Shown one piece after another: positions 1-59,083 of a stretch of 59,083 nucleotides of DNA (position 1 is its first letter; each line of letters opens with the position of its first letter). Made by a program: the position numbers and the translations under genes. Source of the stretch: Candidatus Halobeggiatoa sp. HSG11 (GTDB taxonomy: Bacteria > Pseudomonadota > Gammaproteobacteria > Beggiatoales > Beggiatoaceae); contig JAUCGL010000009.1 in NCBI GenBank assembly GCA_030378105.1, positions 1 to 59,083 on the forward strand. The letters are read 5' to 3'. Below the pieces are notes generated by a model that saw only the letters and a list, made by a program, of their open reading frames with translations, had not been told where the DNA came from and ran no database searches.

Positions 1-177
1 TTGAGCTTTTTTGGCCCTACTTTTAACAAATGGAATCCATTCTGGAAGGTTGATTTCTCTCACTTGAATCAAACTGTATACCATCCATAACAACGTTATT
101 TTATGACGTTTATCTTTCCAATTGCTTGAAGATAGAAAATTTGATAAAGTTGTTAATAATGGGTCAAGGATTTTCAT
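1..177 (-). mobile_element. IS4-like transposase, N-terminal fragment (cut by window edge)
   Basis: An open frame runs from an ATG at 175-177 on the minus strand off the left edge, giving 59 residues. The start MKILDPLL, the middle WMVYSLIQVREINLPEW and the basic FVKSRAKKAQ resemble the N-terminal region of IS4-type DDE transposases that are common in large sulfur bacteria. The DDE catalytic residues would lie outside the window, so activity cannot be judged. It lies 63 bp downstream of the coiled-coil/EAD-like gene on the same strand, so it may mark an insertion that ended that cluster. The family is assigned from memory of similar proteins, not from a search. Confidence 0.6.
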
Positions 178-240
178 TTTTTATTTATGTCTGTTTTAGG
201 TTGTTAATTAAACCTATTATGCTCTTTTTTTATACTTTTG

Positions 241-762
241 TCAGGCTGTCAGGGTTTGATGCACTTGTGTAGTTGCAGTTTCTTGAAGCAATTCTCTTTG
301 CTCAAGTAATAGTTGTAAATGATTAAGTCCTTGTGAATGTTGTTTCAGAAAATTAATTAGCTGACGTGCAGCATCAGCGAGAATACCATTGACATCAATA
401 GAACTTAAATCGTAATTATACTGCTCTTCTAAATAAAAGCAAATTTCATCAAATAATGGTTTTGATAATTTTTTAACATGATTGTATAAATCTATTGATG
501 AGTTAGTAATTGGTATGGATGACGTATTTTCACATACCTCAAATTTATTGGGTGAACCCTGTTCTAATTCTTCTATTTCCGTTTCTACTTCTTTTATCTC
601 TGTTTCTATTTGAGCGAGTTGATTTTTTAAAGAAATCTTGTCTCCCCAATTAAGTGTGCTATCTAGTTGATTAAAAATAGCTTCATATTGTGCTATTAAA
701 TTTTTCCTTCTTTCTTCAAGCTTTCGTTTCTGAGTTGTTGAAAATTTTTCTTTATTTTTCAT
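241..762 (-). CDS. Coiled-coil plus helical effector-associated (EAD-like) adaptor protein
   Basis: Predicted 173-residue protein starting MKNKEKFSTTQ. An upstream in-frame start at 804 exists but would lie inside the caspase fragment, so the ATG at 760-762 is preferred. Residues about 8-75 are a charged heptad-like coil (KRKLEERRKNL, then IETEIKEVETEIEELE). Residues about 90-160 form a second helical segment (LYNHVKKLSKPLFDEICFYLEE) that looks like the death-fold-like effector-associated domains which link caspases, trypsins or nucleases to NTPase sensors. No catalytic motif is present, so an adaptor role is inferred. It is the last gene of the minus-strand cluster and overlaps the end of the caspase fragment (ATGAAAAATAA). 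It may be the remaining N-terminal part of a larger sensor or effector. Confidence 0.55.
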   Translation of the reverse strand: MKNKEKFSTTQKRKLEERRKNLIAQYEAIFNQLDSTLNWGDKISLKNQLAQIETEIKEVETEIEELEQGSPNKFEVCENTSSIPITNSSIDLYNHVKKLSKPLFDEICFYLEEQYNYDLSSIDVNGILADAARQLINFLKQHSQGLNHLQLLLEQRELLQETATTQVHQTLTA

Positions 763-1018
763 AATACACAATAACCGTATCCGTTGCTTTAGGAACAATA
801 TCAATAATTTCTGAAGTAATATTATTAGAATTATCTCTATCTAAGAACAAATGAATATTGCTTTTATTAATATCAACTACTTCAAAAAGCAAATTTTGTA
901 ATTTCCCAAGATTACTTTGCACTCCAAACAAATTCTGATAGCCAGCATCTTCCCCAAAATCAAATATACTAGCCCCAATCAATATAGCTCTTGTATCTTC
1001 TGGTTTAATTTGTGTCAT
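752..1018 (-). pseudogene. EACC1-associated-type caspase, truncated before the catalytic His/Cys
   Basis: The 88 residues begin MTQIKPEDTRAILIGAS and continue through NLGKLQNLLF, SNIHLFLDRDN and ATDTVIVYYEK, then stop. This is the N-terminal half of the peptidase C14 (caspase) fold. In this family the strand VIVYY is followed by AGHG, which carries the catalytic His; here it is replaced by EK and a stop codon. Both the His and the later Cys are therefore missing and the product cannot be a protease. The break coincides with the ATG of the next gene, which suggests a deletion fusing the two. The start ATG (1016-1018) follows the nuclease stop by 3 bp, so translation is probably still coupled. 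A retained non-catalytic fragment is possible but less likely than a remnant. Confidence 0.65.
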
Positions 1019-1021
1019 AAT

Positions 1022-1630
1022 TTAATGCTCAAGATTCTGTTCACATTCCGAAAAAAATAAATCCAAAATCCCTAATAATTCCTCCACATGTTGAACTCCA
1101 GCAGAAATGGGATGCCGAATAAACAAGCTTTTTTCCAATTTACCAAACTGCCAAATATCACCAGTTGTTACAATAGATAAAATAGGAATATCAACAGAAT
1201 CATTCAATTTTTGGCACACAACCGACTGTAACAAAGCTTGCTTCCAACCCTCATCAAAATTTTCATTTTTGGCTTCCACCGTCAAAAGCAAAGGTTTATA
1301 AACTTTCTTATAACCAGTTGGAGTTTTAGCAGTTACCAAATAATCAGGAATAACAACCACATCATCAGTTTTAATTTGTACATGACTAAATAAATTCAAT
1401 TGAGAATGTTTCTTCCAAATCTCTTTCAAAAACGGCACAACGATAAACTCCGCAGCAAAAGCCTCCTTATCATCTTCACCACGATTTTTGAGAGAAAAAT
1501 CCAACTCATCTTTAAACCAATCCATAACACTAACTAACTTAACTTCATCAAAATTAATAAATTCAGCTATCTCATAAGTTAGATGATAATGCTCTAAAAT
1601 AGTCAGGATATTATCAAATTTATCAGTCAT
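1022..1630 (-). CDS. PD-(D/E)XK nuclease-like protein
   Basis: 202 residues from the ATG at 1628-1630, which has AAGGA about 7 bp upstream; a GTG two codons earlier overlaps that site and is rejected as the start. The C-terminal half carries the signature of the PD-(D/E)XK fold: IPDYLV (Asp96), LLLTVEAK (Glu119, Lys121) and a following helix with WKQALLQ. The first 80 residues are helical and unassigned. The strand-strand-helix arrangement is as in HsdR-N-like and Holliday-junction-resolvase-like nucleases, so DNA cleavage is the likely activity, but the substrate is unknown. It sits 13 bp after the EACC1 gene and 3 bp before the caspase fragment in one minus-strand unit, which suggests it is an effector of the same conflict locus. 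Confidence 0.65.
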   Translation of the reverse strand: MTDKFDNILTILEHYHLTYEIAEFINFDEVKLVSVMDWFKDELDFSLKNRGEDDKEAFAAEFIVVPFLKEIWKKHSQLNLFSHVQIKTDDVVVIPDYLVTAKTPTGYKKVYKPLLLTVEAKNENFDEGWKQALLQSVVCQKLNDSVDIPILSIVTTGDIWQFGKLEKSLFIRHPISAGVQHVEELLGILDLFFSECEQNLEH

Positions 1631-1643
1631 ATACACTTCCTTA

Positions 1644-2000
1644 TTATTTATGGTCTTTCATCTTATCTAAAATAACCTGAATTTGGCTATTAAGTTCAAC
1701 CATTTCTTTATTTGAATCAGTGATTTTTGGAGTTACTGTAACCTTTTTATTTTTCTGCCATTGTAAAATAGCAGCCATAACTTGTACAACCGCAATACCA
1801 GTTGAAATCATAGTCATTATTGTATTTGGATCAGTCCAAAATCCCATATCACCCTTAACCGGTGGAGACTCCTTCCTTTTAACCTCCAACCCATCAATAC
1901 CAGCCCGCTCCAACCAATCCATCAAATCCAACAAAGTTTCTTCATTGGCATCCTCACCTTCCAAACGTAATTCTAATTCTATACCTTTTTCTGTACTCAT
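1644..2000 (-). CDS. EACC1-domain protein (effector-associated constant component)
   Basis: 118 residues. The opening IELELRLEGEDANEETL followed by LMDWLE, a GLEVKRKESPPVKGDMG linker, a hydrophobic stretch at about 57-82 (MISTGIAVVQVMAAILQW) and a short basic tail match the small EACC1 family as I remember it. EACC1 proteins were named because they recur next to caspases, trypsin-like proteases and other effectors in bacterial conflict systems, where they are thought to couple sensing to effector action, possibly at the membrane. The adjacent truncated caspase is of the type that travels with EACC1, which supports the call. A clear GGAG is present upstream (AAGGAGATTTTTATG). It lies 83 bp downstream of the patatin gene. 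Confidence 0.7.
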   Translation of the reverse strand: MSTEKGIELELRLEGEDANEETLLDLMDWLERAGIDGLEVKRKESPPVKGDMGFWTDPNTIMTMISTGIAVVQVMAAILQWQKNKKVTVTPKITDSNKEMVELNSQIQVILDKMKDHK

Positions 2001-2083
2001 AAAAATCTCCTTAGTGAAATTGAAAAAATAATTCCTAAATTTTATAACTATTTACCATAATAACATAATAAAAACTCACCCCC

Positions 2084-4645
2084 TCAACATTCCTTAACCG
2101 GCACTTGCTCTTCAACAAACAAATTACCATCAACATTATTGCAGTCATTACCATTGAGGATATTATCAATTTCCGTTGCAACTTCAGAACAGGCTGTTTC
2201 AGTTATATTTTTATACTTCATAGTCCTATCCGCAGCCAACTGATCACCAGCCAACTCACCTAATTTACGATAAGACTCAAACTGATACTCATTAAAAAAC
2301 TGATCCGCAGTGGTTTCATCAGGAAAAGTCGGATGCATACGCCGATAAACCAGCAAATCCTCTGGCTCATTACCAAGCAAAGTAGTGGTTATATAAAACA
2401 AAGTTCCCTCACTACCATCAGGATAATTAATAATACCCTTGACAAAATACTTCTTACTATAACCAGTTGTTGGACAAGGCCGCAAATCTTCGAGATTCAT
2501 TTGAATATTTATACCTAAATCTATCCGAGCCTTATGTTGCAAAACAGCTATCCTAAACATTTGATAATAAGGGTCCAAGCTCGCATCAGCAGCAATGATT
2601 AACTTACAATGCCTTTTTAGCAATGGATAAATTCCAAGATTCTCATGATGACCGCCATCAGATAAATTCACAAACGTGTCTTTTTCAGTGCTACTACGAA
2701 ACAACTCTTTCAACAGATACGGTGGCCACAAAGGTGATATCGACCATTGATGCCGACAATTTGGGTTACGCATCCACACATTTAACCGAATATTAAACAA
2801 AGTCATTAAAAATGCTGAAATTGGATTAGTCCTTGAACCCTTTTCTGGACTCGCAGCAGCACCTGAAATTGCCATCGCTTTACTTAATTCAATCGTACCT
2901 TGATTGTAACTATTAGTACGCCGATAACCAGTTGATTCAGAACCACAATAATACTTAGAAAAAATAAAAAAATCAGCTCCACGACCTTTCAAATTTGGGT
3001 TGTTAGACCCGGGTATGTTAAGAGTGCTACCAATTAATTGATAAGGACCATTACAATAACGGTGTAAATCTTTCAATAATAGTGATTGATTTGGTTGAAT
3101 AATACCATTTTTATCCAGCTTAAATAAATAAGTACGGCTTAAACGAGTTCGATAAATATTATGGAAGGAATTACTATTAATATCAATGGATAAGCTGATT
3201 ATCAATAAAGTAACAATTGTCACTGAGTATAAAATGTTTTCCCATAGAGTCGCTAATTCGGCCTTAAAAGTTTGAGCCGTTACATAAAACAGCATTGCAA
3301 ATAATACAAAAATAACAATTAAACCAATTGATTCTATTATTATTTTACTTGTTTGTAAAAAACCATTTTTAGGCTGAATAACAAAATGTCCAATCGCTAC
3401 TATTAAAAAAGCTGTGAATGTATAGAAAAATAAACTTTCAGTATCACATAGAAATTTACTTGTGTAAGTTATTAATAAAAATAGAAAAATGCTTATGCCA
3501 CCGTAAAAAGTTATATAAGCAAGTTGGGTGTTATAAAATATCATTCTTTCTTTATGAAACATTCGCATGACACGCAAGAAGATTAAAGGCAACATAACTC
3601 CTAAAATACCAATTAAAACAACTGTTCCACCAACAATTTTACCTTTAAGTACAAGAGCTATTAACAGTGATAAAAATAAAATATCTAAGATTATCCCAAT
3701 TTTAGGGCTAAGTTGATAAACTCTTGTTATAACAAGTGAAGCAAGGTAAATACTTATAATTGGAGTTATAAGCTGTTTTGGATTGGGAAATTCAATGGTT
3801 AGGTAATCTAATAGAAAAAAATCAACTAATGCAATAATTTCCGAAAAAAATGCTAAGAGCAAAATAATGATTAAACCTCTCAGGATTAAACCAGAAATAA
3901 AAGTTCCAATAGTGTGCCAAGAATCGGTACTACCAAGTTCATTGCCGCCTAAATAATCTTTGCTCATACGAAGGTGATTCACTTCAGGCTGTTCTTGTTG
4001 TTTAGCACCACGCCTATTGCTTAAAGGGAAATTTTCGGCATCTGTTGAAGTAGTTGAATCGGATGCCAGCAAAGAGCTTAAACAAGAAGCAGTATAACCA
4101 CCTCCAGAAATTCCAGATAAATAATCGCAGTATTTTAAAACATTATGCTTGGCAAGAGATTGCAATAATCCTAAACTGAAAGTTGCTGAACGCACACCAC
4201 CACCTGATAAAGATAATCCAATCAAGCCAGTATCAGTATTAGGGGTTATATTAGAATCGGGAATATCAGAGTTGTTTTTACTACAAGCAAAAATAGCTGA
4301 CCAAAAGCTTTCTGATTTATTGTTGGTAGGAGTTGCGATTGGTTCTGTTATTAGTTGGTCATCAGGAAAATCTTCAATTTCGGGTAAAGAATCATCACAA
4401 GATTCAATATCAGAAAAGGACACTGACTTTTTTTTTCGCCAGTTAGTTAAAAAATCCCAAAATCCAGCCGAATAAAATTTATTATTTAATCGTTGGGGAG
4501 TCAATTGTTTATATATTCTTTGATATTCAGCATTTAAGTCAGAAGAATCTATCCCCATTTTATTACGCCGTTTAATTAAATAATTTAATTCGGCTAAATA
4601 GATATTGGAAAAAACACGAGTATATTCAGGAAGTTTATTAGGCAT
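2084..4645 (-). CDS. Membrane-embedded patatin-like phospholipase
   Basis: 853 residues. The patatin catalytic features are visible: oxyanion-hole motif SGGGVRSA (residues 147-154), nucleophile elbow GISGG with Ser180, and the dyad aspartate in SDGGHHENLG (Asp663). These predict hydrolysis of acyl chains from lipids. Between Ser180 and Asp663 lies a block of roughly 260 residues (about 246-505) containing many hydrophobic segments, so the catalytic halves flank a polytopic membrane domain. The N-terminal 140 residues are polar and unassigned. It is the first gene of the minus-strand cluster with EACC1, nuclease and caspase remnant. Phospholipases are known membrane-destroying effectors in bacterial defence, so an effector role is plausible, but a housekeeping lipid role is not excluded. 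Confidence 0.8.
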   Translation of the reverse strand: MPNKLPEYTRVFSNIYLAELNYLIKRRNKMGIDSSDLNAEYQRIYKQLTPQRLNNKFYSAGFWDFLTNWRKKKSVSFSDIESCDDSLPEIEDFPDDQLITEPIATPTNNKSESFWSAIFACSKNNSDIPDSNITPNTDTGLIGLSLSGGGVRSATFSLGLLQSLAKHNVLKYCDYLSGISGGGYTASCLSSLLASDSTTSTDAENFPLSNRRGAKQQEQPEVNHLRMSKDYLGGNELGSTDSWHTIGTFISGLILRGLIIILLLAFFSEIIALVDFFLLDYLTIEFPNPKQLITPIISIYLASLVITRVYQLSPKIGIILDILFLSLLIALVLKGKIVGGTVVLIGILGVMLPLIFLRVMRMFHKERMIFYNTQLAYITFYGGISIFLFLLITYTSKFLCDTESLFFYTFTAFLIVAIGHFVIQPKNGFLQTSKIIIESIGLIVIFVLFAMLFYVTAQTFKAELATLWENILYSVTIVTLLIISLSIDINSNSFHNIYRTRLSRTYLFKLDKNGIIQPNQSLLLKDLHRYCNGPYQLIGSTLNIPGSNNPNLKGRGADFFIFSKYYCGSESTGYRRTNSYNQGTIELSKAMAISGAAASPEKGSRTNPISAFLMTLFNIRLNVWMRNPNCRHQWSISPLWPPYLLKELFRSSTEKDTFVNLSDGGHHENLGIYPLLKRHCKLIIAADASLDPYYQMFRIAVLQHKARIDLGINIQMNLEDLRPCPTTGYSKKYFVKGIINYPDGSEGTLFYITTTLLGNEPEDLLVYRRMHPTFPDETTADQFFNEYQFESYRKLGELAGDQLAADRTMKYKNITETACSEVATEIDNILNGNDCNNVDGNLFVEEQVPVKEC

Positions 4646-4783
4646 TCTTAATGTATTTTCACTTTTAATTTTAATTTAACCAAGATGGAGACTTAGCAGA
4701 GGTTTTATGATGTTTATGGAACGTGCTTCCTTCCGCTAGTTATTAAATTTATTGGCGAAATGGTTTGTTACTCCAAACATAAT

Positions 4784-4827
4784 GTAGGGACAATACTTTA
4801 TGGTTGCCCTTAACGCAAATGGCAGTG
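4784..4827 (-). repeat. Family-B repeat, single end
   Basis: On the minus strand this reads CACTGCCATTTGCGTTAAGG followed by GCAACCATAAAG. It is the same terminus that occurs at 12256, 18642, 33905, 41967, 45430 and 53728. Only one end is recognisable here, so it is probably a decayed copy. Confidence 0.6.
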
Positions 4828-4900
4828 ACGTGTCAGAACAATTAATAACCATTTCACTGAAAAATAGTTCACGGAATATAGATGTTACATAAACATCATG

Positions 4901-4990
4901 GGTAGTCCTACAAAAAGTAGTGATGATTCCAAAAAAACTGCTAGGTTTCAAAAATCTAGCAGGTTTAACACTACATATTGCAGGACCACC
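4901..4990 (+). repeat. Family-A MITE (IS1-like ends), complete with 8-bp target duplication
   Basis: A 90-bp element begins GGTAGTCCTACAAAAAGTAG and ends CACTACATATTGCAGGACCA plus CC, giving imperfect terminal inverted repeats of about 22 bp. The centre is a palindrome (CTGCTAGGTTTC, then AAATCTAGCAGG). It is flanked on both sides by ACATCATG (4893-4900 and 4991-4998), an 8-bp target duplication. The ends match those of the IS1-family element at 58775, which is the likely source of transposase. Confidence 0.85.
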
Positions 4991-5051
4991 ACATCATGAA
5001 ATTTCTGCGAAAATCCTTCGAGTAAAAATTCAACCAGAACATACATATTTA

Positions 5052-8000
5052 TTACCGCAACTGTTTAAATAACTGTTCCAATTCCAAACAACGTCCTTTA
5101 AACTCCGTAATTTCTACCAATAAATTAATTTTACTTTCACCCTGTAATTGATATTTAGCTGGATCATTCTGAATAAAAGTTATTATTTTTTCTGGACTTA
5201 CTGGAGTTTTTTCCATAAATAAAATACTGCCACCTTTCTCACCAAAATCAATCTTGCGAATTCCCAATGACATAGCTTTCAGTTTCAATTCAGTTATTGT
5301 CAATAAATTTTTAGTATATTCAGGCAATAAACCAAAGCGATCTATCATTTCAACTTGAATATCATCCAAAGCTTGTATATCAGAAGCATTAGCTATCCGT
5401 TTATACATAATTAATCTGGTATGTATATCATATAAATAAGTTTCTGGCAATAAAGTTGGCACATGTAAATCAATTTCAGTATTGTTGGCAACTAGCTCCG
5501 CCAATGGTTGACCAGATTTAATACTAGTAACCGCTCGTTCCAACAAATCAGTGTATAAATTATACCCAATTTCCTGCACAAAACCACTCTGTTCATCACC
5601 TAACAACTCGCCAGCTCCACGAATTTCTAAATCCTGCGTGGCTAAATTAAAACCCATTCCAACCTCATCTAAAGCCTCAATCGCATCTATTCGCCTACGA
5701 GCATCTTTAGTCATGGATTTACGAGCTGGAACAATAAGATAAGCATAAGCTCGATGATGTGAACGACCAACTCGACCTCGCAATTGATACAATTGAGCCA
5801 AACCTAATTTATCCGCCCGATTGATAATGATAGTGTTAGCGGTCGGAATGTCGATACCAGTTTCAATAATTGTTGTGCAAACCAATACGTTAAAGCGGCG
5901 ATGATAAAAATCTTGCATGACTTGCTCTAAATCTTTCTCTCGCATCTGACCATGCCCAATTTGAACTCGTACTTCTGGAACTAATTCCTGAATGTTGATA
6001 GCCATGCCTTTGATAGTATCGACATTATTATGTAAGAAAAACACTTGACCACCACGTTTTAATTCTCGCAAAATAGCTTCACTGATAAAATGATTTTGCC
6101 ATTCTCTAATAAAAGTCTTAATTGCCAAACGGCCAGCAGGTGGAGTTGAAATAATTGATAAATCTCGTAAATTAGACAATGACATGTTTAAAGAACGGGG
6201 AATAGGAGTTGCAGTTAAAGTTAAAATATCAACTTCGGCTCGCAAGGATTTAAAACGATCTTTTTGACGAACTCCAAATCTATGTTCTTCATCAATAATG
6301 ACTAATCCCAACTTATTGAATTTTATATTTAATAATTTATGAGTCCCAATAATAATATCAACCTGGCCATCTTTAATAGCTTTAGTTGTTTCTTTTTGCT
6401 TTTTTGGAGAGATGAAACGTGATAATTGCTTAACTATAACTGGCCATTCGGCAAATCGGTCTTGAAAGGTTTGATAATGCTGCTGACATAATAGAGTAGT
6501 TGGAACTAGTATCGCAACTTGCTGGCCATTTAATACAGCTATCAATGCTGCACGCATCGCAACTTCAGTTTTACCAAATCCAACATCACCGCAGACCAAT
6601 CGATCCATTGGTTTGTTAGCAGCCATATCGTTTAAAACTTCTGTTATTGCTTCCTGCTGATCTGGAGTTTCTTCAAATGGAAATGTCTGAGCAAAAGCTT
6701 GATAGTCTTCAGCAGCAATTTCAAAAGCTTGGCCTTGTTTAGCTTCACGTTGAGCATAAACATCCAATAATTCTGCTGCTACGTCAGTAACTTTTTTAAT
6801 AGCTTTCTGTCTGGCTTTTTCCCATTGACTGGTTCCCAAACGGTGCAATGGTGCATGTTCAGGGTCCATGCCAGTAAAACGACTGATTAAATGTAAAGAA
6901 GAAACTGGAACATAAAGTTTATCCTGTTTTGCATATTCCAGTTGTAAAAATTCTGCTTCCATGCCGCCGATAGTCAAAGTAACCAAGCCATGATAACGTC
7001 CAACTCCATATTCTTCATGCACGATAGGAGAGCTTATAGTTAATTCAGTCAAATCTCGTACAATCGCATCAGCATCTCGTTGAATTTTTTTCTTGCGTCT
7101 TCGTCGCTGTGCAACTCGTTCTCCAAATAGCTGAGTTTCCGTTATGACAGCTAACGAGCCTTCTAATAATAAACCATGTTCTAACGGTGCTACTGTCATG
7201 CACAAAACAGCTTTAGAATCAACAAATTTCCACCAATTTTCCACTAACTTTGGTTTTAAGTTATATTTATGCAAAGTTTCCAGCAAAATTTCTCGGCGAC
7301 CAGCAGTTTCTGCAACTAATAATACTCGACCCGAAAATTTATCTAAAAAATTCTGTAATTCCGACAAAGGTTTAGCAGCTCTCGAATCAACAGGTAAATT
7401 GGATGGAGCTTGAGTGGCAAAATTAACTCCAGTGGATTTATCGGTTGGCTCTTGATTTAATTTGATGTGAGCATAATTACTTAAATTGGCAAAAGCTTCG
7501 TTAGCTTGTAAAAATAATTTAGTTGGTGGTAAAATCGGTCGTTCTATATCGTGACGCAACTGTTCATAACGTTCATTTATCTCTTTCCAAAACTGTTCGG
7601 CAGCTTCTAAAGTACCTGCTAAAGTAGCTATGGTGCTATTAGCTGGCAAATAATCAAATAACGTGCTGGTTTTATTAAAAAATAACGGTAAATAATATTC
7701 AATACCAGCCGGAGCTAATCCAGTAACTATATCTTGATACATTGGACAGTTAGATGGTTTAGCAGTTAATTGCTCATGCCATTGATTTTGAAAATGAGAG
7801 ATTGCTTCAGAACTTAATGGTAACTCACGAGCTGGCAATAAACGCAATTCTTCAATAGTGCTAATGGAACGTTGGCTTTCAGGGTCAAAACTCCAGATAT
7901 TTTCAATTTCATTATCAAATAAATCAATTCGATAGGGGATATCACAACCCATTGGAAATAAATCAATTTTGCTACCACGAATTAAAAATTGCCCATGTTC

Positions 8001-8474
8001 TTCCACTGTTTCAGTCCAACAATAACCATTTGCTTCCAAACGTTGGCGTAATTTAGCTGGGTTTAACAGTTGTCCATTGGTAAATAATAAGCTGTTGGTT
8101 CTCACATAATCAGTTGGAGCAATCCTATACATCAAAGTAGAAACCGGTAATACCAAAACCCCAGTTTCAATATCTGGCAGGTGATATAATGTAGTTAAGC
8201 GATCTGAAATAATATCCTGATGGGGTGAAAACATATCATATGGCAGGGTTTCCCAATCTGGAAAGGTAAATAATGGCAGGTCTTTTTTTGCATAAAATTT
8301 AATATCTTCCAACAGTCTTTGAGCAGTTAACGAATCAGGAGTTATTATAATTAACGGTTTTTTTTGAGCTGCTTGACTAATTGCCAGACCAATGCTACTA
8401 CCATACAAGCGGCCCCAGTCTTGCTTGGGTTGATTGGTTAAAGTTGGATGTAAGGGGTTGGTGTATTTGGTCAT
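5052..8474 (-). CDS. mfd: Transcription-repair coupling factor Mfd
   Basis: 1140 residues, the normal length for Mfd. It removes RNA polymerase stalled at DNA lesions and recruits UvrA for nucleotide excision repair. The N-terminal UvrB-like region is followed by the RNA-polymerase-interacting segment (VHEEYGVGRYHGL) and a RecG-like motor: Walker A GDVGFGKTEVA near residue 628, Walker B box DEEHRFG near 728, motif III TATPIPRS and the QLRGRVGR motif. The C-terminal TRCF domain is complete. The gene stands alone, with a 313-bp gap separating it from a divergent universal stress gene. Confidence 0.97.
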   Translation of the reverse strand: MTKYTNPLHPTLTNQPKQDWGRLYGSSIGLAISQAAQKKPLIIITPDSLTAQRLLEDIKFYAKKDLPLFTFPDWETLPYDMFSPHQDIISDRLTTLYHLPDIETGVLVLPVSTLMYRIAPTDYVRTNSLLFTNGQLLNPAKLRQRLEANGYCWTETVEEHGQFLIRGSKIDLFPMGCDIPYRIDLFDNEIENIWSFDPESQRSISTIEELRLLPARELPLSSEAISHFQNQWHEQLTAKPSNCPMYQDIVTGLAPAGIEYYLPLFFNKTSTLFDYLPANSTIATLAGTLEAAEQFWKEINERYEQLRHDIERPILPPTKLFLQANEAFANLSNYAHIKLNQEPTDKSTGVNFATQAPSNLPVDSRAAKPLSELQNFLDKFSGRVLLVAETAGRREILLETLHKYNLKPKLVENWWKFVDSKAVLCMTVAPLEHGLLLEGSLAVITETQLFGERVAQRRRRKKKIQRDADAIVRDLTELTISSPIVHEEYGVGRYHGLVTLTIGGMEAEFLQLEYAKQDKLYVPVSSLHLISRFTGMDPEHAPLHRLGTSQWEKARQKAIKKVTDVAAELLDVYAQREAKQGQAFEIAAEDYQAFAQTFPFEETPDQQEAITEVLNDMAANKPMDRLVCGDVGFGKTEVAMRAALIAVLNGQQVAILVPTTLLCQQHYQTFQDRFAEWPVIVKQLSRFISPKKQKETTKAIKDGQVDIIIGTHKLLNIKFNKLGLVIIDEEHRFGVRQKDRFKSLRAEVDILTLTATPIPRSLNMSLSNLRDLSIISTPPAGRLAIKTFIREWQNHFISEAILRELKRGGQVFFLHNNVDTIKGMAINIQELVPEVRVQIGHGQMREKDLEQVMQDFYHRRFNVLVCTTIIETGIDIPTANTIIINRADKLGLAQLYQLRGRVGRSHHRAYAYLIVPARKSMTKDARRRIDAIEALDEVGMGFNLATQDLEIRGAGELLGDEQSGFVQEIGYNLYTDLLERAVTSIKSGQPLAELVANNTEIDLHVPTLLPETYLYDIHTRLIMYKRIANASDIQALDDIQVEMIDRFGLLPEYTKNLLTITELKLKAMSLGIRKIDFGEKGGSILFMEKTPVSPEKIITFIQNDPAKYQLQGESKINLLVEITEFKGRCLELEQLFKQLR

Positions 8475-8787
8475 GTTGTGGAAATTATATCTTTATTTGG
8501 GCTTTGGATTATAAAAGATATTTTAACATAGATGTATCCTAGCCTGTCGAAAAACAGCTTTTATTCTGTCTTAAAATTTCTCGTTTTTTGATTCTTAAAA
8601 TACCATAGGTTTCACCTATGGCTATTCATATTTCACCCCTTCGGGGTTGTTAACAATTGATTCATAAACCTTGAAAAGGTTGAATATAAAAGCTTTCTCT
8701 ATTATCTCAGTTAATAAGTATATATACTTAATTTAGGAAAGATGTCTATTATACATCTTAGCAATAACATTAACAATTAGGATAAAA
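8475..8787. other. Divergent promoter region with several palindromes
   Basis: This gap separates the divergent mfd and usp genes. It contains hairpin CCATAGGT-TTC-ACCTATGG (8603-8621), hairpin ACCCC-TTC-GGGGT (8635-8647), the perfect palindrome TAAGTATATATACTTA (8715-8730) and one terminus of the family-D repeat (TAGGAAAGATGTC, 8734-8746). Since both genes are transcribed away from here, the hairpins cannot be their terminators. They look like short intergenic repeats, or possibly operators. Confidence 0.55.
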
Positions 8788-9600
8788 ATGACAACACAAC
8801 TATTGGAAAAATTTACGAAAATTCTGTTAGCAACTGACGGTTCAGAATATATAACTGGTGCGGAGAATGAAGCTATTAACTTGGCAAAAATTTGTGACAG
8901 CGAAATTTATATTATGTCAGTAGTTTTGAGCAATCCTGAATATAGTACACTGGCTCCAAAATTAGTTAAACAAGCCGAACAAGATGCCATTGATTGTATG
9001 GATATAGTACAAGTTAAAGCCAATTCTGTAGGAATAAAAAGTCATACTATATTACGTAGTAGTGAGTATATTTATCCGGAAATAGTTGCAACAGCTCAAG
9101 AACAGAATATTGATTTAATTGTAGTAGGAAGACGTGGTAAAAAAGGTTTGCTTAAATTGTTAATGGGCAGTCGCACTAATGATGTGATTAACCATGTTCA
9201 TTGCAGTGTATTAGTTGTGCCTAGAGCAGCTAAAATAAGAGGTAAAAATATTTTATTAGTTATAGACGGTTCAAGTTATAGCAGAGTTGCTGCTACTATT
9301 ACAGCTAAAATAGCTAAATGTTTTGATGCTCCAGTTACAATTATATCTGTGAGCAATGATGATGAGTCTAAAGAGACCATTAAAGTTGATAAATTTTTGC
9401 AAGAAATAAATTTTGATAGTAATATAATTGCTGGTAAATATGCCGAAGATATTGTGGAAACTGCAAAAAATATTGGTAGTGACTTAATTGTGATTGGTGA
9501 TCACGGATATAATACTGGTTTAAAAAAGATTTTTATTGGTAGCGTGTCGGAAAAAGTAATAAGTTTAGCAGAAAGTGCAGTGTTAGTTGCTAGAAATTAA
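8788..9600 (+). CDS. Universal stress protein, tandem UspA domains
   Basis: 270 residues made of two Usp domains of about 140 residues each. Domain 1 starts with KILLATDGSEY and ends in the nucleotide-binding signature GRRGKKGLLKLLMGS followed by VLVVPR. Domain 2 repeats the plan with ILLVIDGSSYS and GDHGYNTGLKKIFIGS. The G-x2-G-x9-G-S pattern is kept in both, so ATP binding by both domains is likely. Usp proteins are cytoplasmic factors for survival under starvation, redox or respiratory stress; the target here is unknown. The start ATG has AGGAT about 6 bp upstream. A palindrome at 8715-8730 could be an operator. Confidence 0.92.
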   Translation: MTTQLLEKFTKILLATDGSEYITGAENEAINLAKICDSEIYIMSVVLSNPEYSTLAPKLVKQAEQDAIDCMDIVQVKANSVGIKSHTILRSSEYIYPEIVATAQEQNIDLIVVGRRGKKGLLKLLMGSRTNDVINHVHCSVLVVPRAAKIRGKNILLVIDGSSYSRVAATITAKIAKCFDAPVTIISVSNDDESKETIKVDKFLQEINFDSNIIAGKYAEDIVETAKNIGSDLIVIGDHGYNTGLKKIFIGSVSEKVISLAESAVLVARN

Positions 9601-9642
9601 TAACTGCTCTTGTCGCAGAGAACTATTAAGGAATGAAATTTA

Positions 9643-9823
9643 GGTATTCCTAAATAAAGTAGTGATAACTCCAAAAAAACCTGCTATAGACTTCATAAAA
9701 ATACATTCGTGTGAAACCTGCGAGGTTTTGAAAACCTCGTAAGTTTTTAGTGAAATTATTTATCTGAAAAACTATAGCTATAAAAGATATAGCAGACTTA
9801 AAACTACATATTGCAGAACTACT
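9643..9823 (+). repeat. Family-A MITE interrupted by a second palindromic repeat
   Basis: The left end (GGTATTCCTAAATAAAGTAG) and the right end (AAACTACATATTGCAGAACT) match the family-A MITE. The usual centre is split: the CTGCTATAGACTTCA half is separated from TATAGCAGACTTA by about 85 extra bases. These contain the palindrome AAACCTGCGAGGTTTT with AAAACCTCGTAAGTTT (9713-9770), a repeat found again at 40811. The target duplication is no longer clear. Confidence 0.65.
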
Positions 9824-9830
9824 AACTTTT

Positions 9831-11192
9831 CTAATCTACTGCCAGATGTCTATTATAAAAAAAACCAATAATATAAATTATCACACCAATAAAAAAGACT
9901 AACCCACCTGCTCCACGCAACCAGTATAAAATCATCATACTATTTTGTATTTCAATAAACGGTAAGGCAAGATCAGTAGCACGTTGTATGTAAACCTGCA
10001 TTATGCCTGCAACCGCAATAAATAAAACCATAAAAGACATTGAAACAGTCATTAGCCAAAATGCTAAAATTTCAAGTTTTTGAACAATTCTATTATTGAT
10101 ATTATTTTGCAATATTGGCATTGTATAAGAAATTATTGCTAACACAATCATTACATAAGTACTGTAAAAAGCTAAATGTCCATGTGCAGAAGTTATTTGA
10201 GTGCCATGAGAATAATAGTTTATTGGAGCTAAAGTATGTAAAAAACCCAACACTCCAGCCCCTAAAAAAGCCATTATTGGAGTACTTAAAGCCCATAATT
10301 TCAAAGCCTTATTTGAAGAATGACATTTAGTACAATTAACTACATTAAATACAAATAGCAACATAAAAAAGAATGGCAGCAATTCAAAAACTGAAAAGAG
10401 AGTTCCAATCCATTGCCAATATTCAGGTACTCCAATCCAATAATAATGATGTCCTATACCCAAAATAACCGTAGTTAAAGTTACAGCTACTATGATATAT
10501 AACCATTTTTCTACTATTTCACGATTGCCAGTCACTTTAAAAATTATATATGCCAATATTGCTTCCATAATCAATTCCCAAGTACCTTCAAACCAAAAAT
10601 GAATTAGCCACCAACGATAATATTTGGCCACAACTAAGTTGGAAGAATTATAAAAAGCAAATATAAACACTATCGTTGAACCAGCTATTCCAGTTAACAA
10701 TAGTAAATTTATTATAGTTTTACGCCCATGCAGTATTGTCATAGATATGTTATATGTAAAGGCACAAAGTACTGCAAAAATTCCTAATTTAATTATGGTT
10801 GGTTGTTCTAAATACTCACGTCCCATAGTTGGGAAAAACTGATTGCCAGTTATCTTGGCAAAGGTCGCATATGGTAATAATAGATAACCAAGCACAGTTA
10901 TTATGGTCAGGGCTAAAAATAGCCATAGTGATTGAATTGCTAATTTGGGATTATATAACTCTTGCTCTGCTTCTTCAGGGACGATATAGTAGGATGCTCC
11001 CATAAAACCAAATAATAACCAAATAATTAATAAGTTGGTATGGATTAAGCGAGCGGTATCGAACATGATACCTTCTATATTTATCGCTACATATTGCATT
11101 CCAATGATCAGCCCAAATAATACTTGTACTGCAAACAATGTAATAGCAACTGTAAAGTAGGGTTTAGCGATTGCTTGAGAGGAGTATGACAT
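9831..11192 (-). CDS. norB: Nitric oxide reductase large subunit NorB
   Basis: 453 residues with about 12 hydrophobic helices, the normal size for the catalytic subunit of cytochrome c-dependent NO reductase. It reduces two NO to N2O in the cytoplasmic membrane. Conserved stretches include RLIHTNLLIIWLLFGFMGA, YYIVPEEAEQEL, the WWLIHFWFEGTWELIMEA helix with its Glu, GIGHHYYWIG with the paired metal-ligand His, and THLxxxGH-like SAHGHLAFYSTY. The start codon is 2 bp after the norC stop, so the two are co-translated. No norQ or norD is seen nearby. It is not a quinol-type qNor, because the N-terminal cytochrome extension is absent and NorC is present. Confidence 0.95.
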   Translation of the reverse strand: MSYSSQAIAKPYFTVAITLFAVQVLFGLIIGMQYVAINIEGIMFDTARLIHTNLLIIWLLFGFMGASYYIVPEEAEQELYNPKLAIQSLWLFLALTIITVLGYLLLPYATFAKITGNQFFPTMGREYLEQPTIIKLGIFAVLCAFTYNISMTILHGRKTIINLLLLTGIAGSTIVFIFAFYNSSNLVVAKYYRWWLIHFWFEGTWELIMEAILAYIIFKVTGNREIVEKWLYIIVAVTLTTVILGIGHHYYWIGVPEYWQWIGTLFSVFELLPFFFMLLFVFNVVNCTKCHSSNKALKLWALSTPIMAFLGAGVLGFLHTLAPINYYSHGTQITSAHGHLAFYSTYVMIVLAIISYTMPILQNNINNRIVQKLEILAFWLMTVSMSFMVLFIAVAGIMQVYIQRATDLALPFIEIQNSMMILYWLRGAGGLVFFIGVIIYIIGFFYNRHLAVD

Positions 11193-11194
11193 AA

Positions 11195-11626
11195 TTAACC
11201 TTTTTCACTCGGTGGCCACGAAGAAGTATTGATCTCTGAAGTCCATTTTAAAAATGCAATTAAAGCATGAAGTTCTTCATCAGTTAAATTAAATTGTGGC
11301 ATTTGTCTGCGTCCGGGTATATTGGTTGGCATAGCTTTCAACCAAGCCTTAATAAAATAAGCACCGCCGTGACTGCCACCTCTACGTTTGTAAATATTTC
11401 CTAATTCAGGTGCAAAATAAGCCCCTTCTCCTAATAAGGTATGACAACCAATACAATTATTTTCTTCCCAAACCATTTTACCTTGGATAATTTGAGGAGT
11501 GAGGTTATCTCGATGGTCTCGTTCTGGTAAAACTATAATTGTATGGATAGTTAAACCTAACAATAAACAAATAAATATAATCAAACTACTATAGTAAATA
11601 TACTTTGGTTTAGTCAATATTTTCAT
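11195..11626 (-). CDS. norC: Nitric oxide reductase cytochrome c subunit NorC
   Basis: 143 residues with one N-terminal membrane anchor (about residues 10-32) and one haem-c site, CIGCH, in the NorC-typical context NNCIGCHTLLGEGAYFAPEL. The distal ligand Met is probably in the RRQMPQFNLT segment. It passes electrons from soluble cytochrome c to NorB on the periplasmic side. It is the first gene of norCB. The start is only 14 bp from the divergent DUF420 gene, so its promoter must overlap that gene's coding start. Confidence 0.95.
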   Translation of the reverse strand: MKILTKPKYIYYSSLIIFICLLLGLTIHTIIVLPERDHRDNLTPQIIQGKMVWEENNCIGCHTLLGEGAYFAPELGNIYKRRGGSHGGAYFIKAWLKAMPTNIPGRRQMPQFNLTDEELHALIAFLKWTSEINTSSWPPSEKG

Positions 11627-11640
11627 TATTAATTACTTAT

Positions 11641-12066
11641 ATGATTCAAATTCTGCCACATGTACTAGCTTCTCTTAATATAACGGCTATTTGCTTAATA
11701 ACAATCAGTTTTTATCAAATTAAGCAACAAAACCGAATTGCTCACAGAAATCTTATGCTTGCAGCATTGTTAATTTCTATAATTTTTATGGCAATATATC
11801 TGTTTTATCACAGTTTGGTTGGTAATGTTAAATTTGCAGGTCAAGGAATTATTAGGCCGATTTATTTTTCTATATTAATCAGTCATGTGCTGTTAGCAAC
11901 TTTTATTATACCATTAATTTTGACTACTATTAGCTTCAGTCTTAGAAAAAAATTTGATACTCATAAGCGTATTGCTCGTTGGGCGTTACCAATTTGGATA
12001 TATGTTTCTATAACTGGGATAATTATTTATGTATTGGCCTTTCATGTTTATCTGCCACAAAATTAA
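11641..12066 (+). CDS. DUF420-family membrane protein
   Basis: 141 residues with four hydrophobic helices. The pattern HRNLMLAALLIS, then LFYHSL, GIIRPIYFSILISHVLLAT and THKRIARWALPIWIYVSITG is that of DUF420, with its conserved His residues. The family is usually found beside haem-copper oxidase genes, and a role in oxidase assembly or copper handling has been suggested, but no activity is proven. Here it diverges from norCB with 14 bp between starts, which points to a link with NO reductase, itself a haem-copper-oxidase relative. No strong ribosome-binding site is visible. Confidence 0.85.
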   Translation: MIQILPHVLASLNITAICLITISFYQIKQQNRIAHRNLMLAALLISIIFMAIYLFYHSLVGNVKFAGQGIIRPIYFSILISHVLLATFIIPLILTTISFSLRKKFDTHKRIARWALPIWIYVSITGIIIYVLAFHVYLPQN

Positions 12067-12568
12067 TTCAAAAAAATATCTGACTATAATGAAGACACGA
12101 CGTTATGGTAGCACAAATTCAAACGCTGCGAGACATGGAAAACCGAAGTAGAGTAGTCCGCAATTTATGTGAGAGTTCAAAAATTTGAAGAAATAGTTAT
12201 AGTGGAGCGGCATTTTTAAAAAACTCACCGTTAAGTCATGGGGGAGTGGTGGGACCACTGCCATTAAGTTAAGGAAATTGGTTTGGGTAACTACAAGGTA
12301 TTATCCCTACAAATCATCATCTTGTCGTAGGGGCAATCCTTTATGGTTGTCCTTAACTTAATGGCAGTGAAACTCCAGTTTGGGAACACAATACCGTTAA
12401 AGCTCTGCTTTGAATTGAGGTAAGATATATCATTGTTAATGACGAAGTGGAGCTTCTTGGCAGTACTTTCCTAAACAAGAGTTTGGAACGATATTTAAAC
12501 GGTTTCATTAAATGTTTGTTTTGTTCAATGTGTTAAGTCCTAGTCAAGCAAAAAAATTGATAATTGAG
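12067..12568. other. Gene-free gap with a complete family-B repeat
   Basis: No gene is recognised. The gap contains the complete family-B repeat at 12256-12369, preceded by about 190 bp of unassigned sequence. It is followed by segments with repeated TTTGGGAAC and GTTTGGAACG motifs that look like further decayed repeats. Confidence 0.5.
12256..12369 (+). repeat. Family-B MITE, complete
   Basis: A 114-bp element with perfect 19-bp terminal inverted repeats, CACTGCCATTAAGTTAAGG at the left and its complement at the right. The interior has GGTAACTACAAGGTATT and GTAGGGGCAATCC segments shared with the copy at 18642. It has no coding capacity and no clear target duplication. Confidence 0.75.
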
Positions 12569-14269
12569 TTAAAATATATTAGATACTCGTTCAGCACTAA
12601 AAATAATCCATCCAACTGAATTTTCTTTAGAATTATTTTCCATAACTACTTCCCAAACCAACTCTGGTGGATTGGTATGCGTATATTCACGAGTTCGAGT
12701 CCAAGCACGAAAATCAAGAATATTGTCCCATCTTATGTGGTTGATTTTATCTTGTGGTAATAAGAAACCGTAACTAACTAAAAAATTGTTTGTTTTTGGT
12801 AACCAATCCACATCTCCCATAGCAAAACTAACTACATTATTTTCACTATTTTCGGAGGACCATATTTCATCTACCGTCATATTTTTTTCATTAATAACGT
12901 ATTCTACTACACGGGTGTTAGTTTTTGCTGGTGGTAATGGTGAATAAAAGGGACGTGCCTGCAAAATGCCATTATCAAAAAGAATTAACGTATTTGAAGG
13001 AGTTATCTTTGGTGAATGGTGATGATAAAACCATTTCATATCACTTATTGGTTTAAGCAATTTACTTTGCAATTTAGTTGGCCAATCGTTTAGTTCACCT
13101 AAAACCCATTGAATTTCATTACTTGCTTTATCTATTTTAAAAATAGCATCTTGTTGTCGCATTGATAAAAGCAAAGAATCATCTTGTTCGTTATATGAAA
13201 GTCCATTAGCATGACTCCAATCAAGAGTATCAGGAAATCCTCGCATCATCCAGTATTTACTAGTTAACATTCTGTAACCAATCCTAAATACATCTAAATG
13301 GTCAAAAATGTTCCATTGCCAAACAATTTTGCCATCACGTTGAAATTCAATAATTTTATCTCCCATCACCTTTTGGGTTTTTCGTGGTGCATTCGGATCA
13401 GTTTCACTTGTATAGTAATTATCAATTAACCGAAGCTCACTTCCTAGCACAATAAAATTTCCTGATGGTAGTTCTTTAATTTTGTGATGAAATGTTGTTG
13501 TATCTACTGGAATACTATTGGCTTCAGGTCCATAAGGTCTTTTAGCTGCATACCATGACGCAATAACATTACCAAGCAAATCTATCTCAATTGCACGATA
13601 ATCCTGAGTTAGATAAATTAAGTTACCATTACGTAAACGTTCAATATCACTTATTCGTGTATTCGCACGATAATACCAAATCACTTCACCTTCTGCATCA
13701 ATAGCTAATAACATTCCAAAGCTTTGATTAAATTTACGATGCCCATTTCCCGGCATACGTCTACGAACACTTAAGAGCGTTATACCGGGTTCCATCTTAT
13801 CCGTGTGTTTAACAGTAATGTCAATCGGTGGAAATTCTTTAAGAGAGGAAGGAAGAGGGAGTGTTTTAAAATTAAGTTTTTTGGAAGCATTAGTTTTATT
13901 ACCAGCTATATCATGGATTGAAATATAAAATTGATGCTGTAGATTTGGTCGCATACCAATTATTGGCAAACCTTCTGCTGGTTTATAAGAACTATCAAAT
14001 TCTATGTCCCATACTCGTTTGCCATCTGAAACATTTATTACGGTATGAACCGGTTCATCTGTTGCAAATTTAATTACAGCAGCCAGAGGGACGCTAGGAT
14101 TTGGGTTTTGGTGGATTGTTGGTAGTACCGTAAATATAGGTGGTTTTATATCTCCGAGACAAACTTGAGGAAATATTCCTATCCAAATACTAAAAAGCAC
14201 AGTTCCTACAAAACAATTTAGTTTATTTTTTAATCGCATAGTTTCTATAAAAATACCTTTTCTTAACAT
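12569..14269 (-). CDS. Arylsulfotransferase (ASST) family protein 1
   Basis: 566 residues with an N-terminal signal-like hydrophobic segment; the true start may be the internal ATG at 14239 (MRLKNKLN), since neither start has a good ribosome site. After a beta-rich N-domain come the ASST propeller landmarks: FPPIDITV, GITLLSVRRR, FHHKIKELPSG, DWSHANGLSY, SMRQQDAIFKID and YHHHSPKI followed by LILFDNG. These appear to keep the three His and one Arg that bind and transfer sulfate in PAPS-independent ASST, so a periplasmic sulfuryl transfer between phenolic compounds is possible; the substrate is unknown. It is 24 bp downstream of the pentapeptide gene. A longer paralogue lies at 42078-44432. Confidence 0.85.
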   Translation of the reverse strand: MLRKGIFIETMRLKNKLNCFVGTVLFSIWIGIFPQVCLGDIKPPIFTVLPTIHQNPNPSVPLAAVIKFATDEPVHTVINVSDGKRVWDIEFDSSYKPAEGLPIIGMRPNLQHQFYISIHDIAGNKTNASKKLNFKTLPLPSSLKEFPPIDITVKHTDKMEPGITLLSVRRRMPGNGHRKFNQSFGMLLAIDAEGEVIWYYRANTRISDIERLRNGNLIYLTQDYRAIEIDLLGNVIASWYAAKRPYGPEANSIPVDTTTFHHKIKELPSGNFIVLGSELRLIDNYYTSETDPNAPRKTQKVMGDKIIEFQRDGKIVWQWNIFDHLDVFRIGYRMLTSKYWMMRGFPDTLDWSHANGLSYNEQDDSLLLSMRQQDAIFKIDKASNEIQWVLGELNDWPTKLQSKLLKPISDMKWFYHHHSPKITPSNTLILFDNGILQARPFYSPLPPAKTNTRVVEYVINEKNMTVDEIWSSENSENNVVSFAMGDVDWLPKTNNFLVSYGFLLPQDKINHIRWDNILDFRAWTRTREYTHTNPPELVWEVVMENNSKENSVGWIIFSAERVSNIF

Positions 14270-14293
14270 GAAATAAATTTAGCTTAATATGTC

Positions 14294-15034
14294 TCACAAC
14301 CAATAAAATATTGCTTCAGTTTTTTTAGGGTTAAAACCTTTTGGCCATTTGGTTAAATCATCATACATGGCTCCTTCTAAATTTACTCCTCTTAATTTAG
14401 CTTTAGTAAAAATTGCCCCTCGCAAATCAGCTCTTCGCAAATCAGTATTAATTAAAATAGCACCAGTTAAATTAGCTCTAGTTAAATCTGCTCCAATTAA
14501 ATAAGCATTTTTTAAATGAGCACTGGTTAAATTAGCCTCTATTAAATTAGCACCATCTAAATTGGCTCCTTTTAAATTAACTTCTTTTAAAAAGGCTTTT
14601 TTTAAATGAGCTTCAACCAAATGAATATTACTAACTCCCCAATGGTTAAGTTTCTTGATTATAGTGATAATTTTGAACATTGCTTCTTGATGTTGCCAGC
14701 CTAAATAATCATCTATTTCTTCTCGATACCTAATAATTATTAACTGTTTATAACCAATTCGGTGTAACCAAAATACAAATACCCCAATAATCAATAGGTC
14801 AAATATCATTCCATGACCTTCAACTAAAACATTACCCCAAAATTCCCATAAATTTTCCTTATAAAATGGCATAGATAACGCAGATATAATAGCTGCTACT
14901 ACAACAAACACTATGATACCTAATGCCACTGGATTAACAGCAGAGTAATGTCGAAACCGTTTCTCAAAACGAATTAAAAATGTTTCTGGATTTTCACGAT
15001 GTTTGATATGAATTTCAGATGGCTTGATACGCAT
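14294..15034 (-). CDS. Membrane-anchored pentapeptide-repeat protein
   Basis: 246 residues. Two hydrophobic helices (about 36-57 and 80-97) precede a C-terminal run of A(N/D)Lxx repeats from about residue 145 to 228: LKGANLDGANLIEANL, LIGADLTRANLTGAIL and LRRADLRGAIFTKAKL. These fold into a right-handed beta-helix. The end TKWPKGFNP is a common capping sequence of this family. The biochemical role is unknown; such proteins are often membrane-tethered scaffolds. It is tightly packed between the NosY-like permease (2 bp) and the arylsulfotransferase (24 bp), so all three are probably one transcript. Confidence 0.85.
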   Translation of the reverse strand: MRIKPSEIHIKHRENPETFLIRFEKRFRHYSAVNPVALGIIVFVVVAAIISALSMPFYKENLWEFWGNVLVEGHGMIFDLLIIGVFVFWLHRIGYKQLIIIRYREEIDDYLGWQHQEAMFKIITIIKKLNHWGVSNIHLVEAHLKKAFLKEVNLKGANLDGANLIEANLTSAHLKNAYLIGADLTRANLTGAILINTDLRRADLRGAIFTKAKLRGVNLEGAMYDDLTKWPKGFNPKKTEAIFYWL

Positions 15035-15036
15035 TA

Positions 15037-15864
15037 CTACAATAAGTCTCCCCTACGAAATAATAGATAGCCACTACCAGCACAAATAGTTCCTAATGCT
15101 AATGGGTAAGCAAACGACCAGACTAAATAACCAAAATGACCAAATAAGTCCAAAATCACATAAGCAGTTGGGCCTAACATCACTAATTGAGGATCAAATA
15201 GCAACATAGCTCCAGTACGAAAAGTTTGTAATGGATTAAGCAAAGCGATTAACACCAACGGTTCTGCGGCAAACTGCTCTTTTATCATTAAGCCTAATAG
15301 AATCAGGTCCAAAAATAATAGTAAAAATAACCAGACAAAGAATGCACTTCCTTGAGCTGTATCAATAGAGTGAGTTATGCTGGAAATAAACATTCCTATT
15401 CCTAAAAAGCACCATGCTAAAGCTATTAATAATCCAGTATATAGGAAAAATAATTCCCAAGGAATGGCAACTTCACGCCATAAAGCCCAACCGACCGCAG
15501 CTATCATTGCCAAAAAAACTGGTAAGAAAATAACAATAAAACGACCAATAACTTTGCCCCAATACCAAGCTGGTAACGATACTGGAAGAGATAATAAATA
15601 TTCAAATACTCCGGCTTCTTTGTCTCCGGCTACAGAACGCACTGTACTCATTAATATAAAAATTGGTAAGATGGCCATACATAATTGAATATAAGTGAGC
15701 AATAAACGGGTTAAACCGGTAAAACCCATAATTTGTGATTCAGTTAGACCAAATACAAATAATAATACAATTATGCCACCAAATACTATGGTATACAGTA
15801 AAAACCAGCGAGCTCGTAATGATTCGGTTATATCTAATAAAGCAGTTAACCACAAATGTTTCAT
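15037..15864 (-). CDS. ABC-2 permease, NosY-like
   Basis: 275 residues with six hydrophobic helices and the layout of NosY-type ABC permeases: an N-terminal ITESLRARWF helix, the cytoplasmic GDKEAGVFEYLLSLPVS loop, and the C-terminal segment ALLNPLQTFRTGAMLLFD. NosDFY complexes are needed for maturation of the nitrous oxide reductase copper centre. No NosD or NosF gene is adjacent; a 663-bp gap lies upstream. The neighbouring norCB genes fit a nitrogen-oxide theme, but this family also includes permeases of unknown substrate, so the Nos assignment is tentative. Confidence 0.7.
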   Translation of the reverse strand: MKHLWLTALLDITESLRARWFLLYTIVFGGIIVLLFVFGLTESQIMGFTGLTRLLLTYIQLCMAILPIFILMSTVRSVAGDKEAGVFEYLLSLPVSLPAWYWGKVIGRFIVIFLPVFLAMIAAVGWALWREVAIPWELFFLYTGLLIALAWCFLGIGMFISSITHSIDTAQGSAFFVWLFLLLFLDLILLGLMIKEQFAAEPLVLIALLNPLQTFRTGAMLLFDPQLVMLGPTAYVILDLFGHFGYLVWSFAYPLALGTICAGSGYLLFRRGDLL

Positions 15865-16527
15865 GTTATTTTATGTGAATTATGAATTGAATTTTTATGT
15901 TGGGAATTGAACGAGTATGAATAAGGTTTAATATTTTTTATACAGTTAATTAAGGTTTACTTATGTCAACTTAATAATACCGCTATTTTTGAGCCAAAAA
16001 AGTTATTATAACATAAGTATCATCTTAACTTCAGCTTAAACCAATGAAGGAACTTTAACATGCAGAGGTATCCTTTTATGCTTTTACACTTTAATCTTTT
16101 AATTTTTTTTGTTAGAATTACCAGCTAAGTAAATCTTAATAAATAACAGAGTAATCAGACACAGATATTGAGACTGTCTGATTATAACTTAAAGAACATG
16201 ATAATTTCTACAATTAAAAGTTGAAGAACAAAATTCAGTTTTTATAGTTTTATGATTGAAAGAATTATAAATTGAGTTAGCAAAAATGTACTGTATGATT
16301 CAATTAAATATGTTGGTCAGTGTTATTAATGAAATGGTTAATTAATCTAAAACATTCTTATCTTTATATTTAAAATATAGGTTGAATGGCAAGTGTAGCT
16401 TAAATTTTTTCAAATGGGCTTTAAATAAGTTTTAAAAGTTTATTTTGAAATGTTGAATTACGGTTGCTTTTTTAACTAGACCTACATTTTAATATGAAAG
16501 TAAGATAACAACAATTAGGAAAATTAT
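15865..16527. other. Long intergenic region before fba
   Basis: No gene is seen in these 663 bp between two divergent genes. One clear structure is the dyad TAATCAGACA (16152-16161) with TGTCTGATTA (16175-16184), a perfect 10-bp inverted repeat around a 13-base loop. It lacks a T-run, so an operator or a decayed repeat is more likely than a terminator. The rest is AT-rich without recognisable signals. Confidence 0.5.
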
Positions 16528-17589
16528 ATGCTTATATCTATGCGTCAACTGCTTGATCATGCAGCAGAAAACAACTATGGTTTACCTGCATTTAATGTCA
16601 ATAATATGGAGCAGGTTCATGCTATTATGCAAGCTGCTAGTGAAACTGATAGTCCTGTTATCATGCAAGGTTCGGCTGGAGCTAGAGCTTATGCGGGCGA
16701 ACCATTTTTACGCCATTTAATTATTGCTGCTTTAGAAGAATATCCACATATTCCTATCGTTATGCACCAAGATCATGGCTCTGAACCATCAGTTTGTTTG
16801 CGTTCAATTCAAAGTGGTTTCTCTTCTGTGATGATGGATGGCTCATTAGAAGCAGACATGAAAACTCCGTCTAGCTATGAATATAATGTTAATGTGACCA
16901 AACAAGTTGTTGACATGGCTCATGCAGGTGGCGTTACCGTTGAAGGTGAATTAGGCTGTCTTGGTTCATTAGAAACTGGCGAAATGGGTGAAGAAGATGG
17001 ACATGGTGCTGAAGGTAAGTTATCCATGGATCAACTATTGACCGACCCTGAACAAGCTGCTGATTTTGTTAAACAAACTAAAGTTGATGCGTTGGCAATT
17101 GCAATTGGAACTAGTCATGGTGCTTATAAATTTACTAAAAAACCTACTGGCGAAGTTTTACGGATTGATCGAATTAAAGAAATTCATACTCGGATTCCAG
17201 ATACTCATTTAGTTATGCACGGTTCTTCTTCCGTACCACAGGAATGGTTGGAAATCATCAATAATTACGGTGGTGATATGGGGCAAACTTATGGTGTGCC
17301 TGTTGAAGAAATTGTGGAAGGTTTGAAACATGGTGTGCATAAGGTTAATATTGATACCGATTTGCGTATGGCTTCTACTGGTGCTGTCCGTAAATTTATG
17401 CATGAAAATCGTTCTGTATTTGATCCACGCAAATTTCTGAAAGAAGCTACTAAAGGTATGGCTGGAATTTGTAAATCTCGCTATGAAGCTTTTGGTTGTG
17501 CTGGCATGGCTTCTAAAATTAAACCAGTTTCTTTAGAAGTTATGTTTAATCGTTATAGCAGTGGTGAATTAGACCCACGTATTGAATAG
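16528..17589 (+). CDS. fba: Class II fructose-bisphosphate aldolase (Calvin-cycle type)
   Basis: 353 residues. It condenses dihydroxyacetone phosphate with glyceraldehyde 3-phosphate (or erythrose 4-phosphate in the Calvin cycle). Zinc-binding and active-site segments of class IIB enzymes are present: [10 protein letters not shown], GYxSVMxDGS-like [38 protein letters not shown] and [12 protein letters not shown]. The length and the GEMGEED loop are typical of the CbbA-type enzymes of autotrophic proteobacteria. The start ATG has AGGA about 8 bp upstream. An inverted-repeat element follows the stop. No other Calvin genes are in the window. Confidence 0.95.
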
Positions 17590-17604
17590 AGGCAATTCTT
17601 AAAC

Positions 17605-17710
17605 TATTAATTCTTAAGACTTAATGCTTAAATTAGAACCTAAAAACTTAAAATTAATAGAAATTTTTAGGTTGATTGGCATTAAGAATTAAGAATTAAG
17701 AATTAAGAAT
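17605..17710 (+). repeat. Nested inverted-repeat element with AAGAATT tandem tail
   Basis: The spacer after fba folds on itself: outer arms CTTAATGC (17620-17627) with GCATTAAG (17679-17686), and inner arms AACCTAAAAA (17637-17646) with TTTTTAGGTT (17664-17673). It ends in four tandem copies of AAGAATT. It may act as a terminator for fba. It ends about 8 bp before the next start codon, so it also makes up that gene's translation-start region. Confidence 0.65.
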
Positions 17711-17718
17711 TAAAAAAA

Positions 17719-18300
17719 ATGTCAGATAAAATTTATAAAGTGATTCTGCTCGGAAAGATTGCGGATGGATATGATATAGAAATAGCCCATGAAAAGTTGG
17801 CACTTGTTTTTGATATCGATCTTAAAAAGATTCCCAAGTTATTAAAAAAGCCTACTGTTATAAGAAAAGAATTAACTCATAGCGTTGCAGTCCGCTATAA
17901 AAATGGGCTTGATAAAATAGGAGTTTTATGTAAAGTTCATCCTCCACTTGAAACCGGTTATGTTGATTCAAGTCCAACCGCTCCTGAAGAAATTCCTGAG
18001 TCAATTGAGATAAAATCCGAAGAACCTGAAGGGCTAACCGAGCTTAAGCCTGAGGAATCTGAAGAATTAGAGAAAGTTGAACAAGATGAGCAACAGCCAG
18101 TTGAAGAGATAATAGAATTTGCTCCTACTGAAATAAAACTTGGTGGTACACTGCGAGTTATTGATGTAAGGATGTCATTTGGTTCAATGATGTTGCTAAT
18201 CATTAAAATTGTACTTGCCTCTATTCCAACGATGATTATTTTGGGTGGTATTATATTCTTACTTTATCAGGCTATTACTATGATTATTAGTTTTATATAA
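17719..18300 (+). CDS. Uncharacterised protein: N-terminal small domain, acidic linker, C-terminal membrane helix
   Basis: 193 residues. Residues 1-85 (YKVILLGKIADGYDIEIAHE, then LALVFDID and LLKKPTVIRKEL) form a compact alpha/beta unit that I recall at the N-terminus of several proteobacterial membrane proteins; no function is known to me. Residues about 85-140 are a Glu/Pro-rich linker. The C-terminus carries an amphipathic DVRMSFGSMMLLIIKI segment followed by a membrane helix (about 168-193). This last module is repeated in the next gene, 12 bp downstream, so the two are likely co-transcribed and related by duplication. There is no good ribosome site, because the repeat element runs up to the start. 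Confidence 0.65.
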   Translation: MSDKIYKVILLGKIADGYDIEIAHEKLALVFDIDLKKIPKLLKKPTVIRKELTHSVAVRYKNGLDKIGVLCKVHPPLETGYVDSSPTAPEEIPESIEIKSEEPEGLTELKPEESEELEKVEQDEQQPVEEIIEFAPTEIKLGGTLRVIDVRMSFGSMMLLIIKIVLASIPTMIILGGIIFLLYQAITMIISFI

Positions 18301-18312
18301 CGGGTTATTGAA

Positions 18313-18513
18313 ATGGATAAAGAAAGTCAAAATGTGATTATAACTGATGTAAAAATGCCATTTATATCTATGGTTGGTTTTATGATTAAATGGAGTCTTG
18401 CCTCTATCCCCGCTACGATCATTTTTACATTGGTGGTAGTTGGGTTGTGGTTTGGGGCTGGTTTTTTGATAGATATGTTTGGTTTGCAAGATATGTTTAG
18501 TTTTACGCAATAA
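18313..18513 (+). CDS. Small membrane protein, paralogue of the preceding C-terminal module
   Basis: 66 residues: a short polar N-terminus, then VKMPFISMVGFMIKWSLA followed by a membrane helix (about 32-55). DVKMPFISM, FMIKWSLASIPATII aligns with DVRMSFGSM, LIIKIVLASIPTMII of the upstream gene, including the shared ASIP turn, which shows that both carry the same module. It lies 12 bp after the upstream stop. The function is unknown; the strong similarity to its neighbour and the codon pattern support a real gene in spite of its size. Confidence 0.65.
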   Translation: MDKESQNVIITDVKMPFISMVGFMIKWSLASIPATIIFTLVVVGLWFGAGFLIDMFGLQDMFSFTQ

Positions 18514-18641
18514 CAGTAATAAATGTTCACCTCCCTAGCCTATCCTTATCAATGAAGGGAACAAAAATATACTAAACTAACAATTGTTAGCTTAAAATTA
18601 GGTTTTATTCCTCTCGTCATTAAGGAGGAGCTTAAGGAGGT

Positions 18642-18757
18642 CAATGCCATTAAGTTAAGGGCAACCATAAAGGATTGTCCCTACGACAAGATGGTGATTT
18701 GTAAGGGTAATCCATTGTAGTTACCCCAATATTAAAATCCTTAACTTAAATGACAGC
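18642..18757 (+). repeat. Family-B MITE whose right end carries the V-ATPase D start codon
   Basis: Left end CAATGCCATTAAGTTAAGG and right end CCTTAACTTAAATGACAGC are imperfect inverted repeats matching the complete copy at 12256. The interior segments (GTCCCTACGACAAGATGGTG, then GGTAATCC) match that copy in inverted order. The ATG in the right arm (18750-18752) is the start codon of the next gene. Confidence 0.7.
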
Positions 18758-19370
18758 TAAACGACTCAAAATACCACCAACTAAAAGCACTTTATTAACT
18801 CTTAAACGTAAAGTTACCTTTTTAGAATTAGGTGTATCACTATTAGAACGTAAAAAAGAGTTACTAACTCGGTTGGTTTATGAACGTCTTAAACAATACC
18901 GTGAACTTCGTAATGAAGCTAAGACCGTGTTAGAAACCGCCTATCATTGGTTAGGAATTACCCATACTCGTATGGGAGATCGTTCTTTACAACAAGCAGC
19001 TCTTGGTTTAAATCCTCCTTTTGAAATTAAAATTCTACCGCATAGCAGTATAGGAGTTCAATATCCAGCAGTAGCAGCCAAATTGCTTGATTTGCAACCA
19101 GTTGGTTTAATGGGAACTGATACCAGTTTTGATGAAACACGTCATCACCTAGCTGATATGGTAGTTTTACTAGCCAAACTTGGGGAAGCAGAAACTGCTT
19201 TGTGGAGGTTATTAGAAGAGCAACGTAAAACTCAAAAACGAGTTAACGCTCTTAAATATAACGTTATTCCTAAATATCACAATACGATTCATTTTATTAA
19301 ATCCACATTAGAAGAAGAAGACCGCAATACCTTATTTCAAATTAAGATATTAAGAGAAAATTTAAATTAA
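18750..19370 (+). CDS. V-type ATPase/ATP synthase subunit D (central stalk)
   Basis: 206 residues. Subunit D forms the rotating central stalk that links the A3B3 head to the membrane ring of V/A-type ATPases. The family signature is seen at the N-terminus (RLKIPPTKSTLLTLKRKV, then LLERKKELL), with a long helical hairpin and the C-terminal helix RVNALKYNVIPKYHNTI. The reading frame fits from the ATG at 18750, which lies inside the terminal repeat of a MITE; there is no normal ribosome site. No other V-ATPase subunit is present on either side, which is unusual because these genes normally form one operon. Confidence 0.93.
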   Translation: MTAKRLKIPPTKSTLLTLKRKVTFLELGVSLLERKKELLTRLVYERLKQYRELRNEAKTVLETAYHWLGITHTRMGDRSLQQAALGLNPPFEIKILPHSSIGVQYPAVAAKLLDLQPVGLMGTDTSFDETRHHLADMVVLLAKLGEAETALWRLLEEQRKTQKRVNALKYNVIPKYHNTIHFIKSTLEEEDRNTLFQIKILRENLN

Positions 19371-19605
19371 TATTGTAAGTTATTTATATTTATATATATT
19401 TATAAAATATTAAATAATCCAGACATAACTAACTTGATAATCAAACATAACATACCCATAGTCAAAAATAATAATTTAAGGTAGATTTATTAGCAACTTT
19501 TAACTTAAAAAATGCTATAAATAAGAAACTATCCTAATATTTAAATACTCAGAAAAGTAAATAGTTGTTTTAAAATAATATTTTTAACTATATAAAGGTG
19601 ATAAT

Positions 19606-20154
19606 ATGAAAAAATGGATATGTTCAGTTTGTGGTTATACACATGAAGGCGATGCTCCACCGGATAGCTGTCCACAATGTAAAGCTGCTGCTAATAAATT
19701 TTCCGAACAAAGTAATGAAGGACTAGTTTGGGCAGATGAGCATAGAATTGGTGTAGCTAAGGATTGTGACCCAGAAATCCTTGAAGGTTTGAGAGCTCAT
19801 TTTAATGGTGAATGTACTGAAGTTGGTATGTATCTCGCTATGAGCAGACAGGCTGAAAGGGAAGGTTATCCTGAAGTTGCCGAAGCTTACAAACGGATTG
19901 CTTTTGAAGAAGCAGAACATGCTTGTAAATTTGGTGAATTACTTGGTGAGGTATTAGTTGCAGATACCAAAGAAAATTTGAAGGCCAGAGTTATGGCTGA
20001 AAATGGTGCTTGTAAAGGCAAAAAAGAAATTGCTACCAGAGCTAAAGAGCTTGGTTATGATGCAATTCATGATACTGTGCATGAAATGTGTAAAGATGAA
20101 GCCCGACATGGACAAGCTTTTGAAGGACTTTTGAAAAGGTATTTTGGAGGATAA
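19606..20154 (+). CDS. rbr: Reverse rubrerythrin (NADH peroxidase-type)
   Basis: 182 residues. The N-terminal rubredoxin-like iron site is [10 protein letters not shown] with CPQCKA (residues about 6-28), followed by a ferritin-like diiron domain with [23 protein letters not shown] and [14 protein letters not shown]. Having the rubredoxin domain first defines reverse rubrerythrins, which reduce hydrogen peroxide in the cytoplasm of anaerobes and microaerophiles. It stands alone, 235 bp after the V-ATPase D gene and 214 bp before a periplasmic peroxidase, so peroxide defence is covered in both compartments. The start has AAAGGTGAT upstream, a good ribosome site. Confidence 0.93.
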
Positions 20155-20368
20155 GTTTTTTAGTAGTTAATTAGTTATCTTTAATTAAATTAAGGTAAGT
20201 CAAAACTTTGTACTCCAATAATTTTTTAATGGAATACTACAAAGGCTCTTGCAAATTAATGTAAATGTCTGATTAGTTGTTTTTTTGATAAAATCAATAA
20301 ATTATATTATTTCTGCAAGAGTTTCTACATATACATTAAAATTTCAAATTCAACTTTAAGGGCAAAAC

Positions 20369-21355
20369 ATGAAATTAATTTTATTCGTTTATTGTTCCAT
20401 ATTTCTTACTGTTAATCTATCAGCAGCAGATCGCAGTAATGAAATGATTAAACCAATCCCAGCTACTTCAGATATTAATCAGGCTAAAGTTGACTTGGGT
20501 AAACAGTTATTTTTTGAACCTAGATTATCAAAATCTGGTTTTTTAAGTTGTAATTCTTGTCATAATTTATCTACTGGTGGAGCTGATAATTTACCTAGTT
20601 CTATTGGCCATAAATGGCAATTAGGTCCTATAAATTCTCCAACTGTTCTTAATGCTAAATTTAATCTGGCCCAATTTTGGGATGGACGAGCCAAAGATTT
20701 ACAAGAACAAGCTGGTGGTCCAATAGCTAATCCGGGAGAAATGGCCTCTACTCATGAGGCTGCCATTAATGTATTAGAATCAATTCCCGAATATGTTAAT
20801 TCATTCAAATCTGTATATGGAACTGATAAAATAGGAGTAGAACAGATAACTGATGCTATTGCGACATTTGAAGAGACTTTAGTTACTCCTAATTCTAAGT
20901 TTGATAAATGGTTACAGGGTGATGATAATGCTATTTCGAAATTGGAACAAGTTGGATATGAATTATTTAAGGCCAAAGGTTGTATAACTTGTCATAATGG
21001 GATTGGAGTTGGTGGTGCCTCTTATCAAAAACTGGGAATGGTAAAACCTTATCCAGATACAAAAACTTTGGGTAGATATAATGTTACTAAAAAAGAAGAA
21101 GATAAATATTTCTTTAAGGTTCCATTATTGAGAAATATTGAACTGACTGCTCCTTATTTCCATGATGCAAGTACTTGGGATTTATCAGAAGCAGTTAATA
21201 TTATGGCTGAATATCAACTGGGGGTAGCTTTATCTGCTGACGAAAATCAAAAGATAGTAGCTTTCTTAAAAAGTTTAACCGGAGAGCAACCAAAAATTAC
21301 TTACCCAATATTGCCACCTTCTACTAAAGATACACCAAAACCAGATCGTAATTAG
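20369..21355 (+). CDS. Diheme cytochrome c peroxidase
   Basis: 328 residues with a signal peptide (about 1-20, ending LSAA). Two haem-c sites are visible: CNSCH near residue 59 and CITCH near residue 207. Landmarks of the MauG/CcpA group include LFFEPRLSKSG, INSPTVLNA, FWDGRAKDL, the GPIANPGEM loop, and FKVPLLRNIELTAPYFHDA. It reduces hydrogen peroxide to water in the periplasm using cytochrome c. A hairpin terminator follows directly. The gene is monocistronic and convergent with the HlyD-type gene. Confidence 0.94.
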   Translation: MKLILFVYCSIFLTVNLSAADRSNEMIKPIPATSDINQAKVDLGKQLFFEPRLSKSGFLSCNSCHNLSTGGADNLPSSIGHKWQLGPINSPTVLNAKFNLAQFWDGRAKDLQEQAGGPIANPGEMASTHEAAINVLESIPEYVNSFKSVYGTDKIGVEQITDAIATFEETLVTPNSKFDKWLQGDDNAISKLEQVGYELFKAKGCITCHNGIGVGGASYQKLGMVKPYPDTKTLGRYNVTKKEEDKYFFKVPLLRNIELTAPYFHDASTWDLSEAVNIMAEYQLGVALSADENQKIVAFLKSLTGEQPKITYPILPPSTKDTPKPDRN

Positions 21356-21366
21356 CTTATAAATAA

Positions 21367-21390
21367 CATGGGTAAAAAATTTTACCCATG
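21367..21390. terminator. Bidirectional rho-independent terminator
   Basis: CATGGGTAAAA-AA-TTTTACCCATG is a perfect 11-bp stem with a 2-base loop between the convergent peroxidase and HlyD-type genes. The A/T tracts within the stem allow termination in both directions. Confidence 0.85.
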
Positions 21391-21401
21391 ATATTAAAAA
21401 A

Positions 21402-22664
21402 CTACCGCTCTCGTAAAGCTTTCTGTTGAGCCTTCTTGATAGGTTTAAGTAAATAAGATAATAAACTTTTCTTGCCAGTTAAAATATCTACTTCAACCGT
21501 CATTCCAGATATAATTGGTAACGATTTAACTTTATTGCCCAAATAATTACGAGTTGTTCGTAGTCGAATGAGAAAAAATGCTTCTCCACGTTCATTCGCT
21601 ATACTGTCAGCACTTATATGTTCAAGAGTGGCTTGCAAACCTCCAAAAATAGAAAAATCATAGGCAGTAAATTTCACCATTGCTTGCTGACCGGGATGCA
21701 AAAATGCAATATCTGATGGGCGGATTTGAGCTTCAACAAGTAAAGTATCCTCCAAAGGCACAATTTCCATTAAGTCCATACCCGGTTGAACCACACCACC
21801 TATAGTATTAACTTTAATCTGTTTAACTGTACCTTTAACTGGAGATCGAACAGCAGTGCGAGTAACTCGGTCTTCAAGGGTACGTTTTGACTCAGAAATA
21901 CGCAATAATTCTGCTTTAATATCATTAAGTTCTGTCAAAGCATTGGTACGAAAAGTAACTTTAACTTCAGCTATTTTACGTTTTGCTTCACTAATTGCTG
22001 CTTCTATTCGTGGAACACTTAATTTAATCCCATCTAATTCTGCTTTTAAATCACTGATTTCTCGTTGTAAACGTAATAAATCAACTTCTGAAATAACTCC
22101 TTTCTTGACTAAAGGTTTAACTATCTTTAACTCTTGTTGAGCTAAATTATAGCTATGTTGTAACTGTTTTTGTCTGGATTTTAACTCTTTAATTTCATGC
22201 TGTTTTTGTTTTTTCTGTTGAATTAAAACATCAATATTAGCTTGTAATTCTTGTTGACGTAATTCTGCTAAAGCTTGTTCATTCTTAAAAATTTCTTGTT
22301 TTTTCAATTTGTTAGATAATTTAAATTGTTTTCCTTTGGATTCTGTGGTTAAACGAGCAATTTTGGCTTTCATTGTTGTCGAAGTTAATTGATTTTCTCG
22401 CACTGAAACTGCAAATCTTGTATCATCAATTCGTAATAATACTTGTCCCTGTTCAACAATATTTCCTTCTTTAACTAAAATTTCTGCAATTATTCCTCCT
22501 TCTAAATTTTGAATAACCTGCACCTGCTGAGAAGGAATTACTTTTCCTGAACTACGAGTTACTTCATCAAGCATGGCATAATTTGCCCAGACAATGGCAG
22601 TTATAACAAATATTACAGTTATCCATAAAATACTGTGAGACGTTTCTAAAAAATGTTTGTGCAT
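21402..22664 (-). CDS. HlyD-family membrane fusion protein of type I secretion
   Basis: 420 residues. One N-terminal membrane helix (about 13-31) is followed by the HlyD start of the periplasmic part (SSGKVIPSQQVQVIQNLEGG), the lipoyl half-motif VKEGNIVEQGQVLLRIDD, a long coiled-coil hairpin (about 95-260), the second half VRSPVKGTVKQIKVNTIGGV and the C-terminal beta-barrel ending in SGMTVEVDILTGKKSLLSYL. It would bridge an ABC exporter to a TolC-like channel. Neither partner, nor an RTX-type substrate, is adjacent, so it is an orphan here or split from its operon. A shared terminator lies downstream. Confidence 0.92.
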   Translation of the reverse strand: MHKHFLETSHSILWITVIFVITAIVWANYAMLDEVTRSSGKVIPSQQVQVIQNLEGGIIAEILVKEGNIVEQGQVLLRIDDTRFAVSVRENQLTSTTMKAKIARLTTESKGKQFKLSNKLKKQEIFKNEQALAELRQQELQANIDVLIQQKKQKQHEIKELKSRQKQLQHSYNLAQQELKIVKPLVKKGVISEVDLLRLQREISDLKAELDGIKLSVPRIEAAISEAKRKIAEVKVTFRTNALTELNDIKAELLRISESKRTLEDRVTRTAVRSPVKGTVKQIKVNTIGGVVQPGMDLMEIVPLEDTLLVEAQIRPSDIAFLHPGQQAMVKFTAYDFSIFGGLQATLEHISADSIANERGEAFFLIRLRTTRNYLGNKVKSLPIISGMTVEVDILTGKKSLLSYLLKPIKKAQQKALRER

Positions 22665-22721
22665 AATTTTGTTACGTATTTTAATTGGAGCTCAAACCTT
22701 AACTTTGTGCAAGACTACCAG

Positions 22722-22806
22722 TTATAGCATTTCCCGATTAAATAGATTACAGTAATACAAAATAAATAATTGATATTTTTGTAGAATTTAATTAATAATT
22801 GCTATA
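22722..22806 (+). repeat. Family-C repeat
   Basis: The segment TTATAGCATTTCCCGATTAA, then TGATATTTTTGTAGAATTTA and a terminal TTGCTATA is shared with 52779-52886. The ends form a short inverted repeat (TATAGC with GCTATA). It lies between the divergent starts' upstream regions of HlyD and the radical SAM gene end. Confidence 0.6.
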
Positions 22807-22830
22807 TATAAACTTCAAACTATAATAAGT

Positions 22831-23760
22831 TTATATTTTGCTATAAAAATTATTACCTTGATATTCAATTAATTTGATTTTTCTTGATTTAATTAAATTC
22901 TTTATAACATCCCAATCAGCTTGATTTTTTTTCAATAACTCACGAATAGCCTCTTCTCGCATTGGATGAACTGCTGTTATGCTCAAAATATCTTCACCAA
23001 CATTGCCAGTAGAAGTAAATAAATTGCCCTCATAACCAGTTAGATACTCAAAATTAGTTAATTTTTGACTAATTATGTTATAAAACTTTTGTAATTCTTC
23101 TTGTTCAGGAGGATAGATGGTTGATACAGCAGGTGGACGAGTCGGAATTAAAAAATAAGCTGTTTTAGGATTCAACCGTTGAATAAAATCAGCAATTTCA
23201 TGAGCTGAATTTTCATCAGCATTACGGTTTTTAACTAACATAGTTTCACTAACTAAAATGCCATTATATTCAGTTGCAAAACTTAGAATATTATCTAAAA
23301 TATTATCAAGCTTAAGGCTTGGATGAGGAATGTTAATTTTTTGCCAAATTTTAGGATTAACGCTATCAATTTTTATAGACAACCAATCAGCTTTTTTCAA
23401 AGTTACTCTTACTTGTGGATGCCAAATTAAAGAAGCATTGGTTATAATAGCTATTTTTATACCCAAAGGTTTAAGTTGATCAATAGTTGCACCAAGATCA
23501 GCATCCAAAGTTGGTTCTCCGTCCGGCACAAAAGATAAATAATCAACAGTTTCTCCCTGTTCTCGCAATTGTTGAATTCGTTCGGTAACTTGTGTAACTA
23601 AGTGTTTAGAACCATAAAAATGCCGAAGCTCTACTTCAGTTTTTTCTGTTGGACCTACTTGACAGTAAGTACAATAATAAGGGCAGGATTTAGGGGGAAT
23701 ATTGTTTATCCCTAAGCTACGTCCAAGTCTTCTTGATGGTATAGGACCAAAAATTTCCAT
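22831..23760 (-). CDS. Radical SAM protein (COG0731-like Fe-S oxidoreductase)
   Basis: 309 residues. The opening FGPIPSRRLGRSLGIN and the cluster motif CPYYCTYC (C-x3-C-x2-C, residues about 26-33) identify a radical SAM enzyme of the group related to the wyosine-forming TYW1 core. The SAM-binding GEP motif is seen in FVPDGEPTLD. The C-terminal 70 residues form a small helical domain (SITAVHPMREEAIRELL) typical of this group. The substrate is unknown; the group is widely annotated only as radical SAM protein. The gene is monocistronic, upstream of the HlyD-type gene on the same strand with a family-C repeat between them. Confidence 0.85.
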   Translation of the reverse strand: MEIFGPIPSRRLGRSLGINNIPPKSCPYYCTYCQVGPTEKTEVELRHFYGSKHLVTQVTERIQQLREQGETVDYLSFVPDGEPTLDADLGATIDQLKPLGIKIAIITNASLIWHPQVRVTLKKADWLSIKIDSVNPKIWQKINIPHPSLKLDNILDNILSFATEYNGILVSETMLVKNRNADENSAHEIADFIQRLNPKTAYFLIPTRPPAVSTIYPPEQEELQKFYNIISQKLTNFEYLTGYEGNLFTSTGNVGEDILSITAVHPMREEAIRELLKKNQADWDVIKNLIKSRKIKLIEYQGNNFYSKI

Positions 23761-23903
23761 AATTTAAAATAAGTAATTATAAATGTGTAATTTCAGATTT
23801 GAATAACCAATTAAACATAAATTTATGTTATATATTTATTATATTAAAAATCAAGTATTTAATAAAAATTATCTTTTAAGGATAAAAAAAACTATTTTTA
23901 CAG

Positions 23904-23932
23904 TTGACATTTAAAAAAAAATACGTCATAAT
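23904..23932 (+). promoter_or_regulatory. Sigma-70 promoter of the tRNA-tuf operon
   Basis: TTGACA (23904-23909) and CATAAT (23927-23932) are separated by 17 bp. Transcription would start near 23939, about 10 bp before the first tRNA-Tyr. This is the clearest consensus promoter in the window and fits a strongly expressed stable-RNA operon. Confidence 0.85.
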
Positions 23933-23948
23933 GTATCGCTTTTAGATC

Positions 23949-24030
23949 GGAGGGGTGTCCGAGTGGTTAAAGGAGGCAGACTGTAAATCTGTTGGCTACG
24001 CCTACGGTGGTTCGAATCCACCTCCCTCCA
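23949..24030 (+). tRNA. tRNA-Tyr (GTA), copy 1
   Basis: 82 nt with a long variable arm. The acceptor GGAGGGG pairs with TCCCTCC (a G-T pair at position 7-66), the anticodon loop is CTGTAAA (GTA), and the T arm is GGTGG-TTCGAAT-CCACC. CCA is not fully encoded. Confidence 0.95.
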
Positions 24031-24100
24031 GTTATAATTATTATGCAAGTCTGAAAAAAGTTCAAATCCCAAAGCCCATTTTAAAATAAAAATAAAACTG

Positions 24101-24182
24101 GGAGGGGTGTCCGAGTGGTTAAAGGAGGCAGACTGTAAATCTGTTAGCTATGCTTACGGAGGTTCGAATCCTCCCCCCTCCA
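24101..24182 (+). tRNA. tRNA-Tyr (GTA), copy 2
   Basis: 82 nt, nearly identical to copy 1, which lies 70 bp upstream. The T stem is GGAGG-TTCGAAT-CCTCC and the acceptor is fully paired with CCCCTCC, so the differences from copy 1 are compensated and both should fold. CCA is not encoded. Confidence 0.95.
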
Positions 24183-24190
24183 AAAATTAA

Positions 24191-24266
24191 GCGGGTGTAA
24201 CTCAGCTGGTAGAGTTTCTGCCTTCCAAGCAGAATGTCGAGGGTTCGAGTCCCTTCGCCCGCTCCA
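24191..24266 (+). tRNA. tRNA-Gly (TCC)
   Basis: The acceptor GCGGGTG pairs with CGCCCGC, the anticodon loop is CTTCCAA (TCC) and the T loop is TTCGAGT. The discriminator is T and the CCA end is encoded (24264-24266). Confidence 0.95.
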
Positions 24267-24307
24267 AATTATTAAAAAATAGTATATAATTATATTTCTA
24301 AATACAC

Positions 24308-24380
24308 GCCCATATAGCTCAGTAGGTAGAGTACACCCTTGGTAAGGGTGAGGTCACCGGTTCAAATCCGGTTATGGGCT
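24308..24380 (+). tRNA. tRNA-Thr (GGT)
   Basis: The acceptor GCCCATA pairs with TATGGGC, the anticodon stem CACCC pairs with GGGTG around TTGGTAA (GGT), and the T loop is TTCAAAT. It lies 33 bp before tuf, as in the gammaproteobacterial Tyr-Gly-Thr-tuf operon. CCA is not encoded. Confidence 0.95.
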
Positions 24381-24413
24381 TCAAAGATAATTTACTGAAA
24401 ATAGGTTTATTTT

Positions 24414-25598
24414 ATGGCCAAAGAAAAATTTGATCGCAGCAAACCACATGTTAATGTTGGCACAATAGGTCATGTTGATCACGGTAAAACCACTTTAACA
24501 GCCGCCATAACGAAGTGTATGTCAGAAAAGTTTGGGGGCGAAGTTAAGGGATATGATCAAATTGATAATGCTCCAGAAGAAAGAGCTAGGGGTATAACAA
24601 TTGCGACAGCACATGTTGAATATGAATCCGAAATTCGTCATTATGCCCACGTTGATTGTCCAGGACATGCTGACTATATTAAAAATATGATCACTGGTGC
24701 TGCTCAGATGGATGGAGCTATTTTAGTTGTATCCGCAGCAGATGGTCCAATGCCGCAAACTCGTGAGCATATTTTATTAGCTCGTCAGGTTGGTGTACCA
24801 TATATCGTTGTATATATGAACAAAGCTGACCAAGTTGATGATGAAGAATTGTTAGAATTAGTAGAAATGGAAGTACGGGAATTGCTTGATAGTTATGAAT
24901 TTCCTGGCGATGACATTCCTATTGTTATTGGTTCTGCTTTACAAGCTTTAGAAGGTGATGCCAAGCATATAGAATCAATTCATAAATTGGTTGATGAAAT
25001 GGATTCTTACATTCCTGAACCAGAACGTGATATAGATCAGCCTTTCTTGATGCCAATTGAAGATGTATTTTCTATCTCAGGACGTGGTACTGTTGTGACT
25101 GGTAGAGTTGAACGTGGTATAGTCAAAGTAAGTGAAGAAATAGAAATTGTTGGTATTAAAGACACTGCTAAAACAACTTGTACTGGAGTTGAAATGTTCC
25201 GTAAGTTGTTGGATGAAGGCAGAGCTGGCGATAATGTTGGAGTATTATTACGTGGTACTAAGCGTGAAGAAGTTGAGCGTGGTCAAGTGCTTGCTAAACC
25301 AGGTACAATAACTCCACATACTCATTTTGAAGCTGAAGTATATGTATTGAGCAAAGATGAAGGTGGAAGACATACTCCATTTTTTAATGGTTATCGTCCT
25401 CAATTTTATTTCCGTACAACAGATACAACTGGTGCTTGCGAATTACCTGAAGGAATTGAAATGGTTATGCCTGGCGATAATGTCAAGATGACTGTTAAAA
25501 TGATTGCTCCAATTGCAATGGAAGAAGGGTTACGTTTCGCAGTTCGTGAAGGTGGTCGTACTGTAGGTGCTGGTGTTGTTGCTAAGATCATTGAATAG
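24414..25598 (+). CDS. tuf: Elongation factor Tu
   Basis: 394 residues, normal length. It delivers aminoacyl-tRNA to the ribosome with GTP. G motifs: GHVDHGKT (19-26), RGITI in switch I, DCPGH (about 81-85), NKAD (about 136-139, where most homologues have NKCD) and GSAL. Domains II and III are complete, ending [11 protein letters not shown]. It follows four tRNA genes and is probably processed from the same transcript. An imperfect hairpin directly after the stop (GAAATTGGAAG with CTTTCAATTTTC) is a likely terminator. Confidence 0.98.
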
Positions 25599-25976
25599 TT
25601 ATTGTGGAAATTGGAAGTGTTATGCTTTCAATTTTCTTAATAAATATCGTTGATTATTAAAATTAAGAAATATAATATTTGTTAAAGATATATCTAGTTA
25701 AAAAATGAAACTAAATAATAACTATAAAGACAGCTTTTAAAGGTGCGGAGAAAAGAACTTTAACTAAGTTTTGTAATTCTGATATTATTATGGTAAGCTT
25801 CTTTTTGAAGTTCTTTATAACGAAAAATTGTTATAGGTAAAAAAAGAAGATATAACTGTTACAATTCACTGTTATATAGACTGTTGTTTTAAGAAGAAAT
25901 TAAGTTTTTTGATTAACATTTAAATGTTGATTAAGTAAAAAAATATATTAACAATACTAGTTGATAAAATAAATTT
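25599..25976. other. Gap between tuf and tRNA-Trp
   Basis: No gene is seen in these 378 bp. The gap begins with the likely tuf terminator hairpin. It also holds the perfect palindrome AACATTTAAATGTT (25915-25928), about 50 bp before tRNA-Trp, which could belong to the promoter region of the secE operon. Confidence 0.5.
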
Positions 25977-26053
25977 AGGCCAATAGCTCAATTTGGCAGA
26001 GCATCTCGCTCCAAACGAGAAGGTTGGGGGTTCGAGTCCCTCTTGGCCTGCCA
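25977..26053 (+). tRNA. tRNA-Trp (CCA)
   Basis: The acceptor AGGCCAA pairs with TTGGCCT, the anticodon loop is CTCCAAA (CCA), the T loop is TTCGAGT, and the discriminator G is followed by an encoded CCA end (26051-26053). Its position between tuf and secE is common in gammaproteobacteria. Confidence 0.95.
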
Positions 26054-26172
26054 TTTTTTATATTTAGTGATAAATTATAAAGTGATATTAAGTTAAAAAT
26101 TATAACCACCTTAAAATGATTTTAACTTTATTTAGTTTTTCACTTTTAACTTTTCATTTAACCAATTCATAC

Positions 26173-26556
26173 ATGAATACAAAAACAAAAACTGCTGCTT
26201 CCAATAAGTTTGTCGATTTAATTAAATGGATATTAGTAGCTATTTTGGTTGCAGCCGGTATTTTCGGTTTCCATTATTTCTCTGAATATTCCCTGCTTTT
26301 ACGTGTTGTTAGCATACTGATTTTAGTTGGTATTGCCTTCTTTGTTGCATCAACAACCATTAAAGGTCGTTCTACAGTTGATTTTATCCGCCAATCTCAT
26401 ATGGAAGTGCGGAGAGTTGTGTGGCCTACTCGACAAGAGACTGTACAAATGACAGGTATTGTTATATTAATGGTAATTATGGTTGCCTTAATCATTTGGT
26501 CATTAGATAGTTTACTGCTTTGGTCAGTTAGAGTGTTTACTGGTCAAGGAGGTTGA
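26173..26556 (+). CDS. secE: Protein translocase subunit SecE
   Basis: 127 residues from the ATG at 26173 ([13 protein letters not shown]). An earlier in-frame ATG at 26116 would add 19 unusual hydrophobic residues, so it is not preferred. Three membrane helices are predicted, as in E. coli SecE, with the conserved cytoplasmic motif [12 protein letters not shown] before the last helix. SecE clamps the SecY channel in the inner membrane. It is followed after 4 bp by nusG, the standard order. No strong ribosome site precedes the chosen start. Confidence 0.93.
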
Positions 26557-26560
26557 TTGT

Positions 26561-27115
26561 ATGGCAATGCGGTGGTATGTCGTGCATACTTATTCCAACT
26601 TTGAAAGACGAGTTAAATCTTCTCTCGAAGAAAGGGTTAGATTAAGCTCGCTATCCCACTGTTTTGGCGAAATTCTTGTTCCAATTGAAGAAGTTGTTGA
26701 AATGCGGGATGGAGTTAAACGTAAAAGTGAACGCAAACTTTATCCAGGTTATGTTCTTGTTCAAATGGATATGAATGATGAAGCCTGGCATTTAGTTAAA
26801 AATGTGCCTAAAGTTATGGGTTTTATAGGTGGCGGTGAACGTAAAGGGAAAGATAAATTTGTCCCTCCAACCCCAATTTCTGATAAAGAAGCAGAAGCCA
26901 TTTTACAACATATTCAAGATGGTTCTCAAAAACCACGTCCTAAAGTATTATTTGAAGTAGGTGAGGTTGTGCGTGTTATTGATGGACCTTTTAATGATTT
27001 CAATGGTGTGGTAGAAGAAGCTAATTACGAAAAAAATCGTCTGCGAGTTGCAGTGCGTATTTTTGGACGTTCGACTCCTGTTGAATTAGAATTTGGGCAA
27101 GTCGAAAAAGAATAA
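26561..27115 (+). CDS. nusG: Transcription antitermination factor NusG
   Basis: 184 residues. The NGN domain opens [17 protein letters not shown] and contains [16 protein letters not shown]. The C-terminal KOW domain (about 130-184) has [19 protein letters not shown]. It binds elongating RNA polymerase and couples it to Rho or the ribosome. AGGAGGT, 7 bp upstream of the ATG, is a strong ribosome site lying within the end of secE. Confidence 0.97.
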
Positions 27116-27170
27116 TCATTTAGACGGGGAGCTATAAAAGCGTTATACCCGGTGCTTAGGAAAATTTTAC

Positions 27171-27614
27171 ATGGCAAAAAAAGTACAAGCATATATTAAG
27201 TTACAAGTTAAGGCTGGACAAGCTAATCCTAGTCCACCAGTTGGGCCAGCTCTTGGTCAACATGGTTTGAATATCATGGAGTTTTGCAAGGCTTTTAACG
27301 CTAAAACTCAAAGTTTAGAAGCAGGAATGCCTACTCCAGTTGTTATTACTGCTTATTCAGATCGTAGTTTTACTTTTATTATTAAAACTCCGCCAGCATC
27401 AATTTTGTTGAAAAAAGCTGCTGGAATAAAGAGCGGTAGTAAGACTCCACATACTCATAAAGTTGGCAAGGTGACAAGAGAGCAAGCAGAAGAAATCGCC
27501 AAGATTAAAATGCCTGATTTGAATGCCACTGATTTAGATGCCGCAGTGCGAATCATTGCGGGTAGTGCCAGAAGCATGGGAATAGAAGTGGAAGGAGTGT
27601 CATCAAATGGCTAA
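27171..27614 (+). CDS. rplK: Large ribosomal subunit protein L11
   Basis: 147 residues, two-domain L11: [36 protein letters not shown] and the C-terminal rRNA-binding [14 protein letters not shown]-like segment ([18 protein letters not shown]). It forms the GTPase-associated centre with 23S rRNA. It overlaps the rplA start by 8 bp, which suggests translational coupling. Confidence 0.97.
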
Positions 27615-28296
27615 AATTAATAAACGCACAAAAATAATTAAAGAAAAACTACAAGCCGGCAAATCTTATCCTATTGATGAAGCATTTGAAATATTAAAAT
27701 CTATCCCACCAGTTAAATTTGTTGAGTCAGTTGATGTTAGCATAAATTTGGGAGTTGACCCACGTAAATCTGATCAGGCTGTACGTAGTTCCACAGTATT
27801 GCCTAACGGTACTGGTAAAAAGGTTAGAGTAGCAGTTTTTGCTCAAGGTGATAAAGCCACCGCAGCTACCGAAGCTGGTGCTGACGTGGTTGGGTTTGAA
27901 GATTTGGCTGAACAGGTTAAAAAGGGATTTTTAGATTTTGATGTTGTAGTTGCATCTCCAGATACCATGCGAGTTGTTGGACAATTAGGTAAAATCTTAG
28001 GTCCTCGTGGATTAATGCCTAATCCTAAGGTTGGTACAGTTACTCCTGATGTAGCAGCAGCAGTTAAAATAGCCAAAGCTGGTCAAGTACGATATAGAAC
28101 TGATAAAGCTGGTATTATTCATTGTATTATTGGCAAGTTATCATTCAGTCCTAAAGAGCTACATGAGAATTTAAAAGCTTTAATAACAGATTTAAACAAA
28201 ATTAAGCCCAGTACTGCAAAAGGCGTATATATGCAGAAGATAACTGTATCTACGACGATGGGACCGGGTATTATAATTGATCAAACAACAATATAG
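27607..28296 (+). CDS. rplA: Large ribosomal subunit protein L1
   Basis: 229 residues. L1 forms the mobile stalk at the ribosomal E site and usually represses its own operon. Typical segments are [38 protein letters not shown] and [15 protein letters not shown]. It starts inside rplK (8-bp overlap). An L10-leader-like RNA follows. Confidence 0.97.
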
Positions 28297-28440
28297 ATGG
28301 GATTAGAAATTTCCCCATTATTTACACACCGACTTTGTGCTACTGGAATTTTTCCAGCAGTCATCAAAGACCGTAGGTTATTGATAAATCCTACGTAGAT
28401 GGCAAATTTAATTTGCTTATTATTATTATCCGAGGAGAAC
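28297..28440 (+). promoter_or_regulatory. L10 leader (ribosomal protein autoregulation element)
   Basis: The rplA-rplJ spacer contains a hairpin CTGGAA-TTT-TTCCAG (28343-28357) followed by the stem CGTAGG (28372-28377) with CCTACG (28390-28395), then GTAGATGG. The core CCGTAGG, then CCTACGTAGA, resembles the E. coli L10 leader, where the L10(L12)4 complex binds to repress rplJL translation. The equivalence is inferred from motif and position. Confidence 0.75.
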
Positions 28441-28444
28441 GTTA

Positions 28445-28969
28445 ATGCCGCTTAAATTAGATGATAAGCGAGCTATCGTTGCCACTGTCAATAAAATTGC
28501 TAGTACTGCTCATTCAGCTGTTGCTACTGAATACCTAGGTATGACGGTTGCAGAAATGACTGAATTGCGTAGCAAAGCTCGGGAAGCTGGAGTTTACCTG
28601 CGTGTAGTTAGGAATACTTTAGCTAAAAGAGCCGTTGCTGGTACCGATTTTGAGTGTATGCAAGAAGCTCTTGTTGGACCAATTGTATTAGCATTTTCTA
28701 TTGATGATCCTGGTGCTGCTGCACGAGTCATTAATGATTTTAGCAAAACTAACAAAAAAATGGTTGTTAAGGCCGTCGCTATTGGTGGTAAATTATTACC
28801 ACCTCAATCAATAGCTGACGTAGCTAAATTACCAACTTATGATGAAGCAGTTAGTATGTTGATGTCTGTTATGCAAGCACCTATTACCAAGCTGGTACGT
28901 ACCCTCGCTGAACCTCATACTAAGCTTGTACGTACAATAGCCGCAGTAGGCGATAGTAAACAATCGTAA
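28445..28969 (+). CDS. rplJ: Large ribosomal subunit protein L10
   Basis: 174 residues. The N-terminal rRNA-binding domain (VNKIASTAHSAVATEYLGMT, then RVVRNTLAKRAV) is complete, and the C-terminal helix for L7/L12 dimers is present. L10 anchors the L12 stalk. A GAGGAGAACGTT ribosome site precedes the ATG. Expression is probably controlled by the leader at 28297-28440. Confidence 0.97.
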   Translation: MPLKLDDKRAIVATVNKIASTAHSAVATEYLGMTVAEMTELRSKAREAGVYLRVVRNTLAKRAVAGTDFECMQEALVGPIVLAFSIDDPGAAARVINDFSKTNKKMVVKAVAIGGKLLPPQSIADVAKLPTYDEAVSMLMSVMQAPITKLVRTLAEPHTKLVRTIAAVGDSKQS

Positions 28970-29017
28970 GGAATTTCTATAGAAATTTCAACTTTTTAAG
29001 GAATTAGGAGAATATTT

Positions 29018-29398
29018 ATGGCAGTAGCCAAAGAAGATATTTTAGATGCCATTGCCGAGATGTCGGTTATGGAAGTAGTAGAGCTTGTTAAAGCTATGGA
29101 AGATAAGTTTGGAGTTTCTGCTGCTGCTCCAGTTGCAGCTGCCGCTGCTCCTGCTGCTGGCGGTGATGCCGCAGCTGCCGCAGAACAAACTGAATTTACC
29201 GTATCTTTAACTAGTTTTGGTGAAAAGAAAGTCCAAGTTATTAAAGCTATTCGTAGTATAACCGGTTTAGGGCTTAAAGAAGCTAAAGCTTTGGTTGAAG
29301 GAATTCCATCAGTTGTCAAGGAAGAAGTTTCTAAAGATGAAGCTGAAAAAATTAAGAAAGAACTTGAAGATGCCGGTGGTAGTGCCGAAATTAAGTAG
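29018..29398 (+). CDS. rplL: Large ribosomal subunit protein L7/L12
   Basis: 126 residues: an N-terminal dimerisation domain ([20 protein letters not shown]), an Ala-rich hinge and the globular factor-binding domain with [20 protein letters not shown]. It recruits translational GTPases to the ribosome. TTAGGAG lies about 8 bp upstream of the ATG. A hairpin at 29426-29469 separates it from rpoB. Confidence 0.97.
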
Positions 29399-29425
29399 TA
29401 TTTAAGTTAATTGCTTAAATTTCAA

Positions 29426-29469
29426 AATTAAGACCTGCTTAGGTTTTCAAAATCTAGTGGGTCTTAATT
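29426..29469 (+). promoter_or_regulatory. Hairpin between rplL and rpoB (possible attenuator or processing site)
   Basis: AATTAAGACC (29426-29435) and GGTCTTAATT (29460-29469) form a perfect 10-bp stem. The loop side contains TGCTTAGGTTTTCAAAATC, very close to the central palindrome of the family-A MITEs. In E. coli this spacer carries an attenuator and an RNase III site; a similar role here is an inference. Confidence 0.6.
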
Positions 29470-29655
29470 GTCGATTTTATGTATGTTCCTTATTAGCATA
29501 AGAACTGCTTATTTATAAAATCTATTTTGTTAAAGTTACCTTGTAACTTAATTCGGTGGTAACCGATACCCCAACCCCTTCAAGGGAGATAGCTTATTTT
29601 ACACTACCTTGAATCAAGAACTCATGCAGTTTTTCAAAATAAGTCTTAGCAAGTT

Positions 29656-32600
29656 ATGTCCTACTCTTTCACTGAAAAAAAACGCATTCGTAAAAGCTTT
29701 GGAAAATATCCCAGCATTTTAGAAGTGCCTTATTTATTGGCTATCCAGCTTAATTCCTATAAAGACCTATTACAAATAGATACTCCATTAGAAAAAAGGT
29801 CTGATAAAGGTTTACATGCTGCTTTTAAATCTGTATTTCCTATAAATAGCTTTTCTGGTCACGCAACCCTTGAATACGCTAGCTATCGGCTTAGTAAGCC
29901 AACTTTTGATGTTAAAGAATGTCAATTGCGTGGTATGACCTATGCCACATCTCTACGAGTCAAGGTACGACTAGTTATTTACGACAAAGATTCTAAAGCA
30001 GTTAAAAACGTTAAAGAACAAGAAGTGTACATGGGTGAAATTCCCTTAATGACTAAAAACGGAACCTTTGTTATCAATGGTACTGAACGAGTCATAGTAT
30101 CACAATTACATCGTTCACCAGGGGTTTTCTTTGACCATGATCGTGGTAAAACCCACACTTCTGGGAAAATTTTATTCAATGCCAGAATAATTCCTTATCG
30201 TGGTTCATGGTTAGATTTTGAATTTGATCATAAAGACTGTTTATATGTTCGTATTGATCGGCGACGCAAATTACCAGCCACTATTATTCTTAGAGCATTA
30301 GAGTTTAATAATGAACAAATTTTAACTCAATTTTTTGATACTCATAAGATTAAGCAAATAGATAATGATTTTTATTGGCAATTCGATATTAAACACCTAC
30401 GTGGTGAAACAGCTCCTTTTGACATAAAGGATAAAAATTCTAAAGTAATCGTTGCTGCCGGACGACGTATAACTCCTCGACTGATAAAAAAACTACAAAA
30501 AATTGAAACAGTTAAAATTCCCCAAGATTATTCAGAGGGAAATGCTGATAATTTTCTACTCGGCAAAATATTAGCTCATGACGTAATATCAACAAATGAT
30601 GGCGAAGTTATCATCAAAGCTAATGACGAAATTACCGATGATACTTTAAGCCTTTTACAAGAACACAAAATTGAACAGTTTGAAGTTTTATATACTAATG
30701 ATTTAGATCGTGGTCCTTATATTTCTAATACTTTAAAAATTGATCCAACTACTAGTCCAATAGAAGCTTGGGTAGAAATTTATCGTATGATGCGACCCGG
30801 TGAGCCACCAACAAGTGAATCAGCTAAAACTTTGTTTAGCAATCTATTTTTTACTCCAGAACGCTATGATTTATCAGAAGTTGGACGGATGAAGTTTAAT
30901 CGTCGAATTGGTAGAAAAAAGACTACTGGTTCTGGAGTTTTATCACCAGAAGATATAATTGAAGTATTACGTACTATTAATAATATTCGTAATGGTAAAG
31001 GTGATATTGATGATATTGATCATTTGGGCAATCGGCGAGTACGTAGTGTTGGAGAAATGACTGAAAATCAATTCCGAATTGGATTGGTTCGAGTTGAACG
31101 GGCGGTTAAAGAACGTCTGAGTCAGCCAGAATCTGTACAGATGATGCCGCAGGAATTAATAAACGCTAAACCAGTGTCAGCAGCGATTCGAGAATTTTTT
31201 GGTTCCAGTCAATTATCTCAATTTATGGACCAAAATAATCCACTGTCAGAGATAACGCATAAACGCCGAATTTCAGCTTTAGGGCCAGGTGGTTTAACTC
31301 GTGAACGAGCTGGATTTGAAGTACGTGATGTACATCCAACTCATTATGGTCGCTTATGCCCGATTGAAACTCCTGAAGGTCCAAATATTGGTTTAATCAA
31401 TTCATTAGCAAGTTATGCTAGAACTAATGATTATGGTTTTTTGGAAACTCCTTATCGACGAGTTGAAAACGGTCAAATAACTTCAAAGATAGACTATCTA
31501 TCAGCGATTGATGAAGGTAATAATGTGATTGCCCAAACCAATGCGACTGTGGATGAAACTGGTAATTTGACTGATACTATGGTGACAGTACGCCATAATA
31601 ATGAGTTTACTCAGAAAAATCGTGAAGAAGTTAATTACATGGATGTATCGCCTAAGCAAATTGTGTCTGTGGCGGCAGCATTGATTCCATTTCTTGAACA
31701 TGATGATGCGAACCGGGCTTTAATGGGTTCTAATATGCAAAGACAAGCAGTTCCTACTTTGCGATCAGAAAAACCATTAGTTGGTACTGGCATTGAACGG
31801 ACTGTGGCGATAGATTCTGGAGTTACCATTATTGCGGAACGTAGTGGTATTGTTGATTCAGTAGATGCCTCACGAATTGTGGTTCGAGTAGATGAAGTAA
31901 TTGACAATGTTGATGAAGAAGAATATTCTGGCTTAGTTGATATTTATAATTTGATTAAATATGTACGTTCAAATCAAAATACTTGTATTAATCAAAAACC
32001 ATTGGTACGTCCCGGTGACATAATTAAAAAAGGTGATGTATTAGCTGATGGACCTTCTACTGATTTAGGTGAATTAGCATTAGGGCAGAATATGTTAGTT
32101 GCCTTTATGCCTTGGAATGGTTACAATTTTGAAGATTCAATTCTAATTTCTGAGCGAGTAGTTGAGCAAGAACGATTTACTTCGATTCATATTGTTGAAC
32201 TCAGTTGTTTGGCTAGAGATACAAAATTAGGACCGGAAGAAATAACTGCTGATATTCCTAATTTATCAGAATCTGTACTGAAAAATTTGGACGAAACTGG
32301 CATCATTTCTATTGGAGCTCAAGTTAAACCGGGAGATATTTTAGTTGGAAAAGTAACTCCTAAAGGTGAAACTCAACTTACTCCGGAAGAAAAGTTATTG
32401 AGAGCCATTTTTGGTGAAAAAGCTTCTGAAGTAAAAGATAGTTCATTACGGGTATCAAGTAGCACAAGCGGTACAGTGATTGATGTACAAGTTTTTACTC
32501 GAGATGGAATTGAAAAAGATACTCGAACCTTGCACATTGAAAAACTAGCTTTAGAACAAGTTAAGAAAGATTTAACTGATGAATTGCGAGTTTTGGAAGA

Positions 32601-33759
32601 TGATGTTTATAATCGTTTAGAACCATTATTGATTGGCCAAAAAGTTAAAAATGCTCCACCTGAATTGGCATTTGATTCTAAAATAACTGCTAACAATCTT
32701 GCTGATATAAAAATACGTTCTAAATGGTTTGACATTCAAGTGCAAGATTTTGAAGTTCAATCGAAAATAGACCTGCTTAATAAACAGCTTAAAGACTATC
32801 GAAAATACTCTGATGATATGTTTCAAGAGAAGCATAAGAAGTTGATTACTGGTGATGATTTGCCACCAGGTGTCTTAAAGATGGTTAAAGTTTACTTAGC
32901 TGTTAAACGCCAAATTCAACCCGGTGATAAAATGGCTGGTAGACATGGTAATAAAGGTGTTGTTTCCATGATTGTACCAGTGGAAGATATGCCGCATACT
33001 GAAGATGGTCGTCCAGTTGATATTGTGTTAAATCCGCTCGGTGTGCCATCTCGAATGAATATTGGTCAAGTTTTAGAAACTCATCTTGGTTGGGCAGCTA
33101 AAACTTTGGGTGAAAAATTAGCAGCATTATTAGCAAATAAAAAACCAGTAGCTGAAATAAGAGAACTATTGGAAAAAATTTATAACATCAGTGGTGGTAA
33201 AAAAGAAGATATTGCTAGTTTTACCGATGATGAAATACTTGAATTAGCTCATAATCTAAGTGGTGGCGTACCAATGGCTACTCCAGTATTTGATGGAGCT
33301 AATGAAGCAGAAATTAAAGGTATGTTGGAATTAGCTGATTTACCAGTTAGTGGTCAGACAACTTTATATGATGGGCGTACTGGTGAAAAATTTGATCGTC
33401 CGGTTACGATAGGTTATATGTATATTTTAAAACTTAACCATCTAGTTGATGATAAAATGCACGCTCGCTCAACTGGGCCTTATAGTTTGGTTACACAACA
33501 ACCTTTGGGTGGTAAAGCTCAATTTGGTGGCCAGCGGTTTGGTGAAATGGAAGTTTGGGCTTTGGAGGCTTATGGGGCTTCTTATACCTTGCAAGAGATG
33601 TTGACAGTTAAGTCAGATGATGTTAATGGTCGTACTAAGATGTATAAAAATATTGTTGACGGTAATCATCAAATGCAGGCAGGAATGCCAGAATCGTTTA
33701 ACGTTCTGATTAAAGAAATTCGCTCATTAGGGATCGATATTGAATTAGAGCAAATTTAA
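29656..33759 (+). CDS. rpoB: RNA polymerase beta subunit
   Basis: 1367 residues, full length for a proteobacterial beta subunit. The rifampicin pocket region ([18 protein letters not shown], then [13 protein letters not shown]) appears wild type. Other landmarks are [19 protein letters not shown], the catalytic-site [16 protein letters not shown] segment and the C-terminal [18 protein letters not shown]. It ends normally at [11 protein letters not shown]. The start has no strong ribosome site. It is separated from rplL by 257 bp. Most strikingly, rpoC, which almost always follows rpoB directly, is absent; the next genes are a repeat-flanked island on the opposite strand. Confidence 0.98.
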
Positions 33760-33904
33760 GCTTATACATGACTTGTTAAATATTGAAGTTGTGTGGACAA
33801 GTTTCATAAGGTTTTGATTATTTATATTTTTAACCTTAAGGAACTTGCATGAAATAACTTAATCAACTTTTGGAGTTGCAAGGTCTCCTTGCAGATTAGA
33901 GAAC

Positions 33905-34017
33905 CCTGTCATTAAATTAAGGGCAGATACGCAGGTCTGCCCCTACAAAATCACAATATATTTCAATGTTATAGGGGTGAACCTATGTGTTCGCCCTGCT
34001 TAACGCAAATGGTAGTG
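33905..34017 (+). repeat. Family-B MITE next to the rpoB break
   Basis: Left end CCTGTCATTAAATTAAGGGC, right end TTAACGCAAATGGTAGTG, forming imperfect inverted repeats of the CACTGCC family, with GGCAGATACGCAGGTCTGCC (a 7-bp hairpin) inside. A separate small hairpin, GCAAGG-TCT-CCTTGC (33876-33890), lies just upstream and recurs near 58555. Confidence 0.65.
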
Positions 34018-34030
34018 GGTTGTTTGTTAT

Positions 34031-34267
34031 TTATTCATCAAAACGTAAATCAAGCCAACCTTTGCTAGTCAATTTCATTACCTGATTTAAGGTACATTTA
34101 ACCCAAGTATCAAGTTCTCTTGCTTCTTGTGTTGATAAATTTGTGATACCTTCAGAGTTAAAAACCGCTAGTTCAAGAATTATAGCTCTTACATGGGTTG
34201 ATAGTTCATTCCATTGCCAAATAACTGGTTTTGAAGGTGATTTATCGAAATCTAAATTCAATTGCAT
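34031..34267 (-). CDS. Small protein of unknown function
   Basis: 78 residues, not recognised. It has one Trp-rich turn (VIWQWNELSTHVR) followed by a helix (AIILELAVFNSEG) and a predicted helix-rich C-terminal half (LSTQEARELDTWVKCTLNQV). Short proteins with a WxELxxxVR start often accompany transposons or toxin genes, but I cannot name a family. It lies between a family-B repeat and vapC on the same strand, with a 63-bp gap. The frame is open and compact, but there is no clear ribosome site. Confidence 0.4.
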   Translation of the reverse strand: MQLNLDFDKSPSKPVIWQWNELSTHVRAIILELAVFNSEGITNLSTQEARELDTWVKCTLNQVMKLTSKGWLDLRFDE

Positions 34268-34330
34268 AAGAAAGTAAATGTTTTGACAGTTGTTTCGGGA
34301 ATGGAGCCAATGTATTTCCCGAAATAAATA

Positions 34331-34741
34331 TCAAATTGGCGAAGGTATTGTCCAATTTTCAAATTTTAATTCAGGCACTCTGGAAAATTCACGAGTATTA
34401 TTTGTTACTAATATCGCATTTAGACTTAAAGCATGTGCGGCAATTAGCATATCCATATTTCCAATAGGTGTGCCTTTCTTTTTTAAATATGCTCTGATTT
34501 TTGCGTAAATACTTGCTGATTTTTCATCCCAAGTATGTATTTTTAATAAGGAAATAAATTCATCAAGTTGTTTTTGTCTTGGGATTTGCAAATGATATGG
34601 GCTTAATTCTATACCATAACAAAGTTCTGAATAGACAATAGTAGAAATATGAATAGAATCAATTTGATTAAATTTGGTTTGTATTTCAGGTGGATGCTTT
34701 TTTAAAATGTAAATACAAATATTTGTATCAAGCATATACAT
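34331..34741 (-). CDS. vapC: VapC-type PIN-domain toxin
   Basis: 136 residues. PIN-domain acidic residues are visible: MLDTNICIY (Asp), YSELCYGIE (Glu), and NMDMLIAAHAL (Asp), with the closing LVTNNTREFSRV. VapC toxins are Mg-dependent ribonucleases that usually cut tRNA or rRNA. The ATG overlaps the vapB stop by one base (TAATG), the usual coupling of antitoxin and toxin. All catalytic positions appear intact. Confidence 0.92.
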   Translation of the reverse strand: MYMLDTNICIYILKKHPPEIQTKFNQIDSIHISTIVYSELCYGIELSPYHLQIPRQKQLDEFISLLKIHTWDEKSASIYAKIRAYLKKKGTPIGNMDMLIAAHALSLNAILVTNNTREFSRVPELKFENWTIPSPI

Positions 34742-34974
34742 TAATAAAAATCCCGTTCTTGAGGAATTTGATTATCTCGTTCTGATAAAAAATCGTCATC
34801 AAATACACTTTTAGATTTAAAAAAATTGTTCCAAGTTAATTTTTTAGTGGAAAGAATCACTTCATCACCTGTTTTGCGAATATAAACTTCAGAACCTTCA
34901 AAACGAAATTCTTTAGGTAATCTAACTGCTTGGCTACGGCCATTAGTAAATAATTTTGCGATTTGAGTAGTCAT
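34741..34974 (-). CDS. vapB: VapB-type antitoxin (AbrB/SpoVT fold)
   Basis: 77 residues. The swapped-hairpin DNA-binding domain is at the N-terminus (AKLFTNGRSQAVRLPKEFRF, then GSEVYIRKTGDEVIL). The C-terminal tail (about 50-77) is acidic and would wrap the toxin. It binds and neutralises VapC and represses the operon. It is first in the vapBC unit, with AAGAAACTT just upstream of the ATG. Confidence 0.9.
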   Translation of the reverse strand: MTTQIAKLFTNGRSQAVRLPKEFRFEGSEVYIRKTGDEVILSTKKLTWNNFFKSKSVFDDDFLSERDNQIPQERDFY

Positions 34975-35053
34975 ATAAGTTTCTTTTTTAAGATATAGTT
35001 GATATATATTTTATAGTATATACTAAAATGGTAAAAATCAACATAAATTACTA

Positions 35054-38000
35054 TTAACCCAACGGAAACCCCGGAATAACTCTATCAATTTCCTCCATCA
35101 ATCCAATAGTTTGTTCTAAAGCAGCCAAAATATAGAAGTAGTGGTTACAATCATCAAAATTTAGTTCTCGGCCTTTTCTATCTTTGAGCCATTTTTGACA
35201 GACTTGGTAGCCGCCGATATGAAATTGCCAGACGTTTTCTTTAACATTATCAAAATATTGGGTTTTGTTGATGTAAACTTTTTCATTTTTGTAGGTGATT
35301 TTTTCAACTATATTATTACCTTCGATTGGGTAGCTGCTTTCTGTTTCTATATCGGCTTCCATGAGGTGGATTTCAATAAGTTGTTGGCCGATTTTGGTTA
35401 GTTTGCGGAATAGTTTTTTGTCGCTGGTTAGTGGTAGGCGTGGGAAGTCTATTTTTAAAAATTCGGCGTAGCGTTGGCGATAAGTTGGGCTGTGGAAGAT
35501 GGCGTAGATATAGTGGAATATGTCTTCAGGGCCGATGGTTTTGGTTAGGTTGCCGGTGCCGTCTTCTATGAATTTGAGGTTAAGGCGAGTTTCTATATCT
35601 TTGATGAAGTTGGGGGAGAAATTGGGTTTGCGTTTGGTTGCTGTGGAATCAAGGAGGTCTTTTTTTTCTGTTGGGTAGATGTAGAGAGGGAAAATATTTA
35701 CTCCTCCTCTTCTAAAAATATTAGTGTCAATAGGTTTATTAGATATAATCATTAAGTACCATATGGGATCATTTACTGCTATTCCTTGTCTTCCTAATCC
35801 TATACAAATAGAATTATTTTCAACTAATATATGTTGCATAATATCATTTCTAGGCAATTCTACAACATCTTTATGATGATAATATGCACGATAATCAAAA
35901 GGTCGATATAAACAACTAGTAAAATGTTGATAATGATTAAGATTATTAGATAATGATTTACGTCTATGGCTTAATTTCCAATCACGAGTATCTTTCAATT
36001 TATAAGTTTCCGCAATTTCTATATTCGTTAAATCAAGATTAACAAAATCATTAATACGTTGTTCTAATTTTTTCTTTTCAAAATCAAGAACAAAATGGTC
36101 ACGATGGGTTTTTATACCACCAGAATTAATCGGCATAATTTCCGTAATTTTCCAACCTTGTTCATATTCCCCTAACAATTCAACATTCTGAGGAATAAAC
36201 AAAAAAAACGGTGATTGTGGTTTTAATTCTTGCCAATCGGTTGTTTTAACATCATTTTCTTCCAACCAAGCATATTTACCTTTACGCTCTCCCCAAATAT
36301 CAGCATGAAACACTTTAGCAGTTTGTTTTTTATCCTTATGTTTAACAAAAATTCCAATAGCCACGCCTTGTTGAATATCAAACACATTTTTATCCACACT
36401 ACCATCTGGAGATTTTTCTTTCTTTTTAGCATTACCATGTAAATCAAGAATATAAATCTCATTAAAACCATTCAATAAATGTTGTCGCATTCCCCGAAAA
36501 GTTGGATTGTCCAAATAACCATGATTAGTAACAAAAGCCAGTATTCCATAACCAGTTTGTTCAATTCGCCATTGTGCAAACCGAATAAATTTAACATAAT
36601 CATCTTGTAAACCTTTTGGATTTCTCTCTTTCAAAGGCTTTCCATCTATTTGATAATAATCACGAATTAATTGACTAATCCAGTCACCTTTATTTAAAGA
36701 ATTATAAGAATAAGGCGGATTACCCACAATCACCATCACCGGCGACTCCTGCTTAACCTCACTTGCTGCCAAACCCTCATTAACCAACCACTCAATAAAA
36801 CCCAACGCCTGCGTACCACCCTTCTCAAACGTATTCTCCAAACTATTCGTCAAAAAAATCCGCAACCGCTCCTCAGAATCAAACTCATAACCCATCTCCT
36901 GCAACTGCAAACCCAACTTCATATGAGCCACCGTATAAGGAGCCATCAACAACTCAAATCCATGCACCCGAGGCAACAAATGCTTACTCACATAAGACGA
37001 CAACATCCCCTTATTCCTATGAAATTTAAGCTTAGAAAAAATCTGATTCAACACCGCATACAAAAACGTCCCAGTCCCCACCGCTGGGTCTAAAATCTGC
37101 ACTTTATGCTGTCCCGATTCCAACCGACTACTATCCGCCAACCCATCCTTCAATTTAAACTGCCGTTTCAACAACAAATCCACCGACCGCACAATATACG
37201 AAACCACTGGCTCAGGCGTATAATAAACCCCTCGCATCTCCCGCATACTCGGATCATAATGCTTCAAAAACGTCTCATAAAAATGCACCACTGGGTCTTC
37301 CTGCCGAGTCCGTTTCCCAAAATCCGCCAAAATTGCCCCAATATCCGCATGATTCAACACCGTCACCAAATGATCCACCGACCATACCAACCGCTCATCC
37401 AACCGAGTCCCAGCAATCTGATCAAACAAATTACGCAAAAAAGGATTAGTCTTTGGTACATAATGAGCAGCATTCTGCCTAGAAAACGGCTCACTCAAAT
37501 CAGCACTACATTTAGCCGCAAACAAACCATAACACACTGTTTGAGCATACATATCGGCAAACTGTTCCAAAGTCAAACTATCAATTAATTTATACTTAAA
37601 ACTATCAAACTGATTATGCAAAGGACCAGTTTCTTCTTGCTCATAAGCCTTAAAAATCAACTCCCGAATCAACCCAGCAATTTTAGCCATCCGTTCCGCC
37701 AAATCTTCCGGACTACGCAAAGTCACCACTTGAGTAGAAATAAAAGTTGCCAGCAACCGCTCTAAAATAGCAAAAGATTCTGGAATAACAGCTAATTTTC
37801 CCTTTTTATCCACCTCAGCCAACTGTACTTCAAGTTCTAATTCACCTTCCACAAACCAACGAAACTCTAAATAGTCAGTTAAAATCAAATTATGCAAAGA
37901 ATCTAAATAACGCTTTAATTGCTCAGTTTTCAAAGTCTTATCCAATGAAATACCAATATCTTTGGCTTCCACATAACCCAACGGTACTGCCTGTTTATCC

Positions 38001-38179
38001 AAAATCACTAAATCCGGCGAACCGCAAGCAATTCGTTTTGGTTCATTAACCGCATTAATATTTGGCTGTAAATTTTCCAATAAAGCTTCCAAAGCAGCCC
38101 GATGAGTATGCTCTTTCGCTACACCTGTTTGGATATTGGTTTGAATTTGATTGAGATATTGATTAATTGGATTATTCAT
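35054..38179 (-). CDS. Type ISP/IIG restriction-modification enzyme (single polypeptide)
   Basis: 1041 residues. An N-terminal PD-(D/E)XK nuclease domain (GSPDLVIL with Asp56, GYVEAK with Glu71 and Lys73) is joined to an N6-adenine methyltransferase with SAM motif I DPAVGTGTF (about residue 367) and catalytic motif IV NPPY (about 485). The C-terminal 350 residues are a target-recognition region. No helicase motifs are seen between nuclease and methylase, so it resembles the IIG layout or a helicase-less relative of type ISP. Such enzymes cut unmodified foreign DNA. It forms a defence/addiction island with vapBC. Downstream codons show no frameshift, so it appears active. Confidence 0.85.
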   Translation of the reverse strand: MNNPINQYLNQIQTNIQTGVAKEHTHRAALEALLENLQPNINAVNEPKRIACGSPDLVILDKQAVPLGYVEAKDIGISLDKTLKTEQLKRYLDSLHNLILTDYLEFRWFVEGELELEVQLAEVDKKGKLAVIPESFAILERLLATFISTQVVTLRSPEDLAERMAKIAGLIRELIFKAYEQEETGPLHNQFDSFKYKLIDSLTLEQFADMYAQTVCYGLFAAKCSADLSEPFSRQNAAHYVPKTNPFLRNLFDQIAGTRLDERLVWSVDHLVTVLNHADIGAILADFGKRTRQEDPVVHFYETFLKHYDPSMREMRGVYYTPEPVVSYIVRSVDLLLKRQFKLKDGLADSSRLESGQHKVQILDPAVGTGTFLYAVLNQIFSKLKFHRNKGMLSSYVSKHLLPRVHGFELLMAPYTVAHMKLGLQLQEMGYEFDSEERLRIFLTNSLENTFEKGGTQALGFIEWLVNEGLAASEVKQESPVMVIVGNPPYSYNSLNKGDWISQLIRDYYQIDGKPLKERNPKGLQDDYVKFIRFAQWRIEQTGYGILAFVTNHGYLDNPTFRGMRQHLLNGFNEIYILDLHGNAKKKEKSPDGSVDKNVFDIQQGVAIGIFVKHKDKKQTAKVFHADIWGERKGKYAWLEENDVKTTDWQELKPQSPFFLFIPQNVELLGEYEQGWKITEIMPINSGGIKTHRDHFVLDFEKKKLEQRINDFVNLDLTNIEIAETYKLKDTRDWKLSHRRKSLSNNLNHYQHFTSCLYRPFDYRAYYHHKDVVELPRNDIMQHILVENNSICIGLGRQGIAVNDPIWYLMIISNKPIDTNIFRRGGVNIFPLYIYPTEKKDLLDSTATKRKPNFSPNFIKDIETRLNLKFIEDGTGNLTKTIGPEDIFHYIYAIFHSPTYRQRYAEFLKIDFPRLPLTSDKKLFRKLTKIGQQLIEIHLMEADIETESSYPIEGNNIVEKITYKNEKVYINKTQYFDNVKENVWQFHIGGYQVCQKWLKDRKGRELNFDDCNHYFYILAALEQTIGLMEEIDRVIPGFPLG

Positions 38180-38459
38180 AAGTTTTTATAACAAATATTT
38201 ATCTTTGGACATGATATAGGCTATACTTGGTTGAAACAAGCGTAATTGAGGAATTAATCCGTTAAGGTATATAAGCGAAACGTCATACACCAACTTTATC
38301 CATATGATATTACCAAATAACAATTTATTAATCAAATATATACAGCTTACGAGTTACTTGATTACCTTGGAGATAACCCAAATAATAGTTTAAATAACTG
38401 GGGAGCAGAGTTAAATTAATTCTAACTTTTCATTTTCAATACATTATGTAAGGTAAATT

Positions 38460-40763
38460 ATGAAATTATATCTTTTTATTTTCTTATTTGTATTTAATCA
38501 ATTAGCCTTTGCTACTGGATTACAATCAATAGATACTACCAGTCATGTGCAAATACAGTCGGTTGATTTTGATTTAGAAGTACGAGGGTTGTACGTTTCT
38601 GGTGTGATGAATGTACATTTTAGTAGTCGTTGGAATTCATCACAAGCCAATTTACGCTTTGTATTGCCCACCGATTCTGTTATACATCGGGCTGAAATTT
38701 ATATATTTCATGAAGAAAAATGGATGGTGGCAGAAACACTGGGACGTAAAGAGGGTGAAATCATCTACGATAGCATTGTCAATCAAAGACGTGATCCCTT
38801 GTTACTCCAAAAAATTGGTACAGATTTGTATCGTGCCAAAGTTTTTCCAATCAACAGTCAAACTGGTTTTAAAATACGAGTTTACTATGCTCATACTTTA
38901 GAACCAGTAACTGATAACAATTATCAGCTACGGGTAGCCTTTGCAAATCCAAACTCAACTCCCTCAACTCCAACTGATGGAATAACTGTTTCAGTACTCA
39001 CAGATGCTAATTACTGGAAAACTGGAACTTGGCAACTAAACGAAATGGGAACTGGGGCTATTTCACCTCTTGATGAAGTTAGTACACCAACAACAATTAA
39101 CCTCAATGAAGGTACTGCTTTTCTCAATTTGGAAGATTTCACAATGGATTCGGACATTATTTTACCGTTATCCTCTAGTGAACCAAGAGTTAGTGGTTTA
39201 TTTTACCAACCAGAAGAACCAAATCTAACCGGACATTTGCATGCACAATGGAAACCGGATTTTTCTGCTTATCCAGTATTACAAGAATCTCAACCACGTA
39301 ATGTAGTTTTTGTCGTTGATATATCTGGTTCTATGGCTGGCTCAAAACTAGCTTTTACTCGGCAGGCAATTATTAGCATTTTAAGAGAGTTGGATAAAAA
39401 CGATTATTTTGGTTTAGTAGCATATGACGATGATGTATATGTATTCCGTCCCAATATGGAAAAAGGCAATAATATAGATACCGCAATTGAGTGGGTTAGT
39501 AATTTACAAGCTGGAAATGGTAGTGATATGGTGGCTGGTTTAACAACGGCAGCATCAATTGGAGTACGTTCACCATTAACTGATAAAAATGTGGATTTAT
39601 TGCTAATCTCAGATGGTAAAGATAGCTCCACAGTAACAGATATTTTAGCAGAAGTTGAAGCAGAAGCGGATGTTTTGGGGAGAGAAGTTAGAATTTTTGG
39701 AGTTGGTATTGGATACAATTTAGACCAAGATTCCTTAAATGAATTAACTCAAAAAACCGGTGGTGAAGCTACTTTTGCATTGAGTGATAGTGAGATAACT
39801 GGGCAAGTTTTGGATCTGTTCACTAGGGTTAGAAGTGGTGGTTTATCTGATGTTAAACTGCAAATTGAGGGTACAAACCATGAATTTCTCTGGCCACGTA
39901 TTTTTGCAGACAAGGTGTTACAAGTGTCTGCTAGAGATATAGAATATAGTGATCAAGTAAATTTAATCTTGCAAGGTAATTTGCCTGATGCAACTCCAAT
40001 TGAAATAACTACTACGTTCAAACCGTTACAAGTCAATGATAAAATAACTAAAGTTGCAGTCCCTTTGTCGGCAAAAGCTACTTCTGATTTGTTGGAACGC
40101 CAAATAGATGAGAATGGTGAAACTAAAGAGTTAGTGAATATGACACTGGCTCTAGGTCGTCATTATGGCATTTTAAATCGTTATACTTCGTTGTTAGCTT
40201 TAGAAACTGATGAAATGTATAAACAATTTGGAGTTGATGTAATTGAAAGGGACCCTGCTGGAATTGCACTGGAACCAATTATTGTGTCGGCTATTGATGA
40301 GAGCCGTATTGGTGGGCAAGGCACTGTTGATGCTGATAGAGGTGAAACAACTATTGACGATTATCAATTTGGCTGTCCAGTTTTATCATCAGCTTTAGTG
40401 CGTAAAGCAGAATCTTCTTATGCAGAAGTTTTTTGTGAAACTGCCACATTGCATGGAGATTTACAGTTAGATATTCCACGTTTAAATTATCGGGGTAATT
40501 ACTATTGGGTTAGTTTAAAGTTAGCTTGGGATACATCTAGACAGGAGCGGCGTGTTTTAAAGGTAATGAATTATGGACCAGTCGCTTCTCCAAAATATAA
40601 TCCATCAGTTTGCGAATCAGATGAAATTGTTTTAGCAGATGATTTACGCTTGGAAATTTCATTTGTAGCCACTCGTGGTGTCAGACAGTTTAAAGGTGTT
40701 GTGTTACAAGGTATGATAACTGACGATGGTAGGTTAATATTTTATATTGTTAATTATAAGTAA
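38460..40763 (+). CDS. Exported VIT and VWA domain protein
   Basis: 767 residues with a signal peptide (MKLYLFIFLFVFNQLAFA). A VIT domain occupies about 22-150 (VDFDLEVRGLYVSGVMNVHF, then FPINSQTGFKIRVYYAHTL). A von Willebrand A domain (about 280-460) has an intact metal site, DISGSM (Asp287) with later Thr and Asp. The last 150 residues are not assigned. VIT-VWA proteins are surface or periplasmic adhesion-like proteins. The marine proteobacterial sortase-target members end in LPxTG-like signals, but none is seen here. A ribosome site TAAGG precedes the ATG. It has no evident operon partner. Confidence 0.88.
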   Translation: MKLYLFIFLFVFNQLAFATGLQSIDTTSHVQIQSVDFDLEVRGLYVSGVMNVHFSSRWNSSQANLRFVLPTDSVIHRAEIYIFHEEKWMVAETLGRKEGEIIYDSIVNQRRDPLLLQKIGTDLYRAKVFPINSQTGFKIRVYYAHTLEPVTDNNYQLRVAFANPNSTPSTPTDGITVSVLTDANYWKTGTWQLNEMGTGAISPLDEVSTPTTINLNEGTAFLNLEDFTMDSDIILPLSSSEPRVSGLFYQPEEPNLTGHLHAQWKPDFSAYPVLQESQPRNVVFVVDISGSMAGSKLAFTRQAIISILRELDKNDYFGLVAYDDDVYVFRPNMEKGNNIDTAIEWVSNLQAGNGSDMVAGLTTAASIGVRSPLTDKNVDLLLISDGKDSSTVTDILAEVEAEADVLGREVRIFGVGIGYNLDQDSLNELTQKTGGEATFALSDSEITGQVLDLFTRVRSGGLSDVKLQIEGTNHEFLWPRIFADKVLQVSARDIEYSDQVNLILQGNLPDATPIEITTTFKPLQVNDKITKVAVPLSAKATSDLLERQIDENGETKELVNMTLALGRHYGILNRYTSLLALETDEMYKQFGVDVIERDPAGIALEPIIVSAIDESRIGGQGTVDADRGETTIDDYQFGCPVLSSALVRKAESSYAEVFCETATLHGDLQLDIPRLNYRGNYYWVSLKLAWDTSRQERRVLKVMNYGPVASPKYNPSVCESDEIVLADDLRLEISFVATRGVRQFKGVVLQGMITDDGRLIFYIVNYK

Positions 40764-40810
40764 ATTGATGTTTTAAGCTATTTCTGATTCCCATGTGCGT
40801 GGGAACTCCT

Positions 40811-40868
40811 GAAACCTGCGAGGTTTTAGAAACCTCGTAGGTTTGTAGTGAAATTATTTTTCTGAAAA
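40811..40868 (+). repeat. Palindromic intergenic repeat
   Basis: GAAACCTGCGAGGTTTTAG with AAACCTCGTAGGTTT, then TAGTGAAATTATTTTTCTG. The same sequence is found at 9713-9770 inside a family-A MITE. The palindromic core forms a strong hairpin, similar to REP elements. Confidence 0.7.
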
Positions 40869-40901
40869 CCTAATAGCATCAAAAACCGATAGGATAAAAA
40901 A

Positions 40902-41822
40902 ATGTTTTATGACCAAAAATTTCCGTTTCTAGACCATTTAGAAAATAATTGGCTGGATATAAAAGATGAGTTTTTATCGTTGAGCCGCCAAAATTTAGTT
41001 CATTGGCCGGGAAGATTTTTATTTGAAGCTAATTGGGGAGTTAAAAATTGGCATATTTTTGCTCTTTATATACTGGGAACCAAAATTGAAGCTAATTGTG
41101 CCCTTTGTCCTAAAACCACCAGTGTAATTGAAAAAATTCCTCAAGTTAAAACAGTGGCTTTTTCACTCTTGTCAGCCCATACAAGTATACCTCCGCATAT
41201 AGGCGATGTAGACAGTTTTTACCGTTGTACGCTGGGGTTGATTGTTCCTCCCGATAGCGGAATTAAGCTTGTTAGTGGAGAAAGCCGTTCTTGGCAGCCC
41301 GGCAAGATTATAATGTTTCAAGATACGGTGGAACATGAAGCTTGGAATAACAGTTGTTCTGACAAGTTAATTCTCATTGCTGATTTTGTTAAGCCTGAGC
41401 TTGAATATATTCCATATTTCTACCAAGACTATGGTTTACAGCAATTATCCGCTGAGAGAATATTAACAAGATTGTATATAACTGAATATCAACTAGTTCA
41501 ACAAGAAATCAATTTTACTCTCAGAGAAGATTACGGATATGGTAAAAGAAAATATCCACTGGATATCTGGATAATGCTCCAAACCCCAAATAAAAAAGTA
41601 TTGTTTTTAACCTCTGTTGGTGAATTATCAAGCCAAGAACAACCAGCAATACCGAATCAATTGAACCCTATCAAGCAGGATATACATCTTGAATTATCTA
41701 TGGTCGGAGAATACACAGTAGTTATTTTAGGAGTTGAAAATGGTCAAAATCCTTTATCTGGAAGTGTGTTTTTACACCGTTCGAATGTCATAATAAAAAT
41801 GGTAGCTTTGAGATGTGAGTAG
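40902..41822 (+). CDS. Aspartyl/asparaginyl beta-hydroxylase-like protein
   Basis: 306 residues. Residues about 85-180 form the double-stranded beta-helix of the Asp/Asn hydroxylase family, with iron-binding His in SIPPHIGDVD and VEHEAWNNS, and the 2-oxoglutarate-binding Arg region YRCTLGLIVP. Such enzymes are 2-oxoglutarate/Fe(II) dioxygenases acting on proteins or lipid A (LpxO). The C-terminal 120 residues (REDYGYGKRKYPLDIWIML, then beta-rich) are an extra domain I do not recognise. The stop codon overlaps the end of an inverted-repeat element, so the original C-terminus may have been longer. Confidence 0.8.
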   Translation: MFYDQKFPFLDHLENNWLDIKDEFLSLSRQNLVHWPGRFLFEANWGVKNWHIFALYILGTKIEANCALCPKTTSVIEKIPQVKTVAFSLLSAHTSIPPHIGDVDSFYRCTLGLIVPPDSGIKLVSGESRSWQPGKIIMFQDTVEHEAWNNSCSDKLILIADFVKPELEYIPYFYQDYGLQQLSAERILTRLYITEYQLVQQEINFTLREDYGYGKRKYPLDIWIMLQTPNKKVLFLTSVGELSSQEQPAIPNQLNPIKQDIHLELSMVGEYTVVILGVENGQNPLSGSVFLHRSNVIIKMVALRCE

Positions 41823-41920
41823 ACATCTTTCCTAAATAGCATCAATAATTTACAAAAATACCCGTTATTATTTAAATAATTGATTATAAAAGTAAATTTA
41901 ATTTAATAGGAAAGATGTCT
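41821..41920 (+). repeat. Family-D MITE with TA-type ends
   Basis: A 100-bp element with perfect 14-bp terminal inverted repeats: AGACATCTTTCCTA (41821-41834) and TAGGAAAGATGTCT (41907-41920). It is bounded by T and A so that the ends read TA-GACATC and GATGTC-TA, consistent with the TA duplication made by IS630/Tc1 transposases. One end of the family also occurs at 8734-8746. It overlaps the upstream gene's stop codon. Confidence 0.8.
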
Positions 41921-41966
41921 AGTAATAGAACTCAAATTTAAAGCTTTCTGGTTTCCACGCACTGCA

Positions 41967-41987
41967 TTACTGCCATTTGCGTTAAGG
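41967..41987 (+). repeat. Family-B repeat, single end
   Basis: TTACTGCCATTTGCGTTAAGG matches the family-B terminus; the other end is not found. It is followed by a CACGGAACGTCCATATTCCGTG hairpin-like motif similar to one near 4868. Confidence 0.5.
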
Positions 41988-42077
41988 ATGAATTTCACAG
42001 AAATATTTATGATGCACACGGAACGTCCATATTCCGTGAACTAATCGACGAACTTTCAAGCAAAAGAGAGAATTACC

Positions 42078-44432
42078 TTAATTTGTAGACAATGCAAATA
42101 GTTTTTGTACTTCACCATTAGGATATTTTATTAAATAATCGCTTGATTCATCACCATTTTTGTCTATAACAGAAGATATTTGTAAACTGTCGGTTTTAGC
42201 TTCTTGAAGTACTGCATAATCCAACAAGCCTTGGTAATTTTTTCCTTCCCATTGAAAACTTAATATACCTTGATTACATTCTACCTGTTTTGCAGCAATA
42301 TGTAATGTATCTATGTCTGCTGGAGCTGGATAAAAATATTGTTGGCGTTTTTCCCCATCTTTATCTTCAAAGACAAAAAAAACTGGAAAACTGGTAGCAA
42401 ATAAACCGGTTTCTGAATCCTCATCAACTTCCAATGATACCAAATCTGGCCTTACACTATACCAATTTGTATCAGAGTCAGAAATTTTCATATTACCATT
42501 TTGTTGCATAGTATATTTACCCAAGTCTAATTTTTGTAAAGCTATTTGCAAAGCTTCTGGATGTTGCACTGCCGGTTGAGCAATAATTTCTATACCATCA
42601 TTCGTAATGACTTGTAAGGTTTGACCAGTACCAACTTGTACAACAGATTTATCCAAAGTACGATTTATTTCCCAAGGATGTGCTGCAAACCGTAAGTTTT
42701 CAGTATCCAGTTGTAAATATCCATGCGTAGAATCTTGATTTAATACCCAACCTGATGAATCTAGTATAGGTAACGTATTGATACTTTTTAAAATATTTTT
42801 ACCATTAGCAAAGATATCAATGGATAAGTCAACACTAACTGGTTGATTCATTTCACTTTCAATAAATGATAACAATTCATTAAGTTCCATACCAATAGGA
42901 ATTTGTGCTGGTTCAGTAAAATATACAGTAGCACCTAAATTTGCTAAAGATAAATTATCTAATCTTTCAGAACGATATACTGAATAACCATTTTCAATAC
43001 CTTCACCTTTAATGATTAACTCAAAAACTTTTTCAGGAGAAGCAGTAGGAGTTACTTCTACAATACGGGCCCATTTTTGATTGTTTGGATCACCAGGAGA
43101 TAACGTTGGATCAGTTGTCCTTCCACCATCAGCTATTAAAAAATTTCCATTAGCTAGATGATCAACTTCACCTAAAAAAGGCCCATAAAAATCTTCATCA
43201 TCTCTGAATTCCCAAAGTTGAGTGGCCGTCCATTTTGATGAATCGTCGCTAGAATTATCTAATTGATATTGTACTGCTCTTGTGTAAAAATCATTTGGGT
43301 CTTCAATACCAGTACGTTCTTTACCATTGTCGTACATAATTAAACTACCATCGGCTAAAAATCTTGCAGCATGTTGTTGGAAATGCCATTCACCATCCCC
43401 ATCCATAACAAAATCACCATCTTCACCAAGTTTCCATAAAAGGTCACCGGTTGAACGATCAAATTTAATAACCCAATCTTGAGTACGAAGAGAAGCTACA
43501 ATACTATCATCTCTCTCATCATAAAAAACAGAATTTCCATGAGTCCAGTCAACAGCTTTGTCAAGAGGAGTATCCAAACCATATTTGATCCGATATGGGT
43601 CTAACATGTCAAAGGTACTCCATTGATTTACAACTTTACCTTCTGGGGTAAACTCGACAAAGGTATCACCTCTTATTTCTCTAGTTATTGGTTGACCATT
43701 TTCATCTGTATAACCATCAATTTCTCTAAATTCTCGGCTTAAAGCCAATAGATTTCCAGAAGGCATTTCAGTTACATCATGATGAAAATTTTCATTAATA
43801 GCTGGAGTTAGTTGCTTTGGAGTCCAAACATGCTTTTGATTGCCTAGCATATCCATTTCAACAGCACTTCCATCAAGTAGATATAACAAATTTTGATTTT
43901 GAAGTTGGCTAACAGCAGATGAACGTCCAATATCTTTATGATACCAAACTACTTTACCCTGTTCATCAACCGCCACAATATATCCCCATTTGTTATCTTG
44001 CTTTGGAGTCCGACGCTTGACATCAAAAAAAGTAATTCCCGATTGCATTTTAGCAGGATTGTTTATCGTGATGTCTATTGGGGGAAAATCTTCAGGTAAA
44101 TCTGATGTTTCTAACTGCAAAGAATGAACATATGTTGTATTGCCATTAACATCAACAACACTTATGGTAGCTGTATATTTTTCTTGAGGATGTAAACCAA
44201 GAATATCAATTTGATGCTCACTAACTAAACCCTGTGTGGACAGTACAGTAATTGTGTGTTCATCATTATATAAAACAGCAAGTGCCTCAGTTGGTACATC
44301 AGTTGTGAAGGAAATTATCGCTCTTAAAGCATTGTCCGGATTGTTTGTTAACTTAAGGTCTTCAATAACCGGTTGTGCGATACTTCCTAGACTTAAAATT
44401 GATAATATACAAAATATAAATTTACTTTTCAC
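42078..44432 (-). CDS. Arylsulfotransferase (ASST) family protein 2, with C-terminal extension
   Basis: 784 residues with a signal peptide (MKSKFIFCILSILSLGSIAQ). The ASST core (about 115-490) has FPPIDITI, GITFFDVKRRT, FHHDVTEMPSG, DWTHGNSVFY, SLRTQDWVIKFD, and FQQHAARF followed by LIMYDNG. These align with the paralogue at 12569 and appear to keep the three His and one Arg of the sulfuryl-transfer site. The C-terminal 290 residues are an additional beta-rich region absent from the shorter paralogue and not recognised. A periplasmic or exported enzyme is expected. It is monocistronic. Confidence 0.85.
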   Translation of the reverse strand: MKSKFIFCILSILSLGSIAQPVIEDLKLTNNPDNALRAIISFTTDVPTEALAVLYNDEHTITVLSTQGLVSEHQIDILGLHPQEKYTATISVVDVNGNTTYVHSLQLETSDLPEDFPPIDITINNPAKMQSGITFFDVKRRTPKQDNKWGYIVAVDEQGKVVWYHKDIGRSSAVSQLQNQNLLYLLDGSAVEMDMLGNQKHVWTPKQLTPAINENFHHDVTEMPSGNLLALSREFREIDGYTDENGQPITREIRGDTFVEFTPEGKVVNQWSTFDMLDPYRIKYGLDTPLDKAVDWTHGNSVFYDERDDSIVASLRTQDWVIKFDRSTGDLLWKLGEDGDFVMDGDGEWHFQQHAARFLADGSLIMYDNGKERTGIEDPNDFYTRAVQYQLDNSSDDSSKWTATQLWEFRDDEDFYGPFLGEVDHLANGNFLIADGGRTTDPTLSPGDPNNQKWARIVEVTPTASPEKVFELIIKGEGIENGYSVYRSERLDNLSLANLGATVYFTEPAQIPIGMELNELLSFIESEMNQPVSVDLSIDIFANGKNILKSINTLPILDSSGWVLNQDSTHGYLQLDTENLRFAAHPWEINRTLDKSVVQVGTGQTLQVITNDGIEIIAQPAVQHPEALQIALQKLDLGKYTMQQNGNMKISDSDTNWYSVRPDLVSLEVDEDSETGLFATSFPVFFVFEDKDGEKRQQYFYPAPADIDTLHIAAKQVECNQGILSFQWEGKNYQGLLDYAVLQEAKTDSLQISSVIDKNGDESSDYLIKYPNGEVQKLFALSTN

Positions 44433-44689
44433 ACGTAATATCTCCTTAAAATTATTAAATTTAACCTATTTGTGATGAATTTTTTCAAATAATTATGAAT
44501 TTTCAGGATTAAAAATCAATTTTCATCAAAATACTTAATTATAAATATAGCAGGTTATTCAGTGATACTACAAAAAAAATATTTTGATAGTCAGGTATCA
44601 TACAGTGTTCGTGATAGTCATGAAAGCTCATCTATAGCAATTACCAATGATATGGTATACTTAGGATAAAGAATAATATTATAGGTATA

Positions 44690-44960
44690 AAAACGGGAAA
44701 AGTATATTCAATAGATTTACGCCAAAAAATAATAGAAAGTTATGAAAATAAAGTAAGGTTCAATGAGAAAATTGGTGAAACGTTTTTAAAGTGTCAGCAA
44801 AATTTGTATTTACGTTAATAAAGCAATTTAAGGAAACAGGAAGTATAAAACTTAGGTTTTGCAATAATGGTAGTTAATTAGCAATAAATGCTGAAGGTGA
44901 AAACTTTATACGAAAATTAGTAAGAAGATCAGCAATTCCCATTAAAAAATATAATGTATA
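44690..44960 (+). pseudogene. Decayed IS630-family transposase N-terminus
   Basis: In one frame KTGKVYSIDLRQKIIESYEN reads clearly. Stops and frameshifts follow, while KQFKETGSIK and LAINAEGENFIRKL can be read in the other frames. These are consecutive segments of the helix-turn-helix region of an IS630-type transposase. The DDE domain is missing. It is non-functional. Confidence 0.7.
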
Positions 44961-45016
44961 AAAATCAAAATGGTATAAATCATAAAAAAAAATATTTTTC
45001 GTTACAGACAATAATG

Positions 45017-45409
45017 TATAGTAATATTCTTATAAAAATAAATTATAGATAAAGATATATGAGTTATAGTATAGATTTCAGAAAACGTGCAATAGATTTC
45101 GTTATTGAAGAAAAAAATAGTATGAGAAGTGCAAGCAAAATATTCGATATACAGTACAACACAATGAAAGAATGGGTGAAAAGATTTAAAGAAACAGGAG
45201 AATTTTCTCCCAAACCAATTTTGGGTAAACAACCAACAAAGATAAATTTGGCAACTTTAGTTTAATCCAATTGAACACAAATGGGCTTCATTAAAACCAT
45301 AACATTAAGCAGTTTCGTTATAAATTTGGTTTACTTATCGAAATAATAGATTTTATTTTTCAAGATATAATTAATTTTAATGGTGTGAAAATATAGGAAT
45401 GTTACTATA
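45017..45409 (+). mobile_element. Internally deleted IS630-family element
   Basis: Inverted ends TATAGTAATATTCTTATA (45017-45034) and TATAGGAATGTTACTATA (45392-45409) bound 393 bp. Inside, 45059-45265 encodes the transposase helix-turn-helix start (MSYSIDFRKRAIDFVIEEKN). After a frame change comes FNPIEHKWASLK at about 45263-45298, the typical C-terminus of IS630 transposases. The middle with the DDE residues has been deleted, so this is a short non-autonomous derivative that keeps both gene ends. Confidence 0.75.
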
Positions 45410-45429
45410 TAACGATGAGTGTAGAACAT

Positions 45430-45528
45430 CACTGCCATTTGCGTTAAGGGCAGACACGCTGGTCTGCCTCTACGATACCTCACATATGCAAAAGGATTGT
45501 TGGGGCTAATCTGTGGTAAATGGCAGTG
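45430..45528 (+). repeat. Family-B MITE, complete
   Basis: Left end CACTGCCATTTGCGTTAAGG, right end GGTAAATGGCAGTG, 99 bp. Interior GGCAGACACGCTGGTCTGCC forms a hairpin shared with the copy at 33905. Confidence 0.7.
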
Positions 45529-45619
45529 ACGCAGAGCATTGGAACGAGGAAACATTTACATATTATTTCAAAAAATCATGCAAAATGGACAACTTATTTA
45601 CTATTACCCATCAAAAGCT

Positions 45620-48268
45620 TCAAGTCGTTGGCATGTTCTCATCCAATGATTCAGTCAATTCCTTACTTAAACAAGCAAGCTGTTCTGGGGAATATAAGGC
45701 ATGATTTTCATAATCGGTAATAAAAAATATATCCTCAGCTTTGGTTCCAAAAGTAGCAATTTTAGCTCTCTTAATCCGTACTTCACAGCTAACAAACACT
45801 TGGGCTATACGCGATAAAACTCCCGGTTGATCAGTGGTTATTAATTCTATTATAGTGTGATTATTTATGTGATCTTGAGTGAAATTCACTTGAGTTGGTA
45901 CGGAAAAATGTTTAATTTGCCTAGGAATTCTACGAGTTATTGGGTCAAAAGAGGAATCATTGTCACAAATTAAAGCTTGTTCTAAACCTTGTAAAATCTC
46001 TACAACTCGCTCTTTGGATTGTAATTCTTGCCCATTTTCCTCAACCACAGTATAACCACTTATAGTATATTTACCCTGAGTTGGAATGATGTAAGCATCA
46101 ATAATAGTCAAATTTTGCTGTTCTAAAAAGTAACTTGTTTCAGCAAATAAATGGTCTTTATCTTGTGTGTAAATCATAATAAACTCTGTACCACCTTTAG
46201 TCGCAGAACGCTCTAACACTAAAGGAGCATTTGCATCTTTATGAGTCAAAATGGCCTTAGTCTCTTTAGCGACATCTTTTGGTGATGAGCATAAGAAATA
46301 TTCATCTCCTAAATCTTTCCATAGTTTATTGATTTTTGCGTTGAAAGTCAGTCTATTTAACAGAATTCTTGCTTCTTTTTGAATATCCTGAATATGTAGC
46401 TGCTTATTCAACACATATCCCTGACCTTGATGTAATAAAGCATGAGTTTTATGATACAAATCAGTTAATAATGATTCTTTCCAAGAGGTCCATAATTTGG
46501 AATTAGTCGCTCTTATATCCGCTACAGTTAGTAAAAACAAGTAGTCAAGGTGACTTGGCTCTTCAATTTGATAAGCAAAAGTTTTTATCACATCTGGATC
46601 AGAAATATCTTGCCGTTGCACAGTGGTGGACATAAGCAAATGATTGCGAGTCATCCAACCAACTAAACGAGCATCACTATCACTTAAATCATGCTGCTTA
46701 CAAAAATTTATCGCATCTGCTTCGCCTAATTTAGCGTGATCACCACCTCTACCCTTAGCAATATCATGGAATAAACCAGCTAAGTATAATAACTCTGGTT
46801 TGGGGATATTTTTGGATATTTTAGAGCAAAATGGAAATTCATTATCATGTTGAGGCAGAAAGAGTCGTCTTAAATTACGTACCACAAATAAAGTATGCTG
46901 ATCAACAGTATAGACGTGAAACAAGTCATATTGCATCCGTCCAGCAATTTTACCAAATTCAGGGATATATGCTGGCAAAACTCCATAGCGATTCATCTGT
47001 CTCAGGGCATGGGTTAAACCCTGTTGTTGGCGGAAAATTTCAATAAATAAACTGCGACTGCGTAAATCTTGGCGAAAAATACTATCAATTAAATAGTTAT
47101 AATGTAAAATTAAGCGAATAGTGGTGGCTCGAATTCCTTTTACTTGCGGATACTCTTGAACTAATAGGAATATTTCCAATAATGCAAATGGATATATTAA
47201 AAATACCTTGTCATGTATGGCTTCGATAAAATTATTACGGATTTGAAAGCGTTTATTAATCTTATATACTGATGCTGGAGTGTTGGTATATAAAATAGCT
47301 TCCTGAAATAGTTGCAGCAGCATATCATTGAGAGTGTTCATTTTTTTAATAGTACGATAATACTGTCGCATTAATTTTTCTACCCCTAAACCATCCTCAT
47401 CATCCTGATATTCATATGCTTCTGCTAAAGTCCGTTGAAAATCAAATAATAATCTTTCCTCATGTCTTCCGGCCGCTAAATGTAACAAGCATCTTATTTC
47501 CCATAAAAATCTTTGTCCTTCCTGTAAAATTTGGTATTCTTTTTCAGTTAAAAAACCATGTTCCACTAAATCATGTAAAGTGGTTGCCCCAAAATGATGT
47601 TTTGCAACCCAACCAATCATTTGAATATCACGCAAGCCACCGGGACCTTCTTTAATATTTGGTTCTAAATTATCAGCAGTATCATCATATTTTTGATGGC
47701 GTTGCGTTTGCTCTTCAATTTTAGCCGCAAAAAATTTTTTAATTGGCCATATAGGAGCAGTTTTTGTTTGCATAGTTTTAAATAATTTCTCTGAACCAGT
47801 GAGCAAACGTACTTCCATTAGATTGGTAGCCACTGTTATATCAGCAGTTGCTTCTTGCTCACATTCTTCTAGGGTTCGTACACTATGCCCTATGTCAAGC
47901 CGAATATCCCATAAAAATATAACTAGTTTTTCAATCTGACTAGTGTCTTCCAACGGTTCTTTTAATAGAATCAGCAAATCTATATCAGAATAAGGATGCA
48001 ATTCACCACGCCCATAACCTCCAACGGCAATGAGTGCAATTGTATCAGGGTCTATATCACCACAATATTTTTGCCAAGCATTTGTTAATACTTGGTCAAT
48101 GAGCCAAGCTCGTTGATTAACATAGTTAATAGCATTTTTGCTGGCTTGGAAACGGTCTTTTAATACCATGTGACCATTTTTTAACACATTACGAAATAAA
48201 TTAAGCGGTTCAGTTTCTGAATTTTCAGCAAATAATTGAGGGTTAAAAAGTTCAAGATCAGTATACAT
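45620..48268 (-). CDS. glnD: Bifunctional PII uridylyltransferase/uridylyl-removing enzyme
   Basis: 882 residues. It senses glutamine and adds or removes UMP on PII, so it controls nitrogen assimilation. The nucleotidyltransferase motif GGYGRGELHPYSDID is at 83-97, the HD hydrolase domain with GLFHDIAKGRGGDH near 500, and two ACT domains fill the C-terminal 180 residues (ITTDQPGVLSRIAQVF in the second). All domains are intact. The gene is followed by a family-B repeat and decayed IS630 elements, and lies 20 bp downstream of htpX on the same strand. Confidence 0.97.
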   Translation of the reverse strand: MYTDLELFNPQLFAENSETEPLNLFRNVLKNGHMVLKDRFQASKNAINYVNQRAWLIDQVLTNAWQKYCGDIDPDTIALIAVGGYGRGELHPYSDIDLLILLKEPLEDTSQIEKLVIFLWDIRLDIGHSVRTLEECEQEATADITVATNLMEVRLLTGSEKLFKTMQTKTAPIWPIKKFFAAKIEEQTQRHQKYDDTADNLEPNIKEGPGGLRDIQMIGWVAKHHFGATTLHDLVEHGFLTEKEYQILQEGQRFLWEIRCLLHLAAGRHEERLLFDFQRTLAEAYEYQDDEDGLGVEKLMRQYYRTIKKMNTLNDMLLQLFQEAILYTNTPASVYKINKRFQIRNNFIEAIHDKVFLIYPFALLEIFLLVQEYPQVKGIRATTIRLILHYNYLIDSIFRQDLRSRSLFIEIFRQQQGLTHALRQMNRYGVLPAYIPEFGKIAGRMQYDLFHVYTVDQHTLFVVRNLRRLFLPQHDNEFPFCSKISKNIPKPELLYLAGLFHDIAKGRGGDHAKLGEADAINFCKQHDLSDSDARLVGWMTRNHLLMSTTVQRQDISDPDVIKTFAYQIEEPSHLDYLFLLTVADIRATNSKLWTSWKESLLTDLYHKTHALLHQGQGYVLNKQLHIQDIQKEARILLNRLTFNAKINKLWKDLGDEYFLCSSPKDVAKETKAILTHKDANAPLVLERSATKGGTEFIMIYTQDKDHLFAETSYFLEQQNLTIIDAYIIPTQGKYTISGYTVVEENGQELQSKERVVEILQGLEQALICDNDSSFDPITRRIPRQIKHFSVPTQVNFTQDHINNHTIIELITTDQPGVLSRIAQVFVSCEVRIKRAKIATFGTKAEDIFFITDYENHALYSPEQLACLSKELTESLDENMPTT

Positions 48269-48288
48269 AGTTGATAATATTTATATGT

Positions 48289-49245
48289 TTAAAATCGTAC
48301 TCCACTCATATGCCAACGTGGTTCAATCAAAACTAATGAGGTTAATGGTAATTTATCTGGTACTAATTCTTGCCAAATAGAATCTTCTGCATTGTAATAT
48401 TTTTTTAGTTCAAGCAGCCTTTTAACTCGATTTTTGATTGATGGATGAGTGCGTAATAAAGATGGTTCAGGGGCATAATGGCCGGGCATAGTTGCTTTAG
48501 CCAAAAATTTTTTTTGATAGTTACCCATTTTGGTCAATGCGGCAGCTAACATTGTTGGATCACCTAATATTTGAGCTGCTCCCAAATCGGCATCATATTC
48601 ACGAGTGCGTGATAATGCCAGTTGCAGCAAATTAGTGACGATAGGAGCAAAAATTAATACAAAAATTAATAACCAGCTAATTGTATCTACTTCTAAAAAA
48701 TATAATGGTAAATTTAAGAGTAATAAAATTTGTCCTACGATAGATAAAATGTTAGTCAAATGGTTAGTAAAATCAGCGAACCGCATTATCTTAACGTCCC
48801 CATTCACAATGTGGCTTATTTCATGAGCCAATATTGCAGCAATTTCTTTTTGAGATAAACGTTGTAATATACCGTCAGATAAGGCTATAACAGCATCTTT
48901 TTCGGTTCCAACTGTAAAAGCATTCATTAAATCACTTGGTAAATAATATAGCTGGGGAATTTTTTGTAAATCAGCTCGTTTAGATAATATTGTTAATATT
49001 TTATATAAATTGGGAGCTTGATGATGAGTAATTTTTTTAGTGCGGTACATCTTAAGAATTAAGTATGGGGAAATTTTATGGTTAAATAAAAAAATAATAA
49101 TCACCAATAAAATAGCATACAGAGCAAACATAACTCCCCCAAGCAGCCAACCCAATAAACTAAGGGTTATCATCATCGCTATAACTAACAACCAAGATTG
49201 AATAGTATTAATAATCTTATGTTTAAATAATTGATATTCATCCAT
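48289..49245 (-). CDS. htpX: M48-family zinc metalloprotease HtpX
   Basis: 318 residues. Two N-terminal membrane helices (about 17-55) precede the zinc site HEISH (in ILAHEISHIVNGDV) and a further pair of helices; the third ligand is the Glu in SRTREYDADLGA. HtpX degrades misfolded inner-membrane proteins with FtsH. The C-terminus (MSGVRF) is slightly longer than in E. coli. It lies 20 bp upstream of glnD, so co-transcription is possible. Confidence 0.9.
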   Translation of the reverse strand: MDEYQLFKHKIINTIQSWLLVIAMMITLSLLGWLLGGVMFALYAILLVIIIFLFNHKISPYLILKMYRTKKITHHQAPNLYKILTILSKRADLQKIPQLYYLPSDLMNAFTVGTEKDAVIALSDGILQRLSQKEIAAILAHEISHIVNGDVKIMRFADFTNHLTNILSIVGQILLLLNLPLYFLEVDTISWLLIFVLIFAPIVTNLLQLALSRTREYDADLGAAQILGDPTMLAAALTKMGNYQKKFLAKATMPGHYAPEPSLLRTHPSIKNRVKRLLELKKYYNAEDSIWQELVPDKLPLTSLVLIEPRWHMSGVRF

Positions 49246-49321
49246 TTATTTCAGATATATCCAACAAAATATTTCAGTTAAAATAAGCTTATTGTAGCAT
49301 GTTTTTGTATATGCTGTGATT

Positions 49322-49552
49322 TTAGGCATCTTTAAGTTTAGCTAATCCAATTTCTAATGCCTTCCTTAAAATTTTAGCCAAATCAGTATTTTGTTTTTTA
49401 GCTAATGCTTTGGCTTCATCTTTTAATTCAATTGGTATTCTCACCGTCTGATTAATCATTGGCTTTTTGGTTTGTGAACCGAATTCACCTGCTAATTCAG
49501 GATGTTCGTTTAAAATACTTTCTAATACAGATTTCGCAGTACCTTTATCCAT
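49322..49552 (-). CDS. Small ribbon-helix-helix-like protein, possible antitoxin
   Basis: 76 residues. The C-terminal half, MINQTVRIPIELKDEAKALA followed by LAKILRKALEIGLAKL, has the short strand plus two helices expected of an RHH DNA-binding domain. The N-terminal 30 residues (TAKSVLESILNEHPELAGEF) are unassigned. Such proteins often serve as antitoxins or autorepressors, but no toxin-like gene is adjacent. It diverges from the tyrosine recombinase gene. Confidence 0.55.
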   Translation of the reverse strand: MDKGTAKSVLESILNEHPELAGEFGSQTKKPMINQTVRIPIELKDEAKALAKKQNTDLAKILRKALEIGLAKLKDA

Positions 49553-49713
49553 AATATTTTATTGCTTTTAATTTATGTCGTAAAAATCCATTGCTAAGTA
49601 AATATTGCGTTAGTTTATTGCACAAAGGCAATATATTTATTTAAAAATATCATATAATGAAACAAGTTTGCAAGTGTTAAAAATGTATTTTTGAGTTATT
49701 TTATAGTAGAATG

Positions 49714-49747
49714 AACATTGCGTTAAATGGTCATTATATGCAATGTT
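49714..49747. promoter_or_regulatory. Inverted repeat upstream of the recombinase
   Basis: AACATTGC (49714-49721) and GCAATGTT (49740-49747) form a perfect 8-bp dyad with 18 bases between, 13 bp before the start codon. It may be an operator, or a recombinase or RHH binding site. Confidence 0.4.
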
Positions 49748-49759
49748 TAATTTGATGAT

Positions 49760-50353
49760 ATGAGAAGAAAAAATTCAGAGTTAAGGAGTAGGGAATATCT
49801 ATTTCCAGAGGAGGTTAAAGCCTTGTTAGAAGCCGCTAAACAGAGTCCTCGCCATTCTAATAGAAACTATACATTAATTTTAGTGGGCTATCAGCATGGT
49901 TTACGAGTTAGAGAAGCTCATAATTTGCGGTGGAGTCAAATTGATTTCAGCAGCAAAAAGATTCATGTCAATCGAATTAAGCGTGGTCAACCAAGTATTC
50001 ATCCTTTAATCAGTGTGGAAATAACGGCTTTATATCAATTGAAATTGGAAATGGGGGAGACGGCAACTGGGCGAGTTTTTTTAAGTGAACGTAATCAACC
50101 ACTTTCAATTCGTAGTATGCAATATATTGTTGAAAAAGCAGGTAAAAAGGCTGGTTTAAGTTTTCCAACTCATTTTCATATGTTAAGACATTCTTGTGGT
50201 TTTTATCTGGCCAATAAGGGAATTGATACTCGTGCTATTCAGGATTATTTGGGCCACACTAATATTATGCACACAGTTGGTTATACTAAGCTGGTATCAA
50301 GCAGATTTGATAATTTTTTTGAGGAGAAATCAGTTACAGCATTTCCTAATTGA
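49760..50353 (+). CDS. Tyrosine recombinase (FimB/FimE-like, catalytic domain only)
   Basis: 197 residues, the size of FimB-type recombinases, which lack the N-terminal arm-binding domain. The catalytic set is present: Arg49 in HGLRVRE, Lys74, His140 and Arg143 in HMLRHS, His166 in LGHT and Tyr175 in GYTKL. Such enzymes invert or excise short DNA segments, for example phase-variable promoters. No obvious invertible segment or att site is recognised, but an 8-bp dyad lies just upstream. There is no strong ribosome site. Confidence 0.88.
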   Translation: MRRKNSELRSREYLFPEEVKALLEAAKQSPRHSNRNYTLILVGYQHGLRVREAHNLRWSQIDFSSKKIHVNRIKRGQPSIHPLISVEITALYQLKLEMGETATGRVFLSERNQPLSIRSMQYIVEKAGKKAGLSFPTHFHMLRHSCGFYLANKGIDTRAIQDYLGHTNIMHTVGYTKLVSSRFDNFFEEKSVTAFPN

Positions 50354-50546
50354 ATTGAGTATTAATTTATTATTACCAACAGAATTCGTTATATTCAGTA
50401 ACTTTTTAAAAAGTTGGCACACCAGTTGCAATAAATAATTGCATAACGTAATTCAAATAACTCCTACCTTAATTTGGATTATGAACGGGATGCTTGAATG
50501 CTGGTCACATTCAGGCATACCCTCTTACCTTTCTTTAAGACTTTAA

Positions 50547-52634
50547 TTACCAGTCAGGTGTTAAATCCAACTTTTTCCAACGATTAAAATCAAAAAATAC
50601 ACTACCAGTTTTAGTGGGTTTTATCTTTGAATATGTCCCATCTTCTTCAACCATAACAATCTTTTTATCCAAAACTAAATTGCTCAAAGGAGCATATAAA
50701 AATGTATAAGGCTGTTCATCAGCAAGCATTGCATGTAAGCGATGGGTTAATTTCTGTTGAGTAACAAAGTCATATTCTTGTCTTATTTGTACAATAAGTT
50801 TATCCACCTCTGAATTTTTATAGCCAATAAAATTAAGTTGATTATTACCTGATTGACTTGAATGCCATATTTGATAAAGGTCTGGATCAATGCCCATGCT
50901 CCAACCAAGAACTACTGCATCAAATTCACCTTGATTAACAAAATCTCTTAAAAATACTGCCCATTCAAATAATTGGGTATTACATTTAATTCCTAACTTA
51001 TGCCAGCTATTTTGAGCGATTGTCATTATAGCTTTACGTTGTAAGTTACCATTATTAGTTATCAGATTAAATTCAAAAATTTTCCCATCTTTTTCTAACC
51101 AACCATCGGCATTTTTATGCCAGCCCAAATCATTTAAAATTTGTTGAGCAGCCTTTGGATCATAAGGCAAGGCTGCTACATCATGATTATACCATTGGGT
51201 ATTTTTAGGGTGTGGCCCAGTGATACGTTCACCTTCACCATATAAAATATATTCAATGATTTCATCAACATTAATTGCCATGCCGAGAGCCTGTCGAACC
51301 TGTTTATTTTTCAACAGTTCTCGACGATTATTATAACCAATGTAAGTATAAGCAAAACCTAGACTAGAAAAAGATTGATAAGCATCATCATTTTTATAAC
51401 GAACCGCTTGATGTGGCTCTGGTCGGTAAGTATCTATCGCTCCAGAACGAAATTCAACTTCTTGAGTGACAGAATCTGGAATGACTCGGTAATAATATTC
51501 TTTATATTCAGTTGGTCCCTCCCAATAATTTTCATAACGAGTTAAATGAATATATTCATCACTTTTCCATTTAGTAAACGTAAAAGGCCCACTTCCAATT
51601 GGATTGCGATTAAACTGACTATCACGCATTCCAAAATTTTCTCTAGCTGCAGCCGATAAATTACGTTCATCCATCTCTTTTTGTAAGGCTGCCTTATTTA
51701 ATAAATGTTCTGGTAAAATTCCCATACTCCAAGCATTAATAGCTGGAGAAAACAATCTCTTATACACAACTTTCACTGTATATTTACCAACTATTTTTAA
51801 ATGTTTAATTGGTTCAAAATCAGAAGTACGTGGTGAAATATTTTTAGGCTCCATGATTGCTTCATACGTAAATTTAACATCACCAGCATCAAATTCATGA
51901 CCATCTTGAAAATATACTCCTTCACGTAAATTGAATAAAATTATTGGATTATGTTCAAAAATTGGTAAAATTTCGTCAGTTTCAACTAAATTTATATGTT
52001 CTGATGGAGACACCTGAATCCATTTATTAACAGTTATATTATTTGCGTAATCGGCTCCAATAACTGGTTCAAGCAGGTTAAAAAATTCTTGATCGACCTG
52101 TTTAAGAGAAAATTGAATTCTAGGAGGAACCTGTAAATCTACCTGTAAAGAAATTGATTTACCATCTTTATCCCGAGTAGAAACAGTTTCTGTCCTTTCC
52201 GAAGCTGGCAACAGTTTCACTTCAGTTACTAACTTTTTTAATTTCGGTGTATTATCTATTGTAGTTTCAAGCCGTTGTTGCATTTTGGCAGGACTGATTT
52301 GAGTACCGTCCGGAAATAAAGCTTTAGTATCAATAATTAAATAAGCCATTTCAGTTATATTCCAATCAGTTGCTAGACGACCTCTTAATTTAAGTTCTTC
52401 ATCGTGGTCCAATAAACCTTCAAATACCAAACTAGCAATTTGACTGCTTGAAGTATCAGCATTAAGAGTTGGATTCAAAATTTTGGCATCACCAATAGAT
52501 GCGATTATAAATTTCCACACTCGTTCCGGATTGCCTTTGGTTTGTGTTTCATATTTAGGAACCCAAAAATAAGATTGTACTAATATCAAGCTTAATATGG
52601 CTGGTGCTATTAATAAAAATAGTTTTATTTTCAT
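50547..52634 (-). CDS. Oligopeptide ABC transporter substrate-binding protein (SBP_bac_5)
   Basis: 695 residues from the ATG at 52634 (MKIKLFLLIAPAIL). The in-frame TTG at 52673 lies inside an inverted repeat and is less likely. An N-terminal signal or anchor helix precedes the cluster-C binding-protein fold: GLLDHDEELKLRGRLATDW, LREGVYFQDGHEFDAGDVKF, and NPIGSGPFTFTKW, with KNKQVRQALGMAINVDEI near 440. The insertion between about 120 and 200 makes it longer than the usual 530-550. No permease or ATPase genes are adjacent. It probably binds peptides or another small ligand in the periplasm. Confidence 0.87.
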   Translation of the reverse strand: MKIKLFLLIAPAILSLILVQSYFWVPKYETQTKGNPERVWKFIIASIGDAKILNPTLNADTSSSQIASLVFEGLLDHDEELKLRGRLATDWNITEMAYLIIDTKALFPDGTQISPAKMQQRLETTIDNTPKLKKLVTEVKLLPASERTETVSTRDKDGKSISLQVDLQVPPRIQFSLKQVDQEFFNLLEPVIGADYANNITVNKWIQVSPSEHINLVETDEILPIFEHNPIILFNLREGVYFQDGHEFDAGDVKFTYEAIMEPKNISPRTSDFEPIKHLKIVGKYTVKVVYKRLFSPAINAWSMGILPEHLLNKAALQKEMDERNLSAAARENFGMRDSQFNRNPIGSGPFTFTKWKSDEYIHLTRYENYWEGPTEYKEYYYRVIPDSVTQEVEFRSGAIDTYRPEPHQAVRYKNDDAYQSFSSLGFAYTYIGYNNRRELLKNKQVRQALGMAINVDEIIEYILYGEGERITGPHPKNTQWYNHDVAALPYDPKAAQQILNDLGWHKNADGWLEKDGKIFEFNLITNNGNLQRKAIMTIAQNSWHKLGIKCNTQLFEWAVFLRDFVNQGEFDAVVLGWSMGIDPDLYQIWHSSQSGNNQLNFIGYKNSEVDKLIVQIRQEYDFVTQQKLTHRLHAMLADEQPYTFLYAPLSNLVLDKKIVMVEEDGTYSKIKPTKTGSVFFDFNRWKKLDLTPDW

Positions 52635-52663
52635 GTTGTTGTTTAAGTTATATGGTTTTTTAT

Positions 52664-52737
52664 TGGAGTCCAAAGCATTAGCTTTGTTAATACTTAATAA
52701 GTCAATAATATCAAAGCTTCACTTTGGACTCCAACAA
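52664..52737. repeat. Inverted repeat with TTGGAGTCCAAAGC arms
   Basis: Arms TTGGAGTCCAAAGCATTAG and CAAAGCTTCACTTTGGACTC face each other around a 25-bp centre. Related arms (GGAGTTCAAATTTTAATTTG and CTTGGACTCC) occur at 55716-55762. The left arm overlaps the region upstream of the peptide-binding gene. Confidence 0.55.
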
Positions 52738-52778
52738 ATTTTTATTAATTTAATGGTATTGTTCTGATAAAGAGAAAC

Positions 52779-52886
52779 TTATAGCATTTCCCAATTGGAT
52801 AGACCACAAGTTATATTAAGCAAAAATCTGATATTTTTATAGATTTTAATTAAGAATTAAGCATTCATAATTAAGAATCGCTATAA
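52779..52886 (+). repeat. Family-C repeat
   Basis: Second copy of the TTATAGCATTTCCC family with TGATATTTTTATAGATTTTA inside and terminal GCTATAA. The 7-bp ends are inverted repeats. It contains an AAGAATTAAG motif also present at 17685-17710. Confidence 0.6.
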
Positions 52887-52900
52887 GGGGAGGTCAGCAA

Positions 52901-53635
52901 TTACTTTATTTTTATACGTTGTCGGACGGCTTCATACAAGCAAACGCCAGTAGCTACTGATACATTTAAACTTTTTACTTTGCCTAACATGGGTATTCGT
53001 ACTGTCATATCACAAGTTTCTTTAGTTAATCGCCGTAAACCGTTGCCTTCAGAACCAAGAACTAATGCTAAAGGTCCATTTAAGTTAGTCTCAAAAATAT
53101 CTTCCTGTCCATTTTCATCGGTTCCGACTAACCAAATTCCCTGATTCTTAAGCCAATTTAAGCTTCTAACAAGATTGGTAACTTGGATCAAAGGAATATT
53201 TTCTGCTGCTCCAGTAGCCACCATACGCACTGTTGCAGTCAATTTACAAGCTCGATTTTCTGGAACAATAACGGCATGGACTCCACTAGCTTCAGCCGTT
53301 CGTAAACAGGCTCCTAAATTATGTGGGTCTTGAATTTCGTCTAATACCAATAAAAACGGGGGAACTGTCAGTTTAGATATAATTTCTTCAAGTGTTTTTT
53401 TAGTGGAAATCGGTTTACAACGAATGACGATATTTTGATGGCGACCATTGTTAGTTAATTTGTCTAAAGTTTTTTTCGCCACTGTATGGACAACAATATC
53501 ATGTTGGGTGGCTTGTTGTAATAAATCATTAATTTTATTATTGTCTTGTATCCATATTTCTATAACACGACTTATATCATTTTCAAACACTTGCCGTACT
53601 GCATGGATACCAAAAACTTGTTCGTCTTTTTTCAA
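52901..53635 (-). CDS. rlmB: 23S rRNA (guanosine-2'-O-)-methyltransferase RlmB
   Basis: 244 residues. An N-terminal RNA-binding substrate domain (VFGIHAVRQVFEN) is followed by the SpoU knot: LVLDEIQDPHNLGACLRTAE, GSEGNGLRRL and PMLGKVKSLNVSVATGV. These are SPOUT motifs 1-3. RlmB methylates G2251 in the ribosomal P loop. The gene is monocistronic. Confidence 0.95.
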   Translation of the reverse strand: MKKDEQVFGIHAVRQVFENDISRVIEIWIQDNNKINDLLQQATQHDIVVHTVAKKTLDKLTNNGRHQNIVIRCKPISTKKTLEEIISKLTVPPFLLVLDEIQDPHNLGACLRTAEASGVHAVIVPENRACKLTATVRMVATGAAENIPLIQVTNLVRSLNWLKNQGIWLVGTDENGQEDIFETNLNGPLALVLGSEGNGLRRLTKETCDMTVRIPMLGKVKSLNVSVATGVCLYEAVRQRIKIK

Positions 53636-54015
53636 TCTGATTTTACCTTAAGTATTTTAACTGTTAAGACTAATTAATAGTGTAATACAAAAAAATATCA
53701 AATTAAAGTTTTGCTATACTCGACCATCACTGCCATTTGCGTTAAGGGCAACCATAAAGGATTGCCCCTACGTTAAATCTCGATTTCGGCTCTCCATATC
53801 TTGCAGCATAAGAATATTTGTAAATTTTAAAGTTAATTTTATATTATTAATTATTTTTATATTTATATTTTTTTATGGATTTGATTTAATATCATTAAAT
53901 AATATTTGTCTAATCAAGAAAAAATTATATAATTCCAATATTTATAATTTGAATTTTTAAAAAACTTGATAGTCGAGTATAATGTATTTTTTAATTCCAG
54001 ATTAATTCCTAAAAT
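53636..54015. other. Gap between rlmB and cysG with repeats
   Basis: No gene is seen. A family-B terminus (53728-53772) lies inside. TATACTCGAC (53715-53724) and GTCGAGTATA (53972-53981) are perfect 10-bp inverted repeats 267 bp apart overall, which may be the ends of another element. Confidence 0.5.
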
Positions 54016-55398
54016 ATGAACTTTTTGCCAATTTTTTTAAATATTCGTAATCAGCCCGGATTAGTTGTTGGGGGAGGAATTATAGCAGCTCGCAAAATTG
54101 AACTGTTGTTACGAGCTCAAGCAATTGTCACCGTGATTGCACCTCAATTAACTGAAGAGTTGACTGAATGGGCTAATGAAGGCCGTATTATTCATCAAGC
54201 GGATAATTTTGAGTTAACAGATTTACATCAATACCGAGTAGTTATAGCGGCCACTAATGACAAAGCAACTAATGAACAAGTATCAACATTAGCACAAGAG
54301 CAGGGCATTCCAGTTAATGTTGTGGATCAGCCACACCTATGTACTTTTATCATGCCATCTATTATTGACCGTTCTCCAGTACAAATTGCAGTTTCTACCG
54401 GTGGAGCCTCACCAGTATTAGCTCGTTTATTACGAACTCGTTTAGAATCTGTTATTCCAGCAAATTATGGTAAATTGGCAGAATTTGTAGCAAGTTTTCG
54501 TGATAAAGTTAAACAACATTTGTCTTTTAATGAACGGCGTAGATTTTGGGAAAAAGTTTTACAAGGTTCAATTGCAGAATCGTTATTAACCGGTCATAAA
54601 GATGCAGCAACTAAGGCATTAGAAAATTTATTGGCTAATAGCTCGACAACAAGTGAACAAGGTGAAGTTTATTTGGTTGGTGGTGGACCGGGAGACCCAG
54701 ATTTATTGACCTTTCGAGCTTTACGTTTAATGCAGCAAGCTGATGTAGTGTTATATGATCGTTTAGTATCAGATGGAGTGTTAAATTTAGTTAGGTTTGA
54801 AGCAGAACGAATTTATGTTGGTAAAGCTCCCACTAATCATGTAGTACCTCAATATGAAATTAATAACTTGCTGATTAAATTAGCTAAACAAGGTAAACGA
54901 GTCTTACGGTTAAAAGGTGGCGATCCATTTTTGTTTGGGCGAGGTGGGGAAGAAATTGAAACTTTAATGGATGAAGGAATTCCATTCCAAGTAGTTCCCG
55001 GAGTAACTGCTGCCATTGGTAGTTCAGCATATGCTGGTATCCCTTTGACTCACCGTGATCATGCCCAATCTTGTATGTTTGTCACCGGCCATTTAAAAGA
55101 TGGTACTATGAACTTGAATTGGACGGCATTATCTCAACCTAATCAAACAGTTGTTGTATATATGGGATTACGAGGATTACCAATCATTGCTCAAAATTTA
55201 ATTAAACATGGTATGCCGCCTAACAAACCAGCAGCTTTAATTCAAAAAGCCACTACTCCAGAACAACAAGTTTTAATTGGGACTGTAGAAACTTTACCAG
55301 ATATTGTCACCAAAGCTGATATTAAACTGTCCAGCATAATTATTATTGGCGATGTGGTTAAACTACGAGAGAAATTAGATTGGTTTACTACGAGCTAA
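54016..55398 (+). CDS. cysG: Siroheme synthase CysG
   Basis: 460 residues, a fusion of two enzymes. Residues 1-210 are the precorrin-2 dehydrogenase/ferrochelatase (VVGGGIIAARKIELLL, then ISTGGASPVLARLLR-like VSTGGASPVLAR). Residues 215-460 are the uroporphyrinogen III methyltransferase (VYLVGGGPGDPDLLTFRA, LKGGDPFLFGRGGEE, GVTAAIGSSAYAGIPLTHR). It makes siroheme for sulfite and nitrite reductases, which fits sulfur oxidation by reverse dissimilatory sulfite reductase if the host is a sulfur bacterium. The gene is monocistronic. Confidence 0.97.
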   Translation: MNFLPIFLNIRNQPGLVVGGGIIAARKIELLLRAQAIVTVIAPQLTEELTEWANEGRIIHQADNFELTDLHQYRVVIAATNDKATNEQVSTLAQEQGIPVNVVDQPHLCTFIMPSIIDRSPVQIAVSTGGASPVLARLLRTRLESVIPANYGKLAEFVASFRDKVKQHLSFNERRRFWEKVLQGSIAESLLTGHKDAATKALENLLANSSTTSEQGEVYLVGGGPGDPDLLTFRALRLMQQADVVLYDRLVSDGVLNLVRFEAERIYVGKAPTNHVVPQYEINNLLIKLAKQGKRVLRLKGGDPFLFGRGGEEIETLMDEGIPFQVVPGVTAAIGSSAYAGIPLTHRDHAQSCMFVTGHLKDGTMNLNWTALSQPNQTVVVYMGLRGLPIIAQNLIKHGMPPNKPAALIQKATTPEQQVLIGTVETLPDIVTKADIKLSSIIIIGDVVKLREKLDWFTTS

Positions 55399-55503
55399 AA
55401 ATATAATAGTTCAATAGATTCATAATTACTCATCCTTAATAAATACATGGTAGTTCCCCCCAATCTTTCAAAGGTAAGGGGGAGGTCGTCTACTGTTATA
55501 CAT

Positions 55504-55673
55504 CATAGGTGTTCGGGATAAATTTTAACTGATTGATATGTATAATTAATTGTGAATGATTAACTGTGAATTATTAATTGTTAATGAAAATCAAAACCAT
55601 TAATAATTAACCATTCTTCATTCACCAATTCACAATTAAAAAGTATATTTTTGCAGAATCCCGAACATCTATG
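55504..55673. repeat. Nested inverted-repeat element (outer and inner)
   Basis: Outer ends CATAGGTGTTCGGGAT (55504-55519) and ATCCCGAACATCTATG (55658-55673) pair with one mismatch over 16 bp. Inside, TTAATTGTGAAT (55546-55557) and ATTCACAATTAA (55628-55639) form a second, perfect 12-bp inverted repeat. This looks like one short element inserted in another. It has no coding capacity. Confidence 0.65.
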
Positions 55674-55794
55674 TGTTATACATATACTTCACACTGGTAT
55701 AAACTGAACTTTTTTTGGAGTTCAAATTTTAATTTGACAATTGCAAGATAAATCTTGGACTCCTTTAAAAATTATAATATCCTATCTGAAAAAA

Positions 55795-56946
55795 ATGCAC
55801 ATTTCTTTATTAATTCGTTTACAAACCAATGAGATGGTTAGTTGGGCAACTTATGATCGCAAAGGACGAATAACAAATAGTGCAACCAATGTTCCATTAA
55901 CTGAAATTCCAACTGATAATCATCAACCACTAGTTCTTATTCCCACTACTGATGTTATTTTAACTCAAGCCGATATTCCCAGTAATAAACGCCAAAAAAT
56001 TATTCAAGCTGTACCTTATGCTCTTGAAGAACAACTGATTGATGAAATAGAAAATTTACACTTTGTAATTGAAAAATCAGTCTCAAAAAATATTCAGGTA
56101 GCAGTTATTGCCAAAACCTGTTTAGAAGAGCATTTAAAAAATTTACATGCTGCCGGTTTCAAACCAAAGATATTAATGCCGGATGTATTAGCATTGCCGT
56201 ATTTTGATGACAATTGGACGGTTATGTACTTAGATGATATTGTGTTGGTACGCACTGGTTTAAAAGCTGGATTTGCCATAGAGATAGACAATTTAATCAT
56301 TACGTTACAAATGGCTATAACCGAAAATCCACCGGCACAAATAACCGTTATTAATCATGATTTAACTGACTTACAAGCCTTAGGAATTCCACTTCAAGTT
56401 GCTGAAAAAAATATACTTGAGGGAACTAATGTTAATTTTAATTTATTGCAAGGTCCATATCGTCCTCAAAACAACAGTTGGTTACGTCCTTGGTTGGTGA
56501 CGATAGTTTTAGGTATAATTTGGGGAGGATTGTATGTCACAGAACAGATTATAGAATATCAATATTTGACTAAACAACGGTTGGTATTAAATCAGCAGAT
56601 AGAAAAGATTTATCAAGATACATTTCCAGAATCTCGTAGAATTGTTAATCCACGAGTGCAAATGGAACAAAAATTAACAGTATTACGCAATCAACAAGAT
56701 ATTAATGAAGTCTTTTTATCCAACTTAAATAAAATGGCTCCGATACTTAAAGCTATTCCAAACTTAACTTTGAAACAAATTGATTTTCGCCAACAAAAAT
56801 TTGATTTACACATAATAGTCGATAATTTTCAAGTATTAGAAAAGTTACAAACCAATTTAAACAAGTTAGATTTGAACGTTAAAATAAAATCCGCTTCTAG
56901 CCGCAAGCAAAAAGTTGAAAGTCGCTTGCAAATATCTATAAAGTGA
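55795..56946 (+). CDS. gspL: Type II secretion system protein GspL
   Basis: 383 residues from the ATG at 55795 (MHISLLIRL); an upstream TTG start at 55741 lies inside an inverted repeat. The N-terminal cytoplasmic actin-like domain (about 1-235: LVLIPTTDVILTQADIP, then VPYALEEQLIDEIENLHF) is followed by one membrane helix (about 243-265) and a periplasmic ferredoxin-like domain. GspL recruits the GspE ATPase to the inner membrane. GspM, which normally follows, is missing, and no other gsp gene is in the window. Confidence 0.85.
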   Translation: MHISLLIRLQTNEMVSWATYDRKGRITNSATNVPLTEIPTDNHQPLVLIPTTDVILTQADIPSNKRQKIIQAVPYALEEQLIDEIENLHFVIEKSVSKNIQVAVIAKTCLEEHLKNLHAAGFKPKILMPDVLALPYFDDNWTVMYLDDIVLVRTGLKAGFAIEIDNLIITLQMAITENPPAQITVINHDLTDLQALGIPLQVAEKNILEGTNVNFNLLQGPYRPQNNSWLRPWLVTIVLGIIWGGLYVTEQIIEYQYLTKQRLVLNQQIEKIYQDTFPESRRIVNPRVQMEQKLTVLRNQQDINEVFLSNLNKMAPILKAIPNLTLKQIDFRQQKFDLHIIVDNFQVLEKLQTNLNKLDLNVKIKSASSRKQKVESRLQISIK

Positions 56947-57087
56947 TAAGTGAAAAATACTACTATTTGGGAAATCCACTTTGTTCCATTCCCGAAATAA
57001 CTGTCAACTGTTTTTGAAAGATGCCATATAATTACTTAATAACTTATTTTTTTTAAAATTTTCACTTTTCACTTAATAAATAATTCA

Positions 57088-58359
57088 CTATCCTTTAAGT
57101 TTACTTGCATCATGAGCAGCAACAATTTCTCCCATAGCTTGCTCGGCATGACGTGGCATAAGTTGAGCTGTTGCTTCTTCAACAATACGTTCGGTAATAA
57201 CCGTGTGACCATGCTCTTGAGCATAACGCAAAATAGCCATCCGAGCCATACTACGTACAAATGAAGGAACTCGTTCCATACGTTTTTCAGCATCAACAGT
57301 CCATGAAGTTGTCACATCTGCTACTACCTCTGAATCAGGCTGATATTTCCGTTGACTAAGTAATACAGCACAATCAACATTGCGTAACAAGTTTTCAGCA
57401 TTGCCTCCTATATCTAGCTCTGGATCAGCATGGATACCTATCTTGCCAACAACTAATAAAGATGGATTAAGTTTATGACAATATTTCTCAATAGCAGCAT
57501 AAGGTTTGCCATCTAACAGCTTAGTTTCTATCTTGATATTAAAATCATTTGCAATATTTTCGGCTATAGTTAAATGGCCCTGATAAATTTTAGCCAAGCC
57601 AGAATCAATTATTTCCTCATGCAGTTTTTCTTGTTCTTTAAATTTAAATACTTGACTTGCTTCTTCTGACAAAACTCCAGCAATTCGATTGAATGCAACA
57701 TAATGATAATAAGGGTCAAAAGCTGCCACTACTGTTACCGGAACTTGCCAATGATTAGCTAGGGAAAGAGCTGTAAGTAAACCTCCATAAGAACGAACAG
57801 AACCATCAACAGCAACTACAATAGGACCTTCTGTTAATTCTCGCTGTGGTTCTTTAATAACTAATGTATCAATATTTGTTCGTCGTACAACTCGTTCACA
57901 AACAGTACCCAAACGATTGTTATCAATTGCTCCAACACCTCTAGCTCCTAATACAAGCAACTCATAGTTATTACTGGTTTCCTTGAGCAATTCTCGGTAA
58001 TTTTTCCCTTCAACACAACAGCGAGTGAAAGGGATAGATTCCTGTTGACAACTTTTTTCTATTTGGTCTAAATATGAATCAGTGATGATGGATAATCCCC
58101 GTGTTATAAGATCATCATGTACATCTCGTTGGCGTTCTAATTCCTGTTCTTGGCGAAATTGTTCTGGTAAACCACCTTCCATTTGCCGAAAACGCATATC
58201 ATGTAATTTGGCCGCATAGACATGAATTCCGGTTATTTTTGCTTTGTACAATCTGGCTATAGATATAGTGTCACTGGTAGCACGATAAGAATAGTCGGAA
58301 GAATCAGTGGCAAGTAAAATAGATTGATAATTTGGTGCAAATTTTTTTTTGGAATTCAT
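57088..58359 (-). CDS. Tandem universal stress protein with C-terminal PCP_red-like domain
   Basis: 423 residues. Usp domain 1 (about 10-165) opens ILLATDSSDYS with GARGVGAIDNNRLGTVCE. Usp domain 2 (about 175-335) opens IVVAVDGSVRSYGG with GKIGIHADPELDIGGNAEN. The last 70 residues, WTVDAEKRMERVPSFVRSMA followed by RYAQEHGHTVITERIVEEAT, match the small helical domain known from the C-terminus of light-independent protochlorophyllide reductase B (PCP_red type). The fusion is unusual, and what the tail binds is unknown. The gene is monocistronic, convergent with gspL. Confidence 0.85.
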   Translation of the reverse strand: MNSKKKFAPNYQSILLATDSSDYSYRATSDTISIARLYKAKITGIHVYAAKLHDMRFRQMEGGLPEQFRQEQELERQRDVHDDLITRGLSIITDSYLDQIEKSCQQESIPFTRCCVEGKNYRELLKETSNNYELLVLGARGVGAIDNNRLGTVCERVVRRTNIDTLVIKEPQRELTEGPIVVAVDGSVRSYGGLLTALSLANHWQVPVTVVAAFDPYYHYVAFNRIAGVLSEEASQVFKFKEQEKLHEEIIDSGLAKIYQGHLTIAENIANDFNIKIETKLLDGKPYAAIEKYCHKLNPSLLVVGKIGIHADPELDIGGNAENLLRNVDCAVLLSQRKYQPDSEVVADVTTSWTVDAEKRMERVPSFVRSMARMAILRYAQEHGHTVITERIVEEATAQLMPRHAEQAMGEIVAAHDASKLKG

Positions 58360-58774
58360 ATATTAATTGTTGTGGTTGTTTTTGTAATAAATAGCTATAA
58401 AATCTTGTACTTGACTATCAAGTTTTTAAAGGATTGACGATTATTGAGGGGTTAAAAATCAAATAATATACCCGGTAGAGATGCGATACTTTGGATTTCA
58501 TTATCACAATAAAAACTGGATAATCGAGTTATATAGAATAATATAGGAGTTGCAAGGTCTTCTTGCAAGTCGGAACGAAAAAACGATGGGTAGTCCTAAA
58601 TAAAGTAGTGAAGATTACAAAAAAAATTACTAGGTTTCAAAATCTACTGAATGTGTTCGACAGACATTAAAAAATCTGTGAGAGCCTTTGGGGGGAAGTT
58701 CCCAAGGGCTACTCGACCCGGCTTTTTTGATTTTGAAAGCTACATATTACATTCCCATTTTATGATAAATATTT
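58360..58774. other. Gap with hairpins and a degenerate family-A repeat
   Basis: No gene is seen. GCAAGGTCTTCTTGC (about 58554-58568) recurs from 33876. A degenerate family-A element starts GGTAGTCCTAAATAAAGTAG at 58589 and ends CTACATATTACATTCCC near 58759, with about 80 extra bases in its centre (GAGCCTTTGGGG with TTCCCAAGGGCT). Confidence 0.5.
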
Positions 58775-59083
58775 GGTAGTCCTCCAGAAAGTAGTGGTGT
58801 ATAATATATTAAAAATATTAAGGGAATTGTCCAACCTGCAACTCAGAAAACGTTATAAAAAATGGGGTAGTCCTCCAATATGTAGTGTTAAACCTGCTTA
58901 GGTATTTGAGACTTAACATGTTTTTTGGAGTCATCACTACTTTTTGGAGGACTACCAAAAATGGAACCATTCACAATGGAAAACAAAAATATGCCTGCAA
59001 AGATTGTTTGAGACAATTTGTTTTGAATCCAAAAAACAAAATTTCTGAGGAAAAGAAAGAGTTAATTGATAAATTATTGTTGG
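58775..59083 (+). mobile_element. IS1-family element, left part, carrying a MITE in its transposase gene
   Basis: The left terminal repeat GGTAGTCCTCCAGAAAGTAG starts at 58775. A transposase frame is open from at least 58822 to the window end. It encodes a zinc-finger N-terminus: CPTCNSENVIKN, interrupted by 33 codons of MITE, then GTIHNGKQKYACKDC and RQFVLNPKNKISEE. The four cysteines of the IS1 InsA-like zinc finger are seen once the insert is ignored. The start codon before CPTC is unclear (GGG AAT TGT after a stop). A downstream ATG inside the MITE (58918) could serve instead. The rest of the transposase lies outside the window. Confidence 0.8.
58866..58956 (-). repeat. Family-A MITE inserted in IS1-family transposase gene
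   Basis: 91 bp with ends GGTAGTCCTCCAATATGTAG and CTACTTTTTGGAGGACTACC. It is flanked by the 8-bp duplication AAAAATGG (58858-58865 and 58957-58964). It lies opposite in orientation to the copy at 4901. Insert plus duplication is 99 bp, so the host frame is kept open. Confidence 0.88.

What the first reader, a model, noticed from the sequence alone, without database searches (positions are those of the whole stretch)
58775..59083. MITE inserted in frame into the transposase of its own parent family
The 91-bp MITE plus 8-bp duplication adds exactly 33 codons with no stop between CPTCNSENVIKN and GTIHNGKQKY. The host element and the MITE share terminal repeats, so a non-autonomous derivative has jumped into a parent-type copy. 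The reading frame survives, but the zinc finger is interrupted, perhaps inactivating it or making a repressor-like product.
Basis: seen in the sequence. Interest (0 to 1): 0.6.

Follow-up and report, generated by a model that had tools for sequence, protein, structure and literature searches.

The report
Small transposon nested in IS1 transposase
A 91-base hitch-hiker transposon has landed inside a copy of the IS1-like element that probably moves it; the landing site is well documented, but this copy has also lost its start codon, so it looks like an ordinary dead element rather than a new regulator.

Summary
A 91-bp MITE (58866-58956) with a perfect 8-bp duplication, AAAAATGG, sits in the InsA zinc-ribbon ORF of an IS1-family element starting at 58775. 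Four copies elsewhere in the genome are uninterrupted at the same site. Over the 220 bp readable, copy C150 differs from the window copy only by the MITE plus duplication and a 10-bp gap.

The window copy lacks AAAAAATAAT, which holds the AT of the ATG. An in-frame TAA lies just upstream, and no ATG/GTG/TTG in frame precedes the zinc ribbon, so the "surviving" frame probably encodes nothing. Read-through is unremarkable: 23 of 23 examined 91-bp copies of this MITE subfamily are open in one phase per strand, so about one coding insertion in three would pass.

An IS-MITE partnership is supported. MITE ends match the IS ends 21/22 and 19/22, and in a Thiomargarita genome one MITE end matches the local, different IS end 22/22. 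The MITE interior does not match the IS.

The contig ends in a collapsed repeat, so the rest of this copy is unreadable. Verdict: a recent nested insertion, new member of a known kind, low interest.

The parts
58775..59083 (+). left part of an IS1-family element (interrupted, start codon missing), running off the contig end
   Evidence: Left end identical to those of C150 and C153; the uninterrupted C293 homologue hits PF03811 over its cut-off and NCBIfam IS1 below its whole-protein cut-off
58775..58796 (+). left terminal repeat of the IS, GGTAGTCCTCCAGAAAGTAGTG
   Evidence: right ends C315 and C299 carry its complement
58819..58821 (+). in-frame TAA just upstream of the zinc-ribbon frame
   Evidence: codon list
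58823..58824 (+). junction where 10 bp (AAAAAATAAT, including the AT of the ATG) are missing relative to C150
   Evidence: 7 of 7 other left ends compared keep an ATG here
58825..58863 (+). first half of the InsA zinc ribbon, NCPTCNSENVIKN, without a start codon
58858..58865 (.). target-site duplication, copy 1 (AAAAATGG)
58866..58956 (+). 91-bp MITE, identical to at least five other copies in the genome
58866..58887 (+). MITE left terminal repeat GGTAGTCCTCCAATATGTAGTG
58935..58956 (-). MITE right terminal repeat GGTAGTCCTCCAAAAAGTAGTG
58957..58964 (.). target-site duplication, copy 2 (AAAAATGG)
58957..59083 (+). second half of the InsA zinc ribbon; these 127 bp are the exact overlap with the end of contig C150
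   Evidence: 127/127 identical

Best explanation
An IS1-family insertion sequence spread in a genome of the same family as Thiomargarita. A 91-bp MITE with matching ends, moved in trans by that family's transposase, landed in the zinc-ribbon coding region of one IS copy and duplicated 8 bp. That copy also lost 10 bp spanning its start codon, before or after. It is a dead nested copy; the open frame through the MITE is a one-in-three coincidence and is not selected. Shown: insertion, duplication, empty sites, missing start codon, copy family. Inferred: trans-mobilisation, lack of product, neutrality. Unknown: order of events.
For: Perfect 8-bp duplication and four empty sites. Window copy equals C150 apart from MITE+TSD and a 10-bp gap over the 220 bp available. 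No in-frame ATG/GTG/TTG between the upstream TAA and a GTG at 58885 inside the MITE. At least six identical MITE copies including this one (40 of 200 candidates scored). 54 pattern matches in the genome, 0 for the control pattern. Two further MITEs in one gene on C5 whose paralogue C41 lacks both. Terminal repeats co-vary with the IS: Thiomargarita IS and one MITE end 22/22 (two MITE loci), while the window genome's IS and window-type MITE carry CC there. 23 of 23 examined 91-bp copies of the subfamily are open in one phase per strand. A crude expectation of 0.09-1.0 nested hits makes one unremarkable.
Against: No complete IS copy was read in this genome, so an active transposase source is inferred from fragments and contig ends. 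None of 12 right-hand ends examined is followed by AAATATTT, the expected partner of this copy's left flank (the search behind it scored 40 of 146 candidates), so the IS may be truncated. MITE-IS similarity is confined to about the terminal 22-32 bases, so the MITE is not shown to be a deletion product. Other MITE subfamilies in the same genome have ends that do not match this IS as well: 59 of 120 examined ends are of the GGAGG (CC) type. In relative G001 the MITE and IS ends match only 19/22.
Confidence: 0.88

Rival explanations
1. The interrupted ORF makes a modified InsA-like protein that represses IS movement.
For: 33 codons without a stop; a GTG-started frame runs from inside the MITE to the contig end.
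Against: Start codon missing and stop just upstream. The first in-frame start lies inside the MITE and yields half a zinc ribbon. The MITE folds as a strong RNA hairpin (-36.4 kcal/mol, z -5.68). PF03811 below its cut-off.
Confidence: 0.03
2. The MITE is moved by another IS1-family element and only happens to share ends with this one.
For: The MITE left repeat is 19/22 to this IS; another IS1-like element with GGTAGTCCC ends exists at C288; other MITE subfamilies in the genome carry other ends.
Against: The CC/GA positions co-vary between IS and MITE in two genomes, and the MITE right repeat is 21/22.
Confidence: 0.12
3. Assembly artefact: two repeat contigs wrongly joined.
For: The contig ends in a collapsed repeat with a 127-bp exact overlap to C150.
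Against: Perfect duplication on both sides of exactly the 91-bp unit; the same anatomy, exact 8-bp duplications included, at 30 other examined MITE copies.
Confidence: 0.03

Closest known systems
IS1 family insertion sequences (InsA/InsB')
   Same: InsA-type zinc ribbon; IS1-type DDE fragment beside a matching right end at C315; promoter-like TATAAT next to the left repeat (seen in the sequence)
   Different: Ends and sequence of its own; no intact copy could be read in this genome
Prokaryotic MITEs (review PMC10969869, passages read)
   Same: Short, no transposase, terminal repeats, duplications, many near-identical copies; the review says in-frame fusions by intragenic MITE ORFs are not unusual
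   Different: Interior is palindrome-like and does not match the IS
Thiomargarita nelsonii hupL MITE (PMC4853749, passages read)
   Same: Bacterium related to the window's genome, with abundant MITEs; one of the top hits of its MITE lies within a putative YhgA transposase
   Different: 10-bp direct repeats, about 205 bp long; no parent IS identified there
Rickettsia palindromic elements (as described in PMC10969869, passages read)
   Same: Repeat read through in frame
   Different: RPEs are reported often in frame in genes; here 1 of 60 examined copies has at least 60 open codons on both sides, in a gene copy that carries two MITEs

Membership tests
IS1 family | InsA N-terminal zinc ribbon | tested here: met
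   Uninterrupted C293 copy: PF03811 28.3 bits, cut-off 26.1; NF050000 58.3 bits, cut-off 28; NF033558 73.3 bits on the fragment, below its whole-protein cut-off of 100. The interrupted window frame scores 20.3 bits, below the PF03811 cut-off
IS1 family | IS1-type DDE C-terminal part | tested here: inconclusive
   PF03400 at C315 (35 bits, cut-off 24.1) beside a right end complementary to the left end here, not linked to this copy
IS1 family | -1 frameshift between InsA and InsB' (recalled as typical) | tested here: inconclusive
   Downstream frame in -1 in L098, L105, L109; in +1 in L099 and the start of L110, copies that look decayed; not readable in the window
IS1 family | 8-9 bp target duplication made by the IS itself (size recalled, from no call) | tested here: inconclusive
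   No IS copy with both ends and matching flanks read; best pair is C150/C315, AATTTATG against AAGTTATG, 7/8, not linked
MITE | Short, no transposase, terminal inverted repeats, duplication, many copies | tested here: met
MITE of this IS | Shares terminal repeats with the IS | tested here: met
   21/22 (right) and 19/22 (left); co-variation in Thiomargarita
MITE of this IS | Mobilised in trans by the IS transposase | not testable with these tools
   needs a transposition assay
Rickettsia-palindromic-element-like coding insert | Regular in-frame residence in genes | tested here: not met
   1 of 60 examined copies with at least 60 open codons on both sides

The most novel reading that the evidence does not exclude
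MITEs of this IS1 family preferentially hit or abut their own parent element (nested here; a MITE ending 7-8 bp before an IS left end in two genomes), so that the parasite of the parasite limits its host element.
Probability: 0.06. Interest if true: 0.5.

Novelty: new member of a known kind. Interest (0 to 1): 0.15.

Why it matters
It documents an IS1-MITE pair in the family that includes Thiomargarita, with near-identical recent copies, empty sites, and end repeats that co-vary between IS and MITE in two genomes. It also shows why an open frame through an insertion should not be read as a preserved protein before the start codon is checked.

Tried and rejected
Looked for the right side of this IS copy through its predicted junction GGACTACC+AAATATTT. 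Three places match it: the window's own left end, a MITE on C300, and C316, whose end is of a different type. The question stays open.

Tested whether the outward GGAGG in the MITE repeats supplies ribosome-binding sites: 3 of 120 MITE ends have an ORF of at least 60 codons starting within 14 bases, and 1 of those 3 carries GGAGG. Rejected.

Tested a Rickettsia-palindromic-element-like role: not supported.

Considered that the 33-codon length is selected. The 90-bp subfamilies plus 8 bp would shift the frame, and the 90-bp copy that reads through (C5) does so together with a one-base difference in an A run between C5 and C41. Rejected.

One search listed no InsA frames because of a wrong pattern; redone on 10 of its loci. 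An identity check to C150 was off by one; redone.

Full report
The window is the whole of contig C326 of a 5.2-Mb, 326-contig genome. G012, placed in the same family, holds the same contig sequence as a named record of Thiomargarita sp. RS_1_20. That the window genome belongs to the Beggiatoaceae is an inference.

Observation. Uninterrupted copies lie on C150, C153, C293 and C104. Against the 220 bp of C150 available, the window copy is identical for its first 49 bases, lacks AAAAAATAAT, is identical up to the MITE, and is identical for the 127 bases after it. Those 127 bases are an exact end overlap with C150. Three right-end contigs (C299, C131, C308) also stop at one shared point 127 bp from the element's end. 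This suggests an assembly that collapsed the repeat with words of 127 bases (inference; no reads are held).

What it is. The uninterrupted ORF is an IS1-family InsA: PF03811 28.3 bits against a cut-off of 26.1. The best NCBIfam hit is the IS1 transposase at 73.3 bits, below its cut-off of 100, which is set for a whole protein. An IS1-type DDE fragment and a right end complementary to the left end lie at C315. The MITE pattern has 54 matches in the genome and 0 for the control pattern. I examined 60 copies in fetched loci, not all copies in the genome: 31 of 60 have an exact 8-bp duplication and 35 of 60 at least 7/8, against 0.1 of 60 in the shifted control. At least six copies, this one included, are identical (which scored 40 of 200 candidates), so some movement is recent. 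Two more MITEs lie in one gene copy on C5, and the paralogue on C41 lacks both.

Parentage. BLAST similarity between MITE and IS is confined to about the terminal 22-32 bases. The right MITE repeat is 21/22 to the IS end and the left 19/22. In Thiomargarita the IS end GGTAGTCCTGAACAAAGTAGTG is identical to one end of its MITEs in the two loci that matched my pattern (L118, L240), while differing from the window genome at the CC positions. Against this: of the 15 loci from five relatives given to that script, 4 matched the pattern (two of G012, two of G001), so the other 11 were not read; in G001 the match is only 19/22; and in the window genome only 59 of 120 examined MITE ends are of the CC type. 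I take this as fair evidence for a partnership, not for origin by internal deletion.

Why the frame matters little. 7 of 7 other left ends that I compared keep an ATG before the zinc ribbon; the window copy does not. Its frame reads TAA GGG AAT TGT, and the first ATG/GTG/TTG in frame is the GTG at 58885 inside the MITE. The 23 examined copies of the window's subfamily that span 91 bp are all open in exactly one phase on each strand, edge codons aside, so about one in three insertions into coding DNA would read through. The zinc-ribbon match drops to 20.3 bits, first half only, and the MITE folds as a strong RNA hairpin. A functional repressor-like product is therefore unlikely.

Is the nesting surprising? 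With 60 MITEs (a lower bound) and 10-20 IS copies of 780 bp, a crude estimate gives 0.09-0.18 hits if insertion is uniform and 0.5-1.0 if only 18% of the genome is tolerant. The copy number is my rough guess from the ends seen; the one near-full copy measured, in Thiomargarita, is 824 bp. The 18% is the intergenic share reported for Thiomargarita nelsonii in PMC4853749 (passages read). That paper also reports a top MITE hit inside a putative transposase gene.

Limits. None of 12 right-hand ends examined carries AAATATTT, the partner expected from this copy's left flank; at least two of the 12 (C88, C191) look like MITE rather than IS ends. The search that listed them scored 40 of 146 candidates. 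The closest left-right pair is C150 and C315 at 7/8. Completeness of the window copy is therefore unknown, as is the order of the 10-bp deletion and the MITE insertion. Literature was searched with six queries. No title or abstract start shown there described an IS1-family MITE in these bacteria. Two papers were read in passages, the others seen only as listings. I make no claim that nested MITEs are unreported.

Noticed in passing
window 4901-4990: Another MITE of the family with its own 8-bp duplication ACATCATG on both sides.
   Followed up: partly
window 9643-9823: Degenerate MITE whose two ends lie about 90 bp further apart than usual, suggesting an insertion inside it.
   Followed up: no
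window 58589-58627: Fragment resembling a MITE end, starting 186 bp upstream of the IS left end.
   Followed up: no
L012 (G000 C293, about 63936-64040) and L098 (about 710-830): In two genomes a MITE ends 7-8 bp before the left end of an IS1-family copy, as if sharing one target duplication; these were the 2 distinct places found in the loci held.
   Followed up: partly
L022 (G000 C5:17135-17224 and 17773-17863): One gene copy carries two MITEs; the paralogue on C41 (L238) lacks both, and the first MITE is read through in frame.
   Followed up: partly
MITE copies genome-wide (120 ends examined): 59 of 120 MITE ends carry an outward GGAGG, a possible ribosome-binding sequence; no link to downstream genes was found.
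   Followed up: yes
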